Position numbers and translations under genes: made by a program
Assembly: GCA_030447445.1 (NCBI GenBank)
Contig: JAUJOW010000001.1
Coordinates: 453,734-517,733 of the forward strand
Length of the DNA stretch: 64,000 nt
DNA from: Acidimicrobiales bacterium
Lineage (GTDB): Bacteria > Actinomycetota > Acidimicrobiia > Acidimicrobiales > Iamiaceae
Reading direction: 5' to 3'
The notes under the pieces: generated by a model
What the model was told of the DNA's origin: nothing
Databases searched by the model: none
The model's input: only the letters and a program-made list of their open reading frames with translations
Shown: piece by piece, positions 1 through 64,000 of the stretch
How the letters are laid out: the number at the start of each line of letters is the position of its first letter
How positions within the stretch are numbered: the stretch's first letter is position 1

Positions 1-204
1 TGCTCTTCTTCGCCGGCGCCTTCTTGGCCGTGCTCTTCTTCGCCGGCGCCTTCTTCGCCGGCGTCGTCTTCTTCGCCGTGGTCTTCTTGGCCGTGGTCTT
101 CTTGGCCGTGCTCTTCTTCGCCGGCGCCTTCTTGGCCGTGCTCTTCTTCGCCGGCGCCTTCTTGGCCGTGGACTTCCTGGCCGATGCCTTCTTCGGTGGT
201 GCCA
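1..204. repeat. Tandem coding repeat for the AKKAPAKKS tail
   Basis: Imperfect repeats of about 12-30 bases (core CTTCTTGGCCGTG and CTTCTTCGCCGGCGCC on the plus strand) encode the lysine-rich tail of the NYN protein on the minus strand. Such tails vary in length between strains and are easily miscounted in assemblies. The array continues past the left edge. Confidence 0.85.
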
Positions 205-1294
205 TCGTGGGTGCCTCCTCGGCAGGTGGATGCTGTGTGAGCTCGTCCTCGGCAACGGCAGCCGCCGCCTCGACGGTCTCGAACCCTGGGATCGCCAGGT
301 CGATGCTCCGCCGCGGCGACTCGAACGCCTCGACCACGAAGGAGCGGGTCTCGCCCACGGTGAGCACCTCTTTGGCGCTCTTGGGGGGCGGGTTGGCCAT
401 CGACCGCAGCGGCAGGTAGCACTGCGCCGAGTCGATCACCACATAGGCGCCGTGGGAGGAGAACCGGTCGACGGTGCCCTCGACCACCGAACCGACCGGA
501 TGGGCGCTCACGAACTGGAGAAAGGTCAGCGGCTCATTGATGGGTTCGAGCTGCCTGGTCGGGCGGCGACGTCGACCGCGTCCCGCACCCTCCACTGACG
601 CGTCGTCGGTGATGGCGACGGTGCCCGAGGCAAGGGTGCCTGAGGTGAGGATGCCGGCAGCCTCGGCCACCGGCTCGTCGGTCGGCGCCACCACCTCTGC
701 GGCGGCACGGGCGGCACCGGCGACGTCGGCGGCAGGATCGACGGAGGGGCGGCGCCCTCGCCGCGGTCGCGGCTCGGCCACGCCCGCTCTCGACATCCGT
801 GACGCCGGCGCCTTGGTCGTCGCCTTCTTGGCGTTGGACCCTCGAGCGTCGCGCGTCGAGCGCCGGCTGAGCGGACCCCGGACGGGCGATCGCAGCACGA
901 ACACCCAACCCACGCCGGGGATGGGCTTGCCTCCCACCAGGCGGCCCTCGTCGAACAGCCACGTGTACTGGCCGTGGAACTCCTGGAAGGAGTCGTTGGA
1001 GAAGACCGTTGCATCAGCCTTGTTGGCGATGGACAGCACGAACGCGTCACCGCGGCCGATGGCACCAGCCGGCGGGGAGACCAGCTCCCCGGCGAGGACC
1101 GCCTCTTCGAAGGTCGGCTTCTCGCTGTCGTCGATGCGGTGCCCGAAGGTGGCATCGACCACGACGGTGACCTCGGCGGCAGGGAACTCGTCCTGGAAGG
1201 AACGCACCGCCTCGTCCAGCTGGCTGAGGCTCGGCTGCGTGCGTCCCTCCGTCGCGATGTTCGATCCGTCGACGACGACGTGCTCGTTGATCAT
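1..1294 (-). CDS. NYN/Regnase-like ribonuclease with S1-like domain and Lys/Ala-rich tail (partial, C-terminus off window)
   Basis: The open frame runs from an ATG at 1294 to the left edge without a stop, so the gene is partial. Residues about 1-140 match the Zc3h12a-like NYN (PIN-fold) ribonuclease pattern: an N-terminal VVVDGSNIA strand with an acidic residue, VVVDATFGHRI, then GRGDAFVLSIANKADATVF followed by SNDSF. These supply the acidic metal-binding residues expected of the family. A basic, Ala-rich linker follows. Residues about 253-338 look like an S1/OB RNA-binding fold (GSVVEGTVDRFSSHGAYVVI). From about 365 the protein is a histone-H1-like tail of AKKAPAKKS and AKKTT repeats. A TGA lies five codons upstream of the ATG, which fixes the start. 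It diverges from the M20 peptidase. I infer a nuclease that binds RNA or nucleoprotein; cleavage is not shown by sequence. Confidence 0.75.
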   Translation of the reverse strand, partial: MINEHVVVDGSNIATEGRTQPSLSQLDEAVRSFQDEFPAAEVTVVVDATFGHRIDDSEKPTFEEAVLAGELVSPPAGAIGRGDAFVLSIANKADATVFSNDSFQEFHGQYTWLFDEGRLVGGKPIPGVGWVFVLRSPVRGPLSRRSTRDARGSNAKKATTKAPASRMSRAGVAEPRPRRGRRPSVDPAADVAGAARAAAEVVAPTDEPVAEAAGILTSGTLASGTVAITDDASVEGAGRGRRRRPTRQLEPINEPLTFLQFVSAHPVGSVVEGTVDRFSSHGAYVVIDSAQCYLPLRSMANPPPKSAKEVLTVGETRSFVVEAFESPRRSIDLAIPGFETVEAAAAVAEDELTQHPPAEEAPTMAPPKKASARKSTAKKAPAKKSTAKKAPAKKSTAKKTTAKKTTAKKTTPAKKAPAKKSTAKKAPAKKS

Positions 1295-1363
1295 TCGGAT
1301 CGCCAGTCAAGCACCTGCCCGCACGGGGCCGAAGGATGGTGACCGGGTCGGGCCGTCACTACT

Positions 1364-2704
1364 GTGCCCGCCGTGGCCGAACTCACCGCTGATGTCACGG
1401 ACCTGCTCCAGCACCTGATCCGCAACGGGTGCGTGAACGACGGCTCGACGGGATCGGGCGGGGAGGCCCGCAGCGTCGACGTGTTGCGCGGCTACCTGGG
1501 CGGTACCGGGCTCGACGTCGAGACCTACGAACCCCAGCCCGGCCGTGAGAGCCTGATCGCCCGCATCGAGGGGACCGACCCCACTGCGCCCTCGCTCCTG
1601 CTCATGGGTCACACCGACGTCGTGCCGGCCAACCCCGACCGCTGGCGCCACGACCCCTTCGGCGGGGACCTGGTCGACGGCGAGGTGTGGGGTCGGGGCG
1701 CGGTCGACATGTTGAACCTCACCGCCTCGATGGCCGTCGCGGTACGCCGCCTGGCCGAGTGCGGCTTCCGCCCGAAGGGCACCCTCACGTACCTGGCCGT
1801 GGCCGACGAGGAGGCGCTGGGCACCTGGGGGGCCGAACACCTCGTGGCCCACGAGCTCGACGCCGTCAAGGCGGACTACGTCATCACCGAGTCCGGCGGC
1901 ATCCCCATCCCCTCTCCCGCCGGCTTGAAGCTGCCGATCATGGTCGGTGAGAAGGGCGCCTACTGGTGCAAGGTGACGGTACGGGGGACACCGGGCCACG
2001 GGTCCCAGCCGTTCAAGGCCGACAACGCGCTGGTGACCGCCGCCGAGGTCGTCCGCCGCATCGCCGCCTACGAACCCTCCACCCAGATCCACGACGTCTG
2101 GCGCCGCTTCCTGGCCGGGATGGACCTGCCCGACGAGATGATCGCCCCGCTGCTGTCGCCCGAATCCTTCGCCGGCGCGCTCGAGGGTCTGCCCCTCGGT
2201 ATGGCCCGCCAGTTCCACGCCTGCACCCACACCACGTTCTCGCCCAACATCGCCCACGGCGGATCGAAGATCAACACCATCCCCGACACCGTCGAGCTCG
2301 AGGTGGACATCCGCACCTTGCCCGGCCAGACCGCAGAGGACGTCGAGGTCCAGCTCCGTGCGGCCCTCGGCGACCTTGCCGACCGGGTGGAGTTCACCGC
2401 TGCCGCCTACGACGCGTCGTCGGCGTCGCCGATCGACACCCCGCTGTGGGACTGCCTGACACGGACCACGAAGCGGTTCTACGCCGACAGCGCCACCGTG
2501 CCCATGCTGATCGTGGGTGCCACCGACGCCCGCTTCTTCCGGCGGGTCGGCGCCACCGCCTACGGCTTCGGGCTGTTCAGCCGCAACCTCACCTTCGAGG
2601 ACTTCGCGGTGATGTTCCACGGCGACGACGAGCGGGTCGACACCGAGTCGTTGCGCCTCTCGACCGAGCTGTGGCAGGCGGTCGCCCACGACCTCCTGGG
2701 ATGA
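1364..2704 (+). CDS. M20 family metallopeptidase / dipeptidase
   Basis: A 446-residue M20/M25/M40-type di-zinc hydrolase, probably cytoplasmic, acting on a dipeptide or N-acyl amino acid. The metal motifs are in order: LLLMGHTDVVPAN near residue 75, GRGAVDMLN near 107, then ADEEALGTWGAEH with the general-base and zinc-ligand glutamates. The dimerisation domain follows (VRGTPGHGSQPF and SKINTIPDTVELEVDIRT). The length is normal for the family. The start is GTG (V-P-A-V-A-E-L). The stop lies in a short tandem duplication just before the HAD gene. The exact substrate cannot be named. Confidence 0.85.
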   Translation: MPAVAELTADVTDLLQHLIRNGCVNDGSTGSGGEARSVDVLRGYLGGTGLDVETYEPQPGRESLIARIEGTDPTAPSLLLMGHTDVVPANPDRWRHDPFGGDLVDGEVWGRGAVDMLNLTASMAVAVRRLAECGFRPKGTLTYLAVADEEALGTWGAEHLVAHELDAVKADYVITESGGIPIPSPAGLKLPIMVGEKGAYWCKVTVRGTPGHGSQPFKADNALVTAAEVVRRIAAYEPSTQIHDVWRRFLAGMDLPDEMIAPLLSPESFAGALEGLPLGMARQFHACTHTTFSPNIAHGGSKINTIPDTVELEVDIRTLPGQTAEDVEVQLRAALGDLADRVEFTAAAYDASSASPIDTPLWDCLTRTTKRFYADSATVPMLIVGATDARFFRRVGATAYGFGLFSRNLTFEDFAVMFHGDDERVDTESLRLSTELWQAVAHDLLG

Positions 2705-2724
2705 ACGCGGACCTCCTGGGATGA
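2690..2724. repeat. 20-bp tandem duplication at the M20/HAD gene junction
   Basis: The 15-mer GACCTCCTGGGATGA occurs at 2690-2704 and again at 2710-2724. The first copy carries the M20 stop codon, the second the ATG of the HAD gene. Removing one 20-bp unit would leave the two genes overlapping by ATGA. Confidence 0.8.
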
Positions 2725-3335
2725 GGGCGGCCCTGTTCGACTTCGGCGGGGTCATCCTCACCAGCCCGTTCGAGGCCTTCGCCCGCTACGAGGCCGAACG
2801 GGGCCTGCCCGACGGGTTCCTGCGCCGGCTCAACGCCACCAACCCCGACGACAACGCCTGGGCCAGGCTCGAGCGCGGCCACGTCGACCTGGACGGGTTC
2901 TGCGAGCGCTACGAGGCCGAGGCGCTGGCCGCTGGCCACGCCTTACGGGGCGCCGAGGTGCTCGAGCTCCTGCACGGGGACCTGCGCCCGGAGATGGTCG
3001 AGGCCGTCCGCCGCTGCCGCGAGCGGCTGTCCACGGCCCTGCTCACGAACAACGTCACCGGGTTCGGCGCTGGCGCCCACCCCTACGCCGATGTGCTGGC
3101 GCTCTTCGACGTCATCGTCGAGTCCTCCCAGGTCGGTGTGCGCAAGCCCGACCCCCGCTTCTACGAGCTGGCCTGTGAGCGCCTCGGCGTCGCCCCCGAG
3201 CACGCCGTATTCCTCGACGACCTCGGGATCAACCTCAAGCCGGCCCGGGCCATGGGCATGATCACCATCAAGGTCACCGACCCGGCCCAGGCCATCGCCG
3301 ACCTCGAGTCCGTCGTCGGCTTCCCCCTGTCGTAA
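2721..3335 (+). CDS. HAD-IA family hydrolase
   Basis: A 204-residue haloacid-dehalogenase-type phosphohydrolase. Motif I is LFDFGGVILT at the N-terminus (nucleophile Asp7; the +2 position is Gly rather than Asp, as in YihX/ACAD10-like members). Motif II is ALLTNN near residue 100. The conserved Lys lies in VGVRKPDPRFYE near 145, and motif IV is VFLDDLGINL near 170. A helical cap lies between motifs I and II. It follows the M20 peptidase by 16 bases and is probably co-transcribed. The physiological phosphate ester is unknown. Confidence 0.82.
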   Translation: MRAALFDFGGVILTSPFEAFARYEAERGLPDGFLRRLNATNPDDNAWARLERGHVDLDGFCERYEAEALAAGHALRGAEVLELLHGDLRPEMVEAVRRCRERLSTALLTNNVTGFGAGAHPYADVLALFDVIVESSQVGVRKPDPRFYELACERLGVAPEHAVFLDDLGINLKPARAMGMITIKVTDPAQAIADLESVVGFPLS

Positions 3336-3348
3336 CCGCCGCCGGAGC

Positions 3349-3419
3349 GTTCTGGGGCACGTTCGCCGTCCCTAGGCGGACGGCGGTTTCAAGCCGTCGT
3401 CCGATTCCTGCCCCAGAAC
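3349..3419. terminator. Convergent-gene hairpin region with nested inverted repeats
   Basis: An outer perfect inverted repeat has arms GTTCTGGGGCA (3349-3359) and TGCCCCAGAAC (3409-3419). It encloses an 8-bp stem, CGCCGTCC (3364-3371) and GGACGGCG (3378-3385), followed by GTTTC. It lies where the HAD gene (plus) and the amidohydrolase (minus) meet tail to tail and covers the amidohydrolase stop. It is likely a bidirectional terminator, part of it coding. Confidence 0.55.
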
Positions 3420-4325
3420 GGAGCGGTTGAAGATGCGGTCGGCGTTCCCTCGGAGGAACTTGGGCCAGACGTGGTCGCGGAAGCCGACGGTCGGGAGCTC
3501 GGCGAAGACGCGGTCGAGGCTGAGCCCGGCGGCGTAGTAGCCGGCGTACAGCACCTTGTCGGCACCGCGGGTGTTGGCGAAGTCGACGATGTCGCGGGGG
3601 TAGTACCGGGGCGCGAAGGCCGACGTCGAGTAGTGCAGGCCGGGCCACTTCAACAACAGCTTCACCATGAGGTCGGTCCAGGGCTCGCCGCCGTGGCGGG
3701 TCACGATGGTCAGCTCGGGGAAGAACCAGCACACCTCGTCGAGGCCCATCGGGTGCTGGGCCATCATCGGGATGCGAGGCCCGGGCACGCCGGCGTACAC
3801 GATCACCGGCAGGGCGGCCTCGACGCACTTGGCGTAGACGGGGTACATGCGCTTGTCGTCGAGCGGTACCTGCGGGTCGAGGCCGGTGCCCCAGACGTGC
3901 ACGCACCGGAGGGACTCGCCCCACTCCTCCACGCCAGCGTCGATGGCCCGGAGCGCTCCCATCCCGGCGTTCGGGTCGACGTTGAGCATGCCGAGGAAGC
4001 GGTCGGGGCGCTCACGCACGGCCCGCCGGGAGTGCTCGTTCTCGTGGATCCCGGTGAGGAAGCGGGCGATGCCGTGCGCCTCCATCTGGGCCAGGACGAC
4101 CTGCACCGGGTCGTCGACGTCGTCGAGCTCGTCCTTCGGGGCGTCCTTGAACATGTACTCCGCCGGCATCTCCATGGCCTTGGTCTCGGGGTCGTTGGCC
4201 AGCCGGCGGATCGACTCGTACTTGGCCGCCTGCCGGGCCCGGGTGTCGGGCATCGACAGGAACGTGTCGAAGACCCCGCCGGCTCTCGCCGCGTCGAACG
4301 CTGGGTTCGCGGTCGGTTCGGGCAC
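3372..4325 (-). CDS. Amidohydrolase-2 family TIM-barrel protein
   Basis: A 317-residue member of the Amidohydro_2 (ACMSD-like) superfamily, by the C-terminal GNADRIFNR ending and the TIM-barrel strands VIVYAGVPGPRIPMMA and LTIVTRHGGEPW. The N-terminal DAHxH-type metal motif typical of the family is not evident, since the protein opens FDTFLSMPDTRAR. It may bind metal atypically or catalyse a different reaction. It starts with GTG 12 bases after the kgd stop and is the last gene of the operon. Substrate unknown; actinobacterial relatives occur in aromatic and steroid catabolism. Confidence 0.65.
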   Translation of the reverse strand: MPEPTANPAFDAARAGGVFDTFLSMPDTRARQAAKYESIRRLANDPETKAMEMPAEYMFKDAPKDELDDVDDPVQVVLAQMEAHGIARFLTGIHENEHSRRAVRERPDRFLGMLNVDPNAGMGALRAIDAGVEEWGESLRCVHVWGTGLDPQVPLDDKRMYPVYAKCVEAALPVIVYAGVPGPRIPMMAQHPMGLDEVCWFFPELTIVTRHGGEPWTDLMVKLLLKWPGLHYSTSAFAPRYYPRDIVDFANTRGADKVLYAGYYAAGLSLDRVFAELPTVGFRDHVWPKFLRGNADRIFNRSVLGQESDDGLKPPSA

Positions 4326-4337
4326 GGTCCCGCCCGC

Positions 4338-8105
<3,768 letters not shown>

Positions 8106-8116
8106 CGAGGCCGATG

Positions 8117-10501
8117 CTACCGACCACCCATCGGTCCCGAGCCGAGCCGCTCGACGCTCGCCCCACCGGCCAGGGCCCGACCCTCGCCCACCTCGCGGAC
8201 CTCACCGGTGAGGGTCACCTCCCCTCGCAGCCGGATGTCGGCGCTCGAGGCACCCACCTGCACCTCGATCACCCCCGGTTCGACGATGCGCCGAAGGTCG
8301 ACCCCGGTGAAGGAGGCGAGGTCGGCGGGCAGGGAGAAGCGCACCCGGGCCGACTGCCGCGGCTCGAGCTCGACCCCCGAGAACCCGGCCAGCTCCTGCA
8401 CGGGCCGGGTGATCGACGCGACGACGTCGCGCAGGTAGACCTGCACGACCTCCCGGCCGGGCCGGTGGCCGGTGTTGGTGACGGTGCAGGCGACATCGAT
8501 GGCAGCGTCGACCGGGACGGTGCCCGTCCCCAGGTCGAGGTCGTCGTAGCCGAAGGTGGTGTAGGCCAAGCCGTGGCCGAAGGGGAACACCGGCCGGGTG
8601 CTCGACCCGGCGTAACCGGTGGCTCCGAGCGCCTTGCGCAGGTACGTGAGCGGCTGCTGCCCGGCCCCGCCGGCCCCGCCGGACGCAAAGGTCACGGGCG
8701 TCCGTCCGGTCGGCTCGACCCCCCCGAAGAGCACATCGGCCACCGCCGCTCCCCCCTCCTCGCCCGGCATCCAGGCCGCCACCACGGCGGCGGCGTGCTC
8801 GGCCACCCAGGCCAGCCCGTGGGGCCGACCGTTCACCAGCACCACCACCGTCGGGGTGCTGGTGGCGACCACGGCCCGCACGAGGTCCTCCTGCACTCCG
8901 GGCAGCGACAGGTCGTCGGTGTCGGTGCCCTCGCCGACCGTGCCCCGCCCGAAGTGGCCGGCCCGGTCGCCCACCACGACGACGGCCACCGCGGCCTCGT
9001 CGGCGGCGGCCACGGCGGCGGTGAACCCGTCCGTGGACGGGTCGGTCACGTCGCATCCCCACGCCCGCCGCACGCGGTCGGGGCCGACGATGCCGGTGAT
9101 GCCGGCGAGCACGGTAGTGACGGGTAGGCCGAGCGCTGCACCGTCCTGGTAGTGGACGTGGTTCTCGAAGCTGTAGTTGCCGAGCAGCAGGCGAGCGTCG
9201 TCGGCGTTCGGCCCGATCACGGCGACGACGTCGTCGCCGTCGGCGGCCAGGGGGAGGATCCCCCCGTCGTTGCGCAGCACCGTCACCGACCGCTCGGCCA
9301 CCCGCCGGGCCAGTGCCCGGGCCGCCGGCGGGTCGAGGTCGACGGGGTCCTCCGGAGCCGGCTCGTCGACGTAGGGGGCCTCGAACAGGCCGAGGCGCAC
9401 CTTGAGAGCCAGGATCCGCCGCAGCGACCGGTCGACCACAGCTTCGTCCAACCGCGCGTCCTCGACGGCGGCCCGCAGCGGCGCGGCGTACCCGTCGGGG
9501 TTGGGCAGCTCGACGTCGAGCCCGGCCAGCAGGGCCTGCACAGCGGCGTGGCCGGTGTCGGCGGCGGTCCCGTGCAGGCTCCACAGGAAGGCCACCGAGA
9601 AGTAGTCGGACACGACGATGCCGTCGAAGCCCCACCGGTCCCGCAGCACCTCGGTGAGCATCCATCGGCTGGCCGCCACCGGCTCACCGTCGATGTCCTG
9701 GTAGGCGTTCATGATCGACAGGGCGCCGCCCTCGCGGATGGCCCGCTCGAACGGCGGGAGGAACACGTCCTCCAGCTCTCGCCGGCCGAGGCGAGCCGGG
9801 GCCAGGTTGCGTCCTCCTTCCGAGGACGAGTAGCCGGCGAAGTGCTTGGGCGTGGCCACCACGCCGGTGGTGGGATCGTCCCCCTGGAGGCCGCGCACGT
9901 AGGCCGCGCCGATGGCCCCGACGAGGTGAGGGTCCTCGGCGATGCACTCCTCGACCCGTCCCCAGCGGGGGTCGCGCACGACGTCGAGCACCGGGGCCAG
10001 GCCCTGGTGCGCCCCGACCCGGCGCATCTGGCCGGCGATGGCGCGCCCCACCTCCTCGATGAGGGCCGGGTCCCACGTCGCCCCCCAGGCGAGGGGGGAC
10101 GGGAAGGTGGTGGCGCCGAGGGCCATGAAACCGGTGAGGCACTCCTCGTGGACGATGGCCGGTATCCCGAGGCGGGTGCCCTCCACCAGGCGGCGCTGGA
10201 GGTCGTTGACGAGCCGGATGCCGTCGGCCGGGGTGACCGGCCCGCTGCCGTAGGCCCTGGTGATCTGACCGATGCCGGCCCGGAGCTGCTCGGCGAGGTC
10301 ACGGGGGCGGCCCACCGCCTCGGCGAACATGCCCTGGTACGGGGCGACCTCGCCCCGCTCGGTGTCGAGCGTGACCCACACCCCGACGAGCTGGGCGACC
10401 TTCTCCTCCAGGGTCATCCGGCCGACGAGGTCGTCGACCCGCTCCCCCACCGGTCGCCGGGCATCCCGGTAGGGCGCGTCACCCGGCGGCGGGTGGGTCA
10501 C
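8117..10501 (-). CDS. Glycoside hydrolase family 3 beta-glucosidase-like enzyme
   Basis: A 794-residue GH3 enzyme with three parts: an N-terminal TIM barrel (RMTLEEKVAQLVGVW near residue 25), an alpha/beta sandwich (AVIGPNADDARLLLGNYS) and a C-terminal fibronectin-III-like domain (GREVVQVYLRDV). The nucleophile is Asp at about 299 in GIVVSDYFSVAFL. KHFAGY, the usual GH3 substrate-binding patch, is present. No signal peptide is seen, so a cytoplasmic enzyme is likely. The start is a GTG overlapping the upstream amidohydrolase stop (GTGA). A longer in-frame extension exists but is only the shadow of that gene. It probably releases glucose or xylose from oligosaccharides or glycosides. Confidence 0.92.
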   Translation of the reverse strand: MTHPPPGDAPYRDARRPVGERVDDLVGRMTLEEKVAQLVGVWVTLDTERGEVAPYQGMFAEAVGRPRDLAEQLRAGIGQITRAYGSGPVTPADGIRLVNDLQRRLVEGTRLGIPAIVHEECLTGFMALGATTFPSPLAWGATWDPALIEEVGRAIAGQMRRVGAHQGLAPVLDVVRDPRWGRVEECIAEDPHLVGAIGAAYVRGLQGDDPTTGVVATPKHFAGYSSSEGGRNLAPARLGRRELEDVFLPPFERAIREGGALSIMNAYQDIDGEPVAASRWMLTEVLRDRWGFDGIVVSDYFSVAFLWSLHGTAADTGHAAVQALLAGLDVELPNPDGYAAPLRAAVEDARLDEAVVDRSLRRILALKVRLGLFEAPYVDEPAPEDPVDLDPPAARALARRVAERSVTVLRNDGGILPLAADGDDVVAVIGPNADDARLLLGNYSFENHVHYQDGAALGLPVTTVLAGITGIVGPDRVRRAWGCDVTDPSTDGFTAAVAAADEAAVAVVVVGDRAGHFGRGTVGEGTDTDDLSLPGVQEDLVRAVVATSTPTVVVLVNGRPHGLAWVAEHAAAVVAAWMPGEEGGAAVADVLFGGVEPTGRTPVTFASGGAGGAGQQPLTYLRKALGATGYAGSSTRPVFPFGHGLAYTTFGYDDLDLGTGTVPVDAAIDVACTVTNTGHRPGREVVQVYLRDVVASITRPVQELAGFSGVELEPRQSARVRFSLPADLASFTGVDLRRIVEPGVIEVQVGASSADIRLRGEVTLTGEVREVGEGRALAGGASVERLGSGPMGGR

Positions 10502-11673
10502 GAGGCTCGGGCCACCGCCAGGGGGAGGGCCGAACCCATCAGGTCGACGAAGTTGTCGCAGTAGAACCGCTGGCGCACGTGCTCGTCGGCGTCGCCGAGC
10601 GAGGCCTCGAACCGCTCGATCGGTCGCCGCCCTCCTTCCACGTGGGGGTAGTCCGAGGAGAACAGGCACACGTCGGGGCCGACCTGGGCGGTGATCCACC
10701 CGACGTCCTCGGTGGGGTACGGCGTGGCCCGGATCTGGCGGCGCAGGTACTCCGACGGACGCAGCTCGAGGGCCTGCAGCCGTTCCTCGTGGCGGGCGAA
10801 GGCATCGAGGGCGGCCTCCATCTGGCGCACCCAGCTCGGGATCCAGATGGCCCCCTGCTCGATCACCCCGATGCGCAGCCCGGGGAAGCGGTCGAGGACG
10901 CCGTCGAAGATCATCGTGGCGATGGTCTGGGCCGGGGGGCCGGGGATGGCCATGTAGTCGACCGAGCGGAAGTTCTCCTCCCCGCCGTGGAAGTCGGGCG
11001 GGAGGGGCCGGCCGTTCGCGAAGTAGTCGGGGTCGAGGAGCTGACCACCGCCGCCCACGTGGAACACGACGGGGATGCCGGCCTCGGCGGCGGTGGCCCA
11101 CACCGGGTCGAGCCCGATGTGGCTCGGCGAGTGGCCGACCGGACACGCCGAGGGCACGAGCAGGGCGGCGACGCCCAGCTCGACGGCCTCGGCCGCCATC
11201 GCCGCCGAACGTTGGAAGTCGGCAAGGGGGACGTAGCCGGTGGGCAGCAGCCGAGCGTCCACGGAACAGAAGTCGACCATGCCCCGGTTGTGGGCCCGGG
11301 CGGCGCCGTAGGCCAGGTCCGGGTCGCTGCGCTCGAGGGCGGCGAACCGGCCGTTGTGGAAGGTGTTGAACAGCAGCTGGCTGGCGAAGCCCAACAGGTC
11401 GAGGGCGCGGGGCCGATCCTCGGCGATGAAGGACCCGGTGGCGGCGAAGTTCTTCCTGGCCATGATCTCGTCGGCCTCGGCGGCCCGGTAGTCGTCGCTC
11501 TCGTGGCGGGCCCGCACCCGGTCGACGTCGATGAGCCGACCCGAGCCGTCGTCGGGCTCCCGAGGCGTGAGCCGCTCACGGACGTCGGGATCGGCGTAGT
11601 CGGGCAGCCACGTGGGCCACTCCATGACGTGGGCGTCGGCGTCGTGGACGACCCGTCCCTCGTTGTACGGCAT
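10498..11673 (-). CDS. Amidohydrolase-2 family metal-dependent hydrolase
   Basis: A 391-residue Amidohydro_2 protein. It opens with VVHDADAHVMEWPTWL, the DxDxH-type metal motif. Other landmarks are PVVFHVGGGGQ (His on a central strand), LRIGVIEQGAIWIPSW and FSSDYPHVEGGRRP, which carries the C-terminal Asp/His pair. This matches actinobacterial amidohydrolases annotated near aromatic or steroid-ring catabolism genes. It is the first gene of the operon with GH3 and kgd; the GTGA overlap implies translational coupling to GH3. The reaction cannot be fixed from sequence. Confidence 0.8.
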   Translation of the reverse strand: MPYNEGRVVHDADAHVMEWPTWLPDYADPDVRERLTPREPDDGSGRLIDVDRVRARHESDDYRAAEADEIMARKNFAATGSFIAEDRPRALDLLGFASQLLFNTFHNGRFAALERSDPDLAYGAARAHNRGMVDFCSVDARLLPTGYVPLADFQRSAAMAAEAVELGVAALLVPSACPVGHSPSHIGLDPVWATAAEAGIPVVFHVGGGGQLLDPDYFANGRPLPPDFHGGEENFRSVDYMAIPGPPAQTIATMIFDGVLDRFPGLRIGVIEQGAIWIPSWVRQMEAALDAFARHEERLQALELRPSEYLRRQIRATPYPTEDVGWITAQVGPDVCLFSSDYPHVEGGRRPIERFEASLGDADEHVRQRFYCDNFVDLMGSALPLAVARAS

Positions 11674-11736
11674 GGCCCCGATTGTCGCGCGTCGGCGGGG
11701 TTCAGGAGGGCGAGCCGAGGCGAGAGTTGTGGCCCG

Positions 11737-13482
11737 TCAGGAGCTGGGCGGGACGGCCTCGGGGGTGTAGCGGACGTTGGCGTTCCACAGGAGGAAGTTG
11801 TCGATGCCACGATCCCGGGTGGCGTCGATCTGGGCCTTCACCATCTCGGGGGTGTAGGTCACGCCCTTGTAGCTGAAGTCCTGGAGCCAGGGCACGAAGG
11901 CCACGCCGGTGCCGGCGGTGACCCGCTGGAAGTCCGCGAGCGAGGCGTCGACGATCTCGTAGGGCTGGCGGATGGGGCTCGCCACCCCGTACTCGCCGTC
12001 GACCCAGTGGGAGGGGTACACCATCGGGGCGATGTAGTCGACCACCTCGGCCACCTCCCGAGGGGGCTGCGCGATGAGGTCCCCGTGGGCGGCGGCCACC
12101 CCGAACACCGAGGCGCCCTGGTAGGCCTTCATGGGACGCAGCTCGGCCCGGCTCCGGCGCAGGAACTCCACCACCGCTCGACCGGCAGCGTCGTCGTCCC
12201 AGGCCTTGACGCCGGGGATGACCATCTGGGTGATGTCTCCCTCGGGTCGGCGCACGTAGTCCCACAGGATGTCGGTGACGCCGGCCTCGACGGCCTCGGT
12301 GGCCAGGTCGATGTTGTACTGGCGCACCGCCGGGTGGGCGAAGTTGGTGAAGCCGTCGTACTTCGCGAACTTCGTGCCGTCAGGGTTCTGGAGGACCTGG
12401 TCACGGTTGCCCTCGGCCCAGGCGGCGTCGGCGAGGACGGCGTCCCGGAAGGCGACGATGCGCCCGATCACCCGCACCCCCTTCGCCTCGAGCAGGGAGA
12501 CGGCGTCTCGCAGGTTGTACTCGGGCTGGACGGCGCCGATCTGGTGGGCCCGGAGCACCTCGGACTCGTGGCCGACCACGCCGGCCTCGTCCTTGATGTC
12601 GAGCTCGACGGTGTTGATCCGGCCTTCGTCGATCATGGCCAGCACGCCGTTGCGCAGCTCGTCGTTCCCCCACGCGATGGCGGTCATGTGCACGCCCCGC
12701 ATGCCGGTCGGATAGGTGACCGGGACGATGATCTCCCGAGTCGTGCGGTTCCCGGCCGGGTCGACCGCCTCGATGCGGACCGGTGCCGCCGGTGGGAAGT
12801 CGTAGCGCAAGGTGAAGGCGCCGTCGGCGTGGTCCATCGGCTCGCCGTCGACGAAGAGCCGGGCGCCGGCCTCCACTCGGCCCGAGACCGTGACGGGATC
12901 GGAGATGTCGACCGGGTCGAGCAGCGGCGGCACCTTCACCTCGGGCCGGGTGCCGTCGACCTGGAAGCTCCAGGAGAAGGTCGAGTCGCCGAACACCGTG
13001 CGGGCCACGGTCAGCTGGAGGGTGTGCTCGCCGTCGGCGATCTCACCCGACGGTCGCCAGGTGATGGTGGAGCCATTGAGCTGCGTGTCGTCCTCGTCCA
13101 CCGGTTCGCCGTCGAAGGCCAGCTCGGCCCGCTGCCGCTGATCGACCGTGGGCAACCGCAGGGAGGCGACGATGTCGTCGGCCTGCTCGGGGCGCAACAC
13201 GGCGCCGTCGGTGAACCCGGAGAAGGCGACATCGACCCGCGAGGTCTTCCACACCCAGGAGCCGAACCAGGTGGCGCCGACGAGGCACAGCACGACGAGC
13301 AGGATGACGGTGAGATCGATCCGGCGACGGGGAGCGAACAGCGTCCCCTTGCCACGAGCCAGGTCGACCTGGCGGGCCGAGCCGTTGGGGACCAATGGGC
13401 GGGGCGGTAGCCAGTGGTCGTCGCGTCGACGGCGACGCCGGCCGGCGGGTTGGATCGGCCAGCGGTTGTGGACTGAGGTCAT
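11737..13482 (-). CDS. Membrane-anchored putative glycoside hydrolase (DUF4015/GH-like)
   Basis: A 581-residue protein starting at ATG 13482. The N-terminus is Arg-rich and followed by one transmembrane helix at about 53-75 (LTVILLVVLCLVGATWFGSW), so the rest should lie outside the membrane. Residues about 80-290 form beta-rich Ig-like segments (SDPVTVSGRVEAGARLFVDG). Residues about 300-581 match the DUF4015 TIM-barrel glycosidase-like domain: GMRGVHMTAIAWG, NTVELDIKDEAG, WDYVRRPEGD and YIAPMVYPSHW. These proteins are thought to act on surface polysaccharide, but activity is mostly unproven. It lies 63 bases upstream of the amidohydrolase on the same strand and diverges from ettA. Confidence 0.8.
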   Translation of the reverse strand: MTSVHNRWPIQPAGRRRRRRDDHWLPPRPLVPNGSARQVDLARGKGTLFAPRRRIDLTVILLVVLCLVGATWFGSWVWKTSRVDVAFSGFTDGAVLRPEQADDIVASLRLPTVDQRQRAELAFDGEPVDEDDTQLNGSTITWRPSGEIADGEHTLQLTVARTVFGDSTFSWSFQVDGTRPEVKVPPLLDPVDISDPVTVSGRVEAGARLFVDGEPMDHADGAFTLRYDFPPAAPVRIEAVDPAGNRTTREIIVPVTYPTGMRGVHMTAIAWGNDELRNGVLAMIDEGRINTVELDIKDEAGVVGHESEVLRAHQIGAVQPEYNLRDAVSLLEAKGVRVIGRIVAFRDAVLADAAWAEGNRDQVLQNPDGTKFAKYDGFTNFAHPAVRQYNIDLATEAVEAGVTDILWDYVRRPEGDITQMVIPGVKAWDDDAAGRAVVEFLRRSRAELRPMKAYQGASVFGVAAAHGDLIAQPPREVAEVVDYIAPMVYPSHWVDGEYGVASPIRQPYEIVDASLADFQRVTAGTGVAFVPWLQDFSYKGVTYTPEMVKAQIDATRDRGIDNFLLWNANVRYTPEAVPPSS

Positions 13483-13581
13483 GGCAGTGGAGGTGTACCC
13501 GTGGTCGCTGGCCGCCGGCGGACCCCGCCATTGTGCCAGACGCCCACCGCGAGACGGGAACGCCGGTAGCTTCTGACCCCC

Positions 13582-15256
<1,675 letters not shown>

Positions 15257-15287
15257 GGCGGACCCTCGGCGCCGATCAGGTCAGCAC

Positions 15288-15322
15288 GGGCCCGGACCCT
15301 CGGAAGCCGAGGGCACGAGCCC
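15288..15322 (+). terminator. 35-nt two-stem hairpin, copy A
   Basis: Outer stem GGGC/GCCC, symmetrical 5-nt internal loops (CCGGA and CACGA), inner stem CCCTCGG/CCGAGGG and loop AAG. It lies 32 bases after the ettA stop, so it could terminate ettA, though no T-run follows. A second copy with the same architecture and exactly the same length is at 25572-25606. Confidence 0.5.
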
Positions 15323-15403
15323 ACAGGTCAGGCCGACGGGGCCGCGCTCGAGCCGGTCGGAGGCCGGTTCGGCCGTCGCGGTTGGGCGCGTAGCGTTCGG
15401 CCC

Positions 15404-15754
15404 GTGTCCGCCGCCGCCGTCCGGCGGGCGGTGCTGGTCGTGTTCCTGGCCTGCATCCCCGCCATGATCGTGAGCTCCGCCCAGGGCGTGACCGGCGCCG
15501 CCGCCACCTTCGGTCTCGTGGCCGCCGCCGCCTCGGTGGTGCTGATCGTCACCACTGCGGTGACCACCGGTCGCATCCCGCCGGACACCACCGGCCGGCC
15601 GGGGACCGGGCTCGGCGACGAGGAGCAGGGCCGGGAGCTGGAGACCCGCATCGGCGCGCTGGTGGCCGGTGGCGCCGACGAGACCGAGGTGCGGTCCCTG
15701 GTGCGGGAGGCGGTCCGCCTGGGGCGCAGCCGGGCTGCCGGTGACCGACGGTGA
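15404..15754 (+). CDS. Small two-helix membrane protein of unknown function
   Basis: A 116-residue ORF from GTG 15404. It has two hydrophobic helices: about 9-27 (AVLVVFLACIPAMIVSSAQG) and 31-51 (AAATFGLVAAAASVVLIV). A hydrophilic tail follows (residues 60-116) with an amphipathic segment (ETEVRSLVREAVRLGRSR). It is not recognised. It converges on cysC with a 42-base gap. Codon choice looks like that of its neighbours, which supports a real gene. Confidence 0.6.
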   Translation: MSAAAVRRAVLVVFLACIPAMIVSSAQGVTGAAATFGLVAAAASVVLIVTTAVTTGRIPPDTTGRPGTGLGDEEQGRELETRIGALVAGGADETEVRSLVREAVRLGRSRAAGDRR

Positions 15755-15796
15755 AGCTCGTCGCATCGACCTCGACGCCTCGGTGCTGTCGCGCCG

Positions 15797-16387
15797 TCAC
15801 GGGCCTGGTGCCGTCGCCGCCAACGACGCCAGGACCCGCTCGGCCTGCTGGTCGGGTGAGCCGTCCGCTGGGGTGAGCACGAGGTCGGGACGGAGTGGCG
15901 CCTCGTAGGGGTCGTCCACACCGGTGAAACCGGTGATCTCGCCGGCCCGGGCCTTGACGTACAGGCCCTTCGGGTCCCGGCGCTCGCACTCCTCGATGGG
16001 CGTGTCGACGAACACCTCGAGGAACGGCAACCCCGCCTCCACGTGCGCCGCCCGGGCGGCGTCTCGGTCGACCCGGTAGGGGCTGATGAGGGGGACGATG
16101 GCCACCACGCCGGCATCGGCCAGGAGCCGGGCCACCTCGCCGGCCCGGCGCACGTTCTCGGCCCGGTCGTCGGCACCGAACCCGAGGTCGGCGTTGAGGC
16201 CGTGGCGCAGGTTGTCGCCGTCGAGGCGGTAGGCGGGCCGACCGCTCGTGACGAGCAGGCGCTCGAGGGCGACGGCCACGGTCGACTTGCCCGAACCCGA
16301 TAGCCCGGTCAGCCACACGGTGGCCCCGACCGTCGGCCGGTCGCCCCGCTCGACCTCGCCGCCGTGCCACGTCACGTTCGTGCTCAT
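15797..16387 (-). CDS. cysC: Adenylylsulfate kinase
   Basis: A 196-residue APS kinase phosphorylating adenylylsulfate to PAPS. Walker A is GLSGSGKST (residues 28-36). Other family motifs are YRLDGDNLRHGLN, GFGADDRAENVRR, PLISPYRVDRDAAR and FLEVFVDTPIEECERRDPKGLY followed by KARAGEITGFTGVDDPYE. The length is standard and no fusion to CysN is present. It sits 106 bases downstream of cysN on the same strand, separated by a hairpin region, so it may be read through or transcribed separately. Confidence 0.96.
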   Translation of the reverse strand: MSTNVTWHGGEVERGDRPTVGATVWLTGLSGSGKSTVAVALERLLVTSGRPAYRLDGDNLRHGLNADLGFGADDRAENVRRAGEVARLLADAGVVAIVPLISPYRVDRDAARAAHVEAGLPFLEVFVDTPIEECERRDPKGLYVKARAGEITGFTGVDDPYEAPLRPDLVLTPADGSPDQQAERVLASLAATAPGP

Positions 16388-16410
16388 CGGTGCTCCCTTC
16401 GGTCCGTGCC

Positions 16411-16480
16411 GATGAGCCTCGCCCCTCCGGGGCGAACCAATGCCGTACCCTTTGATTCGCTCGCCTCCGGCTCGCTCATC
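16411..16480 (-). terminator. Inverted repeats in the cysN-cysC gap
   Basis: A GCCCC-TCC-GGGGC hairpin (16421-16433) sits inside a wider 7-bp inverted repeat, GATGAGC (16411-16417) and GCTCATC (16474-16480). The TTTGATT stretch between them is the most AT-rich part of the gap. It may attenuate transcription or process the mRNA between cysN and cysC. Confidence 0.35.
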
Positions 16481-16493
16481 AGCGCGGGATCGA

Positions 16494-17750
16494 CTACTGG
16501 CTGGGGCCGAGGACCATCCCCGCTCCCACCGTGTTGTTGGTGCCCTCGTCGATCAGGATGAAGCTGCCGGTCAACCGGTTGCGGCGGTACTCGTCGTAGA
16601 ACAGCGGCACCGTCGTGCGCAGGCTCACCCGGCCGATCTCGTTCAGCGCCAGGGCGTCGGCCCGCTCGTCGCGGTGCAGCGTGTTGACGTCGAGGCGGTA
16701 CTGGAGGTCCTTCACCAGGCAGCGGGCGGTGCGGGTGGTGTGCTTGAGGGCCAGCTTGGTCCGGGGCACGAGCGAGCTCTGCTCGGTCATCCAGCACACC
16801 ATGGCGTCGATGTCCTGGCCGGTCGTCGGCCGGTTGTGGGGCCGGCAGATCATGTCGCCGCGGGAGATGTCGATGTCGTCGTTGAGGGTGACCGACACCG
16901 ACATCGGCGCGTAGGCCTCGGCGACCGCACCCCGGGGGGTGTCGATGGTCTTGATCGTCGAGGTGAACCCCGAGGGCAGGGCCACCACCTCGTCGCCGGG
17001 CTTCAGCACCCCGCCGACCACGGTGCCGGCGTAGCCCCGGTAGTCGTGCCACTCGTTGGAGAACGGTCGCAGCACGTACTGGACCGGGAAGCGGGCGTCG
17101 ATCAGGTTGCGGTCCGACGCGATGTGCACCTCCTCGAGGTGGTGCAGCAGCGACGAGCCCTCGTACCAGGCCATGTTGTGGGACCGCTCGACGACGTTGT
17201 CGCCGTGGAGGGCCGACAGCGGGATGAAGCTGAGGTCTGGGATCTCGAGCTTGGTGGCGAAGTCGCGGAACTCGGCCTTGATCTCGTCGAACCGAGCCTC
17301 GTCGTAGTCGACGAGGTCCATCTTGTTGACGCACACCACCATGTGGGGGATCCGCAGCAACGAGGCCAGGAAGGCGTGGCGCCGGGACTGCTCGAGGATG
17401 CCGTTGCGCGCGTCGACGAGGACGAGGGCCAGGTCGGCCAGCGACGCCCCCGTGACCATGTTGCGGGTGTACTGGATGTGGCCCGGGGTGTCGGCGATGA
17501 TGAACTTGCGCTTGGGGGTGGCGAAGTAGCGGTAGGCGACGTCGATGGTGATGCCCTGCTCCCGCTCCGCCCGCAAGCCGTCGGTGAGCAGGGCCAGGTT
17601 CGTGTACTCGGCGCCCATCTGGACGCTGGCCCGCTCCACCGAGGCCAGCTGGTCCTCGAAGATGGCCTTCGAGTCGTACAGCAGGCGCCCGATGAGCGTG
17701 GACTTGCCGTCGTCGACCGACCCTGCGGTGGCGAACCGGAGCAGCTCCAT
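16494..17750 (-). CDS. cysN: Sulfate adenylyltransferase large subunit (GTPase)
   Basis: A 418-residue EF-Tu-like GTPase subunit of ATP sulfurylase, coupling GTP hydrolysis to APS formation with CysD. G1 is GSVDDGKS (10-17), followed by IGRLLYDSKAIFEDQ. G3 is ADTPGHIQYTRNM and G4 is VCVNKMDLVDYDE. The C-terminal beta-barrels end in LIDEGTNNTVGAGMV. It starts at ATG 17750, two bases after the cysD stop, so the pair is translationally linked. The longer upstream frame is an overlap with cysD and not used. Confidence 0.95.
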   Translation of the reverse strand: MELLRFATAGSVDDGKSTLIGRLLYDSKAIFEDQLASVERASVQMGAEYTNLALLTDGLRAEREQGITIDVAYRYFATPKRKFIIADTPGHIQYTRNMVTGASLADLALVLVDARNGILEQSRRHAFLASLLRIPHMVVCVNKMDLVDYDEARFDEIKAEFRDFATKLEIPDLSFIPLSALHGDNVVERSHNMAWYEGSSLLHHLEEVHIASDRNLIDARFPVQYVLRPFSNEWHDYRGYAGTVVGGVLKPGDEVVALPSGFTSTIKTIDTPRGAVAEAYAPMSVSVTLNDDIDISRGDMICRPHNRPTTGQDIDAMVCWMTEQSSLVPRTKLALKHTTRTARCLVKDLQYRLDVNTLHRDERADALALNEIGRVSLRTTVPLFYDEYRRNRLTGSFILIDEGTNNTVGAGMVLGPSQ

Positions 17751-17752
17751 GG

Positions 17753-18661
17753 CTAGAAGTACCCCTCTCGCTTGCGGTCCTCCATGGCCGCCTCGCTGGT
17801 GCGGTCGTCGGCCCGGGTGGCGCCCCGCTCGGTGATCCGGGTGGAGGCCACCTCGGCGATCACGTCGTCCACGCTCGATGCTCCCGACTCGACCGCACCC
17901 GTGCAGGAGGCGTCGCCCACCGTGCGGTAGCGGACCCGCTTGGTGATGACCTCCTCGTGGTCCATGACCGTGACGAACTGGCTGACCGCCAGCAACATGC
18001 CGTCGCGCTCGAACACCTCCCGGTCGTGGGCGAAGTAGATGGACGGGAGGTCGATCCCCTCCTCGGCCACGTACTGCCAGATGTCGAGCTCGGTCCAGTT
18101 CGAGATGGGGAACACCCGGATGTGCTCGCCCTTGCGGTGTCGACCGTTGAAGAGACTCCACAGCTCGGGACGCTGGTTCTTGGGGTCCCACTGCCCGAAC
18201 TCGTCCCTGAAGCTGTAGACCCGCTCCTTGGCCCGCGCCTTCTCCTCGTCGCGCCGGGCTCCGCCGAAGGCGGCGTCGAAGCCGTGGTCCTCGATGGCGG
18301 CCAGCAGCGCCGTCGTCTGCAGGCGGTTGCGGCTGGCCCGCGGGCCGGTCTCCTCCCGGACCAGGCCCGAGTCGATGGCGTCCTGCACGGAGGCCACCAC
18401 GAGACGGGCGCCGAGCTCGGCCACCCGGCGATCCCGGAACTCGATCACCTCGGCGAAGTTGTGCCCGGTGTCGACGTGCATCACCGGGAACGGCAACGGG
18501 CAGGGCCAGAACGCCTTCTCGGCCAGGCGCAGCATCACCACCGAGTCCTTGCCGCCTGAGAACAGCATGACGGGCCGCTCGAACTCGGCGGCGACCTCGC
18601 GGATGATGTGCATCGACTCCGCCTCGAGCGCCTCGAGGTGGGAGAGCTGGTAGGTGTTCAT
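17753..18661 (-). CDS. cysD: Sulfate adenylyltransferase small subunit
   Basis: A 302-residue PP-loop ATP sulfurylase subunit, the same length as E. coli CysD. Landmarks are SHLEALEAESMHIIREV at the N-terminus, the PP-loop FSGGKDSVVMLRLA (about 35-48), HVDTGHNFAEVIEFRD, GGARRDEEKARAKER and ISNWTELDIWQYV, with the canonical end MEDRKREGYF. The start is ATG 18661; a 27-codon upstream extension lacks homology. First gene of cysD-cysN-(cysC). Confidence 0.96.
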   Translation of the reverse strand: MNTYQLSHLEALEAESMHIIREVAAEFERPVMLFSGGKDSVVMLRLAEKAFWPCPLPFPVMHVDTGHNFAEVIEFRDRRVAELGARLVVASVQDAIDSGLVREETGPRASRNRLQTTALLAAIEDHGFDAAFGGARRDEEKARAKERVYSFRDEFGQWDPKNQRPELWSLFNGRHRKGEHIRVFPISNWTELDIWQYVAEEGIDLPSIYFAHDREVFERDGMLLAVSQFVTVMDHEEVITKRVRYRTVGDASCTGAVESGASSVDDVIAEVASTRITERGATRADDRTSEAAMEDRKREGYF

Positions 18662-18672
18662 AGGTCCGTTGA

Positions 18673-18678
18673 AGCGTA
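18673..18678 (-). promoter_or_regulatory. Possible -10 element for cysD
   Basis: On the minus strand TACGCT fits the actinobacterial TANNNT -10 pattern and ends 11 bases before the cysD ATG, giving a very short leader. It lies in the 86-base divergent gap between cysD and cysQ. No recognisable sulfur-regulator box was seen. Confidence 0.3.
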
Positions 18679-18747
18679 GAGGGACGACTGGAAGCCGAAC
18701 GGCACGGTCCTCATCGGCCGAAAGCGGACCTGCTGTAGACAAGCAGC

Positions 18748-19521
18748 GTGCCCGCCCAGCCCCGCGACCACCGCCTGGCCGCCGAGCTGGCCACCGAAGC
18801 CGGGCGGCTCCTCATGGATCTGCGGCTGCGGCTGGTGGGCGACGGGGCCGACCCAGCCACGCTGCGGACCGAGGGTGATCGACAGGCGCACGAGCTGCTC
18901 GTCCGCCGCCTGGCCGAGGAGGCACCCGGCGACCCCGTCCTGTCCGAGGAGGCCCAGGGTGGTGATGATGGGGCAGACGCCGTCGCCCGCCTGGAGGCGG
19001 AGCGGGTGTGGATCGTCGATCCCCTCGACGGGACCCGCGAGTTCAGCGAACCGCCCCGTGCCGACTGGGCCGTGCACGTCGCCCTCGTGGAGGCGGGCAC
19101 GCCAGTGGCCGGGGCCGTCGCCCTCCCCGCCCAGCGCCTGACGCTGGGGACCGCTCCCCCGGCGTCCACGCCCGGCCCCCCGCCGCCCCGTCCCCGTGTG
19201 ATCGTCAGCCGGTCCCGCCCGCCGGCCATCGCCAGCGATCTGGCGGCGGCCCTCGGCGGCGACCTGGTGGAGATGGGATCGGCCGGCGCCAAGGCGGCAG
19301 CGGTCGTGCTCGGCGCCGCCGACGTGTACCCGCACAGCGGCGGCCAGTACGAGTGGGACTCGGCCGCCCCTGTGGCGGTGGCCGTCGCCGCCGGCCTCCA
19401 CGCCTCGCGCCTCGACGGCTCGCCGCTGGTCTACAACAACCCCGACCCCTACCTCCCGGACCTGCTGGTGTGCCACCCCGACCTCACCGAGCCGGTCCTC
19501 GAGGTCACCCGGCGGCGCTGA
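18748..19521 (+). CDS. cysQ: 3'(2'),5'-bisphosphate nucleotidase, inositol-phosphatase family
   Basis: A 257-residue CysQ-like phosphatase that removes the 3'-phosphate of PAP/PAPS and so recycles the by-product of sulfate activation. The metal-binding motif VWIVDPLDGTREF sits near residue 90. The preceding acidic pair lies in VLSEEAQ, and the C-terminal WDSAAPVAVAVAAGL motif is present. It starts with GTG and is divergent from cysDN, a common arrangement that fits its role. Confidence 0.88.
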   Translation: MPAQPRDHRLAAELATEAGRLLMDLRLRLVGDGADPATLRTEGDRQAHELLVRRLAEEAPGDPVLSEEAQGGDDGADAVARLEAERVWIVDPLDGTREFSEPPRADWAVHVALVEAGTPVAGAVALPAQRLTLGTAPPASTPGPPPPRPRVIVSRSRPPAIASDLAAALGGDLVEMGSAGAKAAAVVLGAADVYPHSGGQYEWDSAAPVAVAVAAGLHASRLDGSPLVYNNPDPYLPDLLVCHPDLTEPVLEVTRRR

Positions 19522-19565
19522 CCGGCGGCGACGCAGCGGGAGGTGGGGTCGGCGGGTGGGGCTGG

Positions 19566-22361
19566 TCAGGCCGGTGGCGGGGGTGGTGGCACACGGGCGA
19601 CCAGGATGGCGGTGTCGTCATTGGCGGCACCCTCCTGGAAGCGGTCGACGGCCGATGCCACGGCGTCGGCCAGGTGGGCGGCGGTGGCACCGGCCCCGGC
19701 GGCATCGGCCAGCACCTCGAGCAGGCGGGCCTCGCCGAACAGCGAGTCGCCACGGCGGGCCTCGGTCACGCCGTCGGTGTAGAGCACCACCGCGTCACCG
19801 GGGCCGAGGGTGAAGTCGACGTCGACGATGGTGGGCTCGGGGAGGACGCCGAGCAAGGTCCCACCCTTGCCGATCGGCTCCACGTCCCCCGATGACCGCA
19901 CGACGATCGGGCGGGGGTGGCCGCCACAGGCGATCGTGGCCTGGGCCCGGCCCCGGCCGGGTTCGGGCCGCAGCCGCAACATGGCCGCCGTACAGAAGCG
20001 GGTGTCGTCGATCTGGCCGAGGATGGCGTCGTTCGTGAGCCGAAGGACACGGGCCGGTGAGCGCTGCCGCACCGCCACTGCCCGCAGCGTGTGCCGGAAC
20101 AGCCCCGTCACAGCGGCGGCCTCAGGACCCTTGCCGCACACGTCGCCGATGACCACGACCCAGACGCCGTCGCTCTGCTCGAACAGGTCGTAGAAGTCAC
20201 CGCCGATCTCGATGCCACCCTTGGCCACCCGGTAGCGGGCGGCCACCTCGGCCCCCGGGATGTCGGGAAGGGCGGGGGGCAACAAGGTCTGCTGGAGGGC
20301 GCGGGCCACCCGGCTGCGGGACTCGAACAGCCGGGCGTTGTCGACCGCCATGGCGGCGCGAGCGGCGAGGTCCTCGGCCAGGGTGAGGTCGTCGGGCTGG
20401 AAGCGGCGGTCACCGGCGGCAACCAGCGTGACGCCGCCGAGCACCCGCCCCCGGGCCACCAGCGGCACCACCATGGCCGACCGGGGAGCCAGTCGCCGGA
20501 GCGCGGCGAGGTGGTCCTCGTCCCCGGCCACCGCGGCGAGGTCGGCGTCGGTGATGTCGAGCACCAGCTCCGAGGACCCGGTTCGCACCGCCCGCCGCAC
20601 GCTCCAGATGCCGTCCCCGCCGAGCTCCTGGCGGCGCCGGCGCAGGAGTCGCACGTCGGGCTCGGCGGCGGGATGACGATGGGCAAGGGCGACCTCCCGC
20701 AGCTCGCCGTCGTCGTCCCGGGCATCGACGACGCACCAGTCGGCCAGGCGGGGCACGACGAGTCGGGTGATGTGCTCGTAGGCGGCCTGGGCGTCGAGGG
20801 TGCTGATGAGGGTGACGCTGGCCTCGGCCACGAACGCCAACCGTTCCCGGGCGTCCTCGGCCACCACCCGCGCCTCGTGCTCGCGCTCGAGCAGGCGAGC
20901 CTTGATCTCATCGATGAGGCGGCGGTCGGTGACGTCGGCGGCGACCCCGATCATGCGCTCGGGCCCATCCGGGTGAATGGTGAGTACCCGGCCCCGCACC
21001 TCGACCCAGCGCAGCTCGCCGTCGCCCCGAGTGACGCGCAGCTCGGAGTGGTACTCGCTCCCCTCCCGAGCGGCGGCGGCGAACCCCTCCCGCGTCGCCT
21101 CCCGGTCATCGGGGTGCACGACGTCGAGGAACGCCTCCTGGGTCCGCCCGAAGCCGCCCGGCAGGGCCATGACCTCCTCGAGCGTCCCCGACCAGACCAC
21201 CTCCCCGGTGGTGACGTCCCAGTCCCAGATGCCGAGGCCGCCGGCGGCGAGCGCGAGGTCGAGGCGGGTCGCGCTCTCGATCAGGTCGTTGGCGACGCGA
21301 CGAGCGTCGGTGACGTCCACCAGGAGGAGGCCCACGCCGAACGGGTCTCCCGACGGCGGCAGGATCGGGAAGGCACTGAGCTGCCAGTCCCGCCCATGGC
21401 GTCGGCCCGCGCCGTCGGTGCCCGTGACCGCGTCGGCGTCGCCACGCTGGTCGGCGAGCAGCTCGGCCCGGTCGACCGACTCACCGGTGGTCACGACCTG
21501 GCGGGCCACGGGCACGATGGCGTCGGCGAGATCGGGGAGGACCTCGGCCAACGCCTCGTCGGTGATGGCGGCGGCCGGGAGCCCGCCGATGCGGGCGAAC
21601 GCCTCGTTGCCGTGCAGGACCCGCAGCTCCGTGTCGAGGATGGCGGTGGCGGCGGGAGCGTGGGCCAACACGGTGTCGAGCAGCGATCGCACCTCGGAAC
21701 GGCCTCGGGTGCCCGCCGCCGCGCCGGCCCGGCGGACCAGCCAGGTCTGCTCGACCAGGAGCGCGACCCGGTGCGCGAGCTGGGAGACCGTGTCGAGGGC
21801 CACCGGGTCGGCGACCCGACCGGCCGGGCCGGCCACCAGCACGATCTCGCCGATGACGCTTCGAGCGGTGACCAGCGGCACGACCGCCGCCGATGACGCG
21901 CCCAGGTCCACCCATACCTGGCGGGCCTCGGGGTGGGGAGCCAGGCGGTCGAGCACGGTGTCGTCCACCACGGGTTCGACACGGACGGTGCCGGTCGGGC
22001 CGGCCGACGGCGGGGGGGCGGCCAGGAGGTCGGCCATGAGCGGCTCCCGCACCGCATCGGCGTGGCGGGCGGCGACGGTACGAGCCGGCCGGTCGATCCC
22101 GGGACCGTCACCGTCACCCTCATCGCCGCCGTCACCGTCATCGCCACTGTCGCCGTCGCGGAGGGTGACGGTCCCCCAGTCGGCCAGGGCGGGGACGATC
22201 CACGCCAGCACAGCATCGAGGGCCCGGTCGGGCGTGGCCTCGGAGGCGAGGAGCTGTGACGCGCGAGCGAGGACCGCGGCAGCCGACACCGCCAAACCCG
22301 GTTCCTGTCCCGCTCCTCCTCCGGACGGGTTCTCCGGTCGGCCGGAGAGCGCCGTGTCCAC
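19566..22361 (-). CDS. PAS/GAF-regulated SpoIIE-type PP2C serine phosphatase
   Basis: A 931-residue cytoplasmic signalling phosphatase. In order: GAF-like domain (about 30-210), PAS (about 235-360), a second PAS with PAC (LDLALAAGGLGIWDWDV to VAADVTDRR, about 370-480), a GAF domain (about 500-680) and the SpoIIE/RsbU catalytic domain (about 700-925). Catalytic metal motifs are IGGDFYD, VVIGDVCGKGPEAAAVTG, VVLYTDGVTEAR and NDDTAILV. The family typically dephosphorylates anti-anti-sigma factors, but no anti-sigma or STAS gene is adjacent. A short Asp/Gly-rich insert (near residue 70-90) is unusual. The start is GTG, 50 bases from the divergent UbiB-type gene. Confidence 0.92.
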   Translation of the reverse strand: MDTALSGRPENPSGGGAGQEPGLAVSAAAVLARASQLLASEATPDRALDAVLAWIVPALADWGTVTLRDGDSGDDGDGGDEGDGDGPGIDRPARTVAARHADAVREPLMADLLAAPPPSAGPTGTVRVEPVVDDTVLDRLAPHPEARQVWVDLGASSAAVVPLVTARSVIGEIVLVAGPAGRVADPVALDTVSQLAHRVALLVEQTWLVRRAGAAAGTRGRSEVRSLLDTVLAHAPAATAILDTELRVLHGNEAFARIGGLPAAAITDEALAEVLPDLADAIVPVARQVVTTGESVDRAELLADQRGDADAVTGTDGAGRRHGRDWQLSAFPILPPSGDPFGVGLLLVDVTDARRVANDLIESATRLDLALAAGGLGIWDWDVTTGEVVWSGTLEEVMALPGGFGRTQEAFLDVVHPDDREATREGFAAAAREGSEYHSELRVTRGDGELRWVEVRGRVLTIHPDGPERMIGVAADVTDRRLIDEIKARLLEREHEARVVAEDARERLAFVAEASVTLISTLDAQAAYEHITRLVVPRLADWCVVDARDDDGELREVALAHRHPAAEPDVRLLRRRRQELGGDGIWSVRRAVRTGSSELVLDITDADLAAVAGDEDHLAALRRLAPRSAMVVPLVARGRVLGGVTLVAAGDRRFQPDDLTLAEDLAARAAMAVDNARLFESRSRVARALQQTLLPPALPDIPGAEVAARYRVAKGGIEIGGDFYDLFEQSDGVWVVVIGDVCGKGPEAAAVTGLFRHTLRAVAVRQRSPARVLRLTNDAILGQIDDTRFCTAAMLRLRPEPGRGRAQATIACGGHPRPIVVRSSGDVEPIGKGGTLLGVLPEPTIVDVDFTLGPGDAVVLYTDGVTEARRGDSLFGEARLLEVLADAAGAGATAAHLADAVASAVDRFQEGAANDDTAILVARVPPPPPPA

Positions 22362-22411
22362 CGGCGCACACTAGATGGCTCGCCGCCGACGGGGACTGCG
22401 AGACTCCCGCC

Positions 22412-24028
22412 GTGCCCGAAGATGCCGCGACCGCCCAGGCCGCCGACCTCTCCGTCGGTGCCTTCAGCGATCATCCCCCGTGGATCGTGGACCTCGACCG
22501 CCTCGCGTGGCGGGGGGTCGTCCCGGCCCGACGACAGGCCGTGAGCCAGGAGCTGCCCGAGCTGGTGCGCCCTCGGAGGGTGCCGCCGGGGCTGCGGGTG
22601 GTGCGGGTCGCCCGCCATCTCGGCGCCGCGCTCGGCGCCTGGGCGCTGCTCGAGCGTCGACGGGGTCCGGCCGTGTCTCGGACCGGCGTGTCCCGCCGCC
22701 TGCGCATCGCCGCCGAGGCGCTCGGCCCCACCTACATCAAGCTCGGGCAGATCATCTCGTCGGGTGAGGGCATCTTCCCCGAGGAGCTGGTGGGGGAGTT
22801 CCGCAAGTGCCGCGACCAGGTGCCCCCCGAGCCGTTCCCGCTGGTGCGCGAGGTGGTGGAGGCCGACCTGGGCCGGCCCCTCGACGCCGTCTTCACCTGG
22901 TTCGACCGGCGCCCCTTGGCGGCGGCGTCGATCGCGCAGGTGCACGCCGCCGAGCTGTCGACCGGCGAGCCGGTGGTGGTCAAGGTCCAGCGGCCGGCGG
23001 TGGCCGGCCTCGTCCGCCAGGACCTCAAGGTGATGGCATGGCTCGCCCCGCACCTCGTGGGCCGCATACCCATCGCCGCCCTGGCCAACCCGCCGGCCCT
23101 GGTCGATCTGTTCGCCCAGACCATCACCGAGGAGCTCGACTTCCGCCTCGAGGCCGACAACATGATCGACGTGGCCCGCAGCTTCGCCGACCTCGGCCAG
23201 CGTGGCTATGTGATCCCCCGCCCCCATCCCGAGCTCGTCACCCGTCGGGTGCTGGTGATGGAGCGGCTGTCGGGCTTCGCCTTCGACGACGTGGTGGGCA
23301 TGCGCGGCGCCGGCGTAAACACCGAGGCCGTGGTGCGCACCGGCATGATCGGCTTCCTCGAGGGCTGCATGCTCCACGGCATCTTCCACGGTGACCTCCA
23401 CGGCGGGAACCTGTTCGTGCTCGGCGACGGCCGTACGGCCCTGCTCGACTTCGGGATCACCGGTCGCCTGGGCGAGCAGCGACGGCTGGCCTTCCTTCGC
23501 CTCCTCGTCGGCGCGTCGATGAACGACGTGAAGGGCCAGCTCGCCGCCCTCCGGGACCTCGGCGCCCTGCCCGCCGACGTCGACCTGGACGCGGTGATCG
23601 CCGACCTGGGACTCGACCGGCCCCCGGTCGACCCGACGACGCTCACCCCCGAGGAGCTCACCGCCGAGATCCAGCGGACGGTCAAGGCGCTGCTCGGCTA
23701 CGGGGCCCGCATGCCGAAGGAGCTGATGCTGTTCGTCAAGAACCTCGTGTTCCTCGACGGGGCCATCGCCACCCTCGCCCCCGACCTCGACCTGTTCGCC
23801 GAGATCGCCCAGATATCGATGTACTTCGCGACCACCCACGGCGAGCGCATCGCCGCCGAGGTCGGCCTCGAGCTCGAGCGGGACTGGGAACCCGACCTGA
23901 CCGGCGTGAAGGCGTCCTTCGGCGTGGACCCCGACGTGACCCAAGGCCTCACCTACCGGGAGCTGCAGGACCGGCGGGCCGTCATCCGTGACCGCCTGTC
24001 GAAGCGGGAGCGGGGCCGGCGGCGCTGA
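22412..24028 (+). CDS. ABC1/UbiB (AarF) atypical kinase-like protein
   Basis: A 538-residue UbiB/ABC1 family protein. The KxGQ motif is in [14 protein letters not shown] (near residue 110). It has [13 protein letters not shown] in place of a P-loop, [19 protein letters not shown], the catalytic loop [11 protein letters not shown] and [13 protein letters not shown]. The C-terminal helices [17 protein letters not shown] are typical. Family members support isoprenoid-lipid or quinone biology with ATPase activity. The GTG at 22412 is preferred: the 52 upstream in-frame residues are proline/arginine-rich and overlap the divergent phosphatase. Confidence 0.88.
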
Positions 24029-24050
24029 CGAGCCGTACGCTTCGCCGACG

Positions 24051-24710
24051 ATGCGCCTCGTGATCGCCCGCTGCTCGGTCGACTACAGCGGGCGCCTGGC
24101 CGCTCACCTGCCGCCCGCCAACCGGCTGCTCATGGTGAAGGCCGACGGGTGCGTCGCCGTCCACGCCGACGGTGGCGCCTACAAGCCGCTCATGTGGATG
24201 ACCGCCCCCAACCGACTCGTGGAGCGGGAGGGGTCGTGGGTGGTCACCAACCCCAAGGGAGAGACGCTCACCATCGCTGTCGAGGAGATCCTCTCGGACA
24301 CGTCGTGGCCCCTCGGTGCCGACCCCGGCTTGGAGAAGGACGGCGTGGAGGCGCACCTCCAGGCGCTCCTGGCCGCCAACTGCGAGCGCATCGCCGCTGG
24401 TCTCCGGCTGGTCCGCCGGGAGTACCCGACCGACGTCGGGCCCGTCGACCTGCTCTGCCGGGCCCCCGACGGCACCACGCTGGCCGTGGAGATCAAGCGC
24501 CGAGGCGAGATCGACGGGGTGGAACAGCTCAGCCGCTACCTCGACTTCCTCAACCGGGACCCCATGCTGCGCCCGGTGCGCGGGGTCTTCGTGGCCCAGC
24601 AGGTGCGGCCCCAGGCTCGGGTGCTGGCCGCCGATCGGGGGATCCGCTGGCTGGAGGTCGACTACGACGAGCTCCGGGGCATCGAGAGCAGCGAGCAACG
24701 CCTCTTCTGA
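24051..24710 (+). CDS. nucS: Mismatch-specific endonuclease NucS (EndoMS)
   Basis: A 219-residue NucS, the non-canonical mismatch-repair nuclease of Actinobacteria and some archaea that cuts both strands at mismatches. The N-terminal domain starts [16 protein letters not shown]. The nuclease core carries [13 protein letters not shown], then [21 protein letters not shown], which is the D-ExK (RecB-like) active site and QLxRY motif. The C-terminal end [13 protein letters not shown] is conserved. The start is ATG 24051, 22 bases after the UbiB-type gene. Its stop overlaps the next start (TGATG). Confidence 0.95.
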
Positions 24711-25114
24711 TGGACGAGGCCGAGGCTCGTCGGCGGGTGGCGGCGGCACCGGTGGCCCGTCTCGCCACCGTGACCGGCGAAGGCCGGCCCCACGTCGTGC
24801 CCTGCTGCTTCGTCCTCGCCGGTGACGTGATCTGGTCCGCCGTCGACGCCAAGCCGAAGTCGACCCTCGCCCTGCGCCGGCTGGCCAACCTCCGGGCCAA
24901 CCCGGCGGCGACCCTCCTCGTCGACCACTACGCCGAGGACTGGTCCGAGCTGTGGTGGGTCCGGCTCGACGGCCAGGGCCGCGTGATCGAGGGTGGCCGC
25001 GAGCGGGACCGGGCCGTCGAGCGACTCACCGCCAAGTACGGCCAGTACCGCGGCTCCCCGCCTCCCGGACCGGTGGTGGCCATCGACGTGACGGCGTGGC
25101 GAAGCTGGCCCTGA
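24710..25114 (+). CDS. PPOX-class F420-dependent oxidoreductase (Rv0121-like)
   Basis: A 134-residue split beta-barrel protein of the pyridoxamine-phosphate-oxidase-like class. ARLATVTGEGRPHVVPCCF at the N-terminus and KSTLALRRLANLRANPAATLL match the family that binds F420 in actinobacteria. DWSELWWVRLDGQGRVI forms the later strands. It is co-translated with nucS through a one-base TGATG overlap. Use of F420 rather than FMN is inferred from family and taxonomy. Confidence 0.82.
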   Translation: MDEAEARRRVAAAPVARLATVTGEGRPHVVPCCFVLAGDVIWSAVDAKPKSTLALRRLANLRANPAATLLVDHYAEDWSELWWVRLDGQGRVIEGGRERDRAVERLTAKYGQYRGSPPPGPVVAIDVTAWRSWP

Positions 25115-25121
25115 CCGCCGG

Positions 25122-25499
25122 TCATCCGTGGGCGGCGTCGAGCTCGGCGATGAGCACCTTCGGCGCCACCATCCGGTAGGCGTCCTCGGTGATGCCGGCG
25201 ATCTCGTCCCAGTCGACGCAGCGGTCGAGGCGTACCCCGATCCAGCCCCGACCACCGACGTAGGGCGGGACGAAGAACCGGTCCGGCTCCTCCTCCACGA
25301 CCATCCCCTGCGTGCCTGGCGGCGCCGCGCACCAGAGCGCCAGGCGCCCGTCGCCGTGGTGGTCGTCGAGGTACATCACGAAGGTCTTCTTGCTCCGCAC
25401 GAAGAAGGTGGGCGACCCGTGGCTCAGCCGCTCGGTCACCTCGGGCAGGGCCAGGCAGATCGACCTGACCCGCTCCAACGGCTCGTCGCCCGCCCCCAC
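25122..25499 (-). CDS. MmcQ/YjbR family protein
   Basis: A 125-residue YjbR-like (CyaY-fold) protein. ICLALPEVTERLSHGSPTFF followed by VRSKKTFVMYLDD and the end GITEDAYRMVAPKVLIAEL match the family. The usual Tyr/Trp DNA-facing residues are present. It starts at GTG 25499; upstream in-frame sequence is low-complexity and overlaps a hairpin repeat. Function is not established, and the DNA-binding name comes from the fold. It converges on the PPOX gene with a 7-base gap. Confidence 0.78.
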   Translation of the reverse strand: MGAGDEPLERVRSICLALPEVTERLSHGSPTFFVRSKKTFVMYLDDHHGDGRLALWCAAPPGTQGMVVEEEPDRFFVPPYVGGRGWIGVRLDRCVDWDEIAGITEDAYRMVAPKVLIAELDAAHG

Positions 25500-25571
25500 G
25501 GCTCCGAGTCTGCCCCATCGTCGTCCCGCGCCGAGCCCTCGACGCTTGGACCGACCGGCGGCGGCACCTGT

Positions 25572-25606
25572 GGGCCCCGACCCTCGACTTCCGAGGGCGC
25601 GAGCCC
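25572..25606 (-). repeat. 35-nt two-stem hairpin, copy B
   Basis: Outer stem GGGC/GCCC, 5-nt internal loops CCCGA and CGCGA, inner stem CCCTCG/CGAGGG and loop ACTTC. Architecture and length equal copy A at 15288-15322. It is flanked by a direct repeat of GCTTGGACCGACCGG and lies upstream of the YjbR gene and after the unknown gene ending at 25655. Confidence 0.6.
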
Positions 25607-25654
25607 GCGCTTGGACCGACCGGGGCTGGTGGCGGTCGCTGGTCGCCGGCACGG

Positions 25655-26032
25655 TCACGCCACTGATGGCAGGTGGGCGATCGTGGCGTAGCGATCGTCG
25701 TCGGACGCCAGCCGCCGCAGCGCGAGGGCCACTCGGCGGTGGTGGCTCCGGGCGGCGTCGGCCGAGAGAGCGAAGCGGGGGCCGACCGTGGCGGCCGGCG
25801 CCGGGTCACCCGACCAGTCCTGGACGAGCATCTCGAGGAACAGCTTCCCGTCCCGCAGCGACGCCACCGACGCCAACGCCTCGCACAGCAGGCGCACCCG
25901 CTCGTCCCGGGTCACCACCCGCTCGAGCAGAGTGAGCGACGGCGCCGGTGGGGCGCCGCAGGAGCGGGTGGCCCTGGTCGCCCGCTCGACGACCCTCATC
26001 TCGATGACCGGAGCGACCGTCTCGGTGTCCAT
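25655..26032 (-). CDS. Unknown helical protein
   Basis: A 125-residue protein from ATG 26032, not recognised. It is mostly alpha-helical by composition: LTLLERVVTRDERVRLL, ALASVASLRDGKLFLEML and SHHRRVALALRRLASDDDRY. It has no membrane segment and no clear motif. It diverges from the methyltransferase gene (63-base gap). The long in-frame upstream extension overlaps that gene and is not real. Confidence 0.5.
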   Translation of the reverse strand: MDTETVAPVIEMRVVERATRATRSCGAPPAPSLTLLERVVTRDERVRLLCEALASVASLRDGKLFLEMLVQDWSGDPAPAATVGPRFALSADAARSHHRRVALALRRLASDDDRYATIAHLPSVA

Positions 26033-26095
26033 CGGCCCATGTTCCCCACCCCCTGTGACAGTGGGGTCGGCGGACGTGTGGCACGCTCGGCGGCG

Positions 26096-26713
26096 ATGGG
26101 TCGATCGCGGTGGGGGGCCGATGCCGGCGCACCGAGGGGGGCGGCCTACGACCAGCGCTTCGCGTCGCTGGCGGCGTCGGGCGTGGACGTACACGGTGAG
26201 GCGGCCCTGGTCGACGAGCTCGTCCCCCGGGCCGCGGCTGTGCTCGACGGTGGGTGCGGCACCGGGAGGGTGGCCATCGAGCTGGCCCGCAGGGGCCACG
26301 AGGTCGTAGGTGTCGACCTCGACCCGGGGATGCTGGGCGAGGCTCGGGGCAAGGCGCCCCACCTGGAGTGGGTCGAAGCCGACCTGGCCACCCTCGACCT
26401 CGGCCGTTCGTTCGACGCCGTGGTGCTGGCCGGCAACGTCTTGTTGTTCGTGGCCGCCGGCACCGAGGGTGCGGTGGTGGCCCGGGCCGCCGCGCACCTC
26501 CGGCCGGGAGGGCTGCTCGTGGCCGGTTTCCAGTGCACCGGCGCCGGCTACGGCCCGCCCGCCTTCGACGGCCACGCCGCTGACGCCGGCCTCACCCTCG
26601 CTGAGCGCTGGTCGACCTGGGATCGACGGCCGTGGAAGCCGGGCGCCGACTTCCAGGTCTCGGTGCACCGGCGCAGTGCCGCCGAACCGATCGCTCCACC
26701 GCCAGCGCGGTGA
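26096..26713 (+). CDS. Class I SAM-dependent methyltransferase
   Basis: A 205-residue Rossmann methyltransferase. Motif I is AAVLDGGCGTGRVAIELARR, then GHEVVGVDLDPGMLGEAR (acidic ribose-binding residue) and LEWVEADLATLDLG. Motif IV is FDAVVLAGNVLLFVA, followed by LRPGGLLVAGFQ. No residue identifies the substrate. It starts at ATG 26096 and converges with the MaoC gene. Confidence 0.85.
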   Translation: MGRSRWGADAGAPRGAAYDQRFASLAASGVDVHGEAALVDELVPRAAAVLDGGCGTGRVAIELARRGHEVVGVDLDPGMLGEARGKAPHLEWVEADLATLDLGRSFDAVVLAGNVLLFVAAGTEGAVVARAAAHLRPGGLLVAGFQCTGAGYGPPAFDGHAADAGLTLAERWSTWDRRPWKPGADFQVSVHRRSAAEPIAPPPAR

Positions 26714-26734
26714 GCCGGCTGATCGGGAACGGGG

Positions 26735-27583
26735 TCAGCCGTCGAACGTGCACCGCCCGGCGTCGAGCACCACCCGGCCGTCGTCACCGCAGGTCTGGAA
26801 GACGGCGTCGCCGTCGCCGGTGCGCCAGATCTTGACGGCGAGCGCTTCACCGGGGAACACCGGGGAGGAGAACCGCCCCTCCATCGACGTGAAGCGGGCG
26901 GGGTCGCTCCCGCACAGCGAGTGCAGCAGGGCCCGTCCGGTGAACCCGTAGGTGCACAGACCGTGGAGGATCGGCTTCGGGAACCCGCCCAGGGCGGCGA
27001 ACTCGGGGTCGGAGTGGAGGGGGTTGCGGTCGCCCGACAACCGGTAGATGAGGGCCTGGTCGGGCAGCGTCGGGTACCTCGCCACGTGGTCCGGGTCGCG
27101 TTCCGGGGCGAGGTTGCGGGGGCCGGAAGGTCCCCGGTCGCCGCCCCAGCCGCCCTCGCCCCGGATGTACACCGACGAGACGTTGGTGAACAGCGGCTGG
27201 CCGGTCCCGGTGAGGGTGGAGGTCGACCGGGTCTGGACCACCGCACCCTTGCCCTTGTCGAAGATCCCGGTGACCTCACTGACGGTCGACACGGTGCCCT
27301 CGGTGGGGATGAGGCCGTGGAGCTCGATGGCCTGTTCGCCGTGGACGAGCATGGCCGGGTTGAACGTGCCGACGGAGCCCATGGCGCCGAAGCCGCCGGC
27401 CCCGAGGACGACGGCCATGGTGGGCAGCACCTGTTGCGGGGTGCTGCTCGTGTTCTCGGTGGTGAAGGCCAGCTCTCCGGTGCCGGCGCCCACGCCGAGG
27501 GCGTAGAGCAGGCAGTCCTTCGAGGTCCACGAGTGCTCGGTGGGCTCGCCCTTCGAGCCGACGGCGTCCGGGTTGATGGGCAT
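26735..27583 (-). CDS. MaoC-type enoyl-CoA hydratase (hydratase-2 like)
   Basis: A 282-residue double hot-dog protein resembling the hydratase-2 domain of peroxisomal multifunctional enzyme 2. The N-terminal half has LLYALGVGAGTGELAFTTEN. The C-terminal half carries the active-site loop YRLSGDRNPLHSDPEFA (Asp...Asn...His) and PILHGLCTYGFTGRALL. It should hydrate trans-2-enoyl-CoA to (R)-3-hydroxyacyl-CoA. The SDR gene is 17 bases upstream on the same strand; together they give the two activities that animals fuse in MFE-2. Confidence 0.88.
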   Translation of the reverse strand: MPINPDAVGSKGEPTEHSWTSKDCLLYALGVGAGTGELAFTTENTSSTPQQVLPTMAVVLGAGGFGAMGSVGTFNPAMLVHGEQAIELHGLIPTEGTVSTVSEVTGIFDKGKGAVVQTRSTSTLTGTGQPLFTNVSSVYIRGEGGWGGDRGPSGPRNLAPERDPDHVARYPTLPDQALIYRLSGDRNPLHSDPEFAALGGFPKPILHGLCTYGFTGRALLHSLCGSDPARFTSMEGRFSSPVFPGEALAVKIWRTGDGDAVFQTCGDDGRVVLDAGRCTFDG

Positions 27584-27600
27584 CTGGCGCTCGACCCCCT

Positions 27601-28503
27601 TCAGCTCTCGTCGTAGCCGAACATGTTGGCGTTGGGCCGGGCCTCGGCCACCAGCTTGGTGACGATGGGCCCGAGCGCAGCCGGGTCGTCCACGGGCTCG
27701 GCCGTCGGCCCCCGGTGCCAGCCCTCTGCCACCGACAACGCCTGGCCGGTGACGTCGAACACCCGCCCGGTCACCTCACGCGACTCGGGCGAGGCCAGCC
27801 AGGTGACGATGGGAGCGATCCAGCGGGGAGACAGCTTCTCCTTGGTGGCCTCGTCGGCCTGCCCCATGCCCAGGTTCTCGGTCATCCGGGTGAGGGCGGC
27901 GGGGGCGATGGCGTTGACGGTCACGCCGTAGCGGCCGAGCTCCTTGGCGGCGATGATCGTGAACGAGGCGATGGCCCCCTTGGCGGCGCCGTAGTTCGTC
28001 TGGCCGACGTTGCCGTAGATGCCCGACGGCGAGCTGGTGTTGATGATCCGGGCGTCGTTGGCCTCTCCCGCCTTGGCCCGTTCCCGCCAGTAGGCGGCGG
28101 CGTGGCGTGACGGGGCGAAGGTGCCCTTGAGGTGCACCTTGATGACGGCGTCCCACTCCGCCTCGCTCATGTTGGTGAGCATCCGGTCCCGGAGGATGCC
28201 GGCGTTGTTGATGACCACGTCGAGGCCGCCGAAGGTCTCGACCGCCTGGTCGACCAGGCGTTTGGCGCCGTCCCAGTCGGAGATGTCGTCGCCGTTGGAG
28301 ACCGCCTCGCCGCCCATGGCCTCGATCTCGTCGACCACGTCCTGAGCCGGGCCGGTGGAACGACCCTCGCCGTCGATCCCTCCGCCGAGGTCGTTCACCA
28401 CCACCTTGGCGCCCTGCTCGGCGAGCATCAGCGAGTGCTCGCGCCCGATCCCCCGGCCGGCACCGGTGACGATGCACACTCGGCTCTCGCAGATCCCGGT
28501 CAT
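27601..28503 (-). CDS. Short-chain dehydrogenase, MFE-2-like (3R)-hydroxyacyl-CoA dehydrogenase
   Basis: A 300-residue SDR. The NAD-binding motif is CIVTGAGRGIGREHSLMLAE, followed by VVVNDLGGGIDGEG (the MFE-2-type insertion after strand 2), VVINNAGILRD, catalytic Ser in IINTSSPSGIYGN and Tyr/Lys in NYGAAKGAI. ATG 28503 is preceded by a good GGAGG site. It forms an operon with the MaoC hydratase, so a role in beta-oxidation of branched or sterol-derived acyl-CoA is likely (inference). Confidence 0.88.
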   Translation of the reverse strand: MTGICESRVCIVTGAGRGIGREHSLMLAEQGAKVVVNDLGGGIDGEGRSTGPAQDVVDEIEAMGGEAVSNGDDISDWDGAKRLVDQAVETFGGLDVVINNAGILRDRMLTNMSEAEWDAVIKVHLKGTFAPSRHAAAYWRERAKAGEANDARIINTSSPSGIYGNVGQTNYGAAKGAIASFTIIAAKELGRYGVTVNAIAPAALTRMTENLGMGQADEATKEKLSPRWIAPIVTWLASPESREVTGRVFDVTGQALSVAEGWHRGPTAEPVDDPAALGPIVTKLVAEARPNANMFGYDES

Positions 28504-28631
28504 GTGTCCTCCGTGGGTGTGGGTACGACCCGGCCTCACCGGGACGTCACATCATGGCAAACCGCTGGCCAGAGCCCCACGGGGCGGGGGACGATCCCGG
28601 ACGGCCCGGTACCGCATGCCAAGGTGGGCAG

Positions 28632-30302
28632 GTGGTGCAACCGCGAACCCGCGCGCTGCTGGGCTTCGGCGTCCCGATGGTGGTGCTCGTGCTGCTGGTG
28701 GCGGCGTGGGCCATCGACTCCGGTTCGGCGGGGGGCCGGGTCGTGCGCAACGTCCACCTCGACGACAGAGACATCGGGCGGCTCCCCGAGGACTCCCTGG
28801 TCACCGCCATCGGCCGGATCGCCGAACGCCACCTCGACACGCCGGTGGAGATCCGCACCACCGGTCGTACCTACCGCAGCACCGCCGGAGAGCTCGGGCT
28901 CGTGGTCGACGAGGAGGCCACCGCCCAGGCCGCCCTCGACGTCGGGCGGACCGGTGCCGCCCCGCTGCGCCCGGCGAGCTGGGTGGCTTCCTTCGCCCGA
29001 CCCCTGAAGGCTCCCCTCGAGTTCACGGTTCGGGCCGATCAGCTCACCGTCGCCCTGCTCGAGCTCGAGGGGGAGGAGGCGTCTCGGGTGGCCGAGCCGA
29101 CGATCGTGGGCACCCCGGGCTCGGTGGTGATCAAGGGCGGGGTGAGCGGCTTCTCCCTCGATCCCGATGACGTCGGCCGCAAGCTGGTCGAGGCCGCCGA
29201 GCTCGACGAGGACCCGATCACCATCGCCACCGACCCGATCGAGCGAGAGCCCACGGTCAGCGACGAGGCCGCCAGGGCGCTGGCCGCCGACCTTGCCGCC
29301 AAGACGGCGCGACCCTTGGAGGTAACGGCGGGGTACACGACCGTCGAACTTCCACCGGCCACCGTGCGCAGCTGGCTCCGGTCCCGGCCGGGCGAGGACG
29401 GTCTCGAGGCCACCCTCAACGACGAGAAGGTGATGGCCGACCTGGAGGCCACCTTCAGCGAGGTCGAGGGGGAAGCGGTGAGCGCCCGGTTCGACGTGGT
29501 CGGCGGCCAGGTGCGGTTGATCCCGGCCCACGACGGGGTCCGCTGCTGCGCCGCCGACGCGCCGGCCAAGGTGCTCGAGGCCGTCGAGGCCGGTGCGACG
29601 GCCGTGCAGGTCCCTCTGGCCACCATCGAGCCGGAGCTCACCACGGCCGAGGCCGAGGCGCTCGGCATCAAGGAACCGGTCGGTGCCGTCACGACCTTCC
29701 AGGGCCGGCCGCAGGTCAAGTCGTTCACCACCTACCACGCCTGCTGCGAGAGCCGGGTGCAGAACATCCAGCGCATGGCCGACCTCGTGCGGGGCGCCGT
29801 CATCTCCCCCGGTGACACCTTCTCGATCAACGACTTCGTCGGTGAGCGCACCCCCGAGAAGGGCTTCGTGCCCGCAGGAGCGATCTTCGAGGGCGAGATG
29901 GTGCAGGAGGTGGGGGGCGGCGTCTCCCAGTTCGCCACCACGCTGTTCAACGCCGCCTTCTTCGCCGGGCTCGACTTCGGTGAGTACCAGAGCCACTCGC
30001 TCGTCATCTCCCGCTACCCGTACGGACGGGAGGCCACGATCGGCTACCCGTACCCCGACCTCCAGATCGAGAACACCACGCCCTACGGCGTCCTCATCTG
30101 GCCCACCTACACCCCGACCAGCATCACGGTCACCCTGTATTCCACCCAGCACGTCGTCGGTGAGCAGACCGGCCAGAGCCAGGGCCCGATGGGCCGGTGC
30201 ACGAAGGTGACCACCGTCCGCACCCGGACCTACGCCGCCGGGACGAAGGAGACCGACGAGGTCTTCGCCACCTACCGGCCCCGGGAGAGCGTGGACTGCT
30301 GA
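28632..30302 (+). CDS. VanW family protein with peptidoglycan-binding-like domain
   Basis: A 556-residue protein with one N-terminal transmembrane helix (GFGVPMVVLVLLVAAWAI, about 11-28), so it is probably anchored outside the membrane. Residues about 40-380 are two related alpha/beta modules of the YoaR type (putative peptidoglycan-binding). Residues about 395-520 are the VanW domain: FTTYHACCESRVQNIQRMA, ISPGDTFSINDFVGERTPEK, GGGVSQFATTLFNAAF and SHSLVISRYPYGREA. GTG 28632 is favoured over ATG 28554, since 26 extra residues are polar and follow no ribosome site. VanW has no assigned reaction. Confidence 0.88.
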   Translation: MVQPRTRALLGFGVPMVVLVLLVAAWAIDSGSAGGRVVRNVHLDDRDIGRLPEDSLVTAIGRIAERHLDTPVEIRTTGRTYRSTAGELGLVVDEEATAQAALDVGRTGAAPLRPASWVASFARPLKAPLEFTVRADQLTVALLELEGEEASRVAEPTIVGTPGSVVIKGGVSGFSLDPDDVGRKLVEAAELDEDPITIATDPIEREPTVSDEAARALAADLAAKTARPLEVTAGYTTVELPPATVRSWLRSRPGEDGLEATLNDEKVMADLEATFSEVEGEAVSARFDVVGGQVRLIPAHDGVRCCAADAPAKVLEAVEAGATAVQVPLATIEPELTTAEAEALGIKEPVGAVTTFQGRPQVKSFTTYHACCESRVQNIQRMADLVRGAVISPGDTFSINDFVGERTPEKGFVPAGAIFEGEMVQEVGGGVSQFATTLFNAAFFAGLDFGEYQSHSLVISRYPYGREATIGYPYPDLQIENTTPYGVLIWPTYTPTSITVTLYSTQHVVGEQTGQSQGPMGRCTKVTTVRTRTYAAGTKETDEVFATYRPRESVDC

Positions 30303-30309
30303 TCGGGGA

Positions 30310-30435
30310 CCGACGACGCTCGCTCACCTCGCCGACCTCGCGGGGGGGGCCGCCCCCACGACCCCCGAGGACCCGCTCCGCGGACCATCCTCCCTGTTCC
30401 GACCGACGAGGCTCGCTCCGCTCGCCGTCGGTCGG
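30310..30435. repeat. Pair of REP-like elements, the second a perfect 10-bp stem
   Basis: Two copies of ACCGACGA(C/G)GCTCGCTC...CTCGCCG occur near 30310-30336 and 30402-30428 (about 24 of 27 identical). The second sits inside a perfect inverted repeat, CCGACCGACG (30399-30408) and CGTCGGTCGG (30426-30435). A run of eight G and a GGGGGC/CCCCC fold lie between them. This is the whole gap between the VanW gene and the WS/DGAT gene; terminator activity is possible. Confidence 0.5.
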
Positions 30436-30448
30436 GCAGGATCAGGTG

Positions 30449-31846
30449 ATGGACGACGACCTGCGCTTCGAGCACCGGATGAGCGACTCCGACGCGCTCA
30501 TGTGGACGATCGAGAAGGATCCCATGCTGCGCTCGACGATCACCGCCGTCGCGCTGCTCGACCGGGCCCCGGACCGGGACCGGCTGCGCGTCCTGGTCGA
30601 CCGCGGCAGCCGGTTGGTGCCCCGCATGCGCCAACGGGTGCGCTCCAACCCGATGTCGGTGGCCCCGCCTCGCTGGGAGGTCGACCCCCACTTCGACCTC
30701 GACTTCCACCTCCGTTGGGTGGGGGCCGGTGGCGACCGTTCGCTGCGCTCGGTGCTCGACCTGGCCGAGCCCATCGCCATGCAGGGCTTCGACCGGGTCC
30801 GCCCGCTGTGGGAGGTCACCGTCGTCGACGGCCTCGAAGGCGGCGGGGCAGCCCTGGTGCTCAAGGTTCACCACGCCATCACCGACGGCGTCGGCGCCAT
30901 CAAGATCGCCATGGTCATGTTCGAGCTCGAGCGGGACCCGGGCACGGCGCCGGACATGCCCGAAGAGCCGCCGGTGCGGGTGATGACCCAGGTCGAGCGC
31001 TTCCTGGATGCCCTCGAGCACGAGCGCCGCCGCAACCTCGGCATCGCCCGTCGGGCCGTCAGCACCGCCGTCGGCGCGGTGGCCGCGGTGGCCGCCGACC
31101 CCGGCGGCGCGGCCGGGCGGGCCGGCGAGACGGCGGCATCGGTGCTGCGGCTGCTCACGCCGGCCACCGCGCCGCTCTCCCCGGTCATGCAGGGACGGTC
31201 GTTGTCGGTGCACTTCGACACCCTGTCCATCCCTCTGGCCGACGCCAAGGCGGCGGCCAGGCGGGCCGGGGGCACGCTGAACGACGCCTTCGTCGCCGCC
31301 ACCGCCGGCGGCTTCCGCCGCTACCACGACGCACTGGGGGTTGAGGCCAGCGCCCTGCGCATGACCATGCCGATCAACATCCGGACCGATGCCACCTCCG
31401 ACCTGGCCGGGAACCAGTTCGTGCCCGCCCGCTTCCCCATCCCGCTCTCCATCGACGACCCGATCGAGCGAATGGGGGCCATCCACGAGCTGGTCCTGAC
31501 CCAGCGAGGCGAGCCGGCGATGGCCCTCGTCGACCCCCTGGCCCGGGTGCTCAACCGGCTCCCCACCGCCGCCGCCACCGGCCTCTTCGGCTCGATGCTG
31601 AAGGGAGTCGACCTCGTGACGAGCAACGTACCGGGTGCCCCCATCCCGATCTTCATGGCCGGCAGCCAGCTCGACGGGTTGTTCGCCTTCGGCCCCATGA
31701 GCGGGGCCGGCGCCAACATCACCCTGGTCAGCTACCTGGAGGACCTGCTCATCGGCGTCAACCTGGATCCAGCCGCGGTCACCGACCCGGCGCTGTTCCT
31801 CGCCTGCTACCGCGATGGTTGGGAAGAGGTCCTGAAGGCGGCCTGA
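30449..31846 (+). CDS. Wax ester synthase / diacylglycerol acyltransferase (WS/DGAT)
   Basis: A 465-residue condensation-domain-like acyltransferase making triacylglycerol or wax esters from acyl-CoA. The catalytic HHxxxDG motif is VHHAITDGVG (near residue 143). Other landmarks are MSDSDALMWTIEKDPM at the N-terminus, PLWEVTVVDGLEGG, LNDAFVAATAGGFRRY, SNVPGAPIPIFMAG and GAGANITLVSYLEDL. It starts at ATG 30449. A second copy lies at 57475-58884 with about the same architecture, which points to lipid storage. Confidence 0.92.
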   Translation: MDDDLRFEHRMSDSDALMWTIEKDPMLRSTITAVALLDRAPDRDRLRVLVDRGSRLVPRMRQRVRSNPMSVAPPRWEVDPHFDLDFHLRWVGAGGDRSLRSVLDLAEPIAMQGFDRVRPLWEVTVVDGLEGGGAALVLKVHHAITDGVGAIKIAMVMFELERDPGTAPDMPEEPPVRVMTQVERFLDALEHERRRNLGIARRAVSTAVGAVAAVAADPGGAAGRAGETAASVLRLLTPATAPLSPVMQGRSLSVHFDTLSIPLADAKAAARRAGGTLNDAFVAATAGGFRRYHDALGVEASALRMTMPINIRTDATSDLAGNQFVPARFPIPLSIDDPIERMGAIHELVLTQRGEPAMALVDPLARVLNRLPTAAATGLFGSMLKGVDLVTSNVPGAPIPIFMAGSQLDGLFAFGPMSGAGANITLVSYLEDLLIGVNLDPAAVTDPALFLACYRDGWEEVLKAA

Positions 31847-31873
31847 GGTTCACGCCGCCGTAGCCTCGCCCTG

Positions 31874-33141
31874 GTGATCCGGGCCGATGTCGTGGTGGTG
31901 GGGGGCGGGCCGGCCGGAGCAGCGGCGGCCATCACCCTGGCCAGAGCCGGACGGTCGGTGACCGTGATCGACCGCGCCCGCTTCCCGCGCGACAAGGCCT
32001 GCGGCGACGGGCTCACCACGGGTGCGCTCCGCCTGTTCGAGGACCTCGGGCTCGATCCTGCGGCGGTCCCGTCCTGGCAACCGGTGGACGACGTGGTGGT
32101 GCGCTCGCCATCGGGCCGGGAGACCACCTTCCCCCTCCCGCAGGGCCGAGGCACCTTCGCCGCCGTCTCCCGGCGCTTCGATCTCGATGCCGCCGCGCTC
32201 GACCTGGCCCGCACCGCCGGTGCCGACGTCTGGGAGGGGTGCGCGCTCACGGGCGTGGAGCAGCGCGCCGATCGGGTCGTCGTCTCCACCGAGCGACAGG
32301 CGGCCGTCCACGCCCGCTACGCCGTCGGCGCCGACGGGATGTGGTCTCCCCTCCGCAAGGCGCTCGGCGTGGCCGTGCCCGGGTACCGGGGCGAGTGGCA
32401 CGCCTTCCGCCAGTACTTCCGGGGGGTGGGCCAGCGGGCGTCGCGGGAGCTGTTCGTCTGGTTCGAACCCGATCTGCTGCCGGGCTACGCATGGTCGTTC
32501 CCCCTGCCCGACGGGCGAGCCAACGTGGGCTTCGGCATCCAGCGCGGGGGGCGGTACTCGGTGCGGGACATGGCCGGGGTCTGGCCCGACCTGCTGTCCC
32601 GGCCCCACGTGCGGGCCGTCCTGGGCGCCGATGCCGAGCCGGAGTCGCCGCACCGGGCGTGGCCCATCCCCGCCCGGGTCGACGGCATGGAGCTCTCCGC
32701 GGCCGGCGGGCGGGCCCTGTTCGTCGGCGACGCCGCCGCTGCCACCGACCCGATGACCGGCGAAGGCATAGGCCAGGCGCTGCGCACCGGCATCCTGGCC
32801 GCCGAGGCGATCGACGCCGCCGGCCCGTACGACCCGGCCGCCGCCGCCCGGCGCTTCGACGCTGCCGTCCGCCAGCACCTGGTGGCCGACCACCGGATGT
32901 CGGTGCTGCTGATACGGGCGGTGCGCCACCGCAAGGGCGTGCGGGCGGCCCTGCGGGTGGCGGGGGCGACGCCGTGGACCCGCCGGAACTTCGCCCGCTG
33001 GTTGTTCGAGGACTACCCCGCGCCGTGCTGGCCACCCCCTCGCGGTGGCAGCGGGGCGCCCTGTCCGGTCCCGGCGCCTTCCGAGACTTGACCGAGCGGT
33101 CAAGGCGCCCGTCTACGATGCCGCCATGCGCACCCGACTGA
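31874..33141 (+). CDS. Geranylgeranyl-reductase family FAD-dependent oxidoreductase, 3' end frameshifted as read
   Basis: A flavoprotein of the GGR/digeranylgeranylglycerophospholipid-reductase type. The FAD Rossmann motif is VVVVGGGPAGAAAAITLARA, with a DKACGDGL motif. The active-site strand is YAWSFPLPDGRANVGFGI, and GRALFVGDAAAATDPMTGEGI is the second FAD motif. As read the frame ends at 33091 with a proline-rich tail. Adding one C to the run at 33016-33019 gives DYPRAVLATPSRWQRG and a 422-residue protein ending at 33141, overlapping the next gene by 16 bases. It may saturate isoprenoid chains such as menaquinone or carotenoid tails. Confidence 0.82.
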
Positions 33142-34089
33142 CCGAGATCCTCGACGTCGAGCACCCGGTGATGCTGGCCGGCATGGGCGGGGTGTCCTAC
33201 CACCGCCTGGTGGCAGCGGTGTCCGAGGCGGGCGGGTTCGGGTGCATGGGGGCCTCGACGATGCGTTTCGACGAGATGGTCGACGAGATCGCCAAGGTGC
33301 GCGAGCTCACGGACAAGCCCTTCGGCGTCGACCTGCTCACCGCCGCCCCTCAGGACCTCGACGCCAAGGTCAACGCCATCATCGACGGCGGCGCCACCGT
33401 CTTCGTCGCCGGGCTGGGGGTGCCCGCGACGTCGTCGAGCTCTGCCACCGCCGCAATGTGCTGGTGGTCAACATGTGCGGCAAGGTCCGTCACGCCGTGG
33501 CCGCGGTGGAGGCCGGGTGCGACATCGTCGTCGCCCAGGGCACCGAGGCCGGTGGCCACACCGGCCAGGTGGCCACCATGGCCCTCGTGCCCCAGGTGGT
33601 CGACGCCGTCGGCCATCAGGTGCCGGTGGTGGCCGCCGGTGGCCTCTTCGACGGACGGGGCCTGGCCGCCGCGCTCACCCTCGGCGCCGACGGCGTGTGG
33701 GTCGGCACCCGCTTCATCGCCACCCCCGAGGCCCGCAGCGTCAGCGGCTACAAGGACGCCCTCCTCACGCTGGGCGAGGACGGCACCGTCGTCACCCGGG
33801 CCTACACGGGCAAGACCTGCCGGGTCGTCGGGAACGCCTACACCCGGGCCTTCGAGGAGGCCGGCGGCCGGCCTGAGCCGTTCCCCATGCAGGTGGTGCG
33901 CTCCATGGAGGACGGAGCCAACCACCTGGGTGGCGACGAGGCCACCCCGGCGTGGACCCCGCCCGGGAGTTCTTCCCGGCCGGCCAGGGGGCCGGCGGCA
34001 TCGACAGGTTGGTGCCGGCCGGCGAGCTGGTGGCCCGCTTCGTGGCCGAGGCCGAGGCCGCGCTCGGCCGGGCCACCGCCCCCGCCTGA
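33126..34089 (+). CDS. Nitronate monooxygenase family (2-nitropropane dioxygenase), two frameshifts as read
   Basis: An FMN-dependent TIM-barrel enzyme oxidising alkyl nitronates. The start MRTRLTEILDVEHPVMLAGM, VAQGTEAGGHTGQVATMALV and ADGVWVGTRFIATPE are family hallmarks. Frame one runs to VFVAGLGVP. Adding one C at 33423-33425 continues into RDVVELCHRRNVLVVNMCG. Adding one C at 33945-33948 continues GVDPAREFFPAGQGAGGIDR. The restored protein is 321 residues and stops at 34089, the normal length for this family. Both sites are short C runs, so the breaks are probably consensus errors. Confidence 0.83.
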
Positions 34090-34102
34090 GCCGCCAGGCA
34101 GC

Positions 34103-34215
34103 GTGGCCCCCCAGCCCCGGACACCGAAGGGCCCGACCCCCACAACCGCCACCGAGGTGACCTGGGGGCTCCCACCCCCGGAAACCGAGGGGCCCGACCC
34201 GCACAACCGCCACCG
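34103..34215. repeat. Tandem duplicated hairpin-like unit, about 60-bp period
   Basis: Two copies (about 34111-34154 and 34171-34215) share CCCCGGAxACCGA(A/G)GGG and GCCCGACCC(C/G)CACAACCGCC. The inner part, CCCCCGG-AAA-CCGAGGGG, resembles a decayed version of the 35-nt hairpin at 15288 and 25572. They fill the gap between the nitronate monooxygenase and transporter genes. Confidence 0.55.
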
Positions 34216-34225
34216 CAGAAGGAAG

Positions 34226-34968
34226 ATGCGTCCGACGACGGCACCGGGAACACCGACGCCCGCTGACCCACCGGCCGGGCCGGGCCTGCCCGCCATCCCC
34301 GCATCGGCCTCATCGCGGTGGCCGCCTACGCCGGCATCCAGGTCATCTCCCAGGTCACGAGCCTCAAGATCGGCGTGGTGGGCGGCCGGGCCGTGGACAT
34401 GGGCACCTTCGTGTACCCGGTCACGTTCACCTTGCGCGACGTGGTGCACAAGGCCCTCGGGCGGACCCCGGCCCGCACCCTCATCGTCACCAGCGCCGGG
34501 GTCAACCTGTTCGTTGCCGGCTACCTCGTCTTCACCGACCGGGTGGAGAGCGATCCGAGCTGGGGCCTCGGTGAGGAGTGGCACCGCATCCTCGGCCCCA
34601 TCGGGCGGATCGTGGCGGCGTCGATCGTGGCCATGGTGGTGAGCGAGCTCTTGGACACCGAGGTGTACCACTGGTTCGTCCACCGGGTCACCACCCGCTT
34701 CCAGTGGCTCCGGGTCCTGGTCAGCAACGCCGTGAGCGTCCCGGTGGACAACGTCATCTTCGCGGTCGGGGCGTTCGGGGCCCTGCCGCTCCTGACCGAC
34801 GACCCCGGCACGTTGCCGTGGGCCACGGTGTGGAGCATCTTCTGGGTCAACCTGGTGGTCAAGGGCGCGGTCAGCCTGGCCTCATTGCCGTTCATCTACG
34901 TCACCCCGGACCGGGACTGGGCCGACGACCCGAGCCCCCGAGCCAAGTTCAGGCGCTCCACTCCTTGA
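34226..34968 (+). CDS. VUT-family (YhhQ/queuosine-precursor type) membrane transporter, one frameshift as read
   Basis: The open frame from GTG 34318 (VAAYAGIQVISQVTSLKIG) lacks a good ribosome site. ATG 34226 has GAAGGAAG just upstream, and adding one C to the run at 34297-34300 joins MRPTTAPGTPTPADPPAGP to PRIGLIAVAAYAGIQ, giving 247 residues. About six hydrophobic helices are visible. VUT signatures include the N-terminal VTSLKI region, TFTLRDVVHKALGRTPAR and VYHWFVHRVTTRFQWLR. The VUT family includes uptake systems for 7-deazaguanine queuosine precursors; that substrate is inferred. It overlaps the next gene's 3' end tail to tail. Confidence 0.8.
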
Positions 34969-35992
34969 CCGTGGCGATGACGTCGCGCACGGTGTGGTCA
35001 CCGGTGGGGATGGGGATCACGTTCAGGTGGGTGACGCCGGCTTCGGCGTACGCGGCCACACGATCCCGGACGTACCCCTCCGGTCCGCACAGCGTGGTGG
35101 CCTCGAGCAGGGCGTCGGGGACCTTGGCCGCCGCCTCCTGCTTGTGGCCGTCGAGGTAGAGGTCCTGGATCTCGGCCGCCTCCTGCTCGAAGCCGTACCG
35201 CTGCACGAGGTCGTTGTAGAAGTTCTTGCCCTTGGCACCCATGCCACCGACGTACAGGGCGACCATGGGCCGGGCCAGGTCCCGCAGGGAGGCGGCGTCG
35301 TCGCCGATGGCCACCATGCCGCCCGCCGACACCATCAGCTCCCCGAGGTCGGGCGCCCGCCGCGCTCGGCCGGCGGCGAGGTCGGCACCCCACACGTCGC
35401 CGGCTCTCTCGGGCAGGTAGAAGAGCGGCATCCACCCGTCGGCCACCTCGGCGGTCATGGCCACGTTCTTCGGTCCGAGCGATGCCACCCAGATGGGGAT
35501 GCGGGGACGGACCGGCCGGGAGATGATCTTGAGCGGCTTGCCCAACCCCGTGCCCCGGCCCTCGGGCAACGGCAAGGCGTAGCTGACCCCGTCGTGGGTC
35601 AGTCGCTCCTCCCGAGCCCACACCGTGCGACAGATCTCGATGATCTCCCGGGTACGGCCGAGGGGCCGGTCGTAGGGGACACCGTGCCAGCCCTCGATCA
35701 CCTGCGGACCGGAGGCTCCGAGACCCAGATGGCAGCGCCCGTCGGACAAGGCGTCGACGCCGGCTGCGGTCATGGCCAGTAGCGTCGGCGTGCGGGTGTA
35801 GATGGGAAGGATGCCCGAGGCGATCTGGACCCGCTCCGTGCAGGCGGCCAGGTAACCCATGAGGCTGACGCCGTCGAAGCCGTAGGCCTCGGCCACCCAG
35901 ACCAGGTCGAGCCCGGCCCGCTCCAGCTCGGCCACCTGCTGGGCGGACTCCTTGAAGCCCCCGGCGTAACTGAGCTGCATGCTGATCTGCAT
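34949..35992 (-). CDS. LLM-class F420-dependent oxidoreductase
   Basis: A 347-residue luciferase-like TIM-barrel protein. ISMQLSYAGGFKESAQQVAE, AGLDLVWVAEAYGFDGVSLM, GILPIYTRTPTLLAMTAAGV and LSDGRCHLGLGASGPQVIEG are characteristic of actinobacterial F420-type members. The C-terminal AYAEAGVTHLNVIPIPTGD closes the barrel. F420 rather than FMN is inferred. Its 3' end overlaps the transporter gene by 20 bases in convergent orientation. Confidence 0.87.
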   Translation of the reverse strand: MQISMQLSYAGGFKESAQQVAELERAGLDLVWVAEAYGFDGVSLMGYLAACTERVQIASGILPIYTRTPTLLAMTAAGVDALSDGRCHLGLGASGPQVIEGWHGVPYDRPLGRTREIIEICRTVWAREERLTHDGVSYALPLPEGRGTGLGKPLKIISRPVRPRIPIWVASLGPKNVAMTAEVADGWMPLFYLPERAGDVWGADLAAGRARRAPDLGELMVSAGGMVAIGDDAASLRDLARPMVALYVGGMGAKGKNFYNDLVQRYGFEQEAAEIQDLYLDGHKQEAAAKVPDALLEATTLCGPEGYVRDRVAAYAEAGVTHLNVIPIPTGDHTVRDVIATVKEWSA

Positions 35993-36010
35993 GGCCTCGC
36001 CTCCCCTGTC

Positions 36011-36388
36011 CTACGCGCCGAGCCGGGCCCGGGCAGCCTTCGACCGCTCGATGAGCTTGGCCGGCACCACGACACCGTTGACGGCGACGCCGCCACCATC
36101 GTCCCCGTCACCAGCGCCGTCGTCGGCCGCCGACTCGCCGGGCCGGCCGGCGCTCTCCTCGTCACCGCCCTCACCTCGCCGCTCCCACTCGGCCGGAGTG
36201 GCCAGCTTTGACCGGTTGACCGACCCGACAGCCACGCCGTTGTCGAACCGAACCCAGTAGCGGACCCAGGACAGCCCGTTGACCAGCGCCACCCTGCCCT
36301 TCGTGCCCGCCGGCACCCGGGGCAGGTCGACGGCGGCCACGACCTCGGCACCCTTGTCGAGCACGTCGCTGGGGTCGGCTCGGGCCAT
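36011..36388 (-). CDS. Unknown protein with small SH3-like beta domain
   Basis: A 125-residue protein, family not recognised. Residues about 10-65 look like a small beta-barrel of the KOW/SH3 type (VPAGTKGRVALVNGLSWVRY, then VRFDNGVAVGSVNRSKL). A disordered Gly/Asp-rich linker follows, then a short conserved-looking end, VVVPAKLIERSKAARARLGA. The last segment resembles a C-terminal docking peptide. It lies 18 bases upstream of the F420 enzyme on the same strand and could share its transcript. Confidence 0.6.
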   Translation of the reverse strand: MARADPSDVLDKGAEVVAAVDLPRVPAGTKGRVALVNGLSWVRYWVRFDNGVAVGSVNRSKLATPAEWERRGEGGDEESAGRPGESAADDGAGDGDDGGGVAVNGVVVPAKLIERSKAARARLGA

Positions 36389-36440
36389 GGCGCCAGAAGC
36401 TACCGGCTGCTCGAGCCACTCGGTCGTGCACGTGAGCAGT

Positions 36441-36455
36441 GACCGCGAAGCGGTC
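36441..36455. other. Short hairpin in the divergent gap
   Basis: A perfect 6-bp stem GACCGC/GCGGTC with a GAA loop. It sits between the divergent unknown gene (start 36388) and marR (start 36552). Role unknown. Confidence 0.35.
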
Positions 36456-36513
36456 GCAGCTAGGGCGGCGGGTGGGGTCGGTGGACGTCTGTGACCGATG
36501 ACCGGCCACCTAC

Positions 36514-36539
36514 TTCACCAAGCTAATTAGCTCGGTGAA
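36514..36539. promoter_or_regulatory. 26-bp palindromic operator upstream of the MarR regulator
   Basis: Arms TTCACC and GGTGAA flank the central palindrome AGCTAATTAGCT. The whole is symmetric except one position on each side. It is strikingly AT-rich for this genome and lies 13 bases before the marR ATG, overlapping the expected promoter (AATAATAG follows). Size, symmetry and place fit an autoregulatory MarR operator that also controls the co-transcribed MFS exporter. Confidence 0.72.
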
Positions 36540-36551
36540 ATAATAGGTCAC

Positions 36552-37004
36552 ATGACAGCCAAGGCGAGGGCAACCTCCTCCGAGCACGACCCCACCGTCG
36601 TGGCCGAGCGTCTCCGGCTGGTCACGACCCGGTTGGCCAGACTGCTCCGTCAGCAGGCCGGGGGCGACCTCACCCCGACGATGATGTCGACCCTCTCGGC
36701 CGTGCACCGCGAGGGACCACTGACCCTCGGTGAGCTGGCCGGCCACGAGCAGGTGGCGCCGCCCACCATCACCAAGACGGTGGGCCGGCTGGACCAGCTC
36801 GGGCTGGTGGAGCGCTCCGTCGACCCCGACGACCGGCGCATCTGCCGGGTCGAGCTGAGCCAGGAGGGCCGCCGGTTCGTCGAACGCACCCGCAACCGCC
36901 GCCGGGCCTGGCTCTCCACCCGCCTGGCCGGCCTCGACGCTGACGAGGTGGCCACGCTCGCCGCCGCCCTCCCCGTCCTCGAACGCCTCACCACCGCGCC
37001 CTGA
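36552..37004 (+). CDS. MarR family transcriptional regulator
   Basis: A 150-residue winged-helix regulator. LRLVTTRLARLLRQQAGGDL is the N-terminal dimer helix. LGELAGHEQVAPPTITKTVG is the recognition helix-turn-helix. The wing motif is GLVERSVDPDDRRICRVELS, followed by the C-terminal dimer helix. Its stop overlaps the exporter start (TGATG). It probably represses its own operon through the palindrome at 36514-36539 and is released by a compound exported by the MFS protein. The ligand is unknown. Confidence 0.92.
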   Translation: MTAKARATSSEHDPTVVAERLRLVTTRLARLLRQQAGGDLTPTMMSTLSAVHREGPLTLGELAGHEQVAPPTITKTVGRLDQLGLVERSVDPDDRRICRVELSQEGRRFVERTRNRRRAWLSTRLAGLDADEVATLAAALPVLERLTTAP

Positions 37005-38341
37005 TGCGAGGCGCGGACACCGCCGCCGGCGCGACGATCCCCCACGGCGGGATGTTCCGCAGCTTGCGGATCCGCAACTTCCGGCTGTTCTTCCTCGGCC
37101 AGTCGGTCTCCCAGGCCGGCACCTGGGTGCAGATGGTCGCCCAGACGCTCCTCGTGCTGAAGCTGACGAGGAGCGGCGTGGCCCTCGGCCTCGTCACCGC
37201 CTGCCAGTTCCTACCCGTCCTGCTCTTCGGTCCGTGGGCCGGCCTGATCGCCGACCGGGTGGACAAGCGGCGGCTCATGCTGGGCACGCAGACGGCGATG
37301 ATGGTGCTGGCGTTCACCCTGGGCCTGCTCACCATCACCGGGCACGTCGGCGTGGCCCAGGTGTACCTCCTGGCCGGCCTCACAGGGGTGGCCAACGCCT
37401 TCGACAACCCCGCCCGCCGCTCCTTGGTCACCCAGATGGTGCCGACCGACCACGTGGCCAACGCCGTCAGCTTGACCAGCGCGCTCATGACCGGTTCCCG
37501 CATCGCCGGCCCTGCCATGGCCGGAGTGCTCATCGCCACCGTCGGCCACGGCTGGTGCTTCCTGCTGAACGGCACCACCTTCATCGCCGTGCTCGTCGGC
37601 CTGGTCCGCATGGACAACAGCGGGCTGCGGCTGTCGCCGCCACTGCCGCGGGGCAAGGGCCAGGTCCGGGAAGGGTTGCGGTACGTCCTGGCCCGGCCCG
37701 AGCTGCGCACCCCGCTGGTGATGGTGGCCGTGGTCGGCACCCTCGCCTTCAACTTCGCCGTGCTCGTCCCGCTGCTCGCCACCCGGACCCTCGGCGGCGA
37801 CGCCGGCACCTACACGCTCCTGTCGTCGCTCATGAGCGTGGGGTCGCTCTGCGGGTCGCTGTTCGTCGCTCGGCGGACATCGATCGACCTGGGCCTGATC
37901 GTGGCCGCCTGTGCCGCCTTCGGCGGGGCCACGGCGGCCCTGTCCATCTCGCCGAACTTGGCCGTCGCCCTGGTCACCATCGTCGCCGTCGGGGCCACCG
38001 GACTGGCCTTCATGAGCTCGTGCATGACCGTCATCCAGCTCCGCTCCGAGGCCGTGATGCTCGGCCGGGTCAACGCCCTCTACACCATGGTCTTCCTCGG
38101 CAGCACGCCCATCGGCGGGCCCATCGCCGGCTGGGTGGCCGAGCACATCGGCATCCGGGCCGGTCTCGGCATGGGCGCCGCCGCCACGCTGGCGGCGGCG
38201 GCGTGGGGTTGGCACCTGCTGCGGAGTGGCGACCCACGGGCCGTCGAGAGGGCCGTCGAGAGGGCCGTCGAGAGGCCGTCGAGAGGGCCGTCGAGAGGGA
38301 CGGCGGACGGCGAGCCGGTCCCGGTCGCCCTCGCCGATTGA
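37004..38341 (+). CDS. MFS exporter, enterobactin-exporter/tetracycline-type
   Basis: A 445-residue major-facilitator protein with about 12 hydrophobic helices. FRSLRIRNFRLFFLGQSVS is the typical start of the MFS_3/EntS-like group. It is followed by GTWVQMVAQTLLVLKLTRSG and the loop motif LIADRVDKRRLML (GxxxDRxxRR type). The C-terminus carries an unusual repetitive ERAVERAVER then PSRGPSRG tail encoded by a 12-bp DNA repeat. It is translationally coupled to marR, so it is the likely drug or metabolite efflux pump of that operon. Confidence 0.9.
   Translation: MRGADTAAGATIPHGGMFRSLRIRNFRLFFLGQSVSQAGTWVQMVAQTLLVLKLTRSGVALGLVTACQFLPVLLFGPWAGLIADRVDKRRLMLGTQTAMMVLAFTLGLLTITGHVGVAQVYLLAGLTGVANAFDNPARRSLVTQMVPTDHVANAVSLTSALMTGSRIAGPAMAGVLIATVGHGWCFLLNGTTFIAVLVGLVRMDNSGLRLSPPLPRGKGQVREGLRYVLARPELRTPLVMVAVVGTLAFNFAVLVPLLATRTLGGDAGTYTLLSSLMSVGSLCGSLFVARRTSIDLGLIVAACAAFGGATAALSISPNLAVALVTIVAVGATGLAFMSSCMTVIQLRSEAVMLGRVNALYTMVFLGSTPIGGPIAGWVAEHIGIRAGLGMGAAATLAAAAWGWHLLRSGDPRAVERAVERAVERPSRGPSRGTADGEPVPVALAD
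38238..38299. repeat. 12-bp microsatellite at the 3' end of the exporter gene
   Basis: Five units of GGGCCGTCGAGA, the fourth lacking one G (11 bp). The frame therefore switches from ERAVER to PSRG repeats inside the array. Unit gain or loss keeps the frame, but the 11-bp unit does not. Confidence 0.85.
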
Positions 38342-38365
38342 GGGCCTTCGCTACGCTCGCCGCCC

Positions 38366-38640
38366 ATGAGCTACCAGTCGAAGCCCTCCAACAACCTGGT
38401 GTTGGCCATCCTCTCCACGCTCTCTGCTGCCTGCCGTTCGGCGTGGTCTCGATCGTCTTCGCCAGCCAGGTCGACGGCAAGTGGAACAGCGGCGACTACG
38501 CCGGTGCCCAGGAGGCGGCCGACAAGGCGAAGCGTTGGGCCATCATCTCGGCCGTCGTGGGCATCGTGGCCCTTATCCTCTACCTGGTGATCGTCTTCCT
38601 CATCATCGGGGCCAGCGACAACAACAACAACGACTTCTAA
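38366..38640 (+). CDS. CD225/dispanin-like small membrane protein, one frameshift as read
   Basis: As read, MSYQSKPSNNLVLAILSTL shifts out of frame. Restoring one T near 38423 gives a CCLPFGVVSIVFASQVDGKW continuation, then GDYAGAQEAADKAKRWAII and a second helix, ending with a SDNNNNDF tail (91 residues). NNLV-AIL, CCLP and the AGA-A--KAK loop are the dispanin/CD225 signature. Two membrane helices with an intervening loop are expected. Function in bacteria is unknown. It lies 24 bases after the MFS exporter and may belong to the same transcript. Confidence 0.78.
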
Positions 38641-38701
38641 GAGGCCGAGCCGATAGGCGAGGCCTCCATCAAGCACGGGGCGTGTTTGCGGCGAAGCCGC
38701 A
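38641..38701. terminator. Two hairpins after the dispanin-like gene
   Basis: GAGGCC (38641-38646) pairs with GGCCTC (38661-38666). A second perfect stem, TGCGGC-GAA-GCCGCA, covers 38687-38701. They lie in the 115-base gap between convergent genes, where termination from both sides would be expected. Confidence 0.45.
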
Positions 38702-38755
38702 CTGCTTTGGGACGCACGACGTGACCTATCCGCGCAACCTCTAAAGGGGCCATCA

Positions 38756-39592
38756 TCAACCCCAGGTCGGTGAGCCGGCGCCGGCTGACCACGAGCGAGT
38801 GAACAGCGAGCCGATCGGTCGCATCACGATCTCCGGCAGTACCGACGCCCGGGTGGAGAGCCGGGTGTCGCGTGGGCGCGGCGTGGGATGCTCCTCGACC
38901 AAGGCCGGCGTGATGCCGGCCGGATCCAGTCCGGCCCAGGCCGCCACCAGCACACCGAGCGTGTAACGGCTGAGGGACTCGGGGCCCACCAAGTGCCACG
39001 TCCCGGCGCGGGAGCGGGGCGACATCCGGGCCAGCGCCCACAGCCCCCGCCCGAGGTCGTCGAGGCGGACCGGGGAGCGCAGCTCGTCGGTGTAGAGGGT
39101 GATGCGCCGGTCGGTGCGGAGGGCGTCGAGCAGCGCCTGGGTGCGGGGGTCGGGGGGATCGGTGGCGCACACGAGCGAGGTGCGCACGAGCGCGGCGCCG
39201 GGGAAGCGCTCGGCCAGGTCGGCCTCGACGGCGGCCTTGGCCGCCCCGTAGGGGGTCACGGGCGCCGGGCGGTCGTGCTCGCCGTGGGGGCCGTCGGTGG
39301 CACCGAACACCACGTCGGTCGACACGTGCACCAACCCGGCCCCCATCGCCAGGCAGGCGTCGACGACGTTGGCCGACGCCCCCACGACGTCGCGCTCGAG
39401 GTCGGCCGTGCCGTAGGCGGTGTGGACCACGGTGTCGGGCCGTACCCGCTCGATCAGGGCACGTACGGCAGCGGGGTCGGCCAGGTCGGTGTCGGCCCGC
39501 GTGGTGGCGACGGCGTCGACCGCTCCCGGGGGGTGGGCGAAGAGCCAGGAGCCGACCAGCCCAGCGGCGCCCGTGACGAGGACCCGCGTCAC
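38756..39592 (-). CDS. RmlD-like NAD(P)-dependent sugar-nucleotide reductase / epimerase
   Basis: A 278-residue extended SDR. The Rossmann motif is VLVTGAAGLVGSWLF, followed by PDTVVHTAYG, VHVSTDVVFGATDGPHGE and the Tyr-x3-Lys in TPYGAAKAAVEADL, then VRTSLVCATDP. It resembles dTDP-4-dehydrorhamnose reductase, but no rml or glycosyltransferase genes are adjacent. The GTG start overlaps the acyl-CoA dehydrogenase stop (GTGA), so it is co-translated with an enzyme of another pathway. Confidence 0.75.
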   Translation of the reverse strand: MTRVLVTGAAGLVGSWLFAHPPGAVDAVATTRADTDLADPAAVRALIERVRPDTVVHTAYGTADLERDVVGASANVVDACLAMGAGLVHVSTDVVFGATDGPHGEHDRPAPVTPYGAAKAAVEADLAERFPGAALVRTSLVCATDPPDPRTQALLDALRTDRRITLYTDELRSPVRLDDLGRGLWALARMSPRSRAGTWHLVGPESLSRYTLGVLVAAWAGLDPAGITPALVEEHPTPRPRDTRLSTRASVLPEIVMRPIGSLFTRSWSAGAGSPTWG

Positions 39593-40764
39593 GAAGCTCG
39601 CAAAACGGGACCCCGGCGGGTGTCGGCCCACGTACGGCCGGCCTCGACGTCGATGTCGTGGGGCAGACCGAGCACCCGCTCGGCGACGATGTTGCGCTGC
39701 ACCTCCCCGGTGCCCCCACCGACGGTGAGGGCGGGGGCGAAGAGGAAGCCGTGGTGCCACGGGCCGGGTGGGCCGCCGAGCGGTCCGACGTCGGTGAGCA
39801 TGCCGGCTGCTCCGGCCAGGTCCTTGGCCAGCCCCATGATCCGCTGGCCGTGCTCGTCGGCGATGATCTTGCGGATCGACGCCTCCGGTCCCGGCTGCTC
39901 GCCTCGGATCCGGGCCGAGACCGTGCGCAGCCGGATGAGGCGCAGCAGCTCGGCCTCGATGTGGAGGTCCACCAGCCGGAGCCGCAGCACCGGGTCCTCC
40001 ACCGCCCCCCCGGCCCTCACCAGCGCGAGCAGGTCCTCGGCGCTCGGACCGGCGCCCCACAGCGCCCCGCCGCTCGAGAGGGAGACCCGCTCGTTGCCGA
40101 GCGTGACCTTGGCGAGGGTCCACCCCTGGTTGACCTCGCCGACGAGGTTCTCGGCCGGGATGCGCACGTCGGTGAGGAACACCTCGTTGAAGGTGTGCTC
40201 GCCGGTCATCTCGATGATGGGGCGCACCTCGATCCCGGGCGCGTCCATCGGGCAGATGAAGTAGGAGATGCCGCGGTGCTTGGCCACCTCGGGGTCGGTG
40301 CGGGCGATGAGGATGCCGTATCGGGAGAACTGGGCCAGCGAGGTCCAGATCTTCTGGCCGTTCACCACCCACTCGTCACCATCTCGCGCCGCTCGCGTGC
40401 CCAGGCTGGCGAGGTCGGACCCCGAGCCCGGCTCGCTGAAGAGCTGGCACCAGATGTCGTCGCCCGAGAGCAGGCCGGACAGGTAGCGGTGCTTCTGGTC
40501 GTCGGTGCCGGCGTGGAGGATGGTGGGTCCGGCCCAACCGATGCCGATGGGGTTGACCGGCCGGCGAACCCCGGCCCGTCGCAGCTCGTCATCGATCACG
40601 AGCTGGTGCACGGGGTCGGCCTCGAGGCCCCATGGCCGGGGCCAGTGGGGGGCGACGTAGCCGGCGACGGCCAGGTCTCGCCCCGAGGGCCGAGGGTGTT
40701 CGGCGAGCCAGCGCCGGACCTCGACGCGGCGAGGGTCGTCATCGGGCGGCAGCTCGAAGTCCAT
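39589..40764 (-). CDS. Acyl-CoA dehydrogenase
   Basis: A 391-residue FAD acyl-CoA dehydrogenase of the actinobacterial FadE group. GWAGPTILHAGTDDQKHRYL, LFSEPGSGSDLASLGTRA (FAD/substrate motif), WVVNGQKIWTSLAQFSRYG, NEVFLTDVRIPAENLVGEVN and the C-terminal GGGTGEVQRNIVAERVLGL are present. The catalytic Glu cannot be assigned with confidence. It diverges from the acyl-CoA synthetase with a gap of about 100 bases, suggesting shared control of one acyl-CoA pathway. Confidence 0.9.
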   Translation of the reverse strand: MDFELPPDDDPRRVEVRRWLAEHPRPSGRDLAVAGYVAPHWPRPWGLEADPVHQLVIDDELRRAGVRRPVNPIGIGWAGPTILHAGTDDQKHRYLSGLLSGDDIWCQLFSEPGSGSDLASLGTRAARDGDEWVVNGQKIWTSLAQFSRYGILIARTDPEVAKHRGISYFICPMDAPGIEVRPIIEMTGEHTFNEVFLTDVRIPAENLVGEVNQGWTLAKVTLGNERVSLSSGGALWGAGPSAEDLLALVRAGGAVEDPVLRLRLVDLHIEAELLRLIRLRTVSARIRGEQPGPEASIRKIIADEHGQRIMGLAKDLAGAAGMLTDVGPLGGPPGPWHHGFLFAPALTVGGGTGEVQRNIVAERVLGLPHDIDVEAGRTWADTRRGPVLRAS

Positions 40765-40812
40765 CGGCTGACCGTACCTTCAGCTCGGTGACCGACAGCG
40801 TGGGCCGCCCCG

Positions 40813-40818
40813 TAGGAT
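40813..40818 (+). promoter_or_regulatory. Possible -10 element for the acyl-CoA synthetase gene
   Basis: TAGGAT fits TANNNT; a weak GTGACC lies 19 bases upstream. An AGGAG ribosome site at 40855-40859 is 8 bases before ATG 40868 and only 2 before ATG 40862, which favours 40868 as the start. Confidence 0.3.
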
Positions 40819-40867
40819 GCCCGCCGTCCACCGCCACGACAGCCGCAGTCCGACAGGAGCCATGCAC

Positions 40868-42487
40868 ATGACGGGTTGGAACTTCGCCGAGGCCTGGGAG
40901 GTGGTGGCCGAGCTGGTCCCCGAGGCGCCCGCCCAGGTCCAAGGCTCCCGGCGGTTCACGTGGCGGGAGCTCGACGAGCGGGCCAACGGCGTGGCCCACA
41001 CCCTCGTCGCCGCCGGCGTCGACGAGCAGGACAAGGTCGCGCAGTACCTCTACAACGGCCCGGAGTACCTCGAGTCGATGTTCGGGATCTGGAAGGCCGG
41101 GCTCGCCCCCGTGAACACGAACTACCGCTACGCCGACGAGGAGCTCGCCTACCTGTGGGACAACGCCGACGTGGTGGCCGTCGTCTTCCACGGCAGCTTC
41201 GTCGAGACCATCGAGCGCATCCGCGACCGGGTCCCCCGGGTGCGGACCTGGCTCTGGGTGGACGACGGCACCGGTCCCTGCCCGGAGTGGGCGCGGCCCT
41301 ACGAGGAGGCCGCCACCTCCGACCCCGAGCGGGCGGCTGGTCCCTGGGGTCGCAGCGGCGACCACCTGTACCTCCTCTACACCGGGGGCACCACCGGTAT
41401 GCCGAAGGGCGTGATGTGGCGCCAGGACGACCTGTTCCGCAACCTCATCGGCGCCGCCGTGAACCCTGCGGTCCGCGAGGGCGACGCCGACCTGTCGGCG
41501 GTGGGCGGATGGGTCACCGGGCCGGGGCCGGTCGGGCTGCCGGCCTGCCCGCTCATGCACGGCACCGGGTGCATGACCCAGCTCATCGTCCTCTCCTCCG
41601 GCGGGTGTGTGGTGACCCTCGAGTCCCGCACCCTGGACGTCGAGGAGCTGCTCGACACCGTCGAGCGCGAGAAGGTCAACTCCATGGCCATCGTCGGCGA
41701 CGCCTTCGCCAAGCCCATCGTGGCCGCCCTCGACGCCGAACCCGACCGCTGGGACCTCTCCAGCCTCTTCCTGATGGCCTCCTCGGGGGTGATGTTCAGC
41801 GAGCCGACCAAGCAGGCGCTGCTGGCCCACATCCCCACGATGCTGATCGTCGACGCCTTCTCCTCATCGGAGGCGGTGGGCATGGGCCAGTCCGTCTCGA
41901 GCGCCGGCTTCGCCGCTCGGACGGCCAAGTTCACCGTCGGCGAGAACACGCGGGTGGTCACCGACGACGGCACCGACGTGGAGCCCGGCTCGGGACAGAT
42001 CGGCCGGGTGGCCGTCGGTGGCTTCCAGCCCATCGGCTACTACAAGGACGACGCCAAGACGGCGGCCACCTTCCTCACCATCGACGGCCGCCGCTACTCG
42101 GTCCCCGGCGACTTCGCCCAGGTCGAGGCCGACGGCAGCATCACCCTGCTCGGCCGCGGCTCGGTGTGCATCAACACCGGTGGCGAGAAGGTCTTCCCCG
42201 AGGAGGTCGAGGAGGTGCTGAAGACCCATCCATCGGTGCACGATGCCGTGGCCGTGGGCGTGCCCGACGAGAAGTTCGGCGAAGCGATCACCGCCGTCGT
42301 CGAGCTCGTGCCCGGCGCCACGCTCGACGAGGCCGACGTCGTCGACCACGTGAAGTCGCGGCTGGCATCGTTCAAGGCTCCCAAGCAGGTCCTCGCCGTC
42401 GACGCCATCGGGCGAGCCCCCAACGGCAAGGTCGACTACAAGCGGCTCAAGCGCTACGCCCTCGACACGCTGGACATCGACGCCTGA
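40868..42487 (+). CDS. Acyl-CoA synthetase (FadD-type, AMP-forming)
   Basis: A 539-residue ANL-superfamily ligase. The P-loop motif is LYLLYTGGTTGMPKGVMW. It is followed by ACPLMHGTGCMTQLIVLSSG, the adenylate-binding region VDAFSSSEAVGMGQS, YSVPGDFAQVEADGSITLLG (the hinge and ribose-binding Asp) and INTGGEKVFPEEVEEVL. The catalytic Lys is in GRAPNGKVDYKRLK. It resembles FadD19/FadD17-like enzymes of sterol and long-chain acid activation (inference). It is divergent from acyl-CoA dehydrogenase and 29 bases upstream of the BI-1 gene. Confidence 0.92.
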   Translation: MTGWNFAEAWEVVAELVPEAPAQVQGSRRFTWRELDERANGVAHTLVAAGVDEQDKVAQYLYNGPEYLESMFGIWKAGLAPVNTNYRYADEELAYLWDNADVVAVVFHGSFVETIERIRDRVPRVRTWLWVDDGTGPCPEWARPYEEAATSDPERAAGPWGRSGDHLYLLYTGGTTGMPKGVMWRQDDLFRNLIGAAVNPAVREGDADLSAVGGWVTGPGPVGLPACPLMHGTGCMTQLIVLSSGGCVVTLESRTLDVEELLDTVEREKVNSMAIVGDAFAKPIVAALDAEPDRWDLSSLFLMASSGVMFSEPTKQALLAHIPTMLIVDAFSSSEAVGMGQSVSSAGFAARTAKFTVGENTRVVTDDGTDVEPGSGQIGRVAVGGFQPIGYYKDDAKTAATFLTIDGRRYSVPGDFAQVEADGSITLLGRGSVCINTGGEKVFPEEVEEVLKTHPSVHDAVAVGVPDEKFGEAITAVVELVPGATLDEADVVDHVKSRLASFKAPKQVLAVDAIGRAPNGKVDYKRLKRYALDTLDIDA

Positions 42488-42516
42488 GGGCTCCGCTCAC
42501 CGGGCAGGATGAAACC

Positions 42517-43395
42517 ATGCGCACCAGCAACCCCGCCCTCAACGACAAGATCTTCGCCAAGGAGACGCCGGCGGCGGCGCGTGCGGGCTGGGCCTCTCCG
42601 GCGCCCGACACCCTCTCGCCGTGGCCACCGCCCCCGCCTACCGCGGAGCGGGGCGCGCCGGCCGGTCCGCTCGACGCCGACCAGTACCAGGTCATGCGGA
42701 TGGGCGGGGTGGTCAGCGCCTCGGCCGTCCTCCTCCTCCTGGTGGTCGTGGCCGGCTGGTTCGGCTGGCAGGCCGTCGAGGTGGTGGAGGGCACCGACGC
42801 CGTCACCGGTGAGCGCGTGGTCGTCGATGCCTCCATCCCGCCGTGGATCTTCGGTGCGGTGATCTTGGGCTTCGTGCTGGCCCTGGTCACGATCTTCGTG
42901 CCCAAGGCGGCGCGCGTGACCGCCCCGATGTACGCGGTGGCCGAAGGCGTGTTCCTCGGCGCCATCTCGCACTACTACGAGCTCGCCTACGACGGCATCG
43001 TGCTCCAGGCCGTCGGCCTCACCGTCGGCGTGTTCGCCACCATGCTCTTCCTGTTCGCCACCCGGGTCATCAGGGTCACCCGCAAGTTCATGATCGGGGT
43101 GATGGCGGCCACCGGCGCGGTCGCGCTCGTCTACCTCGCCTCGTTCGTGGTTCGGCTGTTGGGGAGCGACATCCCGTTCATCCACGACGCCGGCCCGATC
43201 GGCATCGGCTTCAGCCTGGCCGTGGTCGTCATCGCCGCCCTCAACCTCGTGCTGGACTTCGACTTCGTCGAGAAGGGTGTGGCCATGCGAGCGCCCCGAC
43301 ACATGGAGTGGTACGCCGCCTTCGGCCTGCTCGTCACCCTGGTCTGGCTCTACCTCGAGCTGCTCCGCCTGCTCTCGAAGCTCCGCTCCCGCTAG
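42517..43395 (+). CDS. Bax inhibitor-1/YccA family membrane protein
   Basis: A 292-residue protein. After a proline-rich cytoplasmic N-terminus (residues 1-60) there are seven hydrophobic helices. BI-1 motifs include MYAVAEGVFLGAISHYYE and DFDFVEKGVAMRAPRHMEWY (the conserved acidic pair). Bacterial members act as pH-sensitive calcium-leak channels or protease partners; no precise role is known here. It starts at ATG 42517, close behind the acyl-CoA synthetase. Confidence 0.9.
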   Translation: MRTSNPALNDKIFAKETPAAARAGWASPAPDTLSPWPPPPPTAERGAPAGPLDADQYQVMRMGGVVSASAVLLLLVVVAGWFGWQAVEVVEGTDAVTGERVVVDASIPPWIFGAVILGFVLALVTIFVPKAARVTAPMYAVAEGVFLGAISHYYELAYDGIVLQAVGLTVGVFATMLFLFATRVIRVTRKFMIGVMAATGAVALVYLASFVVRLLGSDIPFIHDAGPIGIGFSLAVVVIAALNLVLDFDFVEKGVAMRAPRHMEWYAAFGLLVTLVWLYLELLRLLSKLRSR

Positions 43396-43416
43396 TCGCT
43401 TCGACACGCCCACGGT

Positions 43417-44454
43417 TTACGGGCGGTTGCGTTGGCGCCTGATGGCCCGGCTCATCGCCCTGGCGCGGCGGTGCTCCTCGGCACGGGCGCGGGCGTCGAG
43501 ACGACGCTCGGCCCACGCCGCCTCCCGCCCGAGCTTGCGCCAGCTCTCGAGCCGGTCGCCGTCGAGCTCGCCGGCCGCCACCGCCGCCCGGACGGCACAG
43601 TCGGGCTCGGCGTCGTGAGCGCAGTCTCCGAAGCGGCAACCGGCGGCAAGGGCGTCGACGTCGGAGAAGGCCTGCGCCACCCCCTCGGTGGCGTCGAGCA
43701 GCCCCAGAGAACGGGTGCCGGGCGTGTCGATGAGGCACCCGCCTCCTGGCAGGGCGAGGAGGTGTCGAGCGGTGGTGGTGTGGCGCCCCTTGCCGTCCCG
43801 GCCCCGCACCGCACGGATCTCGAGGGTGGCGCCGCCGAGGAGGCGGTTGGCCAGCGTCGACTTCCCCACGCCCGACGCGCCGATCAGCACGACCGTGTCC
43901 GACCCGCCGATGCGAGCCCGGAGCGCGTCGATCCCTCGGCCGTCCTCCGCGCTGGTGACCACGACATCGGCCCGAACCCGGTCGGCCAGTGCCTCCCTGA
44001 CCGCCTCCGGGCCCTCGGGGTCGGTGCAGGCATCGGCCTTGTTGAGCACCACCAGGGGGCGGGCGCCGCTGTCCCAGGCGACGACCAGCTCGCGCTCGAC
44101 CCGCGACGGCCTCACCGTGCGGTCGAGGCCGGTGACGATGACCACGAGGTCCACGTTGGCCGCCAGCACCTGCTCGGTGACGGCCTCACCAGCGCCATGG
44201 CGGGCAAGGCGTGACCATCGCGGCAGGACCTCGACGACCTCTGCACCTCGCAGCCCGACCCAGTCACCAACCGCCGGCAGCTCGACGGCGGTGGCGGTCA
44301 GCTCGCCGGCCGGGGTGACGGTGAGGCAGCGGTCACGGTCCACGCGGACCACGCGGGCCGGCACCAGGCCGGGGTCGGCCGTGGACACGAGGGCGGCGAC
44401 GCGGTCGCTCCAGCCGTAGCTGGCGAGCACGCCAGGCGACGGCGGTGCGGACAC
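43417..44454 (-). CDS. rsgA: Ribosome small-subunit-dependent GTPase A
   Basis: A 345-residue circularly permuted GTPase for late 30S maturation. An OB fold at the N-terminus is followed by G4 in VVLNKADACTD, G1 in LIGASGVGKSTLANRLLG and G3 in CLIDTPGTRSLGL (permuted order G4-G1-G3). The zinc site is CRFGDCAHDAEPDC (Cys-x4-Cys-x-His-x5-Cys) near residue 270. The C-terminus is strongly basic (RRARAMSRAIRRQRNRP). GTG start; DoxX is upstream on the same strand. Confidence 0.95.
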   Translation of the reverse strand: MSAPPSPGVLASYGWSDRVAALVSTADPGLVPARVVRVDRDRCLTVTPAGELTATAVELPAVGDWVGLRGAEVVEVLPRWSRLARHGAGEAVTEQVLAANVDLVVIVTGLDRTVRPSRVERELVVAWDSGARPLVVLNKADACTDPEGPEAVREALADRVRADVVVTSAEDGRGIDALRARIGGSDTVVLIGASGVGKSTLANRLLGGATLEIRAVRGRDGKGRHTTTARHLLALPGGGCLIDTPGTRSLGLLDATEGVAQAFSDVDALAAGCRFGDCAHDAEPDCAVRAAVAAGELDGDRLESWRKLGREAAWAERRLDARARAEEHRRARAMSRAIRRQRNRP

Positions 44455-44541
44455 GGATGCGACGCTACGCGTGGACGCCAGCGCGGAAGCCGGGGTTTCG
44501 ACGACGGGTCTGCTTCGCCTCGGTGTCGTTGGGCTGCCCGG

Positions 44542-44955
44542 TCAGCGGGTCTGTCGGAGGGCCCAGCGGATGAGGGGCAGCTGCAGGGGCAGTCGCAGCC
44601 AGGAGAACCAGCCCATGGCGTCGTCGGGCATCCCGGCGTCGAGGGCCATCTGGACGTTGGCCGGGTAGACCGCCACGATCGTCGCCGCCGCCACGTACCC
44701 GCCGAGGCGCCGGGTGCGACGGCCGGCGAGAAGGGCACCGCTGACCAGCTCGGCCACCCCACTGATCCCCACCCAGAGCCGGGGGTGCGACAGCCACCGA
44801 GGGACGATCTTCTCGAACGGGGCGGGCACCACGAAGTGCAGGACCCCCATGAGCACCAGCAGCGCCGCCAGCCCCAGACGTGACCGCTCGGAGGCGGCCG
44901 GCCGGACGGGCGCAGCGGTGTCGGGCACCCACGGATGGTAGGAAGCTCGGGACAT
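44542..44955 (-). CDS. DoxX-like membrane protein
   Basis: A 137-residue protein with four hydrophobic helices: LGLAALLVLMGVLHFVV, LWVGISGVAELVSGALLAG, LGGYVAAATIVAVYPANVQM and a shorter C-terminal one. This matches the DoxX/MauE-type fold. The ATG start at 44955 shares its bases with the start of the divergent gamma-glutamyltransferase. A GTG about eight codons downstream is an equally good start. The role is unknown; relatives are linked to thiol redox in membranes. Confidence 0.75.
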   Translation of the reverse strand: MSRASYHPWVPDTAAPVRPAASERSRLGLAALLVLMGVLHFVVPAPFEKIVPRWLSHPRLWVGISGVAELVSGALLAGRRTRRLGGYVAAATIVAVYPANVQMALDAGMPDDAMGWFSWLRLPLQLPLIRWALRQTR

Positions 44956-46456
44956 GCCCGCCGAACCCGACGCCCAGGGGCGGGCTTCCGTCGCTGCCGG
45001 GCACCCCGCCGTGGTCGCCGCCGCCACCTCGGCGCTGGCTGACGGGGGCAACGCCTTCGACGCCGCCGTGGCCGCCGGTCTGGCCGGCGCGGCGGCCGAA
45101 CCGGCGCTGACCAGCCTGGCCGGCGGCGGGTTCTTCCTCGCCCGCACCGTCGCCGGCGAGGAGGTGCTGTTCGACTTCTTCGTCGACACGCCCGGCCGGG
45201 GCCTCGGTGCCGCCGATCGCCGGCCCCGCTTCGAACCCGTGACCGTGCGCTTCCCGGGGGCCACCCAGGTCTTCCACTGCGGGCTGGGATCGGTGGCCGT
45301 GCCGGGGGTGCTGGCCGGCTACCTCCACGTGCACCGTCGCCTGGGGCGGTTGGATCTCACCGAGGTGGTGGCCCCCGCCGCCCGGCTCGCCGCCGAGGGC
45401 GTGGCACTGGCTCCCCGCCAGGCCGAGGTGCTCGGCCTGCTGGAACCCATCCTGCGCCGCACACCCGAGGTGGCCGCCATCTTCGCCCCCGACGGCCCGC
45501 TCCTCGGCGCCGGCGACGTCGTTCGCAACCCCGAGCTGGCCGGCTTCATCGCCGACATCGGCCGTCGCCCCGACGCCACCTTCTACCAGGGCCACCACGC
45601 CGACGAGCTGGCCGGGGCCATGGCCGATGGTGACGGCCTCGTGACCTCGGCCGACCTGGCCGGCTACACCGTGGTCGAGCGACAGCCCCTGGCCGTCGAG
45701 TACCGGGGACGGCGGGTGCTCACCAACCCGCCACCGTCCTTCGGGGGCCGGTTGATCGCCCTGACGCTGCGGCTCCTGGCCGAGCGCTCGCCGGTCCCCG
45801 GATGGGGTTCGCCGGCCCACGTCACCGCCCTGGTCGAGGTCATGGCCGAGGTCGACCGCCGCCGGCGGGCCGAGCTGACGACCGGCTCGGACACCGGCCC
45901 GGGCGTGGTGACGCCGCCGGTGTCGACACGGGGCACCACCCACGTGAGCGTGGCCGACGCCGAGGGCAACGTGGCCTCCATGACCACCTCCAACGGCGAG
46001 TGCTCCGGCGACCTCATCCCGGGCACGGGAGTGCTGCTCAACAACATGCTCGGCGAGGACGACCTCCACCCCGACGGGTTCCACACCGCCGCCCCCGGTC
46101 GACGGGTGGCCTCGATGATGGCCCCCACCATCGTCATCGGTCCGGGGGGCGCCGTCGAGCTGCTCCTCGGCAGCGGCGGCAGCAAGCGCATCCGCACCGC
46201 CATCCCCCAGGTCCTCTCGGCCGTGATCGACCACGGGGCCGATGTGGTCACCGCCGTCGAAGCTCCGCGTCTGCACCACGAGGGCGGGCGCACCGAGGTC
46301 GAGCCGGGCTGGCCCGAAGCCGCCGTCGCCGCACTGGCCGCCCTCGGCGGGGTCAACGTGTGGTCGGCGCCAAACCTCTACTTCGGTGGTGTCCACGCCG
46401 TGGCCCCGGGACGAGGCGCCGCTGGTGACCCCCGCCGCGACGGCGCCGCCACCTGA
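44954..46456 (+). CDS. Gamma-glutamyltransferase family (Ntn) hydrolase
   Basis: A 500-residue GGT-like enzyme that should self-cleave before the catalytic Thr in GTTHVSVADAEGN (near residue 329). The large subunit begins AAGHPAVVAAATSALADGGN, with GGGFFLA and DFFVDTPGRG. The small subunit has LLNNMLGEDDLHPDGF, APTIVIGPGGAVELLLGSGG and IRTAIPQVLSAV. The oxyanion-hole GSGG is present. No signal peptide is visible, which is unusual for GGT and fits cytoplasmic members such as cephalosporin-acylase-like enzymes. AGGAAG lies 8-9 bases upstream of ATG 44954. Confidence 0.88.
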   Translation: MPAEPDAQGRASVAAGHPAVVAAATSALADGGNAFDAAVAAGLAGAAAEPALTSLAGGGFFLARTVAGEEVLFDFFVDTPGRGLGAADRRPRFEPVTVRFPGATQVFHCGLGSVAVPGVLAGYLHVHRRLGRLDLTEVVAPAARLAAEGVALAPRQAEVLGLLEPILRRTPEVAAIFAPDGPLLGAGDVVRNPELAGFIADIGRRPDATFYQGHHADELAGAMADGDGLVTSADLAGYTVVERQPLAVEYRGRRVLTNPPPSFGGRLIALTLRLLAERSPVPGWGSPAHVTALVEVMAEVDRRRRAELTTGSDTGPGVVTPPVSTRGTTHVSVADAEGNVASMTTSNGECSGDLIPGTGVLLNNMLGEDDLHPDGFHTAAPGRRVASMMAPTIVIGPGGAVELLLGSGGSKRIRTAIPQVLSAVIDHGADVVTAVEAPRLHHEGGRTEVEPGWPEAAVAALAALGGVNVWSAPNLYFGGVHAVAPGRGAAGDPRRDGAAT

Positions 46457-46462
46457 TCGAGA

Positions 46463-48004
46463 TCAGGTGACGCCGGTGTAGATCCACATGTAGGCCTCGT
46501 CCCGGTAGGGGATGCCGGTGGCGTCGAGGGCTGGCCCCCAGTCGCCGGTGACCTCGGGGTTCGACTCCTCCATGCCGTGGTCGGCCACGAGGAAGAAGGC
46601 GGTGCGGTCGAACACCCCGCGCCGCTCGATGGCGGCCATGACCTGCCCCAACCGGGCGTCGGTGTCGTGGATGCTGGCCCGGGCGATGTCGGACCAGGGG
46701 CCGCCCCGGTGGAACGCGGCGTCGGTCAGCGAGAAGTTCACCCAGGTGAACCGGGGCAGCGGGTACGACACGCCCTGGTAGCCGTCGCCCCACACCCCGA
46801 GGGCGATCTCGAGGCCCGTGTGGTCGATGCGCGACGACAGCTGGTAGGTCTTCTCGGGGCGCACGAACCGCTCGGTGGCGAAGGGCAGGTCCTCGGCGCG
46901 GGGTGGTCGCTCGGGCATGCGACCGTCGCGCAGGATGTGGAAGGTGCCGAAGTCGGCCCCGGTGTCGCAGGGCTCGTTGGCGGCCAGCGTGAAGGCGTCG
47001 GGCCAGGTGCGGTGCACGGCCTGGTGCAGGGTCTCCACCTCCGGCGAGAGCGACGCCATGCTCCACGGCCACGTGGCCGGCGAGTTCGTGATGACCTGCT
47101 CGCCCCGCTGGCGGTCGTACCAGGCGTTGTTGAGCACCCCGTGGTGGCCCGGGTGGCACCCGGTCAGCACGGTGGTGTGGTTGGCCAGGGTCACCGTCGG
47201 CATCGACGCCATCGCACCGTGGAGGTACGTCGTGCCCATGGCCATCAACCGGGCCACGTTGGGGGCCTCACCCCGGGCGGCGGCGTCGTACAGCACGTTC
47301 GGGTTGCAACCGTCGAACAGGAGGCCCACCACGTGGTCGGGCGGCGGCTCCCGGCTGTCGATGAGGTCGTCGAGCACCTCGCCGTCCTGGCGGCGCAGCC
47401 GGGCGTCGGGGCGGGGGCGACCGTTGAGGCCGACGCCGCCGGGATGGGGGGCGACGCCCATGAGGGCGGCCACGGTGGGAGCCACGTCGATCAGCCGGCA
47501 CGCCCGGGGGACGGCACCGAGCGCCTTGACGCCGGCCCCGGCCAGGATGAACGGGGCCCGGGCCTGCACGACGCCCATCGACCCGTGCTCCCCCCGCTCG
47601 CCGCCGTGGTCCTCCCAGTTGTGGGCCGAGGTGTGCAGGCAGACGACGTCGGGGGCGCTGGCGGCGTCGAACACCTGGGCCACCATCTCGTGGGCGAACG
47701 GGTAGCTGTTGGCCGTGCGGTCGGGCCAGGGGTGAGCGGTCTCCTCGTCGAGAGGGGCGAAGCGGTTGGTGGACCGGTCGCCGAGCGGGTTCCGACCCTC
47801 GACCGCCGTCTCGGTGAACCGCCAGCCGTAACCGTCGTCCTGCCGGCGGAAGCGGACCCGACCGTCGACGGCCCGGGCCTCGTAGCCGTCGCCGTCGGCG
47901 GTGATCACCATCTCGACGATGGGCTCGAGCACGGGGTCGAGCAGGGCCTCCACGGCGGTGTCGACCAGGTCGGGGTCGGGGGAGAGCGACATCGGGTTGC
48001 GCAT
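46463..48004 (-). CDS. Alkaline-phosphatase superfamily phosphodiesterase-like protein with apparently permuted motif order
   Basis: A 513-residue protein of the nucleotide pyrophosphatase/phosphodiesterase group. Residues about 245-300 hold the metal Asp (VVGLLFDGCNPNVLYD) and the nucleophile region MPTVTLANHTTVLTGCHPGH (Thr). FTWVNFSLTDAAFHRGGPWS gives further ligands and ADHGMEESNPE (Asp475) comes near the C-terminus. The distal His-bearing module (EDHGGERGEHGSMGVV followed by APFILAGAGVKALG, ending IDVAPTVAALMGV) normally follows the ADHG motif, but here it lies at about 110-190, before the nucleophile. It may be a circular permutation or a two-module protein. No signal peptide. Substrate unknown. 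Confidence 0.75.
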   Translation of the reverse strand: MRNPMSLSPDPDLVDTAVEALLDPVLEPIVEMVITADGDGYEARAVDGRVRFRRQDDGYGWRFTETAVEGRNPLGDRSTNRFAPLDEETAHPWPDRTANSYPFAHEMVAQVFDAASAPDVVCLHTSAHNWEDHGGERGEHGSMGVVQARAPFILAGAGVKALGAVPRACRLIDVAPTVAALMGVAPHPGGVGLNGRPRPDARLRRQDGEVLDDLIDSREPPPDHVVGLLFDGCNPNVLYDAAARGEAPNVARLMAMGTTYLHGAMASMPTVTLANHTTVLTGCHPGHHGVLNNAWYDRQRGEQVITNSPATWPWSMASLSPEVETLHQAVHRTWPDAFTLAANEPCDTGADFGTFHILRDGRMPERPPRAEDLPFATERFVRPEKTYQLSSRIDHTGLEIALGVWGDGYQGVSYPLPRFTWVNFSLTDAAFHRGGPWSDIARASIHDTDARLGQVMAAIERRGVFDRTAFFLVADHGMEESNPEVTGDWGPALDATGIPYRDEAYMWIYTGVT

Positions 48005-48102
48005 GGCGGCGGAGACTATGCCAGGCCGGCGACCGCCGGCCGTCCCCCCGGTTGACCCACGCCGGCGGTTCGGTGAACGAGGCAAGGACACGGCCGGCGC
48101 CC

Positions 48103-48312
48103 TCAGCGGCCCCCGCCCATCGCCGTGAGCACCAGGTTCCAGGAAGCGAGGCCGTGCTCGCACCAGGCGTCGGGCGCGACCCAGCACTCGTCGGGGCAGC
48201 GGCAGCCTCCGTCGGCCAACCACTCGGCCAACGTCTCCGGATCGGGCGGGGCCCAGCCGCTGTTGACCTCGAACCACGCATGGGTTCGCGCCACCGCCTC
48301 CTTGGAGGTCAT
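48103..48312 (-). CDS. Small Cys/Trp-rich protein
   Basis: A 69-residue protein not recognised by name. After an N-terminal helix (TSKEAVARTHAWFEVN) comes a cysteine cluster, CRCPDECW, then DAWCEHGLASWNLVLTAM. Four Cys and one His could bind zinc. The ATG at 48312 overlaps the stop of the upstream dehydrogenase (ATGA), which supports a real, co-translated gene. The phosphodiesterase-like gene follows after 98 bases. Confidence 0.6.
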   Translation of the reverse strand: MTSKEAVARTHAWFEVNSGWAPPDPETLAEWLADGGCRCPDECWVAPDAWCEHGLASWNLVLTAMGGGR

Positions 48313-49169
48313 CCCGGGGCAGGTCTCCCCGCGGCGTCGGCCACGGTGGCCCCGTCGGCGGTGGGGCCGTCCTTGAAGTGTGTCAGTCGGCGGTAGACCT
48401 CGGCCGCGCCGTGGGCGAAGTCGTCGGGTAGCCCCGCGTCCGCGAAGGTGGCGGCGATCTCCTCCATCTCCCCGGCGAAGCGCCAGGCCTTGGCCGGCGT
48501 GCCGGCGACGGCGGCGCGCAGCCGGACGGGCACGTCGGGCTGGGTGCGTTCCCACTCGGCGACGAGGGCCTCACGGACACCGCCACGGCGAGCGGCGGCG
48601 TCGATGGTCAGGAGGAGCGCGCTCGTGCCCTTGGTCCAGGCGGCGTAGCACATCTTCAACGTGGAGGCGGCCACCGGGTCGTCTCCCAGGACGACGACCT
48701 CGGGATCGTCGGGCCCGGTGAACAGCGCCGCCACCCCACCGGCCCCGGGCCCCGAGAGGTACAAGCGGGTGCCACCTCCGGGCCGCACCGGCCCGCCGAT
48801 GATGTCGCCGTCGACGAAGACGGCCCCGGCCGCCTCGACCATCCGGGCCATCTTCGCCGCCGTGGTCGGCGCCAGGGCGTTGGCGTCGACGTAGGTGCCG
48901 CTGAAGCCGAGGGTGGCCACCTGGGAGGCGACGTCGAGGGCGGCGTGGGGAGGACAGATCGACATCACGACGTCGGCCTCGCCGACCAGGTCGGCCACCG
49001 TCGTCCGTTGCACCAGCCCGGCCGTGACCGCCCGCTGGCGGGTGGCCTGGCTTCGACCGTCGGCCGCCCATCCCACCTCGTGTCCCGCTCGGCGGAGGGC
49101 GGCCCCGATCGAAGCCCCCATCTGGCCGGGATGGAGCAGCGCGACGGACACCTCCGGGTTGGTCGTCAT
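48309..49169 (-). CDS. Beta-hydroxyacid dehydrogenase-like NAD(P) oxidoreductase
   Basis: A 286-residue protein of the 6-phosphogluconate/3-hydroxyisobutyrate dehydrogenase fold. VALLHPGQMGASIGAALRRA is the Rossmann motif, then ADVVMSICPPHAALDVA, YVDANALAPTTAAKMARMV and FVDGDIIGGPVRPGGGTRLY. The catalytic Lys is in AASTLKMCYAAWTKGTSAL. The C-terminal half resembles DUF1932-type reductases. It starts at ATG 49169 and is coupled to a small Cys-rich protein by ATGA. Substrate not predictable. Confidence 0.82.
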   Translation of the reverse strand: MTTNPEVSVALLHPGQMGASIGAALRRAGHEVGWAADGRSQATRQRAVTAGLVQRTTVADLVGEADVVMSICPPHAALDVASQVATLGFSGTYVDANALAPTTAAKMARMVEAAGAVFVDGDIIGGPVRPGGGTRLYLSGPGAGGVAALFTGPDDPEVVVLGDDPVAASTLKMCYAAWTKGTSALLLTIDAAARRGGVREALVAEWERTQPDVPVRLRAAVAGTPAKAWRFAGEMEEIAATFADAGLPDDFAHGAAEVYRRLTHFKDGPTADGATVADAAGRPAPG

Positions 49170-49292
49170 GGCCCACCATGGCACGGCCGATCCGCCTCGC
49201 TCGCCGATCGGCTCGCCCACCAACGACGGCTCGCGGGACTCGACCCGGCCCACGAGCCCGAGCCAGCGCACCGGCCGGGACCGGCTGAACCA

Positions 49293-49345
49293 CCCGGGTT
49301 GGTGCGATGCATCGGCCATGGCCCGACCCAGCGCACCAACCTGGG
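49293..49345 (-). terminator. 14-bp imperfect inverted repeat between the PLP enzyme and dehydrogenase genes
   Basis: Arms CCCGGGTTGGTGCG (49293-49306) and CGCACCAACCTGGG (49332-49345) pair at 13 of 14 positions around a 25-nt spacer. It lies about 70 bases past the stop of the PLP enzyme on the minus strand. A direct repeat CCAGCGCACC (49263, 49328, 49346) overlaps it. Terminator or operator; the 244-base gap holds no gene that I can support. Confidence 0.45.
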
Positions 49346-49413
49346 CCAGCGCACCGACCTCGACGGCGAGCGGGAGACGAGAAGTGCGCGCCACGCTGGC
49401 GTCGGCATGGCCG

Positions 49414-50385
49414 TCACGACCCCACCGTGGCCCGGCCGGCGTAGGTCTGGACGAACACCACCTGCCTGCCTGCCTCCACCGAGTCGAGCGCGGCGGCGAA
49501 GGCCTTGGCCGTGTAGGTCGGTTCCAGGGCGAGGCCGTGGGCGCCGGCCCGGTCGGTGGCGTCGTGGCCGGCGTCGGTGGGGTGCCCGTAGCCGCCGCCG
49601 AACCAGCGCCCGTCGATGACGAGACGGGGCGCCGCCGGGCGCACCCCGCCGGCCGCGGCGAGCAGGGCAAGGGTGCCGGACACGAGCGGGGCGAGGGCCA
49701 CCCGGTTGGTGACGACCCGGTCGGCGACCCGCACCGCTCGCACCGCCGCCCTCCTCCACCCCCCGAGGGCGACCCCGATGGCGAGGCCGACCGCCGAGCC
49801 GCCCGATCCGAGGGCGACCACGATCTCGTCGGGTTCGCCCTCACCCACGGCGGCGAAGGCGGCGACGAGCTCGAGGCCGGCCGAGACGTGGCCGAGGCAC
49901 CCGAGCGGCGTGGACGCCCCCGGCCACAGCAGGTACGGGGACCGGCGAGCCAGGGCGGTGAGACGGGCCGCCAGCGCGACGGGCATCAGGTAGGGAGATC
50001 GCACGGGCGTGACCCGCACGTCGAGGGCAGCCACGGCGGCGGCGGTGCGGGCGACGTCGTCGGTGGCCGGCTGCGGGAACTGCACCGCTTCCACGTCGAG
50101 GCCGAGCCGGCGAGCGTGCACGGCGGCGGCCAGCACGTGGTGGGAGCCCGTGCCGCCGGCGGTGAGCACCGGCCCCCCTCGCCGGAGGGCGACGGGCAGC
50201 GTGAACTCCAGCTTGCGCACCTTGTTGCCCCCGTAGGCGGTGGAGGTGGCGTCGTCGCGCTGCACCCACAGCCGTTCGTCGAGACGGGTGACCGGGGTGG
50301 GCAGACCGTCAGCCAGCGGCGTGAAGGGCACGAGCCCGGCGCACCGCGGCAGCCGGTCGAACAGCGCGCGGTCGGCGGCAGTCAC
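49414..50385 (-). CDS. D-cysteine desulfhydrase / ACC-deaminase-like PLP enzyme
   Basis: A 323-residue fold-type II PLP enzyme. The Schiff-base Lys lies in STAYGGNKVRKLEFTL. It is followed by VLTAGGTGSHHVLAAAVHAR (where Ser/Asn normally binds the carboxylate), VALGSGGSAVGLAIGVALGG (phosphate-binding loop) and PTYTAKAFAAALD. It could release sulfide and ammonia from D-cysteine or act on a related amino acid. It starts at GTG 50385; the upstream frame extension is not supported. Confidence 0.8.
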   Translation of the reverse strand: MTAADRALFDRLPRCAGLVPFTPLADGLPTPVTRLDERLWVQRDDATSTAYGGNKVRKLEFTLPVALRRGGPVLTAGGTGSHHVLAAAVHARRLGLDVEAVQFPQPATDDVARTAAAVAALDVRVTPVRSPYLMPVALAARLTALARRSPYLLWPGASTPLGCLGHVSAGLELVAAFAAVGEGEPDEIVVALGSGGSAVGLAIGVALGGWRRAAVRAVRVADRVVTNRVALAPLVSGTLALLAAAGGVRPAAPRLVIDGRWFGGGYGHPTDAGHDATDRAGAHGLALEPTYTAKAFAAALDSVEAGRQVVFVQTYAGRATVGS

Positions 50386-50422
50386 CGCTGGCGGGGCGGC
50401 GCTGCGCCGGCAGCGGCGTCCA

Positions 50423-51289
50423 TCAGGACGGCTGGATGCCGATGGTGCCCAGTTCACGGGCGAGGGCATCGCTGGCCGCTCGCAGGAGCGGCTCGATGTC
50501 GCCCTCGACGACGATGACGGCGTCGGCCTTGACCCCGTTGACCACCTCCACCCGCCCGCGGCCGAACCGCACGGTGGCGGCACTGCGCCCGGCCCGGACG
50601 GCTACGGCGACGGTCACCGGCAGTCGAGCCACGATGGTGCGGACCAGGGCGTTGGCCAGCGGCCCTGGGGCGGCGTTGACCAGCAGGTGCACCAACAGGT
50701 CGTCCTCGCCCTGGGGTGCCTCGACGGTCGGCGTCGGTGGCGCCAGGTGGGTGGCCACCCGCATGAGCCCGGCGGCGGCGAGCATGGGAGCGGCGATCGG
50801 GGTGGCGGCGGCGATGGTGGCGATCTCGCCGAGCGCCGCGAGCGGGTCCGCGGGGCGGGCGCGGGTGAGCCGGGCGACGAGCCCGTCGGCGGTGTTGCCG
50901 ACGAGGTTGGACACCCCGATCTGGGCGACCGTGGCCCGCACCGACCGGACGGCGGCCGGCGTCAGCACCTCGGCGAGCGGCGCCGGGTGAAGAGGTCGGC
51001 CGGCCTCGGCGCGGGCGCGGGCGTAGGCCACGAGGGCCTCGCGGACGTCTGGGTGGAGGCCGTCCTCGCCCAGGTACTCCCTCCAAGGGGCGTGCACCCA
51101 GGCGCACCAGCGGGAGCCGTTGACCTCGCTGGCGGCCAGGATCACCCGCTCCCGCGTCCGGGGGTCGATGGCCCCACCCGGGAGGTAGGAGCTCACGAGA
51201 CCGCCGGCGGTGCGGGCCAGCTCGCCGAGCCACGGCGCCAGGGTGGCGACGCTCGCCGTCCGCCGGGGGAACGGATCGCGGCCGTCCAT
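50423..51289 (-). CDS. CMD/AhpD-like domain joined to SCP2-like domain, unknown function
   Basis: A 288-residue protein, family not identified with certainty. Residues about 45-85 (RERVILAASEVNGSRWCAWV followed by HAPW) look like the carboxymuconolactone-decarboxylase/AhpD core, but only one Cys of the usual Cys-x2-Cys-x3-His is present (Cys-Ala-Trp-Val-His). The C-terminal 90 residues (VTVAVAVRAGRSAATVRFG, VEVVNGVKADAVIVVEGDIE) resemble an SCP2 sterol-carrier sheet. It could be a peroxidase-like or lipid-binding protein. It lies 81 bases downstream of a TetR gene on the same strand. Confidence 0.55.
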   Translation of the reverse strand: MDGRDPFPRRTASVATLAPWLGELARTAGGLVSSYLPGGAIDPRTRERVILAASEVNGSRWCAWVHAPWREYLGEDGLHPDVREALVAYARARAEAGRPLHPAPLAEVLTPAAVRSVRATVAQIGVSNLVGNTADGLVARLTRARPADPLAALGEIATIAAATPIAAPMLAAAGLMRVATHLAPPTPTVEAPQGEDDLLVHLLVNAAPGPLANALVRTIVARLPVTVAVAVRAGRSAATVRFGRGRVEVVNGVKADAVIVVEGDIEPLLRAASDALARELGTIGIQPS

Positions 51290-51371
51290 CGATCGGAGCG
51301 TACCGCCGCCCACCTTCCGGGGACGGGACCGACGGACGTCGAGGCCCTCGCGGGGCATCGGCCGGTCGTGG

Positions 51372-51974
51372 TCAGGCGGCGCCGACGGCCAGGGACACCA
51401 TGCGGGCCAACACCCGGCCTGCTTCCTCGACGGAGCGCCCGTCGAAGGTGCGCAAGCTCTCCCAGGTCGGCCAGGACAGCGAGATGTCGAGCACGTCGAG
51501 CAGGAGCTCGCGCTCGGCCGTCTCCACCGCATCCAGCTCGGTGGCGAAGACCGAGGCGATCTCGGCCCGCAGCACGTCGTGACCGAACTGGAGGCGCTTG
51601 GTGATCTCGGCCGAGAAGGGGGCGTGGATGGCGGCGGCTCGTCGTATGGGTGTGACCGCCTCGAGCACCTGGACGCGCTGGGCGACGAACGCCGACACCC
51701 GCTCCTCGCGGGGCAGGGAGCCGTCGATGGGCACGAGCAGCTCCCCGAGACGGTGGATCACCCGCTCGGCCACCATGGCGAAGAGCGTCTCGAGGTCGTC
51801 GAAGTGCTGGAACACCGAACGCACCGACACCCCGGCCCCGTCGGCGATCTGGGGGGCGGTCGGCCGGAGCACGCCGGCTTCGACGAGGCCGATGCAGGCG
51901 TCGACGATGGCTTCACGGGTGCGGACGGCTCGCGCCGTGCGCCCGTCCACTGGGGCATGCTCGACGTCGGACAT
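51372..51974 (-). CDS. TetR family transcriptional regulator
   Basis: A 200-residue TetR protein. The DNA-binding domain is TREAIVDACIGLVEAGVLRP, then APQIADGAGVSVRSVFQHFD. The C-terminal ligand domain (about 80-200) ends LARMVSLAVGAA. It probably regulates itself and perhaps the downstream CMD/SCP2-like gene. Inducer unknown. Confidence 0.9.
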   Translation of the reverse strand: MSDVEHAPVDGRTARAVRTREAIVDACIGLVEAGVLRPTAPQIADGAGVSVRSVFQHFDDLETLFAMVAERVIHRLGELLVPIDGSLPREERVSAFVAQRVQVLEAVTPIRRAAAIHAPFSAEITKRLQFGHDVLRAEIASVFATELDAVETAERELLLDVLDISLSWPTWESLRTFDGRSVEEAGRVLARMVSLAVGAA

Positions 51975-51989
51975 GTCCGATTCAATCTA
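51967..51989 (-). promoter_or_regulatory. Palindrome and -10 at the TetR start codon
   Basis: A perfect 14-bp palindrome TCGGACATGTCCGA (51967-51980) contains the ATG itself. TAGATT (51984-51989, minus strand) is a good -10 and ends nine bases before the ATG, predicting a leaderless or nearly leaderless mRNA. A repressor bound to the palindrome would block the start site. Confidence 0.5.
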
Positions 51990-52081
51990 CGGTCGCCGCC
52001 GGAGGTTGGGGTACCACCGACCCCAGGCCGGGGCCCTCGGCAACCGGTGGGGCGAGCCCACGCCAAGCAGGCCGGCGGCCG

Positions 52082-52384
52082 CTAGGAGCCGGCCACGCCG
52101 GATCCGTGGTGGCACACCATGCGCCAACCCTCGGTGGTGCGCTGGAAGAGGTTGAGGGCGGCAACGGTGCCCCCGATCCCCTCCCCGATCAGGTTCTCGT
52201 CGACGGTCACCCAACCGGTGTCACCGCTGATCCTGGCCCGCTCGCCGGTGAGGATGAACTGCACGGGCGCCGGCTGCTGGAACAAGGTGAACCACGACGC
52301 CGCCACCGCCGACCACCCCTGCAGGGTCGCCCAACCGGGGTGGGTGCAGGCCACGTCGTCCTGGTGGGACCAGAGCTCGGACAT
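52082..52384 (-). CDS. SnoaL/NTF2-like protein, N-terminus uncertain
   Basis: A 100-residue cone-fold protein from ATG 52384 (MSELWSHQDDVACTHPGWAT, GWVTVDENLIGEG, ALNLFQRTTEGWRMVCHHGS), typical of SnoaL-3 ketosteroid-isomerase-like proteins. The same frame continues upstream for about 28 more codons with the usual first helix (LEALLAANRRFYEAFERQDL). No ATG, GTG or TTG lies between there and the upstream TGA. The real start may be a rare codon near 52468 or may have been altered. Ligand unknown. Confidence 0.65.
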   Translation of the reverse strand: MSELWSHQDDVACTHPGWATLQGWSAVAASWFTLFQQPAPVQFILTGERARISGDTGWVTVDENLIGEGIGGTVAALNLFQRTTEGWRMVCHHGSGVAGS

Positions 52385-52555
52385 GGCGTCGAGGTCCTGG
52401 CGCTCGAAGGCTTCGTAGAACCGCCGGTTGGCGGCGAGCAGCGCTTCGAGGTCCTCGTCGACGGCGATGGCCGCGAGGGTAGGACGGCGTCAGCGCCTCG
52501 ATGCGAGGACCGAGCTGGGTACGAGCGGTACAGCGGGCGATGCGAGGATGGGTCC

Positions 52556-53407
52556 GTGCGGCGTGCCAGCTCCTCGGCCGGGGTCGACGTGGCCATCCAC
52601 GACCTGGGGGGCGACGGCCCGCCGGCCCTGCTGGCACACGCCACCGGCTTCCAGGGCCCGATCTGGGCCCCGGTGGCCCGGCGGCTCGGTGACCTGCACT
52701 GCGTTGCCCCTGATTTGCGAGGGCACGGCGACTCCCCCGCTCCCGCCGATGGAGACTTCGCGTGGGAGGGCTTCGCCGACGATGTCCTCGCCGCGCTCGA
52801 CGCGCTCGGCCTGGGCCACCCCGCCGGGATCGGTCACAGCTCGGGCGCCGCCGCCCTCCTCCTCGCCGAGGCCCGACGACCGGGGACCTTCCGGGCGCTG
52901 TGGTGCTACGAGCCCATCGTCCTCCCCCCGACCGAGCCCGGCGCCCCCGCCCGGTCCGGCGACAACCCGGGAGGCGATCAGCTCGCCCGTGGGGCCCGGA
53001 TGCGCCGGGAGCGGTTCGACTCGTTGGCCGCCGCCGAGGCCAACTTCGCGTCGAAGCCGCCCATGGACGCCTTCGATCCCGAGGTCCGGCAGCTCTACGT
53101 GGCCCACGGCTTCGGTCCCGACCCCGACGGCGGCGTGCGGCTCAAGTGTCGCCCCGAGGACGAGGCCCGGGTCTACGAGATGGGCGCGCACCACTCCGCA
53201 TGGAGCGTTCTCGACGCCGTCACCTGCCCGGTGACGGTCGTCCGGGGGACGACCGAGGGCTTCGGCCCGGCCGCCATGAGCGAACCGGTGGCCAGCCGCC
53301 TCCCGCACGGTCGTCTCGAGGCCCACGACGACCTGGACCACTTCGGGCCGATGACCGCCCCGGCCGCCATCGCCGCCTCGATCCTCGCCGCGCTCGCTCC
53401 CGGCTGA
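52556..53407 (+). CDS. Alpha/beta hydrolase
   Basis: A 283-residue alpha/beta-hydrolase fold protein. ALLAHATGFQGPIW supplies the oxyanion strand, then VAPDLRGHGDSPAP. The nucleophile elbow is GIGHSSGAAALLLAE (Ser near 95). The catalytic His is in EAHDDLDHFGPM, and VTCPVTVVRGTTEGF leads to the acid. It starts with GTG 52556 and diverges from the SnoaL gene. Esterase, lactonase or dehalogenase activity cannot be separated. Confidence 0.85.
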   Translation: MRRASSSAGVDVAIHDLGGDGPPALLAHATGFQGPIWAPVARRLGDLHCVAPDLRGHGDSPAPADGDFAWEGFADDVLAALDALGLGHPAGIGHSSGAAALLLAEARRPGTFRALWCYEPIVLPPTEPGAPARSGDNPGGDQLARGARMRRERFDSLAAAEANFASKPPMDAFDPEVRQLYVAHGFGPDPDGGVRLKCRPEDEARVYEMGAHHSAWSVLDAVTCPVTVVRGTTEGFGPAAMSEPVASRLPHGRLEAHDDLDHFGPMTAPAAIAASILAALAPG

Positions 53408-53458
53408 CCCCGGCACACCCTCCCCTTGGCTGTGACAGGGGGTGCGTACAGTTGCCGC

Positions 53459-54355
53459 ATGGCCTTCGAGCTCCCCCGCCGGCTGTCCCCTTCGAAGGTC
53501 TCCTCGTTCAGGGACTGTGCCCTGGCCTTCCGATTCTCGACCATCGACCGGCTCCCCGAGCCGCCGTCGTTGTCAGCCACCAAGGGCACCCTGGTCCACG
53601 CCGCCCTCGAGCGCCTCTTCTGCCTCCCCGCCCCCGACCGCACCGTCGACGCCGCCCTCGCCTGCCTGGCCGACGCCTTCACAGCCCTCCGGCCCGAGCC
53701 CGACGTGGCCGGTCTCGCCCTCGAGGGCGACGCCGAGGCGGCGCTGGTGGCCGACGCAGATCGGCTCGTGCGCAACTACTTCCTCCTGGAGGACCCTCGC
53801 AGCTTCGAGCCCATCGGCGTGGAGCTGCGCCTGCAGGTGGAGGTTGCCGGGCTCGAGCTCGTCGGCGTCATCGACCGCCTCGAGCTCGACGCCGCCGGCG
53901 AGCTCGTGGTCACCGACTACAAGACCGGTCGGGCGCCGACCGAACGGCACGAGCACCGCCGCCTCGGCGGTGTCCACTTCTACTCGCTGCTGTGCGAAGA
54001 GCTGTTCGGCCGCCGCCCGGCCCGCGTGCAGCTCCTCCACCTCCAGGAGCCGGTGGCGCTCACCGCCCTCCCGAGCGACCAGTCCACCCAGGGGCTGCGG
54101 GCGCGAGTGGGAGCGATCTGGCAGGCGGTCGAGCGGGCGTGTGCCACCGAGGACTTCCGCCCCCGTCCGGGCCCGCTCTGTGACTGGTGCTCCTTCCAGG
54201 CCTACTGCCCGGCCTTTGGCGGCGACCCCGCCGATGCCGCCGAGGCGGCCGAGGCGGCCGCCGCAGGAGCAACGGCGACCGGCGAGGCCGTGGCGTCGGG
54301 CCACGACGGCGTGGGTGCCCGCGCTGGCTCGCCCGTGCTCGTGGCGGCGCCGTAG
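53459..54355 (+). CDS. RecB-family PD-(D/E)xK nuclease with Fe-S cysteines
   Basis: A 298-residue nuclease resembling the AddB/Cas4-like group. LSPSKVSSFRDCALAFRF carries Cys20. ATKGTLVHAALERLF provides the motif His. The catalytic core is ELVGVIDRLELDAAGELVV then TDYKTGRAP (D and D-xK). The end holds CDWCSFQAYCPAF (Cys241, 244, 250), completing a likely 4Fe-4S site with Cys20. An Ala/Gly-rich tail follows. No helicase or Cas genes are nearby, so it is a stand-alone DNA exonuclease candidate. Confidence 0.87.
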   Translation: MAFELPRRLSPSKVSSFRDCALAFRFSTIDRLPEPPSLSATKGTLVHAALERLFCLPAPDRTVDAALACLADAFTALRPEPDVAGLALEGDAEAALVADADRLVRNYFLLEDPRSFEPIGVELRLQVEVAGLELVGVIDRLELDAAGELVVTDYKTGRAPTERHEHRRLGGVHFYSLLCEELFGRRPARVQLLHLQEPVALTALPSDQSTQGLRARVGAIWQAVERACATEDFRPRPGPLCDWCSFQAYCPAFGGDPADAAEAAEAAAAGATATGEAVASGHDGVGARAGSPVLVAAP

Positions 54356-54367
54356 CGTTCCAGCCGC

Positions 54368-54928
54368 ATGTCCGACGGGGTGGCGGTTCCGGTCGTCGAG
54401 GTCGTCCTGTCGCCGGTCGAGGCGTTCGACGAGCGGGTCGATGCGCTCGTCGACCGGTTGCGGGGCCGGCCCGCCATCGACCGGCTCATGTACACCGCCT
54501 CGGAGCTGGCCGACTTCAGCCTGCTCTGGCACCTGATCGGCACCGGCCGAGGTCTGCGCTCGGAGCGCCACCTCCGCGAGGCGGTGCGCCTCAGCACCGT
54601 CCTCGGCCTCGAGTCCACCGTGGTCAACATGGGCCTCAAGTCGCTGTTCCAGCGGGATCGGCCGATCCCGGAGTTCCAACGGCCCCACCACCTGCGCATG
54701 CCGCTCACCAGCAGCTTCCCGAGCGGCCACGCCAGCGCCGCCTTCTGCGCCGCGGGACTGCTCTCGGAGCGCAACCGCTGGGGGCCGCTGTACTACGCCG
54801 CTGCCGTGCTGGTGACCACCAGCCGGGTGCACGTCAAGATCCACCACGCATCGGATGTGCTGGCCGGTGCGGCCGTGGGCACGGCCATGGCCGTGGTCAC
54901 CCGCCGGTTGTGGCGCCTGGCTCGCTGA
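54368..54928 (+). CDS. PAP2 (type 2 phosphatidic acid phosphatase) family protein
   Basis: A 186-residue phosphatase with all three PAP2 motifs: KSLFQRDRP, SSFPSGHASAAFCAAG and SRVHVKIHHASDVLAG. Hydrophobic segments around these suggest membrane association, though shorter than classical six-helix members. It could dephosphorylate phosphatidate (feeding the WS/DGAT enzymes) or a polyprenyl phosphate. It lies 12 bases after the RecB-like nuclease. Confidence 0.87.
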   Translation: MSDGVAVPVVEVVLSPVEAFDERVDALVDRLRGRPAIDRLMYTASELADFSLLWHLIGTGRGLRSERHLREAVRLSTVLGLESTVVNMGLKSLFQRDRPIPEFQRPHHLRMPLTSSFPSGHASAAFCAAGLLSERNRWGPLYYAAAVLVTTSRVHVKIHHASDVLAGAAVGTAMAVVTRRLWRLAR

Positions 54929-54992
54929 ACGGGTGGGCGCCGCCAGGACACGCCGCCGGAATGCGGCGCCGGACCGGCCGGTTGGCAAGGCC

Positions 54993-55592
54993 ATGACCTC
55001 CTTCGCCGTCACCTGGGACTACCGCTGCCCGTTCGCCCGCAACGCCCACGAGCACGTGCTGGCCGGGCTGGCCGCCGGCGCCGACTGGGACGTCACGTTC
55101 GTCCCCTTCTCCCTCGGCCAGGTGCACGTGGCCGAAGGGGAGCGCCCCATCTGGGACCGCCCGGAGGAGGACTCGGGTCTCTTGGCCCTCCAGGTCGGCA
55201 CCGTGGTGCGCGACACCGCTCCCGAGGCGTTCCCGGCGGTCCACCACGCCCTGTTCGGCGTCCGACACGACCAGGGCCTCGACCTGCGTGACGCCGACGT
55301 GATCGGCGAGGTGCTGGGCGACCACGGGGTCGACGCCGAGGCGGCCTTCGCCCGGGTCGCCGACGGCGGCGCCCTCGACGTGGTCCGCAAGGAGCACGAG
55401 GCGGCGGCCCGGGATCACGACGTCTGGGGCGTCCCCACGTTCATCCTCGGTGACCGGGCCGCCTTCGTGCGGCTGATGGACCGCCCGGCCGGCGACGGCG
55501 CGCACGCCCGTCGCAGCGTGGACCGGGTGCTCGATCTGCTCGACGGGTTCCCCGAGCTCAACGAGTTCAAGTACACGTCGCTGTCCCGGTAG
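54993..55592 (+). CDS. DsbA-family thioredoxin-fold protein with single active-site Cys
   Basis: A 199-residue DsbA/HCCA-isomerase-like protein: FAVTWDYRCPFARNAHEH, then FSLGQVHVAEGERPIWDRP, a helical insertion, and DHDVWGVPTFILGDRAAFVR (cis-Pro loop). The motif is Cys12-Pro-Phe-Ala, so the second redox Cys is missing. This suggests a glutathione-transferase/isomerase-like or mycothiol-linked role rather than disulfide formation. ATG 54993 is chosen because homology begins there. Confidence 0.8.
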   Translation: MTSFAVTWDYRCPFARNAHEHVLAGLAAGADWDVTFVPFSLGQVHVAEGERPIWDRPEEDSGLLALQVGTVVRDTAPEAFPAVHHALFGVRHDQGLDLRDADVIGEVLGDHGVDAEAAFARVADGGALDVVRKEHEAAARDHDVWGVPTFILGDRAAFVRLMDRPAGDGAHARRSVDRVLDLLDGFPELNEFKYTSLSR

Positions 55593-55618
55593 CCCACCAC
55601 CGGTCCGGAGGATCGCCG

Positions 55619-55909
55619 GTGCACTGGTTGCTCCTCTACGACGTCGCCGACGACTACCTGGAGCGGCGGCGCCCGTTCCGCGACGCCCACCTGGCCCATG
55701 CTCGAGCTGCCCACCACGGCGACGGGCTGGTGATGGCCGGGGCGCTGGCCGAGCCCGCCGACGGTGCCGTGCTGGTGTTCGAGTGCGAGGCTCCCGAGGT
55801 GGTCGAGGAGTTCGCCCGCGCCGACCCGTACGTGACTGCAGGGGTGGTCACTGGGTGGCGGATCCGCCGATGGGTCGTCGTCGTCGGTGCCGGCGCCGAG
55901 GCGGTCTGA
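55619..55909 (+). CDS. YciI-like protein
   Basis: A 96-residue ferredoxin-like-fold protein: MHWLLLYDVADDYLERRRPF, the conserved Arg-x2-H region RDAHLAHARAAHHG, GALAEPADGAVLVFECE and FARADPYVTAGVVTGWRIRR. This matches YciI (His-Asp dyad). GTG start, 26 bases after the DsbA gene. Function in general is undefined; relatives include dehydrochlorinase-like enzymes. Confidence 0.82.
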   Translation: MHWLLLYDVADDYLERRRPFRDAHLAHARAAHHGDGLVMAGALAEPADGAVLVFECEAPEVVEEFARADPYVTAGVVTGWRIRRWVVVVGAGAEAV

Positions 55910-55939
55910 GGCGGGCCCCGGCTCCGGTACCGTTCGGGC

Positions 55940-56761
55940 GTGACCGCGCAGGCGGACAAGGTGCAGCGGTTCCTCGCCCTCCACCGGGCCTCGACACCGT
56001 TCCTGATGCCCAACCCATGGGACCCGGGTTCGGCCCGCCTCCTGCAGTCCCTCGGCTTCGAGGCCCTCGCCACGACGAGCGGCGGGCATGCGGCCACGCT
56101 CGGGCGGCTCGACGGATCGGTGTCCCGGGAGGAGGCGATCACCCACGCCGCGTCCATCGCGGAGGCCACCGACCTCCCCGTGTCGGCGGACTTCGAGAAC
56201 GGCTTCGCCGACGAGCCCGAGGCGGTGGCCGAAACCGTCCAGCTCGGCCTGAGGGCCGGGCTGGCCGGATGTTCGGTGGAGGACTCCAGCGGGCGGCCGG
56301 ACGCCCCCATCTACGACGTCGCCTTCGCCACTGAGCGGGTGGCGGCGGCGGCCGAGGCTGCCCACGCGGGGCCGGTCGGCGTGGTCCTCACCGCACGGGC
56401 CGAGAACCACCTCCACGGGCGGTCCGACCTCTCCGACACCATCGCCCGGCTCCAGCGCTACCAGGAGGCCGGCGCCGATGTCCTCTACGCCCCCGGCCTG
56501 ACGACGGCCGACGACATCGGGGCCGTCGTCGCCGCCGTTGACCGACCTGTCAACGTGCTGGCCCGTCCCGGCTGTCCTTCGGTCGCCGAGCTCGCCGAGC
56601 TGGGCGTCAGGCGGATCTCGGTGGGCGGCGCCTTCGCGTATGCCGCCATCGGCGCCGTCGTCGAAGCGGCCCGCGAGCTCCGCGAGGAGGGCACCTACGG
56701 GTTCTGCACCCGAGCCGGCGCCGGCTCCCGAGCGGCCCAGGCCGCCTTCGGACGGGGCTGA
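55940..56761 (+). CDS. Isocitrate lyase/PEP mutase superfamily protein
   Basis: A 273-residue TIM barrel of the PEP-mutase/oxaloacetate-decarboxylase group: FLMPNPWDPGSARLLQSLGF, EALATTSGGHAATLGRLDGS, PVSADFENGFADEPEAVAET (metal Asp/Glu) and GLAGCSVEDSSGR. The LTARAENHLHG loop and the NVLARPGCPSVAELAELGVR strand follow. The methylisocitrate-lyase KKCGH motif is absent. Carbon-carbon or carbon-phosphorus lyase reaction unknown. GTG start; co-directional with YciI and AlkB genes. Confidence 0.85.
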   Translation: MTAQADKVQRFLALHRASTPFLMPNPWDPGSARLLQSLGFEALATTSGGHAATLGRLDGSVSREEAITHAASIAEATDLPVSADFENGFADEPEAVAETVQLGLRAGLAGCSVEDSSGRPDAPIYDVAFATERVAAAAEAAHAGPVGVVLTARAENHLHGRSDLSDTIARLQRYQEAGADVLYAPGLTTADDIGAVVAAVDRPVNVLARPGCPSVAELAELGVRRISVGGAFAYAAIGAVVEAARELREEGTYGFCTRAGAGSRAAQAAFGRG

Positions 56762-56777
56762 CCTGACGAGCGTGGCC

Positions 56778-57428
56778 ATGGCCGCTGACGCAGCAGTCGA
56801 GCGCATCCAGCTCGACGAGACCTCGTGGGTGGACGTGGCGCGGGGGTGGTTGGCCGACGCCGACGCCGACACCGTCTTCGGGGCGCTTCGCGACGGGGTG
56901 GCGTGGCAGACCAGCCGGCTGTACCGCTACGACCACTGGGTGGAGGAGCGCCGCCTCGGCGCCGTGTGGCGTTCGGGCCACCCCCTGCCGCACCCGACCG
57001 TGGCCGAGGTCCACCGCCACCTCCAACACCGCTACGGCGTGCGCTTCGACGGTTTCGGCTTGATCCAGTACCGCGACGGCAACGACGGGCAGGCCTTCCA
57101 CCGCGACACCGACCTGCGATGGCTCGACGACACCATCATCGCCGTCCTCACCCTCGGGGCCCGGCGGCCGTGGCTGCTGCGACCCCGGACCAGCCGGTAC
57201 GACCACTCCGAGACCAGGGGCGCGGTGATCGACATCGCGCCGGGCCCGGGCGACATTCTGGTCATGGGCGGGCGCTGCCAGGCCGACTGGGAGCACGCCG
57301 TCCCTTACCGGCCCCGGGAGGCGGTGAACACCCGCATCTCCATCCAGTGGCGGTACAGCTCCGGGCGCGGCCGGCCCTTCGTCGGCAGCTCCTACCGCGC
57401 TCCCCGCCACTACAGCAGGAGCCGCTGA
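56778..57428 (+). CDS. AlkB-like 2-oxoglutarate/Fe(II) dioxygenase
   Basis: A 216-residue AlkB-family protein. Iron ligands are His and Asp in AFHRDTDLRW (about 108-112) and His in EHAVPYRPRE (about 173). 2-Oxoglutarate is bound by Arg residues in NTRISIQWRYSS. The substrate lid lies near GVRFDGFGLIQYRDGNDGQ. The family repairs alkylated DNA or RNA bases. A GTG lies two codons upstream of ATG 56778 as an alternative. Confidence 0.85.
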   Translation: MAADAAVERIQLDETSWVDVARGWLADADADTVFGALRDGVAWQTSRLYRYDHWVEERRLGAVWRSGHPLPHPTVAEVHRHLQHRYGVRFDGFGLIQYRDGNDGQAFHRDTDLRWLDDTIIAVLTLGARRPWLLRPRTSRYDHSETRGAVIDIAPGPGDILVMGGRCQADWEHAVPYRPREAVNTRISIQWRYSSGRGRPFVGSSYRAPRHYSRSR

Positions 57429-57474
57429 GGAACCGGTCGGGAGGACCGCTCTCGGTGGCCACGACTACGGTGCG

Positions 57475-58884
57475 ATGGTGGCCGACTCAGCCGTGCCCGC
57501 CGATGTCCGCATGTCCGACGTCGAGGCCCTCATGTGGAACCTCGAGAAGGACCCCCACCTCAGCTCCGCGTTCGCCAACGTCACCATCTTCGACCGTCCG
57601 CTCGACCACCACCGGCTGCGGCGCCGGATGGAGGCGGCGGTGCGGGCCGTGCCCCGCCTCCGCCAACGGGTGGTGGCCTCGCTCGGCCGGCTGGCCCCGC
57701 CGGAGTGGCGCGACGATCCGGACTTCGACATCGACTTCCACATCCGCCGGGTGGCGCTCCCGCCCCCCGGCACCGACCGCCAGCTGTTCGACCTCGCCGC
57801 CACCATGGCCGCCGACCCCTTCGACCGCACCCGGCCGCTGTGGGAGTTCACCGTCATCGACGGGCTCGACGGCGGACGGGGGGCGATGCTGCAGAAGATG
57901 CACCACACCATCACCGACGGCGAGGGCGGGGTGCGGATGTCGGTGCAGTTCATCGACCTGGAGCGTGACCCGCCCGTGGACGACGGCGATGACGCCGGCC
58001 CGCTCGACACGGTCCCGGCCGGGCCCTCGGGGCGTTCGCTGGCGGCGTCGGCCGCCGACGCCATCGGGCACAACCTGCGCCGTCAGGTGGGGGTGGCCCG
58101 CCGCAGTGTCGCGGTCGCCGTCGGTACCGCCACCGACCCGGCCCGGCTCGGTCGACTACCAGCCGACGCCGCCGCCACCGTGGCCTCGCTGGCCCGCCAG
58201 GTGGCGGTCACCGACCAGCGTCGCTCACCGCTCTGGGTGCAGCGGTCGCTACGGCGGCGCTTCGACGTGCTCCAGGTCCCCCTCGACGACGCCAAGCGGG
58301 CGGCCAAAGCGCTCGGCGGAAGCGTCAACGACCTCTTCGTGGCCGGCGCCGCCGGCGCCGCCGGCGCCTATCACCGCCGCCTCGGCGTGGACGTGGACGA
58401 GCTGCGCATCTCCATGCCGGTGAGCACCCGCAACGACCGGTCGGCGGGCGGCAACGCCTTCACCCCAACCCGGGTGCTCGTGCCCGTGGGGCCGGACCCC
58501 GTCGAGCGCTTCACGGCGATCCACGAACGGTTGTCGGTCACCAAGACCGAGCGGGCCCTCGGGCTCACCGGTGCGTTGGCCGGCGTCATGAACGTGCTAC
58601 CCACGTCGGTGCTGGTGCGCATGGCCCGCCAGCAGGTGGAGACGGTCGACTTCGCCACCTCGAACGTGCGGGCCGCCCCCTTCGACCTCTACATCGCCGG
58701 TGGACTGATCGTGGGGAACTACCCGATGGGACCGCTGGCCGGGACCGCCTTCAACCTCACCACCATGTCCTACCGGGGCAACCTCGACATGGGGCTGCAC
58801 AGCGACGCCGCCGCCATCGTCGACCCCGAATGCCTGCGCCTGGACATGGAGGAAGCCTTCACCGAGCTGATCGGCTGCGGCTGA
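57475..58884 (+). CDS. Wax ester synthase / diacylglycerol acyltransferase, second copy
   Basis: A 469-residue WS/DGAT. The catalytic motif is MHHTITDGEGG. It shares MSDVEALMWNLEKDPHLSSA, PLWEFTVIDGLDGG, GSVNDLFVAGAAGAAGAYHR, ATSNVRAAPFDLYIAGG and LTTMSYRGNLDMGLHSD with family members and with the protein at 30449-31846. Some actinobacteria have many such genes. ATG 57475 is followed by an in-frame M at MSDVEAL that could be the real start (12 codons later). Confidence 0.9.
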   Translation: MVADSAVPADVRMSDVEALMWNLEKDPHLSSAFANVTIFDRPLDHHRLRRRMEAAVRAVPRLRQRVVASLGRLAPPEWRDDPDFDIDFHIRRVALPPPGTDRQLFDLAATMAADPFDRTRPLWEFTVIDGLDGGRGAMLQKMHHTITDGEGGVRMSVQFIDLERDPPVDDGDDAGPLDTVPAGPSGRSLAASAADAIGHNLRRQVGVARRSVAVAVGTATDPARLGRLPADAAATVASLARQVAVTDQRRSPLWVQRSLRRRFDVLQVPLDDAKRAAKALGGSVNDLFVAGAAGAAGAYHRRLGVDVDELRISMPVSTRNDRSAGGNAFTPTRVLVPVGPDPVERFTAIHERLSVTKTERALGLTGALAGVMNVLPTSVLVRMARQQVETVDFATSNVRAAPFDLYIAGGLIVGNYPMGPLAGTAFNLTTMSYRGNLDMGLHSDAAAIVDPECLRLDMEEAFTELIGCG

Positions 58885-58895
58885 CGACGGGGTGC

Positions 58896-59078
58896 TCAGG
58901 CTCCTGAGACAGCCGGGCTGGGGGCGTCGTCGGCGGACATCAGCAGCAGCCGGAGATCCAGGAGCAGGTCGGCGACCTCGGTGGTGGACACGAGGTTGCG
59001 GTGCTGCATCTCGTTGAGGCCCCGATCGATCACGGCGAGGGCTTCGTTCATCACGTCGTGCTCTCTGGTCTCGGTCAT
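58896..59078 (-). CDS. Small helical protein divergent from the Ser/Thr kinase
   Basis: A 60-residue protein: two predicted helices (HDVMNEALAVIDRGLNEMQH and STTEVADLLLDLRLLLMSAD). It starts at ATG 59078 with a GGGGGAG purine tract about 8 bases upstream. Not recognised. It shares a 150-base gap, holding two palindromes, with the kinase, so it may be co-regulated with it. Confidence 0.55.
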   Translation of the reverse strand: MTETREHDVMNEALAVIDRGLNEMQHRNLVSTTEVADLLLDLRLLLMSADDAPSPAVSGA

Positions 59079-59129
59079 CTCTGGCTCCCCCCCGGCTGGT
59101 GGTGACCCCACCCTACCCAGACCCCCGCG

Positions 59130-59178
59130 CAACAGGACTGCACCGCCTGTTGCCACCGTGTGAATTTGCACACGGTGG
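59130..59178. promoter_or_regulatory. Two adjacent perfect inverted repeats upstream of the Ser/Thr kinase
   Basis: First repeat: CAACAGG (59130-59136) and CCTGTTG (59146-59152). Second, immediately next: CCACCGTGTG (59153-59162) and CACACGGTGG (59169-59178) around AATTTG. They stand midway between a small gene (minus, start 59078) and the kinase (plus, start 59229). Position and symmetry suit protein operators for both promoters. Hairpin or terminator function is less likely because both genes point away. Confidence 0.6.
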
Positions 59179-59228
59179 CTCTGCCCCCGTGACCCACGCA
59201 CGGAGCTCGGGCTCTTAGCGTTGGCCGC

Positions 59229-60692
59229 ATGGAGTACCAGGTGGTGCGGCGCCTCGGCCGGGGCGGGATGGGCGTCGTCGACCTCGCCACCGACGCCGGC
59301 GGCCACCCCGTGGCCCTCAAGCGCCTCGCCCTCCACGGTTCACCCGAGGAGGTGGCCCGGGCCCGCACCCGCATCCGCCGGGAGGCCATGGTGCTGGCCT
59401 CCCTCGAGCACCCCGCCATCGTCCCGCTGGTGGACCTCGTCGACGAGGCCGACGATCTCGTGCTGGTCATGCCCTACTTCTCGGGCGGCACGCTCCACGA
59501 CCGGGTCCTGCGATCCGGGCCGCTCGAACCCGACGAGGTCGCCACCATCGCCGTCCGGCTCCTCGACGCCCTCGCCGCCGCCCACCGCCAGGGGGTCGTG
59601 CACCGCGACATCAAGCCCGCCAACGTCTTGTTCGACGCCGAGGGCCAAGCCCACCTCGTGGACTTCGGCGTGGCCTCGGCCCGGGACCACACCGTCGGGC
59701 TCACCGCCAGCGAGATGGTGGTGGGCACCCCCGGTTTCATGGCTCCCGAGCAGGCCCGGGGGGAACCGGCCACGCCCGCCGCCGACGTGTTCTCCCTCGG
59801 CGCCACCCTCGCCTTCGCCGCCACCGGCACCGGCCCGTTCGGTCCCGTCCAGGCCGACCCCCGGGTGCTCATGTGGCGGGCGGCCACGGGCAAGGTCGAG
59901 CGCCTGCCCCGCACCCTGCCCGCCGACGTGCGGAGCCGGTTGGCGTCGATGCTCGAGGGCGATCCCTCCCGCCGGCCCTCGGCCGCTCAGGTGCTGGGCG
60001 GACCGGAGGGCACCCTGCCCCGGAGCGGCCTCGCCAGGGTGACCGGTCGCCACCGGGCCACGACCGTCGGCCTGGCCGCCCTCCTGGTCGTGGTCGGCCT
60101 GGCCGGCGTGGCCGCCGTCCTCGCCGACGGGGTCGGGGGACGGCCCCCTGGGTCCGGCGCCCTCGACCCCCCGGGGCGGTCCACGACCACCTCCGGCCCC
60201 ACCACCGAACCGTGCCGGGACCTGCGCTACCAGCCCTGCGGGGAGGACCCTGCCCCCAACACCGACGGTCGTCGCTGCGTCGACGACCACGGGGACTACG
60301 ACGGCGACCGGACCAACGGCTGTGAGGCCGTCCCCGACCGGGTGGCCGACGGCACGGCCGTCGAGGGGGAGGTCTCGGCCAACCTGGTGCCTCGCGCCGA
60401 CGTCGACACCTGGACGGTGGCCGTCGAGGATCGCTTCCAGTTCAGCTGCGACGGCACCGTGACGGTGACCCTCACCGCCCCGGCCGGGGCCAGCATGCGG
60501 GCCACGGTCACCGACGCCGGCGGCGCCGAGCTGGCCGACACGACGAGCGCCGACGGCAGCCCGGGCTCGGCCGAGGTGACCGAGCCGACCTGCGCCGGGG
60601 ACGACTCCGGCACCCTCGAGGTGGTCATCTCCTCGGTGGGATCGGACCGCTCCCCCGACGACTACACCCTCGAGGTCACCGGCTCGTACTGA
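59229..60692 (+). CDS. Transmembrane Ser/Thr protein kinase
   Basis: A 487-residue PknB-like receptor kinase. The Gly-rich loop is LGRGGMGVVDLA, catalytic Lys31 is in PVALKRL, the catalytic loop is VVHRDIKPANVLF (Asp127), DFG sits near 145, the activation segment is GTPGFMAPEQARG and PAADVFSLGATLA is typical. A single membrane helix follows at about 277-298. The outer part has Cys-rich and beta-rich sequence (CRDLRYQPCGEDPAPNTDGR, then VDTWTVAVEDRFQFSCDG) of a pre-peptidase-like fold rather than PASTA repeats. It probably senses an extracytoplasmic signal. No partner phosphatase is adjacent. Confidence 0.93.
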   Translation: MEYQVVRRLGRGGMGVVDLATDAGGHPVALKRLALHGSPEEVARARTRIRREAMVLASLEHPAIVPLVDLVDEADDLVLVMPYFSGGTLHDRVLRSGPLEPDEVATIAVRLLDALAAAHRQGVVHRDIKPANVLFDAEGQAHLVDFGVASARDHTVGLTASEMVVGTPGFMAPEQARGEPATPAADVFSLGATLAFAATGTGPFGPVQADPRVLMWRAATGKVERLPRTLPADVRSRLASMLEGDPSRRPSAAQVLGGPEGTLPRSGLARVTGRHRATTVGLAALLVVVGLAGVAAVLADGVGGRPPGSGALDPPGRSTTTSGPTTEPCRDLRYQPCGEDPAPNTDGRRCVDDHGDYDGDRTNGCEAVPDRVADGTAVEGEVSANLVPRADVDTWTVAVEDRFQFSCDGTVTVTLTAPAGASMRATVTDAGGAELADTTSADGSPGSAEVTEPTCAGDDSGTLEVVISSVGSDRSPDDYTLEVTGSY

Positions 60693-60719
60693 CGGCACCA
60701 GTGGCTAGCGTGCGCCGGG

Positions 60720-61709
60720 ATGGCCCCCGCCGCCGCCCCGCTCGGGGTCACCTTCGCCAGCCTGATGGGGCTGGGGCCGCCACTGGCGCTCGACACCGCC
60801 CGGTGGGCCGAGGAGCTCGGCTACGGGTCGTTCTGGACCGCCGAGACCACCGGGCCCGAGGCGTTCTCCCTGCTGGCGGCGGCCGGCGCGGCGGCGCCGT
60901 CGCTCGGCCTCGGCACCGGAGTGCTCGCCCTGCAGCTGCGCACGCCGATGGTGGTGGCCATGGCCGGCGCCACCCTGCAGGCCCTGCACCCCGACCGGGA
61001 GGTGCTCCTCGGCGTCGGCATCTCCTCCCCGGTGGTGACCGAGCGATGGCACGGCGTCGACTACGGGGGACGACCGCTGGCCCGGATTCGGGAGTACGTG
61101 GCCCTGGTCAAGGCCTGCCTGTCCGGGGAGAAGGTCGACTTCGCCGGCGACTTCTACCGGGTCAAGGGGTTCCGGCTCGGGGTGCGCCTCGGTGACCGGC
61201 GACCCAAGGTCGTGGTCGGAGCGCTCAACCCGGCCATGCTGCGCCTCGCCGGGGAGGTGGCCGACGGTGTGCTCCTCAACTACCTGCCCGCCTCGCACGT
61301 GCCGTGGTCGGTCAAGCAGGTGCGCGAGGGCGGCGACGCCACCGTCTACGCCTACGTCCACGCCGGCGTGTGCGAGCGCGCCGACGGCGTCGACCTCGCC
61401 CGCCGCGACCTGTTCTCCTACGCCGTGGTCGACGCCTACGCCGCCAACTTCGCCCGGGCCGGCTACGGCGACGCCGTCAGCGAGATCCGGGCCAGGCACG
61501 CCGCCAGCGATCGCGAGGGCGCCCTGGCCGCGGTGTCCGACGACATGATCGACGGGATCGACGTGATGGGCGACGCCGACCACGTCCACGCCGCCGTCCG
61601 GGCCTACACGGCGGCCGGTGTCGACGTCCCCGTGCTCATGCCGCTGCCCTGGGGACCCGACCGGGCCCGGGTGGTGGAGGACACGATGCGCGCCGCCATG
61701 GGGGCCTGA
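60720..61709 (+). CDS. LLM-class F420-dependent oxidoreductase
   Basis: A 329-residue luciferase-like protein: [60 protein letters not shown] and [15 protein letters not shown]-type region match the family; [20 protein letters not shown] lies mid-barrel. F420 use is inferred. Its stop overlaps the next SDR start (TGATG), so the two are probably one pathway. Confidence 0.87.
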
Positions 61710-62530
61710 TGGAGCTGGCCGGCAAGGTCGCCGTCGTCACCGGAGCCGCTCGCGGTATCGGCTACGCGTTGGCCGAGCGGTTCCTGGCCGAGGGAGCCCG
61801 GGGCGTCACCGTCTGCGACCTCGACCCGGCCGACTGCCATGCTGCCGTCAGCCGCCTCGGGCCCGGCACCCTCGACGTGGCCGCCGACGTCAGCGTGGCT
61901 GCCGACGTCGCCGGGGTCGTCGCTCGCACCGAGGAGCGGTTCGGGCCCGTCGACCTGTTCGCCTCCAACGCCGGCATCGGGACCGGCCAGGGCATCGAGG
62001 CTGGCGACGAGGTGTGGCAGCAGATCTGGTCGGTCAACGTGATGGCCCACGTCCACGCCGCCCGAGCCGTGCTGCCCTCGATGCTGGGCCGCGGCGAGGG
62101 CTACCTGCTGTCCACGGCTTCTGCCGCTGGCCTCCTGTCCAACATCGGCGACGCCGGCTACACGGTCACCAAGCACGCCGCCGTGGCCTTGGCCGAGTGG
62201 CTGGCCATCACCTACGGCGATCGCGGCATCAAGGTGAGCTGCCTCTGCCCTCAGGGCGTGAACACCGACCTGCTGCGCTCCGGGCTCGCCGCCGGCGGGC
62301 CGGCCACCACCGTCGCCGCCCAGGGCGTGATCGAGCCGGTCGACGTCGCCGACGCCGTGGTCGCCGGGTTGGCCGACGAGCGCTTCCTGATCCTCCCTCA
62401 CCCCGAGGTGGCCGACTACGTGGCCCGCAAGGCTGCCGACCCCGACCGGTGGTTGGCCGGCATGCGCCGCCTCCAAGCCCGCTTCGCCCCGCCGGGGCAG
62501 GCATCGACCGATGGCCGTGGCGGTTCTTGA
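61709..62530 (+). CDS. Short-chain dehydrogenase/reductase
   Basis: A 273-residue classical [64 protein letters not shown] and [14 protein letters not shown], with the catalytic Tyr-x3-Lys in [15 protein letters not shown]. The C-terminal segment [14 protein letters not shown] is normal. It is coupled to the F420 enzyme by TGATG. The stop codon lies inside an inverted repeat (62524-62570). Confidence 0.88.
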
Positions 62531-62570
62531 TGCACCTGGCCACCGTTGCGGTGGTGATCTGCATCAAGAA
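62524..62570. repeat. 47-bp imperfect palindrome covering the SDR stop codon
   Basis: Outer arms TTCTTGATGC (62524-62533) and GCATCAAGAA (62561-62570); inner stem CCACCG-TTG-CGGTGG. The two 22-base halves match except about five adjacent positions. It may terminate the F420/SDR transcript, or be a small mobile-type palindrome. Confidence 0.55.
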
Positions 62571-62609
62571 GCGTGTGGTGGCGGTGGGCGACCGCTGACC
62601 ACCCTGCCG

Positions 62610-63383
62610 GTGCGGGCCGGCGCCGTCGCCGGGGTCTGGGTGAGCAAGGCCGACGAGCACGTCGCCCTCACTGCGCTCCCAGGCGCCTTGGCCGAGCTGC
62701 ACCGGGTCCTGCCGGTGGGTGCCAGCGTCGAGCTCGCGCTCTCGGGCCGGCTCGCCGCCCAGCGGTGCCGCGACGATCTCGTCGACCTGCTGGTCGGGGC
62801 CGGGTTCGAGCTGGTCGCCGTCGACGGGGGCGGCGGCGACGGCGACGGCGGCCTCGTGGTCACCGCCGTGCGGGCCCGCACGCTGGCCGACACCGTCGGC
62901 CCGGGGATGAGGCTGCTCCTCTGCGGCCTCAACCCGAGCCTGTACGCCGCCGACGCCGGCGTGGCCTTCGCCCGGCCCGGGAACCGGCTGTGGCCGGCGC
63001 TCCGCGCCGCCGGGCTGGCCACCGTCGACCGGGACCCCGGCCACCTCCTCACCCACCACCGCATCGGGATGACCGACCTCGTGAAGCGGGCCACCGTGGC
63101 CGCCGCCGAGATCACCGAGGACGAGTACCGCAGCGGCCTCGGACGGGTGGCCCGGCTGTGCCACCTGCTGCACCCCGGCGCCGTCGCCGTCGTCGGTCTG
63201 GCCGGGTGGCGGGCGGCGGTCGATCGCCGGGCCCGGTCGGGCTGGCAGGAGCACCGGCTCGGTCCCGCCCCGGTGTATCTCATGCCGTCGTCGAGCGGGC
63301 TCAACGCCCACAGCCAGGTCCCCGACCTGGCCGCCCACCTGACCGCCGCCGCCTCCCTGCACCCGGAGCAGCGCGAGATCTAG
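62610..63383 (+). CDS. Mug/TDG-type mismatch DNA glycosylase with N-terminal methyltransferase-like segment
   Basis: A 257-residue protein from GTG 62610 (an ATG at 62511 overlaps the palindrome and SDR). Residues about 95-250 are a Mug/TDG uracil-DNA glycosylase: LLLCGLNPSLYAADAGVAFA (catalytic Asn), PGNRLWPALRAAGL, HRIGMTDLVKRAT and VYLMPSSSGLNAHSQVPDL. Residues 1-90 resemble the last third of a class I methyltransferase: LAELHRVLPVGASVELALSG, VDLLVGAGFELVAVDGG and LVVTAVRAR, without the SAM-binding motif. Removal of G:T or G:U mismatched bases is expected for the glycosylase. Confidence 0.8.
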   Translation: MRAGAVAGVWVSKADEHVALTALPGALAELHRVLPVGASVELALSGRLAAQRCRDDLVDLLVGAGFELVAVDGGGGDGDGGLVVTAVRARTLADTVGPGMRLLLCGLNPSLYAADAGVAFARPGNRLWPALRAAGLATVDRDPGHLLTHHRIGMTDLVKRATVAAAEITEDEYRSGLGRVARLCHLLHPGAVAVVGLAGWRAAVDRRARSGWQEHRLGPAPVYLMPSSSGLNAHSQVPDLAAHLTAAASLHPEQREI

Positions 63384-63392
63384 GTTGCGGCC

Positions 63393-64000
63393 ATGGGCGT
63401 GCGCCTCGAACCGAGCGACGAGTACCTCCACGAGCTGGGTCCCGAGCCCACCTTCAACGAGTCGATGTACTTCAACCTGTACGACCCGGCCGCCCGCCTG
63501 GGGGCCTGGTTCCGGCTCGGCAACCGGGCCAACGAGGGCCATGCCGAGATGACGGTCTGCCTCTACCTCCCCGACGGGCGGGTGGGGTTCATGTACGCCC
63601 GGCCGGCCATCACCGGGAACCACGCCTTCGACGCCGGAGGCCTGCGCTTCGACGTCGACGAGCCCTTCGAGCGTCTCCGGGTGGCCTACGAGGGCCGGGT
63701 GGTGGTGCTCGACCGGCCGCTCGACATGGCCGATCCCGGCGCCGCCTTCCGGGCCAACCCCCACGCCGACGCCACCGCCGACCTCACCGTCACCCGGATC
63801 AGCGCCATGTTCGGCGGGGAGCCCGACGACGCCCACGAGCGGCCGGGCGAGGAGTTCGCCAAGGGCCACTACGAACAGCTCGTGGCCGTCGCCGGCACCC
63901 TGCGGGTGGGAGGCGAGGAGTGGTCGGTGGCCGGGGCCGGTCTGCGTGACCACTCCTGGGGCCCCCGCACCTGGCAGGCGCCCTGGTACTACCGGTGGCT
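63393..64000 (+). CDS. CrtC/hydroxyneurosporene-synthase-like (DUF7065/7064-type) protein, partial
   Basis: The open frame from ATG 63393 continues past the right edge (at least 202 residues seen). MGVRLEPSDEYLHELGPEPT, FNESMYFNLYDPAARLGAWF and GLRDHSWGPRTWQAPWYYRW resemble the two-domain lipocalin-like proteins of the CrtC/DUF7065 group, where DHSWGxRxW is a hallmark. Actinobacterial relatives occur beside lipid or steroid genes. No signal peptide. Function cannot be assigned. Confidence 0.72.
   Translation, partial: MGVRLEPSDEYLHELGPEPTFNESMYFNLYDPAARLGAWFRLGNRANEGHAEMTVCLYLPDGRVGFMYARPAITGNHAFDAGGLRFDVDEPFERLRVAYEGRVVVLDRPLDMADPGAAFRANPHADATADLTVTRISAMFGGEPDDAHERPGEEFAKGHYEQLVAVAGTLRVGGEEWSVAGAGLRDHSWGPRTWQAPWYYRW

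Follow-up and report, generated by a model that had tools for sequence, protein, structure and literature searches.

A conserved actinobacterial Phosphodiest protein with rotated motif order, very probably a natural circular permutation in the alkaline phosphatase superfamily

As a model for the evolution of enzymes and for catalytic promiscuity, the alkaline phosphatase superfamily is a standard choice, and to our knowledge the order of its motifs has been treated as fixed. This canonical order (nucleophile, D-x3-H, DH, distal His) is the usual one and does not by itself define the superfamily. A gene in the 64,000-nucleotide stretch of Acidimicrobiales DNA analysed here (the window) raises the question whether the same active site can be built from a chain that presents these motifs in another order. 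The initial annotation had read the gene as an apparent circular permutation, with the His-bearing module that normally closes the NPP-type enzymes ahead of the nucleophile module and ADHG near the C-terminus. From N- to C-terminus, the protein carries GEHGS (residues 138–142), IDVAPT (172–177), DG (231), TLANHTT (272–278), TDAAFH (427–432) and ADHG (474–477), and the His module (138–142 and 172) does lie ahead of the stretch 231–477 that holds the nucleophile module and ADHG. Downstream of ADHG there is no second GxHG...DVAPT motif, and the protein ends 36 residues after ADHG.

The open reading frame runs on the minus strand from an ATG at 48004 to a stop codon at 46463 and contains 513 codons (Table 1). 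Both ends of the protein are fixed by two orthologues (L015 and L017), which have an in-frame stop about three codons ahead of the same start codon and a stop codon at the same C-terminus. In addition, the coding frame has a GC3 of 0.97, and the two alternative frames have 0.71 and 0.51. The nucleophile and metal ligands of NPP3 are D168, T206, D326, H330, D373, H374 and H483, and D231, T272, D428, H432, D475, H476 and H140 of the window protein correspond to these seven positions, respectively (PMC6052110). All seven are invariant in 21 of 21 compared sequences, among homologues down to about 40% identity, which bears out the initial statement that every metal-ligand motif is present in rotated order. 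Moreover, GEHGS aligns with RGGHGS of the canonical enzymes in the profile-profile alignment and with GDHG of ENPP4 when the N-module profile is used. The canonical LVDVAPTIAALLGI, which aligns with IDVAPTVAALMGV of the window protein, sits near the canonical C-terminus.

Table 1. Location of the permuted gene, its modules and predicted active-site motifs in the window, and of the long relatives on their own contigs
Feature	Coordinates	Strand	Basis or remark
Whole gene, circularly permuted alkaline-phosphatase-superfamily enzyme (very probable), 513 aa	46463..48004	-	Translation, orthologues, GC3
N-module, residues 1-218, counterpart of the canonical C-terminal part	47351..48004	-	Profile A2, hhalign, AlphaFold2
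Extra beta-hairpin segment inside the N-module, residues ~37-100		-	Family-specific feature
GEHGS, residues 138-142	47579..47593	-	H140, predicted third first-zinc ligand (H483 in NPP3)
IDVAPTVAALMGV, residues 172-184, strand/helix motif normally closing the domain	47453..47491	-	Aligned to canonical LVDVAPTIAALLGI
Old-termini junction, residues 205-225, RRQDGEVLDDLIDSREPPPDHV region	47330..47392	-	One unbroken alignment through the copy junction when canonical sequences are doubled
C-module, residues 219-513, counterpart of the canonical N-terminal two thirds (nucleophile to ADHG)	46466..47350	-	PF01663, A3 profile
D231, predicted metal ligand (D168 in NPP3)	47312..47314	-	Invariant in 21 homologues
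TLANH, T272-H276; T272 predicted nucleophile (T206 in NPP3)	47177..47191	-	Structure-sequence match, conservation
D428-x3-H432, predicted first-zinc ligands (D326, H330 in NPP3)	46709..46723	-	PafA match, conservation
ADHG, residues 474-477; D475 and H476 predicted second-zinc ligands (D373, H374 in NPP3)	46574..46585	-	PafA match, conservation
N-C1-N2-C2 protein	L052:1574-5116		
N-C1-N2-C2 protein	L053:716-4744	minus	
N-C1-N2-C2 protein	L054:1121-4948		
N-C1-N2-C2 protein	L064:1328-5494	minus	

The Pfam profile PF01663 (Phosphodiest) matches residues 225–482 with 114.9 bits against a cut-off of 23; this match covers positions 1–225 only of the 342 in the profile, and the last third of the profile has no match downstream in the window protein. 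The alkaline phosphatase PafA (5tj3) matches in three rotated pieces, of which the first alone is significant (residues 219–311 to 15–107, 411–480 to 278–346, and 143–192 to 478–526). When the N-module profile was compared with solved structures, it matched canonical enzymes solely in their C-terminal parts, namely residues 461–511 of iPGM and 314–370 of ENPP4, though these matches are weak (E about 0.013–0.016). Along the canonical proteins of actinobacteria related to the family, the match to the C profile comes before that to the N profile (about positions 130–205). The permutation itself was tested by profile-profile alignment (hhalign) of the family against canonical sequences written either once or twice. 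On the single canonical copy two swapped half-alignments were obtained, one of residues 217–478 to template positions 2–223 (score 109.5) and the other of residues 131–215 to 332–397 (108.7), whereas on the doubled copy one alignment of residues 131–478 ran across the copy junction with a score of 213.9, about as high as the two half-scores added together. Three other canonical sets behaved in the same way, the paired scores of 98 and 66, 63 and 49, and 121.5 and 62 rising to 159, 107 and 178, respectively, while canonical control queries gained nothing from doubling (152.7 to 152.2). The pattern that marks a circular permutation, namely a continuous alignment on the doubled copy and a swapped pair on the single one, was found with four canonical sets, alongside negative controls. 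Furthermore, the query aligns end to end once it is un-rotated (positions 2–510 to 5–397). At the seam, the canonical C-terminal GRVLDELL and N-terminal RPEHVILVDWDG align nearly without gaps with GEVLDDLI and PPDHVVGLLFDG of the window protein, that is, the canonical C-terminal G-x-VL-x-x-L is fused there to a canonical N-terminal start of the RPEHV type.

The structure prediction that the initial annotation had proposed points the same way. With 13 homologues, AlphaFold2 gave a full-chain model with a mean pLDDT of 84.6 and a pTM of 0.89, in which the residues from 150 on within 128–218 reach a pLDDT of about 90–96; the stretches next to the empty metal site (141–146, 270–272 and 288–292) have low confidence. 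When the N-module was folded alone, pTM fell to 0.56 and residues 128–218 dropped under a pLDDT of 50. Since these residues lose confidence alone but not in the full chain, they depend, in the models, on the C-module, as expected for one shared domain, and the N-module is predicted not to be a separate domain. A Foldseek search against the PDB returned Xac NPP and other NPPs as the best fold matches, over about 260–310 columns and with a TM-score of about 0.3–0.36. Because Foldseek follows the chain order, a short alignment with a low TM-score is what a permutation should give, and it is no proof of one.

The same order, N-module and then C-module, occurs in one open frame in at least 20 further full-length homologues from separate genomes and several Actinomycetota families. 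In 61 related genomes, tblastn found full-length homologues at 43–85% identity, each in one open frame, and two single-contig genomes (G003 and G121) carry full-length homologues with the same order. The named relatives of the gene come from MAGs of Acidimicrobiales and other Actinomycetota, and the N-module profile A2, run against about 400 Actinomycetota genomes, added more homologues in families f19, f39, f54, f71 and f74, all of them N then C. The search for orthologues suggested at the outset has in this way yielded 21 full-length homologues that keep the rotated order; in all 21 the distal His is N-terminal, so they depart from the canonical order. This retention, together with the confinement of N-module profile matches to the C-terminal parts of canonical enzymes, shows that the rotated order does not reflect chance. 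In a plasmid collection only canonical PhnA/NPP-type matches were found, over the C-module, and a phage collection had no match to the window protein.

The assembly behind the window is a draft (37 contigs, 86% complete), which could favour the reading that the rotated order is an artefact confined to one genome, through assembly, rearrangement or frameshift; given that the order recurs in one open frame in homologues from different genomes and from several families, this reading was rejected, and we regard its probability as negligible. Another explanation would see in residues 1–215 a fragment of a second enzyme that forms an independent accessory domain, and in the C-module an incomplete or degenerate enzyme, completed by another protein or inactive. 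It draws on a group of long relatives in which a complete canonical unit is indeed preceded by an N-module, but the loss of AlphaFold2 confidence for residues 128–218 in the isolated N-module and not in the full chain, the invariance of all ligands, H140 included, in homologues as distant as about 40% identity, and the co-occurrence of the N- and C-modules in all short forms make it very improbable. The arrangement that would have told against a permutation, an extra N-terminal module followed by a complete canonical enzyme, is absent from the window protein and is seen in the long relatives, where a further C-module follows. On the swapped alignments that become continuous on doubled sequences, the flat controls, the orthologues with the shared order and an N-module that AlphaFold2 does not fold alone but places confidently in the full chain, we are highly confident that the gene encodes a genuine, functional and circularly permuted member of the Phosphodiest family (PF01663; NPP/PafA/PhnA-like) of the alkaline phosphatase superfamily, as the initial annotation had supposed.

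How the permuted enzyme came into being is less certain, and here the four long relatives (L052, L053, L054 and L064) are of importance. Their frames of 1181–1389 codons encode proteins in the order N-C1-N2-C2, which are secreted and have an Ig-like/carboxypeptidase-regulatory-like tail, with a sortase-type LPFTG end in L053. In each of them Pfam finds a complete canonical PF01663 (2–340 of 342) in the middle of the protein and a second PF01663 stretch. The outer N (79–114 bits) and C2 (139–161 bits) match the window family well and are relatives of the window protein, whereas C1 and N2, the inner pair, have diverged from it; the complete canonical unit between N and C2, the Ig-like tail and the secretion all set the long proteins apart from the window protein. 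From their sequences, this fits a canonical unit nested at the seam of a permuted enzyme. The C-module tree unites C2 with every permuted C-module in a single branch (99/98) that leaves out C1 and the canonical sequences, and one genome (G070) carries both the short and the long form. The permutation-by-duplication model expects functional duplicated intermediates (PMC3320104). By analogy, the N-C1-N2-C2 proteins may resemble the intermediate predicted by this model, and the long form may be ancestral or may have arisen by later insertion or duplication.

Considering these proteins, we lean, by a narrow margin of confidence, towards a first recognised natural permutation in the superfamily that arose by tandem duplication and truncation, with the N-C1-N2-C2 proteins, in which both active sites would be complete, preserving an intermediate. 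A different origin of the same permuted enzyme, the fission of a gene and the fusion of two half-genes, seems to us unlikely, yet it deserves to be weighed. It would agree with the finding that none of about 396 Actinomycetota genomes searched had a canonical-order gene with a full N-module (including residues 1–130), the canonical relatives matching the N-module profile only at positions of about 107–207, and with an AU test that did not reject C1 and C2 as a single clade (p 0.088). Against fission and fusion stand the likeness of the N-C1-N2-C2 proteins to the duplicated intermediates of the duplication model (PMC3320104) and the fact that the full-length N-module matches in the sampled genomes had a C-module after them.

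Compared with the known systems, the NPPs (Xac NPP, 2gsn/7n1s, and NPP3; PF01663) share with the window protein the metal ligands, the Thr nucleophile and an Asn 21 residues later, but they have the canonical order, with the His (H483 in NPP3) and a DVxP motif after ADHG, and most are secreted or membrane proteins, unlike the probably cytosolic window protein. Among PDB sequences, PafA (5tj3), which is periplasmic, matches the nucleophile module best, but it is canonical in order, and the window protein scores 65.2 bits against the family cut-off of 650 (NCBIfam NF042991). Likewise, PhnA phosphonoacetate hydrolase (TIGR02335) is 33–37% identical over the nucleophile stretch and differs in its canonical order and its own insert near the C-terminus; here the score is 44.7 bits against a cut-off of 407.55.

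In the mechanism that we propose, the chain break would have been relocated to the loop after the strand that follows ADHG, the old C-terminus would be joined to the old N-terminus via a short linker (about residues 205–222), and the two segments would pack as one alpha/beta domain, in which H140 of the N-module would complete the two-metal site of D231, T272, D428, H432, D475 and H476. T272 would attack the phosphorus while N293 would hold a phosphate oxygen, and a phosphoenzyme would form and then be hydrolysed. N293 is invariant in 13 aligned homologues and lies 21 residues past T272, as in NPP and PafA, a spacing read from the alignments to solved structures, and we take it to be the phosphate-binding Asn of the NPP/PafA type. 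From the complete site together with this Asn we infer a two-metal phosphoesterase that would act via a threonine phosphoenzyme, that is, a putative dizinc phosphodiesterase or phosphomonoesterase of the NPP/PafA/PhnA type. The substrate is probably a phosphodiester, a pyrophosphate or a phosphomonoester, and a nucleotide-type phosphodiesterase may serve as a tentative first guess. Since no signal peptide is evident in the 513-aa protein, it is likely a cytosolic enzyme, unlike the secreted long forms. Directly ahead of the metal His, H124-x3-H128 (about 47621–47635, minus strand) is invariant in 21 of 21 permuted homologues and was not seen in the canonical relatives inspected; like the beta-hairpin segment it is specific to the family, and it is possibly an extra metal or substrate site.

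The open literature yielded no case of a natural circular permutation for the alkaline phosphatase superfamily, although one may have been noticed earlier in other papers. A survey of structural outliers gives for this superfamily solely the PhnA insertion, and no permutation (PMC3779223). A comparable event is known from an unrelated superfamily, in the AlgX/PatB1-type SGNH hydrolases, which are circularly permuted in HSGN order, the catalytic His block being shifted from the end of the chain to its start (PMC9487903). A conserved natural permutation would mean that the metal site can assemble from the chain in another order, with newly placed termini, and with the doubled relatives a mechanism that has been proposed for circular permutation can be tested directly. 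Genes of this kind will be mistaken for truncated ones, because PF01663 finds two thirds of the domain only, and an order-dependent structure search with the permuted enzyme returns a TM-score of only about 0.3.

The neighbours of the gene in the window encode a gamma-glutamyltranspeptidase, RsgA and a 6-phosphogluconate-dehydrogenase-like protein with DUF1932; there is no constant partner gene, and the neighbours differ between families and so give no clue to the substrate. Directly upstream lies a small ORF (48103–48311, minus strand) of about 69 aa, MTSKEAVARTHAWFEV..., rich in Cys and Trp, which had no Pfam match in the part scanned. The gamma-glutamyltranspeptidase gene (44954–46463, plus strand) converges on the permuted gene, with 6 bases between the stop codons. 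In one genome (G027) the homologue is broken near residue 298 across two contigs (L013 and L014), where an apparent IS3-type transposase reading frame adjoins the break, and this copy has probably been disrupted by an insertion sequence.
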